Positions 1 through 33,622 of a stretch of DNA of 33,622 nt are shown here, in pieces. The stretch is from Flavobacteriales bacterium (GTDB lineage: Bacteria > Bacteroidota > Bacteroidia > Flavobacteriales > Flavobacteriaceae). Under the pieces are notes generated by a model that ran no database searches, was not told the origin of the DNA, and worked only from the letters and a program-made list of their open reading frames with translations. Every line of letters begins with the position of its first letter. Position 1 is the first letter of the stretch. The stretch is taken from the NCBI GenBank assembly GCA_027061855.1, contig JAMOVT010000077.1, positions 1 to 33,622 on the forward strand, in the 5' to 3' direction. A program made the position numbers and the translations under genes.

Positions 1-125
1 AAACGAAAATCGGTTGTATAATCGAAATTTCGCTTTTTAATAAAACCCACAAAACTTCTTACTAGTAATAGAACAAATAATAAAAGGAGGAAATAGCCCC
101 AATAATGATGAATGAATTTAATCAT
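1..125 (-). CDS. Small membrane protein, N-terminal part only (runs off the left edge)
   Basis: An open frame on the minus strand starts at an ATG at 125-123 and stays open to base 1, giving 41 codons plus two bases. The peptide begins MIKFIHHYWGYFLLLL, has one hydrophobic segment (about residues 9-28) and then a basic loop (FIKKRNF). A TAA four codons upstream in the same frame fixes the start. A promoter-like element lies just upstream (148-179). The pattern of a His/Tyr/Trp-rich start, a membrane helix and a KK-x-F loop resembles small multi-helix membrane proteins common in Flavobacteria that are often loosely labelled cytochrome b-like. That link is recall, not a search. Function unknown. 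The rest of the gene lies outside the window. Confidence 0.6.
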   Translation of the reverse strand, partial: MIKFIHHYWGYFLLLLFVLLLVRSFVGFIKKRNFDYTTDFR

Positions 126-147
126 GATTTCTTTTTTTTAAGTCCCT

Positions 148-179
148 CAAAAATACGTATTAAAAACGAATATGCACAA
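148..179 (-). promoter_or_regulatory. Bacteroidota-type promoter for the left-edge gene
   Basis: On the minus strand TATTTTTG (155-148) matches the -7 consensus TAnnTTTG, and a TTG (179-177) lies 21 bp upstream. The element ends 22 bp before the ATG of the left-edge membrane protein. The spacing is slightly long but within the range known for Flavobacterium promoters. Confidence 0.45.
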
Positions 180-220
180 GCTCGATTAATCATATAAATT
201 GATAGTTCGTATAAATAAAA

Positions 221-1318
221 TTAATTTTTCTTTTCTTCTTTTTTCAGATTCACCAAAAAATCCATTGTGTCCACTCCATCAGCATATTCCCATAATTCCG
301 GCTTTTGGGTTTGACCAAATGGAATGGCGCCCGGAATATCCATATTGCTTACCACGGCTTGGATTTTGTCTTTGTCTTTTTCAATGATTTTTTTTACTTG
401 CTCGGGATTTTCATAAAATTCATAAAATAAAGTACCGATGGGAGAAGAATAATTCACATCTTCTTTTAATAACACCAAACCGTTATCCAGCAAGCTGTTT
501 CGTTCATGGGCATCGGTTGACATCAGGTAAACGGCTTTGTTATAATTATAATTGTTGGCATATTTAGGATAATTAATCAAATCCTTGTATTTAAGCAGCG
601 CCTTGAATAATTTGTTGAAATCATAATCTTTCGGCACAAAAATTTTGGAAATATTACGGCATCCCAGTCCATAATATCTCATAATATCGTCCGCCAGTTT
701 TTCCAGTTCTTCCTCTGTTTCATTTCCGGTAAGAACAGCAACGGAATTTCGGTTTTTACGAATAATATGCGGATATTTACCAAAATAATATTCGAAATAT
801 CTCGCCGTATTATCACTTCCGGTGGCAATCACTCCGTCTATGTTTTTTAAAGTATCGGGAACAAACTCAATCTGTTCTTTGAATTCGGGATTTTGGTATT
901 CCAGAAATTTGGCCATCAAAGGAAGTAACTGTTTATCGTTCGAAGAGAGCTTTGCTTTTACTTTATTTCCGGACATTAAAGTCGAAATAAAATCATGAAA
1001 TCCGACCATCGGTATATTTCCGGCCATAATAATTCCAATATTTTTAGGAGGTAAATTATCGGAAAATTCATACGCATCAAGCCAGCGGTCAATCTTTTCC
1101 GGTTTTAATGCTTCTCCCCAAGACGCAAGAGCATAACGAATATTCTCCGGAGTAAACCACGGATTCGTTTCTTGGGCATGTTTTATGATGTGATCCAGAG
1201 CCTCTCTAAAAAGTTCATTGTTCTTTACAGACTTATCTTCTTGAAAACCATTGTATTTATACTGCCTCAAAAATTTTCCCAGTTCTTTGAGTGATTTTTT
1301 TCTGTCTTTTATTGTCAT
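221..1318 (-). CDS. Acyl-CoA reductase, LuxC-like family
   Basis: A 365-residue cytosolic protein of the LuxC/acyl-CoA reductase family (aldehyde dehydrogenase fold), which reduces acyl-CoA or acyl groups to aldehydes with NAD(P)H. Visible family features are the cofactor-binding stretch NIGIIMAGNIPMVGFHDF (about residues 93-110), the GVIATGSDNTARYFEYYFG region (162-180), and GLGCRNISKIFVP, whose Cys220 is the expected acyl-thioester nucleophile. The start at 1318 (MTIKDRKKS) is preferred over the longer hydrophobic extension to 1348, because the extension would overlap the promoter region and does not look like a real N-terminus. The gene is divergent from a ferredoxin gene with a shared promoter region. 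I recall this pairing from other Flavobacteria. The physiological substrate is unknown. Confidence 0.85.
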   Translation of the reverse strand: MTIKDRKKSLKELGKFLRQYKYNGFQEDKSVKNNELFREALDHIIKHAQETNPWFTPENIRYALASWGEALKPEKIDRWLDAYEFSDNLPPKNIGIIMAGNIPMVGFHDFISTLMSGNKVKAKLSSNDKQLLPLMAKFLEYQNPEFKEQIEFVPDTLKNIDGVIATGSDNTARYFEYYFGKYPHIIRKNRNSVAVLTGNETEEELEKLADDIMRYYGLGCRNISKIFVPKDYDFNKLFKALLKYKDLINYPKYANNYNYNKAVYLMSTDAHERNSLLDNGLVLLKEDVNYSSPIGTLFYEFYENPEQVKKIIEKDKDKIQAVVSNMDIPGAIPFGQTQKPELWEYADGVDTMDFLVNLKKEEKKN

Positions 1319-1341
1319 TATTAAAAATGGTATTATATTTG
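1312..1341 (+). promoter_or_regulatory. Promoter of the ferredoxin gene
   Basis: TTG at 1312-1314, a 19-bp spacer and TATATTTG at 1334-1341 give a consensus match to the Bacteroidota housekeeping promoter. It lies 39 bp before the ferredoxin ATG. The -33 element falls inside the first codons of the divergent acyl-CoA reductase gene. Confidence 0.7.
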
Positions 1342-1345
1342 TGAA

Positions 1346-1353
1346 CAAAATTA
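1346..1353 (-). promoter_or_regulatory. Probable -7 element for the acyl-CoA reductase gene
   Basis: The minus strand reads TAATTTTG, matching TAnnTTTG, 27 bp upstream of the reductase ATG at 1318. No good TTG is seen at 19 bp. It sits 4 bp from the opposing -7 element of the ferredoxin promoter, so the two promoters would compete for polymerase. Confidence 0.4.
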
Positions 1354-1380
1354 AACATTAAAACTTAAAAACGTAATACT

Positions 1381-1698
1381 ATGGCATTATTTATTAACGA
1401 AGATTGTATCAACTGTGGTGCTTGTTTACCCGAGTGTCCCAACACTGCAATTTACGAACCCGGTGAAGAGTGGAACATGGCAGACGGAACTTGTCTGGAT
1501 GACGATACTCCTCATGAGCCTCTTTCTGACGAATTCTATTATATCGTTCCTGAAAAATGTACGGAATGTGTAGGATTCTTTGACGAACCTCAATGTGTGG
1601 CAGTTTGTCCGGTAGATGCAATTGAAAAACATCCCGATTATGATGAGTCTCCCGAAGAATTGATGGAGAAATACAAAAAATTACACTGTGTAGACTAA
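1381..1698 (+). CDS. Dicluster 4Fe-4S ferredoxin
   Basis: A 105-residue soluble electron carrier. The first cluster motif is [12 protein letters not shown] near residues 9-20. The second half has C-T-E-C, then C-V-A-V-C-P near residues 60-76, with an acidic insert of about 30 residues between the two halves. This is the bacterial 7Fe/8Fe ferredoxin layout with one modified second motif. It has its own strong promoter and is followed by two terminator hairpins, so it is probably monocistronic. The divergent LuxC-like reductase may be co-regulated, but the sequence does not show which redox partner it serves. Confidence 0.9.
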
Positions 1699-1704
1699 AT
1701 AGTG

Positions 1705-1734
1705 AAAAAAGCCGCTCGTTAAAGCGGCTTTTTT
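1705..1734 (+). terminator. Rho-independent terminator after the ferredoxin gene
   Basis: A GC-rich stem GCCGCT (1711-1716) / AGCGGC (1723-1728) with a 6-nt loop is flanked by A6 and T6, extending the stem to 12 bp and giving a U-tract on both strands. It lies 7 bp after the ferredoxin stop. Confidence 0.9.
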
Positions 1735-1748
1735 ATTAGCATTTTGTT

Positions 1749-1780
1749 AAAACTTCTTCCCATTGGAAGAAGTTTTTTAT
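1749..1780 (+). terminator. Second terminator hairpin
   Basis: AACTTCTTCC (1751-1760), a CATT loop and GGAAGAAGTT (1765-1774) form a perfect 10-bp stem followed by T-rich sequence. It stands behind the first terminator as a back-up, separating the ferredoxin from the M1 peptidase gene. Confidence 0.8.
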
Positions 1781-1805
1781 ATTTACCCAAACTAAATTTT
1801 TCCGA

Positions 1806-3698
1806 ATGAAAAAAGCAATTATCATTTTATTACTCAGCTTTACTTTTTTTTCTTGTAAAACCACACAAAACATTACTTCAACCAATAAAAAAGGATTGAC
1901 CGAACCCGAAAAAAGAGGCTATTGGCAACAAAAAGTCGATTATAAAATCACGGCTGATTTGGACACCTTAAAAAATCAATACAAAGGGAAAATCAAACTC
2001 ACTTATTATAACCATTCAAAAGACACTTTAAATAAAGCCTATTTTCATTTATACTGGAATGCTTTCCAGCCGGGTAGTGCAATGGACTGGCGAAACCGTT
2101 GGCTTGAAGATCCCGACCGCGAATTGGATAAACGGATACAAGCTTTAAAACCGGATGAAATCGGGTTTGTTAAAATTCATCGTTTGGAACAAAATGAAAA
2201 ACCCGTTACGTATACAATTGTTGGCACCGTTATGGAAGTGAATTTAGATAAACCGCTACTGCCCGGAGAATCTACCGTATTTGACATTGATTATCTGACT
2301 CAAATTCCTTTATTATTAAGAAGGTCCGGACGAGATAATAAGGAAGGTATCGATTACTCCATGGCTCAATGGTATCCGCAAATTGCCGAATATGATTTAC
2401 AAGGATGGCATACCGATCCATATATCGGGAGAGAATTTTATAATGTTTGGGGGGATTTTGATGTACAACTCAAAGTGCCTGAGAATTATATGGTTGCAGC
2501 TACCGGTGACCTGGTTAATGCCGAAGAAATAGGGAAAGGGTACAGCGGTACAAAAACTTCAAAAACCGATAGTGAAGGAAAAATTACCTGGCATTTTAAG
2601 GCCAAAAATGTTCATGACTTTGTATGGGCTGCTGATCCGGATTATATCCATGACGTTATAGACGGCCCTGATGGAGTAAAACTTCATTTTTTCTATCAAA
2701 ATGACCCGTCGATCATAGAAAATTGGAAAAAATTACAACCGGTAGTAGTAAAAACAATGGCTTTTTACAATGAAAAAATCGGAAAATATCCTTATAAAAA
2801 ATACAATATAATTCAAGCCGGTGACGGTGGAATGGAATATGCCATGGGAACCTTTGTATATGGAAATAAACCCTATAACAGTTTACGGGGAACGGTTCAA
2901 CACGAATTGGGACATGCTTGGTTTCAATTCACCTTGGCTACCAATGAAGCTCAATACCCTTGGATGGATGAAGGCTTTACATCCTATATTCAGGATTTAG
3001 CAAATGTTTATGTGAACGGAAAAATATCTCCTAATCCATTTAGCCGGTCCTATTCAGGCTATCGCTACTTGGTAAAAATGGGCAAAGACGAACCTCTCTC
3101 TACTTTTGCCGATCATTATCATACCAATTTGGCTTACTGGATCGGCGCTTATGACAAAGGAAAAATGGTTCTTTCTCAGTTAGGCTATATTATGGGATTT
3201 GACAAACTTGATGAAACTCTAAAAGAGTATTATTCCAACTGGAAAATGAAACATCCTCAACCGGATGATTTCTTCAAAATCGCTCAAAAAGTATCCGGAA
3301 TGGATCTACGGGTTTTTAAAAATGACTGGATTGAAACTACACATCATACCGACTATGCGATTGAAGAGGTAAAAGAATCGGATGGAAAGACCGTTATCAC
3401 AATAAAACGTTTGGAAGATATGGTGATGCCTTTGGACATTGTCGTGAAATATAAAGATGGAAGTCAGGAAAGTTTCTATATTCCTCTGGATGTCGTTCGC
3501 GGGCAAAAAGCAAATCCTTTTCCGGAAATGAAAAGGAATATATTACCCGTCTGGAAATGGGCTATTCCCCAGTATACTTTTGCCATAAATAAAAAGAAAA
3601 GTGAAATCGATTATATTGTAATTGACCCATTGGGTTTTATGGCGGATATTAATCCTGAAAATAATTTCTATAAACAACAGAATGCCACGAATCAATAG
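1806..3698 (+). CDS. M1-family zinc metallopeptidase, predicted lipoprotein
   Basis: A 630-residue aminopeptidase N-like protein. The N-terminus is a lipoprotein signal (MKKAIIILLLSFTFFSC) with Cys17 as the likely lipidated residue. The zinc site is complete: His366-Glu-x-x-His370, with the third ligand Glu389 after the 18-residue gap normal for M1 enzymes. The exopeptidase-type motif reads G-G-M-E-Y at residues 341-345, in place of the usual GxMEN. An N-terminal beta domain precedes the catalytic domain. The protein should cut peptides at the cell surface or in the periplasm, feeding amino-acid uptake. Its last 17 bases overlap the start of rnpA. Confidence 0.92.
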   Translation: MKKAIIILLLSFTFFSCKTTQNITSTNKKGLTEPEKRGYWQQKVDYKITADLDTLKNQYKGKIKLTYYNHSKDTLNKAYFHLYWNAFQPGSAMDWRNRWLEDPDRELDKRIQALKPDEIGFVKIHRLEQNEKPVTYTIVGTVMEVNLDKPLLPGESTVFDIDYLTQIPLLLRRSGRDNKEGIDYSMAQWYPQIAEYDLQGWHTDPYIGREFYNVWGDFDVQLKVPENYMVAATGDLVNAEEIGKGYSGTKTSKTDSEGKITWHFKAKNVHDFVWAADPDYIHDVIDGPDGVKLHFFYQNDPSIIENWKKLQPVVVKTMAFYNEKIGKYPYKKYNIIQAGDGGMEYAMGTFVYGNKPYNSLRGTVQHELGHAWFQFTLATNEAQYPWMDEGFTSYIQDLANVYVNGKISPNPFSRSYSGYRYLVKMGKDEPLSTFADHYHTNLAYWIGAYDKGKMVLSQLGYIMGFDKLDETLKEYYSNWKMKHPQPDDFFKIAQKVSGMDLRVFKNDWIETTHHTDYAIEEVKESDGKTVITIKRLEDMVMPLDIVVKYKDGSQESFYIPLDVVRGQKANPFPEMKRNILPVWKWAIPQYTFAINKKKSEIDYIVIDPLGFMADINPENNFYKQQNATNQ

Positions 3699-4050
3699 TT
3701 TAAAGAGAAATAAATTACTCAAAAGTAAGAAAGAAATTGATGCTTTGTTTATAAATTCAAAATCATTTTCTTCTTTCCCGGTGAGGTTGGTTTACTCCAT
3801 AAAAGAAGCAGAGCCTGCATCAAAAGCTGCCTTTTCGGTATCAAAAAGAAAATTTAAACGGGCTGTTGATAGAAATCGTATTAAAAGGCTGCTGAGAGAA
3901 GCCTACCGCTTACAACAAAATGAAATCAATACAAAAGGATTACGAATGATGTGGATTTTTACAGGAAAGAAAATGCCTCATTTTGATGAAATTTATTCAG
4001 CAGTAGGTACAATTATCAATGAACTAAACAAAAAAAATGGCCACTCATAA
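3682..4050 (+). CDS. rnpA: Ribonuclease P protein component
   Basis: A 122-residue basic protein that assists RNase P RNA in maturing the 5' ends of tRNAs. The diagnostic basic helix is present as KRKFKRAVDRNRIKRLLREAYR (about residues 55-75; key residues R-N-R and K-R-L-L-R-E). The start at 3682 (MPRINSLKRNKLLKSKKEID) gives the family's normal length and N-terminus; longer reading frames add an unrelated stretch taken from the upstream gene. It overlaps the peptidase gene by 17 bp and the next gene by 14 bp, so translation is probably coupled. It is not next to rpmH, its usual neighbour in many bacteria. Confidence 0.93.
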   Translation: MPRINSLKRNKLLKSKKEIDALFINSKSFSSFPVRLVYSIKEAEPASKAAFSVSKRKFKRAVDRNRIKRLLREAYRLQQNEINTKGLRMMWIFTGKKMPHFDEIYSAVGTIINELNKKNGHS

Positions 4051-4396
4051 CGATCTCGGTAAACAAGGAGAACTCATTGCGCAAGATTTTTTACGTTCCA
4101 AAGGCTATGAAATTTTGGAAACAAATTGGCGTTTTGGAAAAGCCGAAATCGATATCATTGCAAAAAAAGAAGATCTTCTGGTAGTGATTGAAGTAAAAAC
4201 ACGTTCATCCGAGCATTACGGCAAACCTGAAATGTTTGTGAACAAGAAGAAAATGAAACTTGTTCTCGAAGCGATTAATCAATATGTGGATCAAAAAAAT
4301 ATAGAGGATGAAATTCGGTTTGATATCATTTCCATTATAATCAATCAATACAGAAAAGATATCGATCATATCGAAGATGCTTTCATTTGGTTTTAA
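4037..4396 (+). CDS. YraN/UPF0102 family protein, restriction-endonuclease-like fold
   Basis: A 119-residue protein with the UPF0102 signature: N-terminal GKQGELIAQDFLRSKGY, then NWRFGKAEIDIIAKKEDLLVVIEVKTR. The E-x-D...E-V-K pattern is a PD-(D/E)XK nuclease-like core (Glu36, Asp38, Glu50 and Lys52 region). Function in the cell is unsettled; a Holliday-junction-resolvase-like role has been proposed for the family. Its start lies inside rnpA (14-bp overlap) and its stop shares a TTAA with the stop of the convergent porin gene. Confidence 0.88.
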   Translation: MATHNDLGKQGELIAQDFLRSKGYEILETNWRFGKAEIDIIAKKEDLLVVIEVKTRSSEHYGKPEMFVNKKKMKLVLEAINQYVDQKNIEDEIRFDIISIIINQYRKDIDHIEDAFIWF

Positions 4397-6321
4397 TTGA
4401 AAAAAATCCAATTAATACCGAAACGAAGACTAAAATCACGCATAGGATATCCCGGAGCCGTATAATATTTTGGGGCAGTTCTTCCCCATATGGCATTGAG
4501 ATGCTCCGCTTTGAGGTAAAAACGGAATCGTTTTACTTTAAAGTTAACAAAATAATCCAAAAGCATAAAATCACCTATTTTTTCATTTCGTTGCAATATA
4601 TAATCTGCCAATACGGGATGATAAGCCGGTGCATAAAAAGACGAAAAATATTTAATGGTGAAACCGGTTTGAAAATGTAAATGTTTTCTAAAAAAACGGT
4701 TTGAATAATACAGGCTTTCTCTAATGACAAATTCCGGTAAAGAAAGAACTTCTTCACCACTCAAAACCTTTTGGTATACCATATCCGAAGCCAAGCCGAA
4801 TTTATTCCATTGCCAATCATTCTGAACATGTATAGCGGAATAAGAAACGATAGATGTATATTGATGAGGCAAAGTATCCAGTCCAAAATAAGTATAATTG
4901 TTTATAATGGAATGGCGAAGCTTCACTTTTCCCCATTTTTTATGAACCGCTTCAAAGCTTAATTCTTGCAATTGTTCATTGGAAAAACCGGGGTTATACC
5001 AGTTTAACTTTTCATAGGCAGATTGAAATAAAATATATTTGAAATCCGGTTTTTTTGACTGGCTTTTTATACCTGTCTTTATATAACTCAGACTGTCTTT
5101 TTTATAAATGACAGAAGTGGAAAACAAGTATGATTGAAGGTCATTGCCGGGGATGGTTTTTAGTTTTCCTTCTAATGATAATTTTTTCCATTTCAAACGA
5201 AGTTTGGAATTCCAGGATATATCTTTATATAATAATTCTTTGGGTATTATTTGCCCTGAAATTTGCTTAATAGAATCCCATTTGTAATCTGTCTGTACAT
5301 AGCCAAACCCTGTTTTAAATTGAATGTTTTTTGAGTGATAAACAGCCCAAACATCATTTTGAATCAAATTTAAAGAGGTGGAATCCAAAATCTGACCGGT
5401 AGTAAAAGCTTGTCCTATAACAGGGGAAGGAGAAGTTTGCTCATAAATATATTTTTCTCGTTGAGAATAAAATTCGTTTTGAATAGAAATATGTTTTTCA
5501 GGCCAAATCAAATACGATTGATTCCAATAGAATTGTTTATTAAAAGTGCGCGTTTTTGCATCGATAAAGTTCACTTCTATTCGCGAGCGATTATAAAAAT
5601 CGGGGTTACCGCTTTCGAATTGCAAGGGATCTTTCAGCCCGCCGTTTTCTTCATTCATTAAATCATGTGTAACATAAAATAATTTTGCCTTGTATTTTTT
5701 ATTTTTTGACCGAAAGTGGGTACTAAAAAAGAAACGTCCCAAACTAGTGGCAGAATGCCGGTATAAACCCAAAGAAGAGATTCCCTTATATCCTATTTGG
5801 AAATTTAAATCCGGATTAATATTAGTTGTGATAAAGGCTCGGAGCATTTGTCCTTGGCTTATTCCATTCAAATAAAACAAATCGGAATAGGCAGAAGGAA
5901 CTTGATAAAAAGGCACTTCATATTTCGACCAATTATTATAGGATTTGGCACCAGCGACAAAATTTGGAATCAATTCTTCAGATGCCGGTGAAACCGCTGT
6001 CAACGGAATAAAACCAAGTCCCATATTTTGAAAAGGAAGTAATAATAAATCATCTTTTAAAGTATAATTTAAACGGTAGATTTGACGTACAGTTAAAACC
6101 GTATCTACCGGAATACTATCTTTATCGATAAAAAATTTTTTATATTGATGAATGGAATAAACGACCTCGCTTCTTTTGGTACGTTTTGTTTTAGGAATAC
6201 TATCACTAATCTCCTTGCCGGTAAATCCTTTTCTCGGTTTTAAATTAGGAAGTTTTCCTCCTATTTGACCAAAGGAAGATAAAAAGAAAAAAGAAAAAAT
6301 AATCGCTAAAATACCTCTCAT
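4393..6321 (-). CDS. Putative outer-membrane porin (Porin_10-like)
   Basis: A 642-residue protein with a Sec signal peptide (MRGILAIIFSFFFLSSFG, then Q), then a basic/proline-rich linker (about residues 20-45) and a long run of alternating amphipathic strands ending in an aromatic C-terminus (INWIFFN). The aromatic end and strand pattern fit an outer-membrane beta-barrel. The N-terminal KLPNLKPRKG and overall length match the Bacteroidota 'putative porin' family as I recall it. The start at 6321 is chosen because it places the signal peptide at the N-terminus. Substrate unknown. It is transcribed away from tsf, whose terminator lies in the gap, but no clear promoter was found. Confidence 0.75.
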   Translation of the reverse strand: MRGILAIIFSFFFLSSFGQIGGKLPNLKPRKGFTGKEISDSIPKTKRTKRSEVVYSIHQYKKFFIDKDSIPVDTVLTVRQIYRLNYTLKDDLLLLPFQNMGLGFIPLTAVSPASEELIPNFVAGAKSYNNWSKYEVPFYQVPSAYSDLFYLNGISQGQMLRAFITTNINPDLNFQIGYKGISSLGLYRHSATSLGRFFFSTHFRSKNKKYKAKLFYVTHDLMNEENGGLKDPLQFESGNPDFYNRSRIEVNFIDAKTRTFNKQFYWNQSYLIWPEKHISIQNEFYSQREKYIYEQTSPSPVIGQAFTTGQILDSTSLNLIQNDVWAVYHSKNIQFKTGFGYVQTDYKWDSIKQISGQIIPKELLYKDISWNSKLRLKWKKLSLEGKLKTIPGNDLQSYLFSTSVIYKKDSLSYIKTGIKSQSKKPDFKYILFQSAYEKLNWYNPGFSNEQLQELSFEAVHKKWGKVKLRHSIINNYTYFGLDTLPHQYTSIVSYSAIHVQNDWQWNKFGLASDMVYQKVLSGEEVLSLPEFVIRESLYYSNRFFRKHLHFQTGFTIKYFSSFYAPAYHPVLADYILQRNEKIGDFMLLDYFVNFKVKRFRFYLKAEHLNAIWGRTAPKYYTAPGYPMRDFSLRFGINWIFFN

Positions 6322-6360
6322 AAGATTTTCAAAAATACAATATAAAATGGAAAAGCCAAT

Positions 6361-6398
6361 AAAAAAATAAGGACGATTCAATCATTTGAACCGTCCTT
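6361..6398 (-). terminator. Terminator of the rpsB-tsf unit
   Basis: A long hairpin: AAGGACG-A-TTCAA (6369-6381), loop TCAT, TTGAA-C-CGTCCTT (6386-6398), 12 pairs with one A/C mismatch. On the minus strand it is followed by TTATTTTTTT, a U-tract in the right direction for tsf, 22 bp after its stop. Confidence 0.88.
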
Positions 6399-6420
6399 AA
6401 AATAAAATATCACTTAAAAA

Positions 6421-7245
6421 TTAACCTAAAGCTACTCGAGCAAAACCCGTTACTTTAAGATTAGGATTTTTTGATTTTACATAATCGGCAACCGAAGTTT
6501 TATTGTCTTTAATAAACATTTGGTTTACCAATGTGTTTTCTTTGAAGAATTTTTTCAATTTTCCTTGAGCAATTTTATCAAGCATTGCTTCGGGTTTTCC
6601 TTCGTTTCTCAATTGCTCTTTGGCAATTTCGATTTCTTTTTCGATTACCTCCGTAGGCACTCCATCTTCATTGAGAGCCACCGGATTCATTGCAGCTACT
6701 TGCATAGCCACATCATGAGCTACTTCTTCTACTCCATCTACTTTTTCTGAAAGTCCTACCAATGTAGCAATCTTTTTGTTGGCATGTACATAAGAACCAA
6801 CATGTCCGGCTTCTAATGCTTTAAAATCACCAATCTCGATTTTTTCACCGATTACACCTGTTTGCTCGATTACTTTATCGGCAATGGTACCGTTTTCAAA
6901 CGGAGCAGCCAAGAATTCTTCTTTGGTATTATAATTCAAAGCTACTTCCCCCATTTTGTTTGCCAAGTTTACGAAGTCTTCGTTTTTGGCCACAAAGTCG
7001 GTTTCACAATTCAATGAAAATACCACTCCACGAGTTTTATCGTCATTGAGTACTGCTACTGCCACTCCTTCGGTTGATTCACGATCGGCTCTTTTAGCTG
7101 CTACTTTTTGACCTTTTTTACGCAATATTTCTACTGCTTTTTCAAAATCACCTTCTGCTTCAACCAATGCCTTTTTACAGTCCATCATTCCGGCACCGGT
7201 CATTTTTCTTAATTTATTTACTTCTGCGGCGGTTATTTTTGCCAT
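6421..7245 (-). CDS. tsf: Translation elongation factor Ts
   Basis: A 274-residue EF-Ts, which regenerates EF-Tu-GTP during translation. It starts with the UBA-like domain (VNKLRKMTGAGMMDCKKALVEAEG, key residues R-x-x-T-G-A-G-M-M-D-C-K) and carries the core motif NCETDFVAKNEDF, with TDFVAKN contacting EF-Tu. Length is normal for the family. It follows rpsB by 29 bp in the standard rpsB-tsf order and ends before a strong terminator. Confidence 0.98.
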   Translation of the reverse strand: MAKITAAEVNKLRKMTGAGMMDCKKALVEAEGDFEKAVEILRKKGQKVAAKRADRESTEGVAVAVLNDDKTRGVVFSLNCETDFVAKNEDFVNLANKMGEVALNYNTKEEFLAAPFENGTIADKVIEQTGVIGEKIEIGDFKALEAGHVGSYVHANKKIATLVGLSEKVDGVEEVAHDVAMQVAAMNPVALNEDGVPTEVIEKEIEIAKEQLRNEGKPEAMLDKIAQGKLKKFFKENTLVNQMFIKDNKTSVADYVKSKNPNLKVTGFARVALG

Positions 7246-7274
7246 AATATTTTCTTTTTATAAATTAATAACGT

Positions 7275-8093
7275 TTATTTTTCTTCCTTTTCTTTTTCGT
7301 CAGCTACTACTTCTTCTTTCACTTCGGCTTTTTTGTCAGCTTCAGCTTTTTCTTTCATCATTTTAGCAGCTTCTTTTTCAGCACGAGCTTTTTCTTTTTC
7401 TTGTTTTCTTACTTCAAGACCTTCGGCAATTGCATCGGTTAAGTAAGAAAGTACCAAATCGATAGATTTTGAAGCATCGTCGTTTGCAGGAATAGGATAG
7501 GTTACTTTTCTCGGGTCAGTATTTGTATCAACCAAAGCAAAAACAGGAATACCCAATTTATTTGCTTCGGCTACTGCCACATGTTCTTTGTTGATGTCTA
7601 CCACGATCAAAGCCGCAGGAAGACGTGTCATATCAACAATAGAACCGAGGTTTTTTTCTAACTTTTGTCTTAAACGTTCCGTTTGCAAACGTTCTTTTTT
7701 AGATAAAGTATCAAAAGTACCGTCTTTTTTCATCTTATCGATGGCTGCCATTTTTTTGATGGCTTTACGGATAGTAACAAAGTTTGTTAACATTCCGCCG
7801 GGCCATCTTTCTGCGATATAAGGCATTTTTACTTTTGAAGCTTGATCGGCAATGATATCTTTTGCCTGTTTTTTGGTAGAAACATAAAGAACTTTTCTAC
7901 CGGCCGATGCAATTTGTTTCAAAGCTTTTTGCGCTTCTTCTATTTTTGCAGCGGTTTTGTATAAATTGATGATGTGAATACCGTTTTTCTTACCATAAAT
8001 ATATGGTGCCATGTTGGGATTCCATTTTCTGGTCAAGTGACCGAAATGCGCTCCCGCATCTAGTAAATCTTGGATTTCTACTTTTTTTGCCAT
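7275..8093 (-). CDS. rpsB: 30S ribosomal protein S2
   Basis: A 272-residue S2. The N-terminus (LLDAGAHFGHLTRKWNP) and the AALIVVDINKEHVAVAEANKLGIPVFALVDTN segment are family hallmarks. About 45 C-terminal residues are a Lys/Glu/Ala-rich charged tail (from KQEKEKARAEK onward), longer than in E. coli-type S2 and likely flexible. It lies 114 bp downstream of rpsI, and that gap contains a stable hairpin (8123-8161) that may act as a leader. Confidence 0.98.
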   Translation of the reverse strand: MAKKVEIQDLLDAGAHFGHLTRKWNPNMAPYIYGKKNGIHIINLYKTAAKIEEAQKALKQIASAGRKVLYVSTKKQAKDIIADQASKVKMPYIAERWPGGMLTNFVTIRKAIKKMAAIDKMKKDGTFDTLSKKERLQTERLRQKLEKNLGSIVDMTRLPAALIVVDINKEHVAVAEANKLGIPVFALVDTNTDPRKVTYPIPANDDASKSIDLVLSYLTDAIAEGLEVRKQEKEKARAEKEAAKMMKEKAEADKKAEVKEEVVADEKEKEEK

Positions 8094-8122
8094 TTTGTTT
8101 TTAGTTTACGTTCCTTGTGAAA

Positions 8123-8161
8123 TTAGCAATGCACCGGGTTTGGGGTACATTTGGATGCTAA
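8123..8161 (-). promoter_or_regulatory. Candidate structured leader (5' UTR hairpin) of rpsB-tsf
   Basis: On the minus strand the RNA would read TTAGCA (8161-8156), a 5-nt bulge, ATGTACC (8150-8144), an 8-nt loop CCAAACCC, GGTGCAT (8135-8129) and TGCTAA (8128-8123). This pairs 13 bp with one G-U. It ends 29 nt before the S2 start codon and has no U-tract, so it is not a terminator. Its place suggests ribosomal-protein autoregulation, as known for S2 in other phyla. That role is inference. Confidence 0.5.
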
Positions 8162-8207
8162 ACTAAATATTTCATTTAAAGAACAGTTAATAATTTGTTT
8201 GATTGGT

Positions 8208-8594
8208 TTAACGTTTGGAGAATTGGAATTTCTTACGTGCTTTGGGTTGACCGTATTTTTTACGCTCTACCATACGAGGATCACGAGTCAACAATTTTTC
8301 TTGTTTTAACAAGGGTTTGTACTCGGGATTTACCTCCACCAATGCACGGGCAATTCCTAATTTCAACGCATCTGCTTGACCGGTTACTCCACCTCCTTTG
8401 ATAGTGGCTTTAACATCGAATTTTCCTTCTGTTTCGGTTACATTAAAAGGCAATAAAATTGCTTTTTGATGAGTTGGAACAGTGAAGTATTCTGTAAAAT
8501 CTTTGCCGTTAACAATGATTTTTCCGGTTCCTTCGTTCATGAAAACTCGCGCAACAGAGGTCTTTCTTCTTCCGATAGTGTGAATTGTATCCAT
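8208..8594 (-). CDS. rpsI: 30S ribosomal protein S9
   Basis: A 128-residue S9 with the expected start (HTIGRRKTSVARV) and the conserved basic C-terminus ending in QFSKR, the tail that reaches the ribosomal P site. GGGVTGQADALKLGIARAL is the other family block. The start codon overlaps the rplM stop by one base (TAATG), which implies translational coupling. Confidence 0.98.
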   Translation of the reverse strand: MDTIHTIGRRKTSVARVFMNEGTGKIIVNGKDFTEYFTVPTHQKAILLPFNVTETEGKFDVKATIKGGGVTGQADALKLGIARALVEVNPEYKPLLKQEKLLTRDPRMVERKKYGQPKARKKFQFSKR

Positions 8595-9049
8595 TATTTA
8601 AATTTGTTTAAATCGATTTTCTTAGGTTTTTGTGCTTCTTGCTTATGCTCAGCTCCTGCATATACATAAAGATTTTTGTAAATCTTACGGCCTAATTTAT
8701 TTTTAGGCAACATTCCTTTGACGGCAACTTCTACCATTCTGATGGGATTTTTCTTCATCAATTCGGTGGCTGTCAATTCTCTTCTTCCACCCGGATATCC
8801 GGTGTGTCTTACATAAACCTTATCATTCCATTTGTTGCCTGATAATACGATTTTATCCGCATTAATCACCACAACATAATCTCCTGCATCTACATGAGGA
8901 GTGAAATTGGGTTTATGTTTTCCTCTGAGGAGTTTGGCTACTTTTGAAGCCAATCGCCCTAATGTCTGTCCTTCGGCATCAACAAGCAACCACTCTTTGT
9001 TGGCAGTCTGCTCGTTTGCTGAAATTGTTTTGTAACTTAATGTATTCAC
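8594..9049 (-). CDS. rplM: 50S ribosomal protein L13
   Basis: A 151-residue L13. Conserved blocks include [26 protein letters not shown] and [13 protein letters not shown] place the start at the GTG at 9049 (giving NTLSYKTIS) because L13 proteins of Flavobacteria begin at this point. An in-frame TTG three codons upstream (9058) is the alternative; no ATG is available. The promoter at 9094-9123 is close to consensus. It is the first gene of the rplM-rpsI operon, possibly continuing into rpsB-tsf. Confidence 0.96.
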
Positions 9050-9093
9050 GCTCTTCAATTTTAATTATAAAAATTCGCTTCTAAAACGGTTTG

Positions 9094-9124
9094 CAAAGTT
9101 ATGAATATTATTTTTAAATACAAA
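9094..9124 (-). promoter_or_regulatory. Promoter of rplM-rpsI
   Basis: On the minus strand TTTTG (ending at 9121) is followed by 19 bp and TAACTTTG (9101-9094), a match to the TTG-N19-TAnnTTTG consensus. It lies 44 bp before the GTG start of rplM. Confidence 0.75.
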
Positions 9125-9167
9125 ACATATTCTGTTATAAGTTTTTAACGAATTTGGCACCTTGTAA

Positions 9168-9185
9168 AATCTCTGAAAAGAGCTA
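9168..9185 (-). terminator. Weak hairpin after the nor operon
   Basis: On the minus strand CTCT-TTTC-AGAG (9182-9171) forms a 4-bp stem followed by ATTTTAC, 3 bp after the norF stop. This is a poor terminator, but it is the only hairpin between norF and the rplM promoter. Confidence 0.25.
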
Positions 9186-9443
9186 TCACTTATATAAAAT
9201 CAGACCGACTGTCAAAATAAAAAGACTGATATATATTACCAGAATATTTTTCCAAAAGGGATGCGCCTTTTTCATCTCCATAAACTGAAAAGCTACCAGT
9301 AAAAATTTGATTCCGGCAAATATTAAGATTGCAATAGTGGCATAAAAAATATAAGGAGAATAATTGGAAAGTAATCCCGAAAGAAGAGTAAGGAAGTAGA
9401 GTATAATAATGGTATGTTTATTTGTTAATTTCATATGTTTCAT
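9186..9443 (-). CDS. norF: COX4-type small membrane subunit, NorF-like
   Basis: An 85-residue membrane protein with three predicted helices (about residues 11-28, 31-52 and 65-84). The loop motif FQFMEMKKAHPFWK resembles the F-M-E-x-K...H...W block of prokaryotic cytochrome oxidase subunit IV-type proteins, the family that includes NorF. It starts one base after the norE stop (TAAAATG). A second in-frame ATG at 9434 is an alternative start. NorF is an accessory, non-catalytic partner of NorE needed for full NO reductase activity in some denitrifiers. The assignment rests on topology plus position. Confidence 0.7.
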   Translation of the reverse strand: MKHMKLTNKHTIIILYFLTLLSGLLSNYSPYIFYATIAILIFAGIKFLLVAFQFMEMKKAHPFWKNILVIYISLFILTVGLILYK

Positions 9444-9444
9444 T

Positions 9445-10023
9445 TTAAAAAATCAGATATAATAAAGGGAAAAGCAATAGCCAAATTAAATCTACCATAT
9501 GCCAGAAGTGGGCACCTGTTTCAAAACTTTCCGGAGAAATCGGTGACTTAACGGATTTTAAACCTTTGTACATGAAAGCCAAGATGATTACCCCTACCAT
9601 TACATGCACCACATGAAAACCGGTTAATAACCAGTAAAAAGTGAAAAAAGAATTGTATTCCAATCCTATTCCGTGTTCTATTTTCTCATAGTATTCAACC
9701 CCTTTTAAAATCAAAAATGATATACCGCTTAAAATTGCTATTGCGGTATAAAATGATGCTTTCGTAAGATTATTTTTCTTTATAAATCTGACTGCTTCCG
9801 CCATAAAAAAACCTCCTGTGAGCAAAAAAAGAGTATTTATTACTCCGTAAGTGGAATTTAACATCAAGCGAGAAGAATGGTAAACTTCCGGATTACTTTT
9901 ACTACTGACCACCATTGCAATCAAGGCAATACCAAAAGTGAGGAGTTCCAACAATATAATAATCCAAATCAAAATTCCTCCGGGAGGATAATATATGTTT
10001 TTATAATTTATATTTTCTTTCAT
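9445..10023 (-). CDS. norE: Cytochrome c oxidase subunit III family protein, NorE
   Basis: A 192-residue integral membrane protein with five predicted helices (about 15-38, 58-80, 88-110, 127-152 and 172-192). The COX3 family motifs are GFHVVHVMVGVI (residues 135-146) and HFWHMVDLIWLLLFPLLY (172-189). Five helices, with the first two of canonical COX3 missing, is the NorE form rather than an oxidase subunit. Lying 2 bp after norD and directly before norF, it belongs to the NO reductase cluster. NorE has no metal centre; its role is support of NorCB activity or assembly. Confidence 0.88.
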   Translation of the reverse strand: MKENINYKNIYYPPGGILIWIIILLELLTFGIALIAMVVSSKSNPEVYHSSRLMLNSTYGVINTLFLLTGGFFMAEAVRFIKKNNLTKASFYTAIAILSGISFLILKGVEYYEKIEHGIGLEYNSFFTFYWLLTGFHVVHVMVGVIILAFMYKGLKSVKSPISPESFETGAHFWHMVDLIWLLLFPLLYLIF

Positions 10024-10025
10024 AT

Positions 10026-11807
10026 TTAACGTTTTATTTTTTCAAATAATAGCACCATTGCTTCAAGCAGTTCTTGTGGCGTACTCATAATTTTATATTG
10101 ATTTATTCCAAACATCTGCGGCAAATAATATTTGGCTTCGGCTTCAATTGCCAAAGCATAGGTTTGAATATTTTTCATTTTCAATTCTCGCAATGCTTGT
10201 TTTACATCCTGAATTCCATATTTTCCTTCGTATTTATCATAATCATTCGGTTTTCCGTCGGAAATTAAAATTACCCATTTGTTTTTTGCCTCTCTTTTTT
10301 CCAATAAGCTACCCGAATGCCGCATCGCAGTTCCTATACGGGTATAGCCTTGCGGTTCAATCTCTCCTATTTTATACCTGCCACGCTCCCATGTTTCATC
10401 AAAATCTTTGATTGTTAAATAGGTGGAATAATTTCTGGTTTTGGAAAAAAAGGCCTGAATGGAAAAATCCACACGATATTCATTCAGTATCTCTCCGAAT
10501 AAAATAGAAACCTGCTTTTCTATATCTATTACCCTGTTTCCGGCCACATACCCGTCACTGGAAAGGCTTATATCCAGTAAAATAAGCATGGAAATATCTT
10601 TTTCTGTTTTTCGTTTTGAAAGATAAATTTTTTCTTCGGGAGTCCGTTTGGTAAGAATATCCGTCAAATAATCGGTTACGGCATCAAGATCGAAATGTTC
10701 TCCTTCAAATTGCCTTTTTTGTTCGGTATATCTATTATGAATATTGGCCAACATCTTCCTCAGTCCTACTAAGACGGTCTTATTTTCAGATAAAGTATTT
10801 TTGTAATAAGAAGGATTTACTGAAAGAATATTTTTAGGATACAGTTTGCAATAGTCCTTTTTATATTTTGAGGTTTTATAATCCCATTCATCATAGGTTA
10901 AATATTTGTCTTTCGAAGATATTTCAGCACTTTCTGACACATTAATATTCTCTAAAAATTCGGTTTCATAAACCGAGTGCGTTTCTTCATCTGTTCTAAT
11001 CATACTTGACATGCTCAGTTCGTCCAAAGCATTCTTATGCGTTTCAAGCTCATCACTTCCATCAAAATCTTTCCAAATACCCCCTTGATGCTCCTCCAAG
11101 GTTTCTATTTTCTCATAATAATTATGAACCACCTGATCTTCCTGTTGTTTTTTATCCAATTGGCGAATTTTCATTTCCTCTACCCCTTTGAGTTTTAAGG
11201 TCGTCTTTATCTCTTCTTGAATCGCTTTTTTTACTTTTTCATTTATTTCTTTTAATGGATTGCTACTACTCTCATGGGTATTATTCATCCATTTCCCATA
11301 TAAAAATTTGAGCTGAGACTCCTCTTTTTTTTGGTTCCCGTTTTCAAAAAAATGAAGCATCCTTTTATGTATTTTTTCCATAGCAGGAAATTCAGAAAAC
11401 ATCTTTGCTAATACCAAAGGAGCCGTTTCAATGGCTTTTTGTCGGGATTTTTCCAAAGAAATTTCCGTATCATCAGCGTTCCAATTCAGAGCGGCTTTTT
11501 TTTGATAAGAAAGAAAAAGAGTACGGAAAAGATAGAATTCGAAGTTTTCTTCGTAGGAATCAAAAAACGCGGAATATGCCGGTAAAAAAAAGTTATTATT
11601 CTTGTAGCCTCCTTCTTCTTTGGCAATGAATATATCAATGGGCTCTCCGGTGATTGCTCGTGCCAGAACCATCATTCTGGTTTTAATTTTTTCCAATAAT
11701 ACCGTGGAGGATGAATTTAATATAGCCTCTTTATTTTTCTTTTCCAGCTTTTCTTTGCCTTTATAAAAACCGGCAAAGACATTTTCCAAAATCTCATCCC
11801 AACTCAT
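10026..11807 (-). CDS. norD: NorD, VWA-domain protein for NO reductase maturation
   Basis: A 593-residue protein with a C-terminal von Willebrand A domain (about residues 400-593). The MIDAS metal site is visible: Asp412-x-Ser414-x-Ser416 (DISLS), Thr489 in GYTRIG, and Asp517 in ISDGKP. The long N-terminal part is charged and acidic, as in other NorD/CbbO proteins. With the MoxR-type ATPase NorQ, encoded 4 bp upstream, it forms a chaperone pair thought to insert the non-haem iron (FeB) into NorB. Length is close to typical NorD. Cytosolic, no signal peptide. Confidence 0.92.
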   Translation of the reverse strand: MSWDEILENVFAGFYKGKEKLEKKNKEAILNSSSTVLLEKIKTRMMVLARAITGEPIDIFIAKEEGGYKNNNFFLPAYSAFFDSYEENFEFYLFRTLFLSYQKKAALNWNADDTEISLEKSRQKAIETAPLVLAKMFSEFPAMEKIHKRMLHFFENGNQKKEESQLKFLYGKWMNNTHESSSNPLKEINEKVKKAIQEEIKTTLKLKGVEEMKIRQLDKKQQEDQVVHNYYEKIETLEEHQGGIWKDFDGSDELETHKNALDELSMSSMIRTDEETHSVYETEFLENINVSESAEISSKDKYLTYDEWDYKTSKYKKDYCKLYPKNILSVNPSYYKNTLSENKTVLVGLRKMLANIHNRYTEQKRQFEGEHFDLDAVTDYLTDILTKRTPEEKIYLSKRKTEKDISMLILLDISLSSDGYVAGNRVIDIEKQVSILFGEILNEYRVDFSIQAFFSKTRNYSTYLTIKDFDETWERGRYKIGEIEPQGYTRIGTAMRHSGSLLEKREAKNKWVILISDGKPNDYDKYEGKYGIQDVKQALRELKMKNIQTYALAIEAEAKYYLPQMFGINQYKIMSTPQELLEAMVLLFEKIKR

Positions 11808-11811
11808 AATA

Positions 11812-12582
11812 TTAAATCAATAAATCGGTCAAATCTTTTAAAGCTTCTATAATCTCAGGTTCATCACTGAGGGGTTCTATTACCGCTACGTGTACGGATA
11901 ATCTTTTAGGCAAACCACTTTGAATTAATTTGGCAGCATCCACTAATAATCGCGTGGAAACGGTTTCCGACAACCCTATTTCTGTCAAGTTTCTTATTTT
12001 GGTTCCTATTTTTACTAATTTTGCTGCAATTTTAGGATCCACACCACTTTCATTGATGAGAATTTCTTTTTCGATTTCGGGTTTCGGATAAGTAAAACTC
12101 ATGGAAACAAATCTTTGTTTGGTAGAAGGTTTTAATTCTTTAAAGCCTCGCTGATAACCGGGATTAAAAGAGGCAACCAACATAAAATCCGGATGGGCTT
12201 TGATCCTCTCTCCTAATTTATCGATATATAATTCTCTTCGGTGATCCGTTAAGGGATGTATAGCTACAATTACATCGGGGCGTGCTTCGGCTATTTCATC
12301 CAAATAAATAATTTTTCCCTGTTTTACAGCACGCGTTAAAGGACCGTCAACCCAGACAGTTTCCGCTCCTTTAATAATAAATCTCCCTACCAGGTCAGTA
12401 GAAGAAGTCTCTTCATTACAGGCAACGGTAATTAAATCTTTATCGAGTTTCTCTGCCATATATTCTACAAAACGCGATTTTCCCGTTCCTGTGGGACCTT
12501 TTAATAAAAAAGGCAATTTATTTTTATAGGTCTTTTCAAAAACCTCTATTTCTTTTCCAATAGGGTGATAATATATGCTCAT
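11812..12582 (-). CDS. norQ: NorQ, MoxR-type AAA+ ATPase
   Basis: A 256-residue AAA+ ATPase of the CbbQ/NirQ/NorQ group. Walker A is GPTGTGKS (residues 29-36) and Walker B is IIYLDE (91-96). The stretch HPDFMLVASFNPGYQRG is the sensor-1 region typical of this group. It powers activation of NO reductase together with NorD, which follows after 4 bp. The gene is separated from norB by 91 bp containing a strong hairpin, the only sizeable gap in the nor cluster. Confidence 0.95.
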   Translation of the reverse strand: MSIYYHPIGKEIEVFEKTYKNKLPFLLKGPTGTGKSRFVEYMAEKLDKDLITVACNEETSSTDLVGRFIIKGAETVWVDGPLTRAVKQGKIIYLDEIAEARPDVIVAIHPLTDHRRELYIDKLGERIKAHPDFMLVASFNPGYQRGFKELKPSTKQRFVSMSFTYPKPEIEKEILINESGVDPKIAAKLVKIGTKIRNLTEIGLSETVSTRLLVDAAKLIQSGLPKRLSVHVAVIEPLSDEPEIIEALKDLTDLLI

Positions 12583-12605
12583 AATTTTTATTTAAACGGA
12601 AGTTT

Positions 12606-12636
12606 AAAAGAGATTGCAACTAGGGCAATCTCTTTT
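12606..12636 (-). terminator. Intra-operon hairpin between norB and norQ
   Basis: AAAAGAGATTGC (12606-12617), a 7-nt loop, and GCAATCTCTTTT (12625-12636) form a perfect 12-bp stem. On the minus strand the 3' arm ends in TTTT but no further U-tract follows, so termination is probably partial. It lies 37 bp after the norB stop and may protect the 3' end of a norCB transcript. Confidence 0.65.
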
Positions 12637-12673
12637 ATTGTTTCACACACTCACTATAATAAATATAGTATTA

Positions 12674-14005
12674 TTAATTTTCCAACGCCTCATCAGTTGG
12701 CAAACCATATTTAATAAAATTAATCATATATAAGATTAATCCGGTAGTTAAAATAGTGGCGCCGATGATTACTACCCAAAAATGCGGATAAAGTTTCTTT
12801 TGCACGTCTATAAAATCATATCCTAACATTCTTTCCAAGTATACCTGAGCCACACCGGCAGCAGCAAAAGCCGAGACCATAATAAAAATTCCGATATTGG
12901 AAAGCCAAAAAGCCAGTCTTCCACGCACATTGTCATAAAATTTTCTTCCGGTTAAATTAGGCATCGCATAAGTAATGATAGCAAAAACTATCATTGCATA
13001 GGCTCCCCAGAAAGCGAGATGGCCATGCATGTCCGTCACTAAGGTTCCGTGAGTATAAAGGTTTACCTGTGGCAATGTATGTGCAAGGCCTAATACTCCT
13101 GCTCCGAGAAAGGAAACAATTGCTGCCCCCAACGTCCAATAAATAGCCATCTTATTGGGGTGTTTTTTTTGTCCTTTTCTATACATATTTACCGCCCACA
13201 AAGTCATAGCCAAAAAAGCCAATGGCTCCAAAGCGGAAAAAATACCTCCCACAATCAACCAGATTTTGTTTACTCCTATATAATAATAATGGTGACCCGT
13301 TCCTAAAATACCGGATAAAAAAGTAAGCCCTATCACTACATAAAGCCATTTTTCTATTACCTCGCGATCCACACCGGTGAGTTTAATTAACAAGAAAGCC
13401 AAAATACCTCCCATTATCAATTCCCAGACTCCTTCTACCCAAAGGTGAACTACCCACCAGCGGAAAAAAGAATCTAAAGTTTGACTGTCAAATTGCAACA
13501 TACCCGGCAAATACAAAAGTGCAGCACCTACCAGCCCTCCGAATAATACCAAGGCAGTCGTGGTTTTTTTCTTTCCTTTGACAATCGTCATTAAAAGAAT
13601 TACAAGGAAAAGAATAACATTCAAAGCAACCAAATAATCCAATTCATGAGGAATTTCCAGAAATTTTCTTCCTTCCCACCAATTAAAATGAAAACCTGCC
13701 AGTGCAGCTACACCCACCACAGTTAAAGTAATCAATTGTATATAAGCCAAAAAAGGTTTCCATAGCTCGGTTTCGGCTTCTTCGGGAATAATATAATAGG
13801 CAGCCCCCATAAAACCGGCTAACAACCATACAACCAAAGTATTGATATGTACCGTATGAGCTGTATTAAAAGGAATCCATTTATGTAGTCCGTCATAACC
13901 CAGATGATCAAAACCCATGATAAAACCATAGGTCAATTGTATAGATAATAATAGCATAGATAAGGCCCAAAACCAGTATGCTACTTTTTGAGATTTATAT
14001 TTCAT
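12674..14005 (-). CDS. norB: Nitric oxide reductase subunit B, cytochrome c-dependent type
   Basis: A 443-residue integral membrane haem-copper-superfamily enzyme reducing 2 NO to N2O. Expected metal ligands are visible: haem b ligands His53 (TVHIN) and His329, haem b3 ligand His327 (MHGH), and FeB ligands His187, His238 and His239 (TGHH). Glu191 in HLWVEG is the NO-reductase-specific fourth FeB ligand, and Glu260 in SALEPL is also conserved. There is no N-terminal quinol-type extension and a separate norC lies 11 bp upstream, so this is cNor. About 12 helices are expected and length is normal. No cross-linked His-Tyr motif of oxidases is present. Confidence 0.96.
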   Translation of the reverse strand: MKYKSQKVAYWFWALSMLLLSIQLTYGFIMGFDHLGYDGLHKWIPFNTAHTVHINTLVVWLLAGFMGAAYYIIPEEAETELWKPFLAYIQLITLTVVGVAALAGFHFNWWEGRKFLEIPHELDYLVALNVILFLVILLMTIVKGKKKTTTALVLFGGLVGAALLYLPGMLQFDSQTLDSFFRWWVVHLWVEGVWELIMGGILAFLLIKLTGVDREVIEKWLYVVIGLTFLSGILGTGHHYYYIGVNKIWLIVGGIFSALEPLAFLAMTLWAVNMYRKGQKKHPNKMAIYWTLGAAIVSFLGAGVLGLAHTLPQVNLYTHGTLVTDMHGHLAFWGAYAMIVFAIITYAMPNLTGRKFYDNVRGRLAFWLSNIGIFIMVSAFAAAGVAQVYLERMLGYDFIDVQKKLYPHFWVVIIGATILTTGLILYMINFIKYGLPTDEALEN

Positions 14006-14016
14006 AGTGATAATTT

Positions 14017-14457
14017 TTAGTCGTTAGATTTCATTAAGTCCTTTGATAAAGGCGATACTTTCCGGTCGACCTTTTCAAAGCCGTTGAGGTCTTTATTGCC
14101 AATCCATTTGAAAAAAGCTATCAAATCATCAGCTTCTTCTTCAGAAAAACCATAGGCAACCATTTTTCTTCCTTTTGGATTCCAAGGAGTAGGAGATACC
14201 AAAACGGATTTTACATAGGGTTCTCCCCTACGGTCTATTACACGGGTTAACTCCGGAGCATAATAAGCCCCTTCTCCCATTATTGTATGACATCCCATAC
14301 AATTGTTTTTCTCCCAAAGATGTTTTCCGGATGCTACATCCTGAGGAATATCAGTCCTAACTTGCTTCAGCGAGTATATTGTCAAAGCGATAAATATCGC
14401 AAATGTGACAAAAGTTCCCACTAAAAAGAACATTTTTGCTTGTTGTTTTGTGAACAT
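14017..14457 (-). CDS. norC: Nitric oxide reductase subunit C, cytochrome c
   Basis: A 146-residue membrane-anchored c-type cytochrome that passes electrons to NorB. It has a single N-terminal helix (about residues 9-30) and a periplasmic haem domain with Cys53-x-x-Cys56-His57 (CMGCH). Met99 in GRKMVAYGF is the likely sixth haem ligand. The segment HTIMGEGAYYAPELTRV is a NorC hallmark. It is the first gene of the operon; a candidate promoter and palindromic operator lie directly upstream. Confidence 0.95.
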   Translation of the reverse strand: MFTKQQAKMFFLVGTFVTFAIFIALTIYSLKQVRTDIPQDVASGKHLWEKNNCMGCHTIMGEGAYYAPELTRVIDRRGEPYVKSVLVSPTPWNPKGRKMVAYGFSEEEADDLIAFFKWIGNKDLNGFEKVDRKVSPLSKDLMKSND

Positions 14458-14483
14458 AATAAATTAATTTTGGTTAAATAATT

Positions 14484-14503
14484 AAAAGACTAATTAATCT
14501 TTT
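14484..14503. promoter_or_regulatory. Palindromic operator candidate upstream of norC
   Basis: A 20-bp inverted repeat centred between 14493 and 14494; 18 of 20 bases are symmetric, the only mismatch being 14490 against 14497. The core half-site reads AAGA(C/T)TAA. It lies 26 bp before the norC ATG, just downstream of the -7-like element, where a bound protein would block transcription. The AAGAT...ATCTT ends resemble NsrR sites of other phyla. The adjacent Rrf2 protein is the natural candidate ligand (inference). Confidence 0.55.
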
Positions 14504-14510
14504 ATATTCA

Positions 14511-14518
14511 CAAGTTTA
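14511..14518 (-). promoter_or_regulatory. Probable -7 element of the nor operon
   Basis: The minus strand reads TAAACTTG, one mismatch from TAnnTTTG. No TTG is found at 19 bp, so the promoter would be weak without help. Transcription would begin at or inside the palindrome at 14484-14503. Confidence 0.4.
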
Positions 14519-14566
14519 CTAAAAAGCATTGATCCACAGAATGATAAAAATCATATTTTTACAGGA

Positions 14567-15028
14567 TTAATCCTCCAAGAAATTTTTTTTCACTCCTTTT
14601 AAGGAAAGATAAGCTCCATTTTTCTTTACTTCTTCTGCAAATTCTTTAATACTTTGATTTTTGAATTTTGCAAGCAAAGCTTCTTTAAAAGGAGCGACGA
14701 TAAAATGAACGGGGCAAGGATTTTCATCACTGCATTGCGGCAAACCTAAAAAACAACCGTCAAAAATATCTTCGGATTCGATTTCATTAAGGATGGAACA
14801 AATGTTATTTGTTAAATTTTGCTCAGTAGTAAAAAAACCACCATTCGGTCCTTTTGAAGAAGAGATGATTTTGGATTTGGCTAATTGTTGTAATAATTTG
14901 GCAATGAATGGTTGTGGAATTTCTAATTCCTCAGCTATATATTTAGCTCCGAAACGTTTCTTAGAGGAACTATTTTCAGCAAGATATAAAACAGCCCTGA
15001 TGGCGTATTTTGAAGCATTTGAAAGCAT
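14567..15028 (-). CDS. Rrf2-family transcriptional regulator, probable Fe-S/NO sensor
   Basis: A 153-residue Rrf2 protein. The N-terminal winged helix-turn-helix spans about residues 1-70 (ASKYAIRAVLYLAENS; IPQPFIAKLLQQLAKSKII; SSKGPNGGFF with the wing). Three cysteines at 92, 99 and 105 sit where IscR and NsrR bind an iron-sulfur cluster; the spacing C-x6-C-x5-C is close to theirs. The Asp8 ligand known in Streptomyces NsrR is not present (Tyr8 here). The gene lies 109 bp upstream of norC in the same orientation, so it most likely controls the nor operon in response to NO. It could instead be an IscR-like regulator; the position argues against that. Confidence 0.85.
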   Translation of the reverse strand: MLSNASKYAIRAVLYLAENSSSKKRFGAKYIAEELEIPQPFIAKLLQQLAKSKIISSSKGPNGGFFTTEQNLTNNICSILNEIESEDIFDGCFLGLPQCSDENPCPVHFIVAPFKEALLAKFKNQSIKEFAEEVKKNGAYLSLKGVKKNFLED

Positions 15029-15045
15029 AATTTTATTTAAGCAAT

Positions 15046-15053
15046 CAAAAATA
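15046..15053 (-). promoter_or_regulatory. Probable -7 element of the rrf2 gene
   Basis: The minus strand reads TATTTTTG, matching TAnnTTTG, 17 bp before the regulator's ATG. No TTG at 19 bp, so support is partial. If used, the leader would be very short. Confidence 0.35.
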
Positions 15054-15079
15054 AGAAAAAATCAGTAATAAAATATGAT

Positions 15080-15247
15080 TTAATCTTCTTTTGCAAAATG
15101 AATGATAATCAAAAGCAAGCTCAACAAAAAGAAAAAAATAGCTGCGTATAAAACATAATTCATATATGGCCAACCTACAAAATCTCCAATAGATGCAATC
15201 AAAAATAATTGAAGACTGAATGCAATAAAAAGTTTCACTTTTTTCAT
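15080..15247 (-). CDS. Small two-helix membrane protein, 55 residues
   Basis: A complete reading frame from an ATG at 15247 to a TAA at 15082-15080. It starts MKKVKLFIAFSLQLFLIA and ends in HFAKED. Two hydrophobic helices (about residues 6-19 and 32-51) are joined by a short loop GDFVGWPYMN; the N-terminus is basic and the C-terminus charged. It begins 11 bp after the dgt stop on the same strand and ends 51 bp before the Rrf2 gene. The clean alternation of basic end, helix, loop and helix argues for a real gene. I do not recognise the family. It may travel with dgt or be an accessory to the nor block. Confidence 0.6.
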   Translation of the reverse strand: MKKVKLFIAFSLQLFLIASIGDFVGWPYMNYVLYAAIFFFLLSLLLIIIHFAKED

Positions 15248-15258
15248 CCTAATAGTTT

Positions 15259-16605
15259 TTAATAACCGGCCAGTTCTATTCCGTTTAGATTTTTGTATAA
15301 TTCCACTGCTTTCCGGTCGGTCATATCGCTGATAAACATAGCCACATTTAAAAGTTTTTCATAATCCGAGTTTCCTTCTTTATAATGCGGGGGAATCAAT
15401 TTTGCCAATTGTCTATTTTTCTCCGGAAATAAAACCGCTTGCGAAAATTTATGCAACAAATCGGGCAAAACTTTGCTTCCTGCTATTTCTATTTTTAAAA
15501 CAGGATCGGATTGATAAATATTTTCAACACTTTGTTTTATTACTTCATTTAGATTTTTTTTCTTTATAGCGGGCAATAAATCTAATAAAGAAGTATCCAA
15601 TTCACCCGCTATAAAATCCTTTTCATTTTCTATAAAAAGTTGAGAGGTATCTTTTACCAATTGATTAATAGCCATACTCCTCAGGTAATTTACTTTTTCG
15701 TGTTTCGATTTAATTTCTTTATACCTACGGTCAAAAGAATTATTTTTATCAATAATATTCATAAATAGCTCTTCTACTTGCGTAAAAGGCACAAAACCCA
15801 TATTAAAACCGTCTTCAAAATCTATAATATGATAGCAAATATCATCGGCGGCTTCCACCAAGAAGGTTAGAGGAAACCGTTTCCATGCTTTTCCTTCATC
15901 ATTATGCTGCTCGATTAAATGTAAATTTTGCGCAATCTCGGATTCGAAAATTTCCATTTCGGATTGATAGATTCCGAATTTTTTCAAACTCGCTTTTTTT
16001 TCTTTTTTTCTTTTCGGCAAAGACTCTTTGGGATACTTTACAAAAGTGCCATAGGTTCCTAAAGTAAGTCTTAGACCTCCTTTGATATTTGAACTGGATT
16101 CCGGAGTTTGAATAAGAATTCGAAAGCCGGAAGCATTCCCTTCAAAATTTTGCAAATCGGCTTTTTGCTTTTCATTCAAGTTTTTTATCAATGGAAAAGC
16201 CTTTTCACTTCTAAAAAAAGAACTTATAGCCGATTCCCCTGAATGTCCGAAAGGCGGATTTCCTATATCGTGTGCTAAACAGGCGGCAGAAACCAAATGA
16301 CCAAAATCGACAGCCTCAATTCCGGTTTCATTGATAATTTGAGGATATTTTCGGGTTATATTTTCGCCCACAATATTCCCTATTGATCTTCCAACGGAAG
16401 CGGTTTCCAAACTATGAGTCAAGCGGTTTCGCACATAATCCGAAGCAGGGAAAGGTAAAACCTGTGTTTTATTTTGCAAGCGACGAAAGGCGGATGAAAA
16501 AATAATCCGGTCATAATCTTTTTGAAATTCCGAGCGACTTTTATCCGGTTTTGAATCGGCATATAAACGCCTTTTAGCAAATTTGAAATAATCTGTCCAC
16601 TGCAT
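15259..16605 (-). CDS. dgt: dGTPase / deoxynucleoside triphosphate triphosphohydrolase
   Basis: A 448-residue HD-domain enzyme that hydrolyses dNTPs (classically dGTP) to nucleoside and triphosphate. The N-terminal motif RRLQNKTQVLPF, then His64 (NRLTHSLETA), His112-Asp113 in AHDIGNPPFGHSGE and the later Asp in EAADDICYHIIDFEDG give the complete H...HD...D metal site. Length fits the dgt family. It starts directly after the oxyR stop (TAA then ATG, no gap), so the two are co-translated. The consequence would be a dNTP-pool or DNA-quality enzyme expressed with the peroxide sensor. Confidence 0.94.
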   Translation of the reverse strand: MQWTDYFKFAKRRLYADSKPDKSRSEFQKDYDRIIFSSAFRRLQNKTQVLPFPASDYVRNRLTHSLETASVGRSIGNIVGENITRKYPQIINETGIEAVDFGHLVSAACLAHDIGNPPFGHSGESAISSFFRSEKAFPLIKNLNEKQKADLQNFEGNASGFRILIQTPESSSNIKGGLRLTLGTYGTFVKYPKESLPKRKKEKKASLKKFGIYQSEMEIFESEIAQNLHLIEQHNDEGKAWKRFPLTFLVEAADDICYHIIDFEDGFNMGFVPFTQVEELFMNIIDKNNSFDRRYKEIKSKHEKVNYLRSMAINQLVKDTSQLFIENEKDFIAGELDTSLLDLLPAIKKKNLNEVIKQSVENIYQSDPVLKIEIAGSKVLPDLLHKFSQAVLFPEKNRQLAKLIPPHYKEGNSDYEKLLNVAMFISDMTDRKAVELYKNLNGIELAGY

Positions 16606-17553
16606 TTATCGCAAAGGTTTTTTGGGTAAAGGACTAATAATACGCACATCATAAAATTCTATGGCACCTTTTACAATCCCTTTGATCAAGTTAAACAAAG
16701 CATCGGTTATATTTTTCTTAAATATATCTTTGGAATGAATCAAACTCACTTCACGAGCAGGTTCGGGCTTTTTAAAATTGCGCAAATATTTTTTCTCATC
16801 CGGACATAAATCTTCCGTATGCAAATAGGGCAAGAGAGTCATTCCCATTCCCTGCTTACTCAATTTAATCAATGCATCAAAATTACCTATATTCAGCTCA
16901 AAACCTTGTTTTTCATTGGCCACTACACTACAAATATTTAGAATATTGTCACGAAAACAATGGCCTTCATCTAACAATAAAATATCTTTTTCATCCAGAT
17001 CTTGCTCATTGAGTTCTTTTTTATGAAACAGGCGATGATTTTCAGGAATAAAACCTACAAAAGGCTCATAAAACAAGGGTCTTTCTATGATTTTGTCCTC
17101 TTCCAAGGGTGTGGCTGCAATACCGGCATCCAATTTTCCTTCTTTCAAATCACGAATCATTTGTTCGGTCGGCACTTCAAATATTTCAAGGTTTACGTCA
17201 GGATATTTCTTCAAAAAGCTCTTCAAAAACATAGGCAATAATGTAGAGGTCAAAGTCGGGATGATTCCCAATTTGTAATCTCCTCCTATATAGCCTTTCT
17301 CCTGTTGCACCAAATCATTGATACGTGTACTTTCATTCACGATTACTTTTGCTTGATCAATAATCTTTTGACCTACTTCGGTAATCTGAATGGGTTTTTT
17401 ATTTCTGTCAAAAATAATCACCCCTAATTCTTCTTCGAGTTTCTGTACTTGCATACTCAAAGTAGGCTGGGTAACATGGCATTCCTGAGAAGCTTTTGTA
17501 AAATTCAAATGTTTGGCAACGGCCAATAAATATTTGAGTTGAGCAATGGTCAT
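16606..17553 (-). CDS. oxyR: OxyR, LysR-type peroxide sensor
   Basis: A 315-residue LysR-type regulator. The N-terminal helix-turn-helix (LKYLLAVAKHLNFTKASQECHVTQPTLS; residues 6-33) is followed by a substrate-binding-like domain. The peroxide-sensing pair is intact: Cys199 in DEGHCFRDN and Cys208 in ILNIC, at the same numbers and 9-residue spacing as in E. coli OxyR. The region GNFDALIKLSKQGMGMTLLP also matches. The start at 17553 (MTIAQLKYLL) is the family N-terminus; longer frames add an unrelated stretch. It is divergent from prs and directly upstream of dgt. Confidence 0.95.
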   Translation of the reverse strand: MTIAQLKYLLAVAKHLNFTKASQECHVTQPTLSMQVQKLEEELGVIIFDRNKKPIQITEVGQKIIDQAKVIVNESTRINDLVQQEKGYIGGDYKLGIIPTLTSTLLPMFLKSFLKKYPDVNLEIFEVPTEQMIRDLKEGKLDAGIAATPLEEDKIIERPLFYEPFVGFIPENHRLFHKKELNEQDLDEKDILLLDEGHCFRDNILNICSVVANEKQGFELNIGNFDALIKLSKQGMGMTLLPYLHTEDLCPDEKKYLRNFKKPEPAREVSLIHSKDIFKKNITDALFNLIKGIVKGAIEFYDVRIISPLPKKPLR

Positions 17554-17567
17554 AATGAGTGTTTTTA

Positions 17568-17575
17568 CAAAGGTA
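17568..17575 (-). promoter_or_regulatory. Probable -7 element of oxyR-dgt
   Basis: The minus strand reads TACCTTTG, matching TAnnTTTG, 14 bp before the oxyR ATG. No TTG lies at the normal distance, so an activator or a relaxed -33 is possible. The 17554-17696 gap is shared with the divergent prs promoter. Confidence 0.4.
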
Positions 17576-17661
17576 TAAATTAATCTTATACACTTATAAG
17601 GATCAATCAAAAATACACAAATTATTGCATAAAACATATTTCAATTAAGAAGATAAATTAG

Positions 17662-17669
17662 TACATTTG
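17662..17669 (+). promoter_or_regulatory. -7 element of prs-rplY
   Basis: TACATTTG matches TAnnTTTG, 27 bp before the prs ATG at 17697. No TTG is seen at 19 bp. The TTG within the element could be read as an earlier start codon for prs, but that would place the start inside the promoter. Confidence 0.5.
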
Positions 17670-17696
17670 TACAACCTAAAAAATTCAACTTTCGAC

Positions 17697-18641
17697 ATGT
17701 CTAAAAAAGAAGAATCTCCCAAAATTTTTTCCACTTCCACCAGTAAAGAGTTAGCCCAAAAAATTGCGGATGCTTATGGTGTTCCTCTAGGAAAAATGGA
17801 ATTACAACGTTTCAAAGACGGTGAGTTTAAACCCTCTTTTAAAGAATCTATCCGTGGAAAACGTGTTTTTTTAATCGGATCTACCTTTTCTCCATCGGAT
17901 AATTTAATGGAGCTACTCCTGATGATTGATGCTGCCAAAAGAGCCTCTGCACAATATATTAATGCGGTTATTCCCTATTTCGGTTGGGCCCGTCAGGAAC
18001 GGAAAGACGAACCACGTGTGCCCATTGCCGCAAAATTAGTAGCCAATATGCTTGAAGCCGCAGGTGCTTCAAGGGTCATTACCATGGATTTGCATGCAGA
18101 CCCTATTCAAGGTTTTTTTGAAATTCCGGTCGATCACCTCTATTCCAGCACCATTTTTGTTCCTTATATTAAAAAACTCGGTTTTAAAGATGACTTGGTC
18201 ATTGCTTCTCCCGATATGGGAGGCTCCAAACGCGCCTATGCCTACTCAAAATACCTCGATAGTGATGTGGTAATATGTTACAAACAGCGTAAAAGAGCCA
18301 ATGAAGTGGGAAAAATGGAACTGATAGGAGATGTAAAAGGGAAGCATGTCGTATTGATTGACGACATTATCGATACGGGTGGCACCCTTATCAAAGCGAC
18401 CGACTTAATGCTCGAAAAAGGAGCGAAGAGCGTACGTGCTTTTGCCACACATGCGCTACTTTCAAACAATGCTCAGGAAAAAATAGCGCAGTCCAAATTA
18501 AAAGAACTTGTCGTTACTGATACAATACCCAGAAAAATTTTGTCAAAAAAAATAAAAGTGCTATCTTGCGCCCCATTATTTGCGGACGTGATGCATAATG
18601 TGCATTCGCACAAATCCATCAGCGGCAAATTTATTATGTAG
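17697..18641 (+). CDS. prs: Ribose-phosphate pyrophosphokinase (PRPP synthetase)
   Basis: A 314-residue cytosolic enzyme making PRPP from ribose 5-phosphate and ATP, for nucleotide, His and Trp synthesis. Family motifs are in order: FKDGEF, PYFGWARQERKD (ATP-binding flexible loop), the divalent-cation region MDLHADPIQGFFEIPVDHL, and the PRPP-binding loop VLIDDIIDTGGTL near residues 220-232. Length is normal. The start is the ATG at 17697 (MSKKEESPK), below a TAnnTTTG element. rplY follows after 27 bp; prs-rplY is a widespread pair. Confidence 0.98.
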   Translation: MSKKEESPKIFSTSTSKELAQKIADAYGVPLGKMELQRFKDGEFKPSFKESIRGKRVFLIGSTFSPSDNLMELLLMIDAAKRASAQYINAVIPYFGWARQERKDEPRVPIAAKLVANMLEAAGASRVITMDLHADPIQGFFEIPVDHLYSSTIFVPYIKKLGFKDDLVIASPDMGGSKRAYAYSKYLDSDVVICYKQRKRANEVGKMELIGDVKGKHVVLIDDIIDTGGTLIKATDLMLEKGAKSVRAFATHALLSNNAQEKIAQSKLKELVVTDTIPRKILSKKIKVLSCAPLFADVMHNVHSHKSISGKFIM

Positions 18642-18668
18642 AATCATTTAAATTAAAAATAAAAACAA

Positions 18669-19262
18669 ATGAAATCATTAACAATTAAAGGCTCTAAAAG
18701 AGAAAGCGTAGGCAAGGCAGCGACCAAAGCCTTACGTAATGCTGGAAGAGTCCCTTGCGTTTTATACGGAGGTGACGAACCCATGCATTTTTCAGCAGAT
18801 GAACGTGAATTCAAGAATTTGGTTTACACTCCGGAAACGCATACCGTAGTGATTGAATTGGAAGACGGAAGCAAGCACGAAGCTATCATGCAAGACATTC
18901 AGTTTCACCCTGTTACCGACAGAATTTTACACATAGACTTCTATCGTCTGTTCCCTGACAAAGAAGTAACCGTAGCTGTTCCGGTAGAAACGGAAGGTGT
19001 GGCTCCCGGTATTATCAAAGGGGGGACAATGAGCAAAGTGCTTAAAAAATTAAAAGTTCGTGCCATCCCTGCCAATCTTCCTGATGCCGTAGTAGTGGAT
19101 ATCTCAAAATTAGATATCGGTGACAAAGTTTATGTTTCCGAATTGAGAAACGACAAATATAAAATTTTACACCCCGACAATGTAGTGGTTGTACAAGTGA
19201 AGATGTCAAGAGCGGCTATGAAAGCCAAACAAGATGCTTTGAAAGCAGCAAAAGAAGCTTAG
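18669..19262 (+). CDS. rplY: 50S ribosomal protein L25, Ctc/TL5 form
   Basis: A 197-residue two-domain L25. The N-terminal 5S rRNA-binding domain (about 1-95) contains [14 protein letters not shown] and [15 protein letters not shown]. The C-terminal TL5-type beta domain (about 96-185) contains [16 protein letters not shown] and [17 protein letters not shown]. It ends with an Ala/Lys-rich tail. It follows prs and is closed by a strong terminator. Confidence 0.97.
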
Positions 19263-19286
19263 ATTTTCATTCACTTCAAAATATCC

Positions 19287-19319
19287 AAAAAACCGGTTTT
19301 TATGCAAAACCGGTTTTTT
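19287..19319 (+). terminator. Terminator of prs-rplY
   Basis: AAAAAACCGGTTTT, loop TATGC, AAAACCGGTTTTTT: a 14-bp perfect stem containing two copies of AACCGGTT and a T6 end, 24 bp after the rplY stop. The A-run makes it potentially bidirectional. Confidence 0.9.
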
Positions 19320-19373
19320 CTTTCCTATCCGTTTCAAATTTACTTTGTATTTTTACATATTAAATAAGTAGGC

Positions 19374-20234
19374 ATGGCTGAAAAAAAAGTAAAAAAAAAT
19401 AAAATTGTTGAAAAGCTGACGAATCATTACCGGCTTTTAATTATTAATGAAGATACATACGAAGAAAAATTTAATGTACGCTTAAATCGTCTTAATGTAT
19501 ATTTATGGGTCAGTATTACTGCCTTGCTTTTAATAATCGGAACTACTCTTCTGATTGCTTTTACCCCTCTACGAACTTATATCCCCGGATATACAGTTCC
19601 CGGCTTGAAAAAAAATGTAGTAAAATTAAAAATTAAAACCGATTCCTTGGAACAGAAATTAAAAATAAACAATTATTTTTTAAATCAATTACAACGTGTA
19701 TTTCGCAATGAAATCACAGCCGAAGAATTTGAGAAAGAATACAAACAACGCATTATCAATCCGGATACCCTAAAACTCAACCCGGGAAAAGTCGATTCTC
19801 TTTTACGTAAGGAAGTCGAACAACGAGAGAAATTCTCTACGGCACAAAGTAAAAAAGCTACCGGTTTAAATCTAATCAATCCGGTCCAAGGAAAAATTAC
19901 CAATTCTTATGATGCCGAAAAAAAACATTTTGCGGTGGATATCGCATTAAAAAGCAAAACCCCTGTAAAAGCCATAGCAGACGGACGAATACTTTTCTCT
20001 GATTGGACCCGCTCGGGAGGTAATACTATTATTCTTAAATCTGCGGATAATTTAATCAGTATATACAAACATAATAACAAACTTTTACGCAAAGAAGGAG
20101 ATTTGGTAAAGCAAGGAGAAGTAATTGCTTTGTCCGGAAATACCGGAGAAAAAACCAGCGGCCCGCATTTGCATTTTGAATTATGGATCAACGGATATCC
20201 CGTAAATCCGGCTGATTATTTTAATTTCAAATAA
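19374..20234 (+). CDS. M23-family metallopeptidase, membrane-anchored
   Basis: A 286-residue cell-wall-hydrolase-type protein. It has a basic cytosolic N-terminus, one membrane helix (about residues 43-63), a probable coiled linker (about 80-155) and a C-terminal LytM/M23 domain (about 165-285). The zinc site is intact: His185-x3-Asp189 (HFAVD), His233 (YKHN), and His265-x-His267 (GPHLHFELW). The domain faces the periplasm and should cut, or regulate cutting of, peptidoglycan cross-bridges. It starts a tight set with a GH3-family gene (9 bp apart), DUF4286 and a TIGR02757-type gene. Confidence 0.9.
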   Translation: MAEKKVKKNKIVEKLTNHYRLLIINEDTYEEKFNVRLNRLNVYLWVSITALLLIIGTTLLIAFTPLRTYIPGYTVPGLKKNVVKLKIKTDSLEQKLKINNYFLNQLQRVFRNEITAEEFEKEYKQRIINPDTLKLNPGKVDSLLRKEVEQREKFSTAQSKKATGLNLINPVQGKITNSYDAEKKHFAVDIALKSKTPVKAIADGRILFSDWTRSGGNTIILKSADNLISIYKHNNKLLRKEGDLVKQGEVIALSGNTGEKTSGPHLHFELWINGYPVNPADYFNFK

Positions 20235-20242
20235 TAAGATCT

Positions 20243-21742
20243 ATGGGAATAAAATCGAAATTAGCAAAGATATATGCAAAAGCTGTCATTCGAAAAAATA
20301 ATAAATGGATACAAGATCAAACAGGATCACAGCAAAAAACCTTTCGGCAATTAATCTCCTCCGCCGAACATACCGCTTTTGGAAAAGATCATAATTTTTC
20401 GTCCATTACTTCCTATGAGGATTTTAAAAAAAATGTTCCCGTTAGAGATTATGAAGGACTAAAACCCTATATCGACAGAATTATTCAAGGAGAATATAAT
20501 GTACTTTGGAAAGGACGCCCCATTTATTTTGCCAAAACCTCCGGGACTACTTCGGGAACCAAATATATCCCTATCACCAAGGAGTCGATGCCGTATCATA
20601 TTATGGGCGCCAAACATGCGCTTTTACATTATATTTATGAAACGGGAAAATCGGATTTTGTGGACAGAAAAATGATTTTCCTGCAAGGGAGTCCCATACT
20701 GGATGCAGTAGGTGGAATTCCCACGGGAAGATTGTCGGGGATTGTAGCGGCGTATGTTCCCTCCTATTTGCAAAGAAACCGTATGCCCAGTTGGGAAACC
20801 AATATCATTCCCGATTGGGAAAAAAAAGTAGATGCCATTGTGGAAGAAACTTTAAAAGAGGATATGAGTCTTATTAGCGGTATTCCCTCTTGGGTGCAAA
20901 CCTATTTTGAAAAATTAGTAAACAAAACAGGAAAGCCCGTTGGCGAAATTTTTCCTCATTTTAATTTATTTGTATACGGAGGCTTAAATTTCGAGCCCTA
21001 TCGAAACAAATTCAAAGAATTAATCGGTAAGCAAGTGGATACCATAGAGTTATATCCGGCTTCCGAAGGTTTTTTCGCCTACCAAGACAAGCAGGATCGA
21101 GATGATTTATTACTGTTGACCAATCACGGAATGTTTTATGAATTTATTCCGGCGGATCGTTTTTATGAAGAAAATCCTCCCCGTTTATCTTTGGAAGAGG
21201 TGGAAAAAGGAGTTAATTATGCCCTTATCCTCAATACCAATGCAGGTCTCTGGGGATATAATATAGGAGATACGGTGATGTTTACTTCGACTAATCCTTA
21301 TCGATTAAAAGTCACCGGGCGAATCAAACATTATATCTCGGCTTTCGGCGAACATGTTATTGCTAAAGAAGTGGAAACGGCAATGAAAGAAGCAATGGCG
21401 CAAACCGGAACTGTGATTTCCGAATTTACCGTAGCTCCGCAAATTCATCCCGGCAAAGGACTTCCTTATCATGAATGGCTGGTGGAATTTGATAAGGAAC
21501 CGCAAAATCTTGATAAATTTGCTTCTATACTTGATCAAAGTATGCTTAAACAAAATGTGTATTATAAGGATTTGATTGACGGCAAAGTATTACGTCCCTT
21601 GGTTGTCACAAAAGTTAAAAAAGGAGGTTTTGACAGCTATATGAAATCAATTGGAAAATTGGGCGGGCAGAACAAGCTTCCGCGTTTATCCGACAACCGC
21701 AAAATTGCCAATAAACTTTATGAATTAAATCAAATTTTATAA
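20243..21742 (+). CDS. GH3-family acyl-adenylate-type enzyme (auxin-responsive GH3 superfamily)
   Basis: A 499-residue member of the GH3 superfamily, best known from plants as acyl-acid amido synthetases that join an acid to an amino acid through an AMP-ester. ATP/AMP motifs are present: KTSGTTSGTKYIPIT (about residues 98-112), YPASEGFFAYQ (about 273-283) and LWGYNIGDTVMFT (about 337-349), followed by VTGRIKHYISAFGEHV. The bacterial substrate is unknown. The length is shorter than many plant members but normal for bacterial ones. It stands between a peptidoglycan-type peptidase and DUF4286 with 9 bp or less between genes. Confidence 0.88.
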   Translation: MGIKSKLAKIYAKAVIRKNNKWIQDQTGSQQKTFRQLISSAEHTAFGKDHNFSSITSYEDFKKNVPVRDYEGLKPYIDRIIQGEYNVLWKGRPIYFAKTSGTTSGTKYIPITKESMPYHIMGAKHALLHYIYETGKSDFVDRKMIFLQGSPILDAVGGIPTGRLSGIVAAYVPSYLQRNRMPSWETNIIPDWEKKVDAIVEETLKEDMSLISGIPSWVQTYFEKLVNKTGKPVGEIFPHFNLFVYGGLNFEPYRNKFKELIGKQVDTIELYPASEGFFAYQDKQDRDDLLLLTNHGMFYEFIPADRFYEENPPRLSLEEVEKGVNYALILNTNAGLWGYNIGDTVMFTSTNPYRLKVTGRIKHYISAFGEHVIAKEVETAMKEAMAQTGTVISEFTVAPQIHPGKGLPYHEWLVEFDKEPQNLDKFASILDQSMLKQNVYYKDLIDGKVLRPLVVTKVKKGGFDSYMKSIGKLGGQNKLPRLSDNRKIANKLYELNQIL

Positions 21743-21745
21743 GTT

Positions 21746-22057
21746 ATGTATATATACAATATTACTTTTCACGTTTCCAAAGACATTGAAAAAGAATGGC
21801 TCGACTACATCAAAAAACATTTTATTCCAAAAATGCTTAAAAGCGGTCTGTTGGAATCCTCGCTCACCAGCAAAGTAGTTACCGATGACCCGCAAGGTAA
21901 TTCCTATTCCATTCAATTTAAAACCCGGTCAAAAGAAATATTGGACCAATTTATCCAAAAAGAATTAGAGCCTATTTTAGAGGAAATAAACCAAAAGTTT
22001 TCTCCCAAAATGGTCTATTTTGCTACGGAATTAGATGTAATAAACACCGATGAATAA
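21746..22057 (+). CDS. DUF4286 family protein
   Basis: A 103-residue soluble protein, ferredoxin-like alpha/beta in appearance: a beta start (MYIYNITFHVSKDIEKEWL), a helix (IKKHFIPKMLKSGLL), then SYSIQFKTRSKEILDQFI and a second helix. It matches the DUF4286 family from Bacteroidota as I recall it. No catalytic residues stand out; it may be a small binding or dimerisation domain. It begins 3 bp after the GH3 gene and its last 8 bases overlap the next gene. Confidence 0.85.
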   Translation: MYIYNITFHVSKDIEKEWLDYIKKHFIPKMLKSGLLESSLTSKVVTDDPQGNSYSIQFKTRSKEILDQFIQKELEPILEEINQKFSPKMVYFATELDVINTDE

Positions 22058-22826
22058 AGAAGATATCGCAAGACTCAAAGACTTGCTTGACGAGAAATAT
22101 TTTCTATATAATCGTCCGGATTTTATTGAAAACGATCCCATACAAATTCCTAAATCTTTTTCTGAAAAAGAAGACATAGAAATAGCCGCTTTTTTAAGTG
22201 CGACCATTGCTTGGGGAAACCGGAAAAGCATCATTAACAATGCACGGAAATGGATACGGATGATGGATAATTCTCCTTTTGATTTTGTTATGTCTCATAC
22301 GGAAAAAGATTTAAAATCACTCCTTTCTTTTAAACACAGAACCTTCAACGGAATCGATGCCGTTTTTTTTATACAAGCTCTTCAAAACATATATAAATTT
22401 CACGGTGGTCCTGAACAGGTTTTTATTACCGGTTACGAGAAAGAAAAAAATATTTATTCTGCCATTTCTTATTTCAGGCGTATATTTTTTGAAATTCCAC
22501 ATCCCGAAAGAACGGGAAAACATATCTCCAATGTAGAAAAAAACTCAGCGGCAAAAAGAATCAATATGTTCCTTCGTTGGATGGTAAGAAAGGATAAATC
22601 GGGAGTGGATTTCGGCTTATGGGACCTACCCGCAGCCGCTTTGATGTTGCCGCTAGACGTTCATACGGGTAACGTATCGAGAAACTTGGGTTTGCTTAAC
22701 CGGAAGCAAAACGACTGGAAAGCGGTTGAAGAAGTCACTTCCAATTTACGCAATTTTGATCCCAATGATCCGGTAAAATACGATTTCGCTTTGTTTGGTA
22801 TGGGAGTAGAACCCAATAAAATATAA
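22050..22826 (+). CDS. TIGR02757-type protein (DUF2400)
   Basis: A 258-residue helical protein recognised as the TIGR02757 family from LKDLLDEKYFLYNRPDFIENDPIQIPKSF (key residues at about 8-36), AFLSATIAWGNRKSIINNA (about 49-67), and a C-terminal block with LPLDVHTGNVSRNLGLL (about 206-222) and DPVKYDFALFGMG. The helical layout and late H-T-G-N segment recall DNA-glycosylase-like helical folds, but no function is established. Its start overlaps DUF4286 by 8 bp. It ends the M23-GH3-DUF4286 set. Confidence 0.85.
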   Translation: MNKEDIARLKDLLDEKYFLYNRPDFIENDPIQIPKSFSEKEDIEIAAFLSATIAWGNRKSIINNARKWIRMMDNSPFDFVMSHTEKDLKSLLSFKHRTFNGIDAVFFIQALQNIYKFHGGPEQVFITGYEKEKNIYSAISYFRRIFFEIPHPERTGKHISNVEKNSAAKRINMFLRWMVRKDKSGVDFGLWDLPAAALMLPLDVHTGNVSRNLGLLNRKQNDWKAVEEVTSNLRNFDPNDPVKYDFALFGMGVEPNKI

Positions 22827-22895
22827 TTCCAAACACGTAAAATTAACGCATCAAGTTTTACATTTTCTTAAAGTGTTTTATTGAAAAAAATAGTT

Positions 22896-22903
22896 TATTT
22901 TTG
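22896..22903 (+). promoter_or_regulatory. -7 element before the DUF493 gene
   Basis: TATTTTTG matches TAnnTTTG, 16 bp before the ATG at 22920. No TTG at 19 bp (the nearest is 12 bp upstream). It is the likely start of the DUF493-DUF4290-murA transcript. Confidence 0.45.
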
Positions 22904-22919
22904 TAGAAAACAGAATAAA

Positions 22920-23234
22920 ATGAGTGAAGAACAAAAAAAACAAGCGATTTCCGAAGAACAAAAAGTCGCTTTCTACAATCGTTTAAAAGAAGAATTGGAA
23001 AAAAATGATCAATGGCCGGTAAAATATATGTATAAATTTATCGTTCCCAACAAAGAAGAAAATGAAGAAGAAGTAAAAAAAGCTTTTGAAGGAAAGGAAA
23101 TTGATTTTCACAAAAACTACTCGAAATCAGGAAAATACGTCAGCCTTACCATTGTTACAAATGAAGATTCGGCAGATGATATCATTCAAAGATATCGTTC
23201 TTTGGAACATATTGAAGGCTTGGTTGCTTTATAA
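22920..23234 (+). CDS. DUF493 family protein (YbeD-like)
   Basis: A 104-residue small protein with a ferredoxin-like ACT-type fold in the family. The block WPVKYMYKFIVPN followed by KNYSKSGKYVSLTIVTN (key residues S-x-x-G-K-Y-x-S) is the DUF493 signature. The start at 22920 (MSEEQKKQ) is chosen because the longer frame would begin upstream of the -7 element. In E. coli YbeD sits with lipoate genes, but no such link is visible here. DUF4290 follows after 12 bp. Confidence 0.85.
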   Translation: MSEEQKKQAISEEQKVAFYNRLKEELEKNDQWPVKYMYKFIVPNKEENEEEVKKAFEGKEIDFHKNYSKSGKYVSLTIVTNEDSADDIIQRYRSLEHIEGLVAL

Positions 23235-23246
23235 TCCACATATATA

Positions 23247-23873
23247 ATGGAAGAACAAAAATTTATCTATAACACCGACAAACCACCCTTAATTATCCCG
23301 GAATACGGTCGTTATATTCACCAAATGGTGGAACAATTAAAAAAAATTGAAGACCGGGAAAAAAGAAACAGAAATGCACGTGCCATAATCCAATTATTAG
23401 GCAACAAAAATCCCCATTTACGTGATGTTCCCGATTTTCAACATAAGCTTTGGGATCATTTATATATCATGGCCGGTTTTGATTTGGATATCGACTCTCC
23501 TTTTCCCAAACCCGACCCCGAAGCCTTCAAAGAAAAACCCGGAAAATTACCCTATCCGAAAAAAGGATATACTTTCCGTTACTACGGCCATATCATCAAA
23601 GAAATGATAGATGTAGCGGTTTCTTGGCCGGAAGGGGAAATGAAAGACAAACTCATTCAAACGATTGCCAATCATATGAAGAAAAACTATCTGACATGGA
23701 ACAGGGATTCTGTAGATGATGAGGTGATTTTTGAACACCTGCGTATTTTGTCAGACGGAAAAATTAATTTAAATACTACGGATAACGAATTGCGTGACGC
23801 CAATACTTTGGTCAAAAAAAGATCGCGGGGAAATTATAGCAAAAACAAATATTATAAGAAAAAGAACAAATAA
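23247..23873 (+). CDS. DUF4290 family protein
   Basis: A 208-residue protein typical of Bacteroidota. It opens with KFIYNTDKPPLIIPEYGRYIHQMV (motif Y-N-T...I-P-E-Y-G-R), then a helical region with DREKRNRNARAIIQLLGN, LRDVPDFQHKLWDHLYIM and YGHIIKEMI, and ends in a strongly basic tail (KKRSRGNYSKNKYYKKKNK) suggesting nucleic-acid or ribosome contact. Function unknown. Its stop is directly followed by the murA ATG with no gap, so the two are translated together. Confidence 0.88.
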   Translation: MEEQKFIYNTDKPPLIIPEYGRYIHQMVEQLKKIEDREKRNRNARAIIQLLGNKNPHLRDVPDFQHKLWDHLYIMAGFDLDIDSPFPKPDPEAFKEKPGKLPYPKKGYTFRYYGHIIKEMIDVAVSWPEGEMKDKLIQTIANHMKKNYLTWNRDSVDDEVIFEHLRILSDGKINLNTTDNELRDANTLVKKRSRGNYSKNKYYKKKNK

Positions 23874-25187
23874 ATGGGTACTTTTATCATCGAAGGCGGA
23901 AAAGAATTACATGGCGAAATTACTCCACAAGGTGCAAAAAATGAGGCCTTACAAGTGATCAGCGCGGTGTTACTTACCGATCAAGAAATTGAAATTTCCA
24001 ATATTCCGGATATCATTGATGTCAATAAATTGATTGAAATTCTCCGCAATTTAGGTGTGAAGATTCAAAAAAAGAAAAAAGGCACCTATACTTTTAAAGC
24101 AGATGATTTAAACCTGGATTATCTTAAATCCGACGAATTCAAAACCAAAGGCGCCGGTTTACGCGGGTCCATAATGATTATGGGGCCTTTATTGGCCCGT
24201 TTCGGAAGTGCTTTTATGACAAAACCCGGAGGAGATAAAATCGGAAGACGCCGGTTAGACACCCATTTTGACGGCTTCAAGAAACTTGGAGCTGAAGTAG
24301 TCATTGATAATGAAGCTAATTTTTTCGGAATAAAGGCCGATAAACTAAAAGGAACATATATTTTACTCGATGAAGCCTCGGTTACGGGAACAGCCAATAT
24401 CATTCTCGCTGCCGTACTGGCCGAAGGTACCACTACCATATATAATGCCGCATGCGAGCCATATATTCAGCAACTCAGTAAGATGCTCAATAATATGGGT
24501 GCAAAAATTTCAGGAATAGGCTCTAACCTGCTTACCATTGAAGGAGTAAAAAAACTCGGAGGTACAAAACATAAAATCCTTCCCGATATGATTGAAATCG
24601 GGAGCTGGATTGGTCTTGCGGCAATTACCCGGTCGGAAATTACCATTAAAAACGTAAGCTGGGAAAATTTGGGGCAAATTCCACGTGTTTTTGAAAAATT
24701 GGGCATCAAATTAATTAAAAAAGGAGATGATATGCTCATCCCCAAACAAGAAAAATACCAAATCGGGAACTTTATGGACGGCTCTATTCTCAGCGTTTCC
24801 GATGCTCCTTGGCCCGGATTTACTCCGGACTTGTTAAGTATTGTTTTGGTTACCGCTACACAAGCCGAAGGAACTGTCTTGGTGCATCAAAAAATGTTTG
24901 AAAGCCGTTTGTTTTTTGTCGATAAACTCATTGATATGGGTGCTAAAATTATTTTATGTGATCCCCACAGGGCTACCGTAATCGGTTTGAACCGTCAAAG
25001 TCCGTTAAAAGCTACAACGATGAGTTCTCCCGATATTCGTGCCGGTGTTTCACTTTTGATTGCCGCTTTATCTGCAAAAGGGACAAGCATCATTCATAAT
25101 ATAGAACAAATAGACCGAGGATACGAAGCCATAGATAAAAAACTCAATGCCCTTGGAGCCAATATTCAACGGGTTTCCTCTCTATAA
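23874..25187 (+). CDS. murA: UDP-N-acetylglucosamine 1-carboxyvinyltransferase (Asp active-site variant)
   Basis: A 437-residue cytosolic enzyme for the first committed step of peptidoglycan synthesis: PEP plus UDP-GlcNAc. Conserved Lys22-Asn23 (GAKNEAL) binds substrate. The loop that holds the catalytic Cys in E. coli (PGGCxIG) reads PGGDKIG here, with Asp121 in place of Cys. Asp at this site is known in Mycobacterium, Chlamydia and Borrelia and removes the target of fosfomycin, so this enzyme should be insensitive while still active. SVSDAPWPGFTPDLLS is the other active-site block. Length is normal. pgi follows after 20 bp. Confidence 0.97.
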   Translation: MGTFIIEGGKELHGEITPQGAKNEALQVISAVLLTDQEIEISNIPDIIDVNKLIEILRNLGVKIQKKKKGTYTFKADDLNLDYLKSDEFKTKGAGLRGSIMIMGPLLARFGSAFMTKPGGDKIGRRRLDTHFDGFKKLGAEVVIDNEANFFGIKADKLKGTYILLDEASVTGTANIILAAVLAEGTTTIYNAACEPYIQQLSKMLNNMGAKISGIGSNLLTIEGVKKLGGTKHKILPDMIEIGSWIGLAAITRSEITIKNVSWENLGQIPRVFEKLGIKLIKKGDDMLIPKQEKYQIGNFMDGSILSVSDAPWPGFTPDLLSIVLVTATQAEGTVLVHQKMFESRLFFVDKLIDMGAKIILCDPHRATVIGLNRQSPLKATTMSSPDIRAGVSLLIAALSAKGTSIIHNIEQIDRGYEAIDKKLNALGANIQRVSSL

Positions 25188-25207
25188 AGAAAAATTAAAA
25201 AAATACA

Positions 25208-26782
25208 ATGAAGATGAATATGACAGAAACTTCACAATGGAAGGAGATAACTTCTTATGCAAAAGAATTAAAAAATAAAAGAATCATCGATCTTTTTGAT
25301 GAAAACAGAATGAATGAGTTTAGCCATGAACTAAACAATATATATTTTGATTACTCAAAAAACAAAATCGATCAACCTCTTTTGGATTTATTTATTAAAA
25401 TGGCTAAAGAACTGAATCTTCAACAAGGCATTGAAGATATGTTTAGCGGAAAAAAAATAAATACTACCGAAAAAAGAGCGGTTTTACATACTGCATTAAG
25501 AGCCCCCGAAGATCAAATAATCAAGGTAGACGGACAAAATATTATTCCTCTTATACACAATGCAAACAAAAAGATAGAAAACTTTACCCGAAAAGTGATT
25601 TCAGGAGAATGGAAAGGAACAACCGGCAAATCTATTACAGATATTGTCAATATTGGAATAGGAGGTTCGGAATTGGGGCCAAAAATGGTTGTGCATGCAT
25701 TAAAAGATTATAGAAATCACCTAAAAATACATTATCTTTCTAATATCGATCCTTTTCAACTGGACCACCTTTTAACAGAAATTGATCTTGAAACTACTTT
25801 ATTTGTAATTGTTTCAAAATCTTTTTCTACCCAAGAAACTTTGACTAATGCAGAAAGTGTTCAGAAATTATACATAAAAAAATACGGTAAAGATGCTATT
25901 GCCAAACATTTTGCCACTGTAAGTACACAAATAGAGAAAGCAAAGAATTTCGGGATTGCCGAAAATAATATATTTCCCATGTGGGATTGGGTCGGAGGAA
26001 GATTTTCTTTATGGAGTCCTGCCGGAATTTCCATTCCCTTAGCCATTGGATTTGAAAATTTTAAAAAACTCTTGGAAGGTGCTTATCTAACAGACCGTCA
26101 TTTTAAAGAAAAAGAATTTAAAGAAAATCTTCCTTTTTTAGGAGCCATAACCAGTATTATATACAATAATCTATTGGGTTATGAAACGGAAGCCTACATC
26201 CCTTATTCCGAGAAATTAAAATACCTTCCTGATTTTCTTCAACAATTACTTATGGAAAGTAATGGAAAATCCATTAATAAAAACGGCCGAAAAGTTTCTT
26301 ATCAAACCGGAAATATTTTATGGGGGAATCCCGGGACAAATGCACAACACTCATTTTTTCAATTGCTTCATCAAGGAACAAAAATGGTTCCTCTGAATTT
26401 TATTGCTGAGAAAATTAATCGCTCCACGGCCTTCCCTATGCAACATAGAATGCTATTATCCAACATGATTGCACAATCGGAAGCTTTATTAAAAGGAGAA
26501 GCCAACGAAAACCCATATAAAAACTTTGAAGGAAACCGTCCCTCGACAATTATGCTTTTGGATGAGATTACTCCTTCTGCATTAGGGAGTTTACTTGCCT
26601 ATTTTGAGCATCTTACCTTTGTGGAAGGCTATTTATGGGATATAAATAGTTTTGATCAATTCGGAGTCGAATTAGGCAAAAAAACAGCCGCCCATATCTT
26701 GGAAAGTTTAGAGCATAAAAAAATTGATAGAATACATGATGATTCTACCAATCAATTACTACAAAGAGTAATGAAAGATTAA
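25208..26782 (+). CDS. pgi: Glucose-6-phosphate isomerase
   Basis: A 524-residue cytosolic enzyme interconverting glucose 6-phosphate and fructose 6-phosphate. Motifs include VNIGIGGSELGPKMV (about residues 146-160), SKSFSTQET (sugar-phosphate binding), MWDWVGGRFSLWSP (family signature), GNPGTNAQHSFFQLLHQGT (active-site His region) and the C-terminal SFDQFGVELGK with its catalytic Lys. Three in-frame ATGs lie at the start (25208, 25214, 25220); the true one cannot be told from sequence. The stop shares the TTAA of the convergent small gene. Confidence 0.97.
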   Translation: MKMNMTETSQWKEITSYAKELKNKRIIDLFDENRMNEFSHELNNIYFDYSKNKIDQPLLDLFIKMAKELNLQQGIEDMFSGKKINTTEKRAVLHTALRAPEDQIIKVDGQNIIPLIHNANKKIENFTRKVISGEWKGTTGKSITDIVNIGIGGSELGPKMVVHALKDYRNHLKIHYLSNIDPFQLDHLLTEIDLETTLFVIVSKSFSTQETLTNAESVQKLYIKKYGKDAIAKHFATVSTQIEKAKNFGIAENNIFPMWDWVGGRFSLWSPAGISIPLAIGFENFKKLLEGAYLTDRHFKEKEFKENLPFLGAITSIIYNNLLGYETEAYIPYSEKLKYLPDFLQQLLMESNGKSINKNGRKVSYQTGNILWGNPGTNAQHSFFQLLHQGTKMVPLNFIAEKINRSTAFPMQHRMLLSNMIAQSEALLKGEANENPYKNFEGNRPSTIMLLDEITPSALGSLLAYFEHLTFVEGYLWDINSFDQFGVELGKKTAAHILESLEHKKIDRIHDDSTNQLLQRVMKD

Positions 26783-26970
26783 ACAGCTTTTTTTAATTTT
26801 TTTCTAAAGACAAACAAAAGAAATAAAGCCACGCCAAACAGTAAGATTTCATACTGATCAATGGGTAATCCCGGTGGCGGTGGCGGTCCCGGAGGGGGTG
26901 GATTTTTTCCGCCTCCTGCTTGTGCTAAAAAAGGAATAAAAATCGAAAAAATTAAAAAAAATTTGTTCAT
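26779..26970 (-). CDS. Small Pro-rich protein with a PID-CTERM-like sorting signal
   Basis: A 63-residue protein: a signal peptide (MNKFFLIFSIFIPFLAQA), a Gly/Pro-rich middle (GGGKNPPPPGPPPPPG), then PID, a hydrophobic helix (about residues 42-57) and a basic end (RKKLKKAV). The motif-helix-basic tail is the tripartite layout of exosortase-type signals; NCBI uses the name PID-CTERM for such Flavobacteria proteins, as I recall. Mature protein would be only about 20 residues. Such proteins are often labelled 'signal peptidase' in error. No exosortase gene is in the window. It converges on pgi with a shared TTAA. Confidence 0.75.
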   Translation of the reverse strand: MNKFFLIFSIFIPFLAQAGGGKNPPPPGPPPPPGLPIDQYEILLFGVALFLLFVFRKKLKKAV

Positions 26971-26989
26971 ATTGATAAATTATAATGGA

Positions 26990-26997
26990 CAAAGATA
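26990..26997 (-). promoter_or_regulatory. -7 element of the PID-CTERM-like gene
   Basis: The minus strand reads TATCTTTG, matching TAnnTTTG, 19 bp before the ATG. At 19 bp upstream the sequence is TCG instead of TTG, a near match. Confidence 0.5.
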
Positions 26998-27048
26998 TAA
27001 ATTTAATTCATTTAAACGAAATAAAAGGAAAGAAATGTTAAAAAAAAG

Positions 27049-27122
27049 TGGACCCAGCTGGGCTCGAACCAGCGACCCCCTGATTATGAGTCAGGTGCTC
27101 TAACCAGCTGAGCTATGGGTCC
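27049..27122 (-). tRNA. tRNA with anticodon CAT (elongator Met, or Ile2 after lysidine modification)
   Basis: A 74-nt cloverleaf on the minus strand: acceptor GGACCCA/TGGGTCC, D arm GCTC/GAGC, anticodon stem CCTGA/TCAGG with loop CTCATAA, T arm GCTGG/CCAGC with TTCGAGC, discriminator A. CCA is not encoded. The first acceptor pair is G-C, so it is not the initiator. The GACTCATAATC block and GGTCGCTGGTTC are close to E. coli tRNA-Ile2, so the tRNA may decode AUA rather than AUG. A T-run follows the 3' end, suited to termination. Confidence 0.95.
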
Positions 27123-27135
27123 AAATTTGTAGGTG

Positions 27136-27143
27136 CAAATATA
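27136..27143 (-). promoter_or_regulatory. -7 element of the tRNA gene
   Basis: The minus strand reads TATATTTG, matching TAnnTTTG, 13 bp before the tRNA 5' end. No TTG at 19 bp. Confidence 0.5.
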
Positions 27144-27173
27144 AATATTTTTTGAGAAAAACCTATTCTTTTT

Positions 27174-27581
27174 TTATTTTTTTTCTTCACATAATTCAAC
27201 CAATATTCCCCCTGTGGACTTAGGGTGGATGAAATTAATCAATTTATTATCTGCGCCCTCTTTGGGTTGATCATATATAAAAATAAAACCTTCTTTTTGT
27301 AAGCGTTTCATTTCCTCCTCTAAATCATTTACATCCAAAGCTATATGATGCATTCCTTCTCCTTTTTTGAGTATAAATTTTGAAACAGGGCTCTCCTCAT
27401 TTAATCCTCCCAAAAGTTCAATCTTTGTATCACCGATCTGAAAAAAAACGGTTTTTACCCCTTCCCTTTCAACCTTTTCCTCTTTATAAGCTTTAAGCCC
27501 CAATAGTTTTGAAAAAATTTCCTCGGCTAGGCTAAGGTCGCTAACCGCAATTCCCAAATGCTCGATTTTTTGAATAGCCAT
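27174..27581 (-). CDS. mce: Methylmalonyl-CoA epimerase
   Basis: A 135-residue glyoxalase/VOC-fold enzyme that interconverts the two epimers of methylmalonyl-CoA, between propionyl-CoA carboxylase and methylmalonyl-CoA mutase. The metal ligands line up with the family: His8 (IEHLGIAV), Gln48 (FFQIG), His79 (MHHIAL) and Glu129 (LVELCE). The start at 27581 (MAIQKIEHLG) is the family N-terminus; a longer frame would run through the divergent promoter. The mutase is not in the window. rbfA is divergent. Confidence 0.93.
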   Translation of the reverse strand: MAIQKIEHLGIAVSDLSLAEEIFSKLLGLKAYKEEKVEREGVKTVFFQIGDTKIELLGGLNEESPVSKFILKKGEGMHHIALDVNDLEEEMKRLQKEGFIFIYDQPKEGADNKLINFIHPKSTGGILVELCEEKK

Positions 27582-27605
27582 ATTGTATTTTTTAGGTTCT
27601 TTATA

Positions 27606-27613
27606 CAAATATA
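27606..27613 (-). promoter_or_regulatory. -7 element of mce
   Basis: The minus strand reads TATATTTG, 24 bp before the mce ATG. It lies 3 bp from the opposing rbfA -7 element (27617-27624), so polymerase binding at one should exclude the other. No TTG at 19 bp. Confidence 0.5.
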
Positions 27614-27616
27614 CAT

Positions 27617-27624
27617 TATCTTTG
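27617..27624 (+). promoter_or_regulatory. -7 element of rbfA
   Basis: TATCTTTG matches TAnnTTTG, 18 bp before the rbfA ATG at 27643. It is back to back with the mce element. No TTG at 19 bp. Confidence 0.5.
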
Positions 27625-27642
27625 CTTTTAAATAAATGCATT

Positions 27643-28002
27643 ATGGAAACGAAAAGACAAAAAAGAATTGCAAAAGTCATTCAAAAGGATTTGGCAGAAA
27701 TTTTACAAGGAGAAATTAGAAAAAACGGAATTAAAAACCTCATTATCAGTGTAACTAAAGTGCATGTTACACCTGACCTTACTTTGGCTAAAGCCTATAT
27801 CAGTGTCTTTCCTTCTGAAAAAGCCGACGAATTACTGAATGCCATAAATGCAAATGCCAAACAAATCAAACATGAAGTGGCACAACGGGTAAAACATCAA
27901 TTGAGGAAAATGCCCGATTTACAGTTTTATAATGATGATACACTGGATTATATTGAAAAAATTGATCATGAACTAAATTCCGGTGATAATCCAATAGATT
28001 AA
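27643..28002 (+). CDS. rbfA: 30S ribosome-binding factor A
   Basis: A 119-residue KH-fold protein for late 16S rRNA maturation and cold adaptation. It starts with the family pattern METKRQKRIAKVIQKDLAEIL, then ISVTKVHVTPDLTLAKAYISVFP and the C-terminal VKHQLRKMPDLQFYNDDTLDYIEKI (D-x-L-D-Y). The start at 27643 is the family start; the longer frame covers the promoter. A LolC/FtsX-like permease follows after 9 bp. Confidence 0.95.
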   Translation: METKRQKRIAKVIQKDLAEILQGEIRKNGIKNLIISVTKVHVTPDLTLAKAYISVFPSEKADELLNAINANAKQIKHEVAQRVKHQLRKMPDLQFYNDDTLDYIEKIDHELNSGDNPID

Positions 28003-28011
28003 AATAATATT

Positions 28012-29205
28012 TTGAAATCCATTCTTTTTTTTTCTAAGAGGTATTTGTTCAGCAGGAGTGATAATAATGCCATAAATATTATCGTATATATCGCTTCTCT
28101 GGGCGTGTTTTTTGCCTCTGCTGCTTTTATTATAGTTCTTTCGGGTTTCTCAGGCATACGCACTTTTAATCTTAATTTATTAAAACTCACCGATCCGGAT
28201 CTCGTCATTCTTCCCAAGCAAGGAAAATTCTTTACTTACACCCGCTCTCTCGACAGTGTTTTACATAGCGAAAAAGAAATTATGATTTTTTCAAAAAGCC
28301 TTGAAGAAAAGGTTTTTTTGGATTATCATAATAAACAGAAAATAGCCAAAATAAAAGGAATTGATTCCAATTTCTTTAAAGTAATCCCTTTGGATACCAC
28401 TATATTTTTAGGAAATCCTCCTGAATGGAATTCCAAAGACTTATTGGTAGGAGTGGGTTTAGCCAATGAACTATCGATGATGTTGAGTTCCGGAACCAAT
28501 CCCGAAGTAGTTAAAATTATGGTTCCAAAAGCCGGAAAAGGAATTATAAGAGATCCTCGAAAAGCCTTCAAAAGCTTGTATTTTTTTCCTACGGGAGTAT
28601 ATCAGACATCCAGTGATCATGATAAGGTATATATGTATAGTTCCATTGATGCTGTAAGAGAACTTCTTGGGCTAAATAGAAATCAAATTTCACAGATTGA
28701 AATCAAAGTTTTACATCCTGAAACTCTTTCTTCCCTCCAAACTTCTTTACAAAAAAAAATCGGTTCTAATTTTAAAATACTCAACCGCCAAGAACAGAAT
28801 CCGCTTATTTTCAAAATGTTAAACACTGAAAACCTTATGACCTATTTTATTCTTCTTTTGATTCTTATTCTGGCTATTTTTAATATCATTGGTACATTAA
28901 TTATGATTATTATAGATAAAAAAGAAAATATAAGTACTTTAAAAATATTGGGAATGGAAACCGGGGATATTCGAAAAATATTTCTGGTTCACGGAATAAG
29001 CATGACATTAATCAGTGGTGTAGCCGGATTGGTATTCGGATTAATAGTAATATATATTCAACTTACACATCCGTTTATTTATATTCCACAAACCTCCTTA
29101 GCTTATCCCGTTGAAATTCATTTCTCAAATATTTTAGCCGTTTTAATTACTTTAATCTCGTTAGGATTTTTATCTGCTTTTATCGCTGCTAAACGTATTC
29201 GGTAG
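28012..29205 (+). CDS. ABC transporter permease, LolC/LolE/FtsX-like
   Basis: A 397-residue membrane protein. One helix lies near the N-terminus (about residues 22-46), followed by a large periplasmic domain (about 47-270) and three C-terminal helices (about 275-297, 322-347 and 372-393): the MacB/LolC topology. LGMETGDIRKIF at about 315 is the coupling segment of FtsX-type permeases. The family exports lipoproteins from the inner membrane with a LolD ATPase, but no LolD-type gene is adjacent. The start is TTG at 28012: there is no ATG or GTG near, and the family start (KSILFFSKRYLFS) begins exactly there. Confidence 0.87.
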   Translation: MKSILFFSKRYLFSRSDNNAINIIVYIASLGVFFASAAFIIVLSGFSGIRTFNLNLLKLTDPDLVILPKQGKFFTYTRSLDSVLHSEKEIMIFSKSLEEKVFLDYHNKQKIAKIKGIDSNFFKVIPLDTTIFLGNPPEWNSKDLLVGVGLANELSMMLSSGTNPEVVKIMVPKAGKGIIRDPRKAFKSLYFFPTGVYQTSSDHDKVYMYSSIDAVRELLGLNRNQISQIEIKVLHPETLSSLQTSLQKKIGSNFKILNRQEQNPLIFKMLNTENLMTYFILLLILILAIFNIIGTLIMIIIDKKENISTLKILGMETGDIRKIFLVHGISMTLISGVAGLVFGLIVIYIQLTHPFIYIPQTSLAYPVEIHFSNILAVLITLISLGFLSAFIAAKRIR

Positions 29206-29254
29206 GATGTAACAATTAAGGGACTTAGCCGTTATCAACATATAAATAGCGAAA

Positions 29255-30145
29255 ATGGAAACTATTCTGGAAATAAAAAATCTCAGTAAAGAGTATGGCA
29301 AACTAAAGGCGGTGGACGGGCTGAGTTTTCAAATCCAAAAAGGAAAAGTATATGGGTTATTAGGACCTAATGGCAGTGGTAAATCCACTACGCTGGGAAT
29401 GATATTGGGAGTCGTAAATAAAACATCCGGCGAAGTAGAATGGTTTGAAAACCGGCTCAACCAACAGCAAGGTTTAAAAAAAACCGGTGCCATTATTGAA
29501 AGACCCAATTTTTATCCTTATTTAAGCGCCAGGCAAAATTTGGAATTGGTTTGCAAAATAAAAGAAATCAACCCTAAAAATATAGATGAAAAACTCGAAC
29601 TGGTGCAATTGGGAGATCGAAAAGACGAACTTTTCAAAAACTTCTCCTTGGGAATGAAACAACGCTTGGCGATTGCCTCTTCTCTTTTAAATGATCCAGA
29701 ATTATTGATTTTGGATGAACCTACAAACGGACTTGATCCCAAAGGAATAAGAGAAATACGAGATATAATACATCAAATTTCACAAGAAGGGAAAACAATC
29801 ATATTAGCCTCCCACCTCCTCGACGAAGTCGAAAAAGTCTGTGATCATGTGATAGTTTTGGAAAAAGGAAAGAAAATCTTTGAGGGGAACGTGCATGAAT
29901 TGGTCAATCACAAAAGTTGGTTGGAAATAGAAGTAGATAATCCGGATAATGTCGCCCGGCACTTATCTGCCATTCCAGAAATTTATGAGGTAATACATAA
30001 AGAGAATGGTAAATTACAAGTGTTTACGGAACTGACCGGCAAAGATCTGAATAAAATTTTATGGAAAAAAAATATAGCCGCCCACCAAATCATCAGCAAA
30101 AAACCCAGCCTCGAAGAAATGTTTATTGAATTAACCCATTCCTAA
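29255..30145 (+). CDS. ABC transporter ATP-binding protein (ABC-2/BcrA-like)
   Basis: A 296-residue ATPase. Walker A GPNGSGKS at residues 37-44, signature SLGMKQ at about 131-136, Walker B LLILDEP at 150-156 and the H-loop ASHLLDEVE. The C-terminal 70 residues are the extra domain of BcrA/NodI-like ATPases. It starts 49 bp after the LolC-like gene and is followed after 1 bp by its permease, with which it forms an exporter. Substrate unknown. Confidence 0.93.
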   Translation: METILEIKNLSKEYGKLKAVDGLSFQIQKGKVYGLLGPNGSGKSTTLGMILGVVNKTSGEVEWFENRLNQQQGLKKTGAIIERPNFYPYLSARQNLELVCKIKEINPKNIDEKLELVQLGDRKDELFKNFSLGMKQRLAIASSLLNDPELLILDEPTNGLDPKGIREIRDIIHQISQEGKTIILASHLLDEVEKVCDHVIVLEKGKKIFEGNVHELVNHKSWLEIEVDNPDNVARHLSAIPEIYEVIHKENGKLQVFTELTGKDLNKILWKKNIAAHQIISKKPSLEEMFIELTHS

Positions 30146-30146
30146 T

Positions 30147-30986
30147 ATGCAAATAAGAAAACTTTTATCGATTGAATTATACAAAATCAAACATCACAGG
30201 TTAAGTAAAATCTTAATTGCAGGTTATTTTTTGTTGCTTTCTTCGATTGCAATGATTGCTTCCATTAAATTTAAATTGGGAAACACACAAATTCATTTGG
30301 CCGAGCAAGGAATTTTTAACTTCCCGTATATTTGGCATTTTAATACATATATGGCCGATTTTTTCACCTTTTTTCTTGCCATTATAATTGTTTCTACCAT
30401 CACAAACGAATATTCCTACCGTACATTAAAACAAAATTTAATAGACGGAATGAGCAAAAAGGAATTCCTGCTTTCCAAAGTGTTATTCATTATTCTTTTG
30501 AGTCTGTTGGCCACTTTTTTTGTATTTATTATATCCTTGATTTTAGGCTTGATATATTCCGACTATACCAGTAGTGGTATTATAGTTTCTGAGATGTATT
30601 TTCTCTTTTCCTTTTTCTTGAAACTTTTGGGGACTTTTATGTTTATTTTTTTCTTGGGATTGCTATTCCGAAGATCTGCTTTTGCTTTGGGTTTCTTTTT
30701 ATTATGGTTGGTATTTGAACAAATACTATACAGCTTGATTCGATGGCAATGGTTCAATGAAAAAGTCGCCGAAAAGGCTTCCTGGTTTTTCCCCATTGCT
30801 TCTTTCAAACATCTTTTACCTCAGCCTTTTACACGTTTAAGTGCCGCAAAACAAATAGGCAAACAAATAGGCGAAGAAATAGGACGTTTTCAAGGAATTC
30901 CTTTTTTTCATTTTTTAATTGCCATTAGCTGGATTATTGTTTTTTATTGGTTATCTCTTTATTTATTGCGAAGAAGAGATTTATAA
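30147..30986 (+). CDS. ABC-2 type transporter permease
   Basis: A 279-residue membrane protein with six predicted helices (about 20-40, 69-86, 111-136, 150-173, 175-197 and 252-274). The segment ITNEYSYRTLKQNLIDGMSKKEFLLSK (key residues E-Y-x-x-R-T-x-K-Q-N-L, about 86-111) is the ABC-2 permease hallmark. One base separates it from the ATPase gene. The transported substrate cannot be told from sequence. A T9SS cargo gene follows with its own promoter. Confidence 0.9.
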   Translation: MQIRKLLSIELYKIKHHRLSKILIAGYFLLLSSIAMIASIKFKLGNTQIHLAEQGIFNFPYIWHFNTYMADFFTFFLAIIIVSTITNEYSYRTLKQNLIDGMSKKEFLLSKVLFIILLSLLATFFVFIISLILGLIYSDYTSSGIIVSEMYFLFSFFLKLLGTFMFIFFLGLLFRRSAFALGFFLLWLVFEQILYSLIRWQWFNEKVAEKASWFFPIASFKHLLPQPFTRLSAAKQIGKQIGEEIGRFQGIPFFHFLIAISWIIVFYWLSLYLLRRRDL

Positions 30987-31008
30987 ATAAAAATTTATAC
31001 TTTTCTTA

Positions 31009-31032
31009 ACGAAGTTTTTTTCGTCTTTTTTT
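31009..31032 (+). terminator. Weak terminator after the ABC permease
   Basis: ACGAA (31009-31013), a 6-nt loop and TTCGT (31020-31024) form a short stem followed by CTTTTTTTG. It lies 22 bp after the permease stop and just before the next promoter. Confidence 0.45.
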
Positions 31033-31061
31033 GTTTTTAGAAACATCATGAGGTATATTTG
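31031..31061 (+). promoter_or_regulatory. Promoter of the T9SS cargo gene
   Basis: TTG at 31031-31033, a 20-bp spacer and TATATTTG at 31054-31061, 18 bp before the ATG. Both elements match the Bacteroidota consensus, so the gene is transcribed on its own. Confidence 0.65.
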
Positions 31062-31079
31062 TAGTTTACACAATTTACA

Positions 31080-33622
31080 ATGAAAAGAATTTTTATACTA
31101 AGCTTATTATTTACAGGTTTACAACTTTTTGGACAATATGAGACTTCACACTGGTTTTTCGGCACCCATGCCGGTTTGAACTTCCAATCGGGGGCTCCTG
31201 TTCCCGAAAGTGGTGGACAAATGAATACCGAAGAAGGATGTTCTTCCATATCGGATGCCTGTGGAAATTTATTGATGTATACAAATGGTGTTGAAATTTA
31301 TAATGCCAACCATCAGCTTATGCCAAATGGCAGTAATTTACACGGAAGTGATTCTTCCACCCAGTCCGGGATTATTGTTCCAAAGCCAGAAGATCCTAAT
31401 ATTTATTATGTCTTTACCGTTGATGCTAACTATAACGGAATTGAGGGAAGTAAAGGTTTGAAATACACGATTGTAGATATGAGTCTTGACGGAGGCTTAG
31501 GGGATGTACCACCGGATCCAAATCCTAATCCTTCGGGAATTACCTATAAAAACATTCCTTTGGTAGAACATTCTACTGAAAAAGTAACGGCAGTTGTGAG
31601 TTCCGACGGAAGTTCCATTTGGGTGCTTACCCTTTCCGCTACCCCAACCAATAATCAAATTCCCTATTCTACGGTTGGCAACTACGCAACTACTATCTAT
31701 GCTTTTAAAGTAACTGATTCAGGAATAGATAATACAGCCGTCCTTTCGAACTTAAATTTCAGTATTTACGGAGGCATCGGCTATATGAAAGCTTCTCCTG
31801 ACGGAACCCGGATTGCTATTGCAAATATGAATGACAGTACTGCCTATTTGTTGGATTTTGACAGCACCACCGGAAAAGCCTCTAATCCGGTTTCTTTATT
31901 TGACTATAGTGTAGCCCCCTATGGAGTTGAATTTTCGCCTGACAGCAGCAAATTATATATAGGAGACCGCGACGATCGGGTTTATCAAATAGATCTTATT
32001 AATAATAATGAAATAACTGTGCTGAGCCGGGAGCCCAATTACCGTTCTGCTTTACAACTAGGATTGGACGGGAAAATTTACCAGACTTATACTGTAGATT
32101 ACGGAATAGGGTCTCATTACCTCAGTGTCATTGAAAATCCGAATGAAGCGGGAACCGCGTGTAATTACAAGTACAAAGCTATCAACTTACCTAATAGCAT
32201 GACAGCTCGTCAAGGGCTGCCTCCTTTCATCCAATCCTATTTTCTGCAAATAGGCGGCTTAAAAAATTTAGCGGTTGAAATAGACCAGAATTTGGAAATC
32301 AACTCCAATCGCCCTTTTACATTAATCGATTGGGATTTTGGAGATGGAAACACGGCTGTTACTTATCCCGATAATCCTCCTGAAAACACACATTCTGCGA
32401 TTCAACATACTTTTACGGATCCGGGGACTTATACGGTAACCGCTACGATTCATCTTACACAAGGTTGTGATGTAAATGCTTCCATGGAAGTAACGATTTA
32501 TCCTAATCCAAACATTTCTTTACATATGCCAAATAATACAATGGAATTCTGTGATGAAAACAAAAATGGAAAAGTAACACTAAACCTCCATGATTTGGAT
32601 GCTGATATTATCAATAACCAGACTGCACCCGGCACACATATTGTTCGCTACTACCCCAGCCTTCAAGATGCGGAAAATGAAACAAACGAACTTTCCGATC
32701 CTTATACCAACACTACCCCTTATAATGAAGAAGTTTTTGTACGGGTGGACAATTTAAATACTTTGGGAAAAGCGATCGACGTCATACATATACTCGTGCA
32801 CCCTTTACCCGAAGTTATTCCCCTTTCCCCCTATGGAATTTGTGATACTGACACCGATGGTTATACAACTTTCAATTTGGAGACAAAAAAAGAAAATATT
32901 CTAAATGGCCGGAATCCCGATGAGTTTGAAATTAAATTTTATCCTACTCTATCTGATGCAGAAAATGACACAAACGAAATTACAAGTGAATATATTAATA
33001 CCAATGCGTTTACAGATCAAATCATTTATAAAATAACTAATGTCGAAAATTCTTGCACAAATTATGGTGAGTTGACTTTAGAGGTATATCCTCAAATAGA
33101 AATCCAAATGCCCGATGAATTTATCTTATGTCGAGACAGCTCCGTCAGTATTGAAGCGCCTGCGGGTTTTACGACTTATGAGTGGTCAGATGGTCAAACA
33201 GGAAGAATTATTAATGTGGACAAAGAAACGAAATTGACTTTGACCGTAACCAACAATCAAGGATGCTCGGAGTCAAAAATGATTAAAATCATCGAATCGG
33301 CTCCCGCAGATGAAGTGAGTGTTGAAGTACATGATTTTCAAGAAAATAATTATATAGTGATAAATGCAAAAGGCATAGGTAAATATGAATATTCCATTGA
33401 TAATATTAATTTTCAAGAAGACAAGCTAATAGAAAAATTGGAAGCTGGTTCATATACCGTATATGTGAGAGACAAAAACGGCTGTGGGATGGTGACAAAA
33501 ACCTTTGATATTATTGATGCTCCACGGTTTTTTACTCCAAACGGCGACGGCTATAACGACTATTGGCAAGCCAATCATTTACAAGTGCTTCCGGGTTCCT
33601 ATATTCACATTTATGATCGATA
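31080..33622 (+). CDS. Secreted T9SS type B cargo protein with PKD and tandem repeat modules (3' end cut by window)
   Basis: An open frame from ATG 31080 to the right edge, 847 codons plus two bases. Order: signal peptide (MKRIFILSLLFTGLQLFG); a beta-propeller-like region (about 25-380; ASPDGTRIAIANM, FSPDSSKLYIGDRDD); a PKD domain (about 390-475; DWDFGDGN at 417-424, then GTYTVTATI); two tandem modules of 97 residues starting at Cys491 and Cys588; an SVSIEAPAGF...YEWSDGQ module at about 690-735; then FFTPNGDGYNDYW from residue 817, the start of the gliding-motility-associated C-terminal (type B T9SS) domain. The protein is exported by Sec, then T9SS, and should be attached or released at the cell surface. 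Target unknown; adhesin or matrix roles are typical. Confidence 0.9.
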   Translation, partial: MKRIFILSLLFTGLQLFGQYETSHWFFGTHAGLNFQSGAPVPESGGQMNTEEGCSSISDACGNLLMYTNGVEIYNANHQLMPNGSNLHGSDSSTQSGIIVPKPEDPNIYYVFTVDANYNGIEGSKGLKYTIVDMSLDGGLGDVPPDPNPNPSGITYKNIPLVEHSTEKVTAVVSSDGSSIWVLTLSATPTNNQIPYSTVGNYATTIYAFKVTDSGIDNTAVLSNLNFSIYGGIGYMKASPDGTRIAIANMNDSTAYLLDFDSTTGKASNPVSLFDYSVAPYGVEFSPDSSKLYIGDRDDRVYQIDLINNNEITVLSREPNYRSALQLGLDGKIYQTYTVDYGIGSHYLSVIENPNEAGTACNYKYKAINLPNSMTARQGLPPFIQSYFLQIGGLKNLAVEIDQNLEINSNRPFTLIDWDFGDGNTAVTYPDNPPENTHSAIQHTFTDPGTYTVTATIHLTQGCDVNASMEVTIYPNPNISLHMPNNTMEFCDENKNGKVTLNLHDLDADIINNQTAPGTHIVRYYPSLQDAENETNELSDPYTNTTPYNEEVFVRVDNLNTLGKAIDVIHILVHPLPEVIPLSPYGICDTDTDGYTTFNLETKKENILNGRNPDEFEIKFYPTLSDAENDTNEITSEYINTNAFTDQIIYKITNVENSCTNYGELTLEVYPQIEIQMPDEFILCRDSSVSIEAPAGFTTYEWSDGQTGRIINVDKETKLTLTVTNNQGCSESKMIKIIESAPADEVSVEVHDFQENNYIVINAKGIGKYEYSIDNINFQEDKLIEKLEAGSYTVYVRDKNGCGMVTKTFDIIDAPRFFTPNGDGYNDYWQANHLQVLPGSYIHIYDR

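Follow-up and report, generated by a model that had tools for sequence, protein, structure and literature searches.

What controls the nor operon of this Flavobacteriales bacterium, and is the palindrome at its head the operator of the Rrf2-type regulator encoded next to it? The window considered here (the whole stretch of 33,622 nucleotides that was analysed) carries on its minus strand norC (14017-14457), encoding the cytochrome c subunit and named by a Cytochrom_C match and its place before norB, followed by norB for the catalytic subunit (12674-14005; COX1 match), norQ for an AAA protein (11812-12582; AAA_5 and CbbQ_C matches), a norD-like gene with a VWA domain (10026-11807; VWA match), a norE-like gene of the COX3 family (9445-10023; COX3 match) and, at the operon end, a gene for a COX4-type small membrane protein (9186-9443; COX4_pro match). 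In minus-strand order, the latter is followed by rplM, which was named by eye. As stated in the original prediction, an Rrf2 gene with Cys92, Cys99 and Cys105 lies directly upstream of norC on the same strand (15028-14567; 153 aa; assigned by Pfam, NCBIfam and predicted fold). Its neighbours are norC and dgt, with no isc/suf operon adjoining. Our comparison of related loci suggests that the palindrome is probably the operator of this upstream-encoded Rrf2, which would belong to a Bacteroidota group of probable Fe-S repressors of NO-making and NO-removing genes.

A conserved palindrome at the head of the nor operon

The rrf2-norC gap of the window measures 109 bp and contains the palindrome TAAAAGACTAATTAATCTTTTA (14483-14504; no strand assigned), a 22-mer with 10 of 11 pairs symmetric that we propose as the Rrf2 operator. 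It had been predicted as a 20-bp palindrome with 18 symmetric bases, and this 20-mer is indeed found at 14484-14503, within the longer form. The core AAAGAY-N6-RTCTTT occupies 14485-14502, and the end of the 22-mer lies 25 bp from the norC ATG (14457). Read toward norC on the minus strand, the order of elements is an FNR/DNR-like site, ATGATTTTTATCAT (14554-14541; centred 54 bp upstream of the midpoint of the palindrome), a TAnnTTTG-like promoter element, TAAACTTG (14518-14511; one mismatch, with a counterpart at the same place in aligned gaps), the palindrome and the norC ATG, so that the predicted position between promoter element and start codon holds as well.

Symmetry alone is weak evidence for function, because the window contains three 22-mers with 10 of 11 symmetric pairs (mean 0.88, range 0-4, in 25 dinucleotide shuffles) and shuffling the 109-bp gap 3000 times also yields such a 22-mer in 25 cases. 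The two further 22-mers of this kind are found at 1752-1773 and at 12719-12740, the latter inside norB. The palindrome thus exceeds chance barely by its symmetry and clearly by its conservation. Among the 19 loci with rrf2 directly 5' of norC, 18 orthologous gaps carry AAAGAY-N6-RTCTTT with at most one mismatch, just 3' of a TAnnTTTG-like element; the remaining one, L164, has what by eye appears to be an AAATAC...GTATT variant. Missing conservation in such gaps, originally named as grounds for refutation, is hence not what the loci show. Across the 18 gaps, the left TA-AA.. and right ..TCTTTTA letters are invariant and the inner G/C letters slightly variable, whereas the A-rich 6-bp spacer varies more than the half-sites. 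A TAnnTTTGC-like element is present at -15 to -7. The conserved half-site in the aligned gaps is AAAGAY (long form TAAAAGAY). This partly revises the half-site AAGA(C/T)TAA given originally, which had been described as only partly resembling NsrR sites: the operator is unlike the published NsrR box, and the TAA belongs to the spacer.

The same picture emerges when all 28 genomes of the family with norC are considered. The site at the operon head is good (at most one mismatch) in 21 of these, 17 times before norC and four times before nirK; in the latter four genomes (L346-L349), nirK, two unnamed genes and norC stand in a row, with norC fourth and the site before nirK. Six genomes have a degenerate site, namely L014, L020 and L032 with two mismatches, L021 with a weak one, and L016 and L028 with an AGGAY-N6-RTCCT type. 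One genome (G016, locus L027) has none. G016 is also alone among the 28 in having no rrf2 match at E 1e-10; by profile, it holds a distant Rrf2 at 2.5e-12. Its FNR-like box is kept, the genome is 91% complete, and the co-loss of palindrome and close rrf2 is one case.

Another 21 norC loci were compared, from genomes that each hold a relative of rrf2 (1e-25 or better). Here norC is preceded by a site with no more than one mismatch in six of six loci from the same family and in five of 15 from other families. Ten loci outside the window's family lack it (L282, L286, L288-L292, L314, L317 and L322). In three of these (family f18), an rrf2-rrf2-norC cluster is preceded by an exact site instead, and in two more (genomes G318 and G504) an exact site stands beside rrf2 rather than before norC. 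Such tandem clusters (L238, L241 and L253) come from a family of another class, with an exact operator of 22 bp located 72 bp ahead of the leading rrf2 gene.

The FNR-like box was assessed together with the palindrome in 30 regions upstream of norC matches in the window's family, a set which includes two distant cytochromes that are not norC (L041 and L042) and L014, whose start was wrong and which has two mismatches when redone. With at most one mismatch, the box is present in 22 of the 30 (3.3% of shuffles) and the palindrome core in 17 (0.75% of shuffles); where the two follow each other in this order, the distance from centre to centre is mostly 49-63 bp.

The spacer is fixed and the site often accompanies rrf2

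In the intergenic sequence of 80 named rrf2 loci, which span Tenacibaculum, Aquimarina, Flagellimonas/Muricauda, Lutibacter, Yeosuana, Winogradskyella and many MAGs, the motif with a spacer of 6 has 37 exact matches, as against none for each of the spacers 3, 4, 5, 7, 8 and 9 and the reversed motif. With one mismatch allowed, the numbers are 73 versus 2 to 11 for the controls. Coding sequence of the same loci contains two exact motif matches versus 0-7 exact control matches. By locus, an intergenic site with at most one mismatch is present in 55 of the 80 and absent in 25, and the siteless loci include those of the closest relatives of the window Rrf2 (L144, L145, L147, L148, L150, L151 and L152).

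Similarly, the 220 bp upstream of 90 rrf2 genes of the family contain the spacer-6 motif in 39 cases (seven exact), compared with 0-6 (none exact) for spacers 2-5 and 7-10 and the reversed motif; 29 of the 39 sites fall at -40 to -60. The 39 genes with a site all come from the higher-scoring group of 72. None of the 18 lower-scoring genes has an 18-mer site at one mismatch within 220 bp upstream, and an exact 16-bp core, AAGAY-N6-RTCTT, stands at about -60 in three of them. Of another 49 rrf2 loci, 19 have the spacer-6 motif (11 exact) versus 0-2 (none exact) for the controls, and here the full 22-bp form also occurs in a family of another class. An Rrf2 match at 1e-25 is present in 165 of 296 genomes of the phylum; 26 loci from these (L228-L253) and 23 others, five of which repeat loci of the family set, make up the 49. 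Among seven distant Rrf2 control loci, one (L311) has a match at one mismatch and the other six have none.

The two closest named relatives of the window Rrf2 (82 and 81% identity, in L144 and L145) are encoded next to rplM, and both the nor operon and the palindrome are missing between the two genes. The operator thus comes and goes with the nor operon, and rrf2 is kept in these loci without nor. Among close relatives, the stretch between rrf2 and rplM either contains the nor operon plus operator (the counterpart of window positions 9186-14457) as one block or lacks both. Taken together, the comparison of loci indicates that the palindrome is very probably the landing site of the Rrf2 repressor encoded beside it, and as an operator it appears well supported.

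A genome-wide scan for the motif, which had been suggested as a check, was less discriminating. The extended 22-mer has matches in 28 of 199 family genomes versus 35 for the reversed control, so raw counts do not rise above background; the best places in these 28 genomes are intergenic in 21 cases and inside ORFs in seven. In the window's own 2.04-Mb assembly, the extended form TAAARGAY-N6-RTCYTTTA occurs a single time, at the window palindrome. When two mismatches are allowed, the 22-mer has 40 matches versus 50 for the reversed control. Exact 18-mers number five in this assembly, and of the other four, three are inside ORFs and one (L077) lies in a gap between HU-like and MutY-like ORFs, where it is probably due to chance. 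By these two scans (exact 18-mers, and 22-mers with up to two mismatches), no second target site is demonstrable in the window's assembly.

The regulator resembles IscR in its putative cluster ligands

The protein encoded upstream of norC belongs to the Rrf2 superfamily by profile (PF02082, 69.9 bits against a cut-off of 30; TIGR00738, rrf2_super, 75.8 against 73.3), and its AlphaFold2 model shows a winged-helix Rrf2 fold (mean pLDDT 85.9), for which the best structure matches are CymR (Z 14.4), IscR (14.0), RsrR (13.2) and NsrR (12.9). Cys92, Cys99, Cys105 and His108 are invariant in all 90 family proteins and form the pattern C-X6-C-X5-C-X2-H. IscR binds its cluster through Cys92, Cys98, Cys104 and His107, while S. 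coelicolor NsrR uses three Cys plus Asp8 of the partner chain (PMC5411485). The window Rrf2 and IscR share the arrangement C-X5/6-C-X5-C-X2-H, the first loop of the window Rrf2 being one residue longer than that of IscR, and we infer from these residues an IscR-like ligand set in which His108, placed like His107 of IscR, is the candidate ligand besides the three Cys. The original prediction placed a Tyr at the Asp8 position of NsrR. This was one residue off, as Lys7 rather than Tyr8 aligns there. It further proposed a Bacteroidota-specific NO regulon with its own operator and its own mode of cluster ligation; comparison bears out the operator and a gene set for NO and denitrification, whereas the ligand pattern points to the known IscR type.

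At the Asp8 position, Lys is found in 62 of the 72 higher-scoring family proteins and Glu in 17 of the 18 lower-scoring ones. RsrR has Glu8, which the Glu of these paralogues resembles. About 11 of the 18 lower-scoring rrf2 genes precede a ytfE-like gene (by eye). In this second Rrf2 line (Glu7; L127-L140), where a ytfE/RIC-like gene often comes next, related palindromes lie near -60, for example ATTAAGATAAATTTGTCTTAAT and AGGAT...TCCT forms.

The window Rrf2 is distinct from the named members of the superfamily. It shares superfamily, fold and the three cysteines with the NO-sensing repressor NsrR of Streptomyces, E. coli and Neisseria, and the published NsrR regulons include nor, nir and RIC/ytfE, like the targets predicted here (PMC1274295). 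However, the NsrR operator given in the cited passages of that work, gATGyAT-N5-ATrCATc, differs from AAAGAY-N6-RTCTTT; Lys7 stands in place of Asp8, and His108 in place of Lys in E. coli NsrR or Arg in S. coelicolor NsrR. With a score of 24.1 bits, far below the cut-off of 182 of the NCBIfam NsrR equivalog, identity with NsrR is ruled out by model score, Lys7 and operator. IscR, a [2Fe-2S] protein that regulates Fe-S assembly, is the best PDB sequence match and among the top fold matches, yet its context is isc rather than denitrification, and identity with IscR is ruled out by this gene context and by the equivalog score (38.3 bits against 207.55). Of the other Rrf2-type Fe-S regulators, RsrR has the same fold in a different gene context, and RirA likewise differs in context (31.4 bits against a cut-off of 193).

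Predicted target genes concern nitrogen oxides

The genes behind the sites define a recurrent set. Within the named loci, a site stands before norC in 17 of the 21 loci that hold norC, and sites face rrf2 itself 32 times, RIC/ytfE five times and nrdG (named by eye) five times, a tally in which 24 labels stayed without name. Family-wide 22-mer matches precede nrdG (L254, by model; L271 and L281, by likeness), RIC-like genes (L255, L261 and L263), nirK (L262, L276 and L279, by model) and norC (L260, L269 and L273), or lie upstream of rrf2 (L256, L265, L274 and L280). There are nirK, nrdG and RIC genes that have a site and no adjoining rrf2, and in L157 and L297 sites are followed by genes for cytochrome cd1 (nirS type). 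A gene beside rrf2 in L050 and others looks like nrdD by eye, but the one protein tested gave no Pfam or NCBIfam match at the limits used, and the name is not upheld here.

A nosZ-like gene is present in 21 of the 90 rrf2 loci of the family, and 14 of these 21 have a site no more than 220 bp upstream of rrf2; at nosZ-bearing loci, rrf2 and a cytochrome c gene of the nosZ cluster often point away from each other. NCBIfam assigns the four nosZ-like proteins tested to the Sec-dependent nitrous-oxide reductases. A metagenome study of 2018 described scaffolds with Rrf2 genes next to clade II nosZ and called the role of these genes difficult to predict; two of the Rrf2 queries used in its searches derived from a Flavobacteriales strain (PMC6264515). 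The nosZ neighbourhood of those genes is the same as here, and the cited passages of that paper name no operator. Among the matches listed from the open-access literature, none reports an operator for a Bacteroidota Rrf2.

Genes for other functions also occur at some sites. Quinolinate synthase (nadA) is often encoded divergently from rrf2 with the operator in the common gap (15 sites; for example L190, L193, L205, L210 and L218). In L296 (G128), a relative without norC, a 22-mer with one mismatch stands about 260 bp before ccoN of the cbb3 oxidase.

Proposed mechanism and alternative explanations

The best reading of the locus comparison is that Rrf2 would work like NsrR, repressing genes for NO and denitrification. 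If the -7 element is right, transcription would start at about the beginning of the palindrome. A holo dimer of Rrf2 on AAAGAY-N6-RTCTTT would then occupy the norC promoter from about +1 to +22, blocking transcription, and the FNR-like box would lie near -42. NO is predicted to damage the cluster, upon which Rrf2 would release the DNA and allow expression of the nor operon, with an activator of FNR/DNR type at about -42 contributing. This location is the usual place of a class II activator. The most likely logic of the promoter, as judged from its elements, would therefore combine FNR/DNR-type activation with relief of Rrf2 repression by NO. Predicted targets of the repressor are nirK or nirS, norCBQDE, the nosZ cluster, RIC/ytfE, nrdG (anaerobic ribonucleotide reductase) and, often, rrf2 itself.

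A related possibility is that Rrf2 binds the palindrome and responds to Fe-S status, oxygen, iron or redox, as IscR and RsrR do, and not to NO; the denitrification genes would then be switched by anaerobiosis or cluster supply. The resemblance of C-X6-C-X5-C-X2-H to the Cys3His set of IscR, the Lys7 in place of the NsrR Asp8, the nadA and ccoN genes (not NO genes) at some sites, and the retention of rrf2 without a nor operon in L144 and L145 all speak for such a signal. Yet the genes that recur at the sites (norC, nirK, nirS, the nosZ cluster and RIC/ytfE) have to do with nitrogen oxides or with the damage these cause, and no isc/suf genes were seen at annotated sites, many of whose neighbours carried no name. 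We consider this explanation unlikely.

A further reading, that the palindrome is bound by a different factor such as a CRP/FNR-type regulator (DNR, HcpR) and that rrf2 is merely a neighbour, appears very improbable. Denitrification genes are commonly under DNR or NnrR (PMC1274295), these regulators and HcpR serve the same target processes, and the nor promoters have a conserved FNR-like box as well. However, they form another protein family, and the boxes TTGAT-N4-ATCAA described in the cited passages (PMC1274295) have GA-N6-TC spacing, which ATGATTTTTATCAT fits, whereas the palindrome has GA-N8-TC. Binding of the palindrome by CRP/FNR proteins is thus rejected on spacing, the FNR-like box being a separate site. 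In addition, the palindrome occurs upstream of rrf2 with varied neighbours, and G016 (without a close rrf2) keeps the FNR-like box and lacks the palindrome. Two last readings of the palindrome, as an inverted repeat of AT-rich sequence that arose by chance or as an RNA hairpin of a terminator or leader, are scarcely credible: the minus-strand RNA does fold at -7.3 kcal/mol (z -2.7), but the stem is A/U-rich and not of the terminator type, half-site letters (rather than pairing) are kept across species with the spacer fixed at 6, and the site also precedes divergent rrf2 and nirK and nrdG genes without rrf2 in front.

Returning to Rrf2 as an NO-responsive repressor, the data would also fit a wider scheme for which we see roughly balanced chances, namely a phylum-wide Bacteroidota nitrogen-oxide regulon under an IscR-like Cys3His Rrf2 with an NsrR-like job and a distinct, compact operator. 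It would comprise a Lys7 line (nor/nir/nos) and a Glu7 line (often RIC/ytfE) with related operators; at nor promoters, a repressor that blocks just downstream of the start would act together with an activator of FNR type at about -42. Many Bacteroidota have Sec-type (clade II) nosZ, nirK and nor genes, and a defined operator together with a regulator gene offers a handle on their switching. If true, Rrf2 would also illustrate how a signal can be sensed by a cluster site with a conserved His, with Lys replacing Asp8.

Rrf2 of the window could additionally act on its own gene. A weak candidate site, GAAGATTAAATCATATTT (15071-15088, minus strand; two mismatches), precedes rrf2 and makes autoregulation possible, and many other rrf2 genes have a better site than this one at about -40 to -60.
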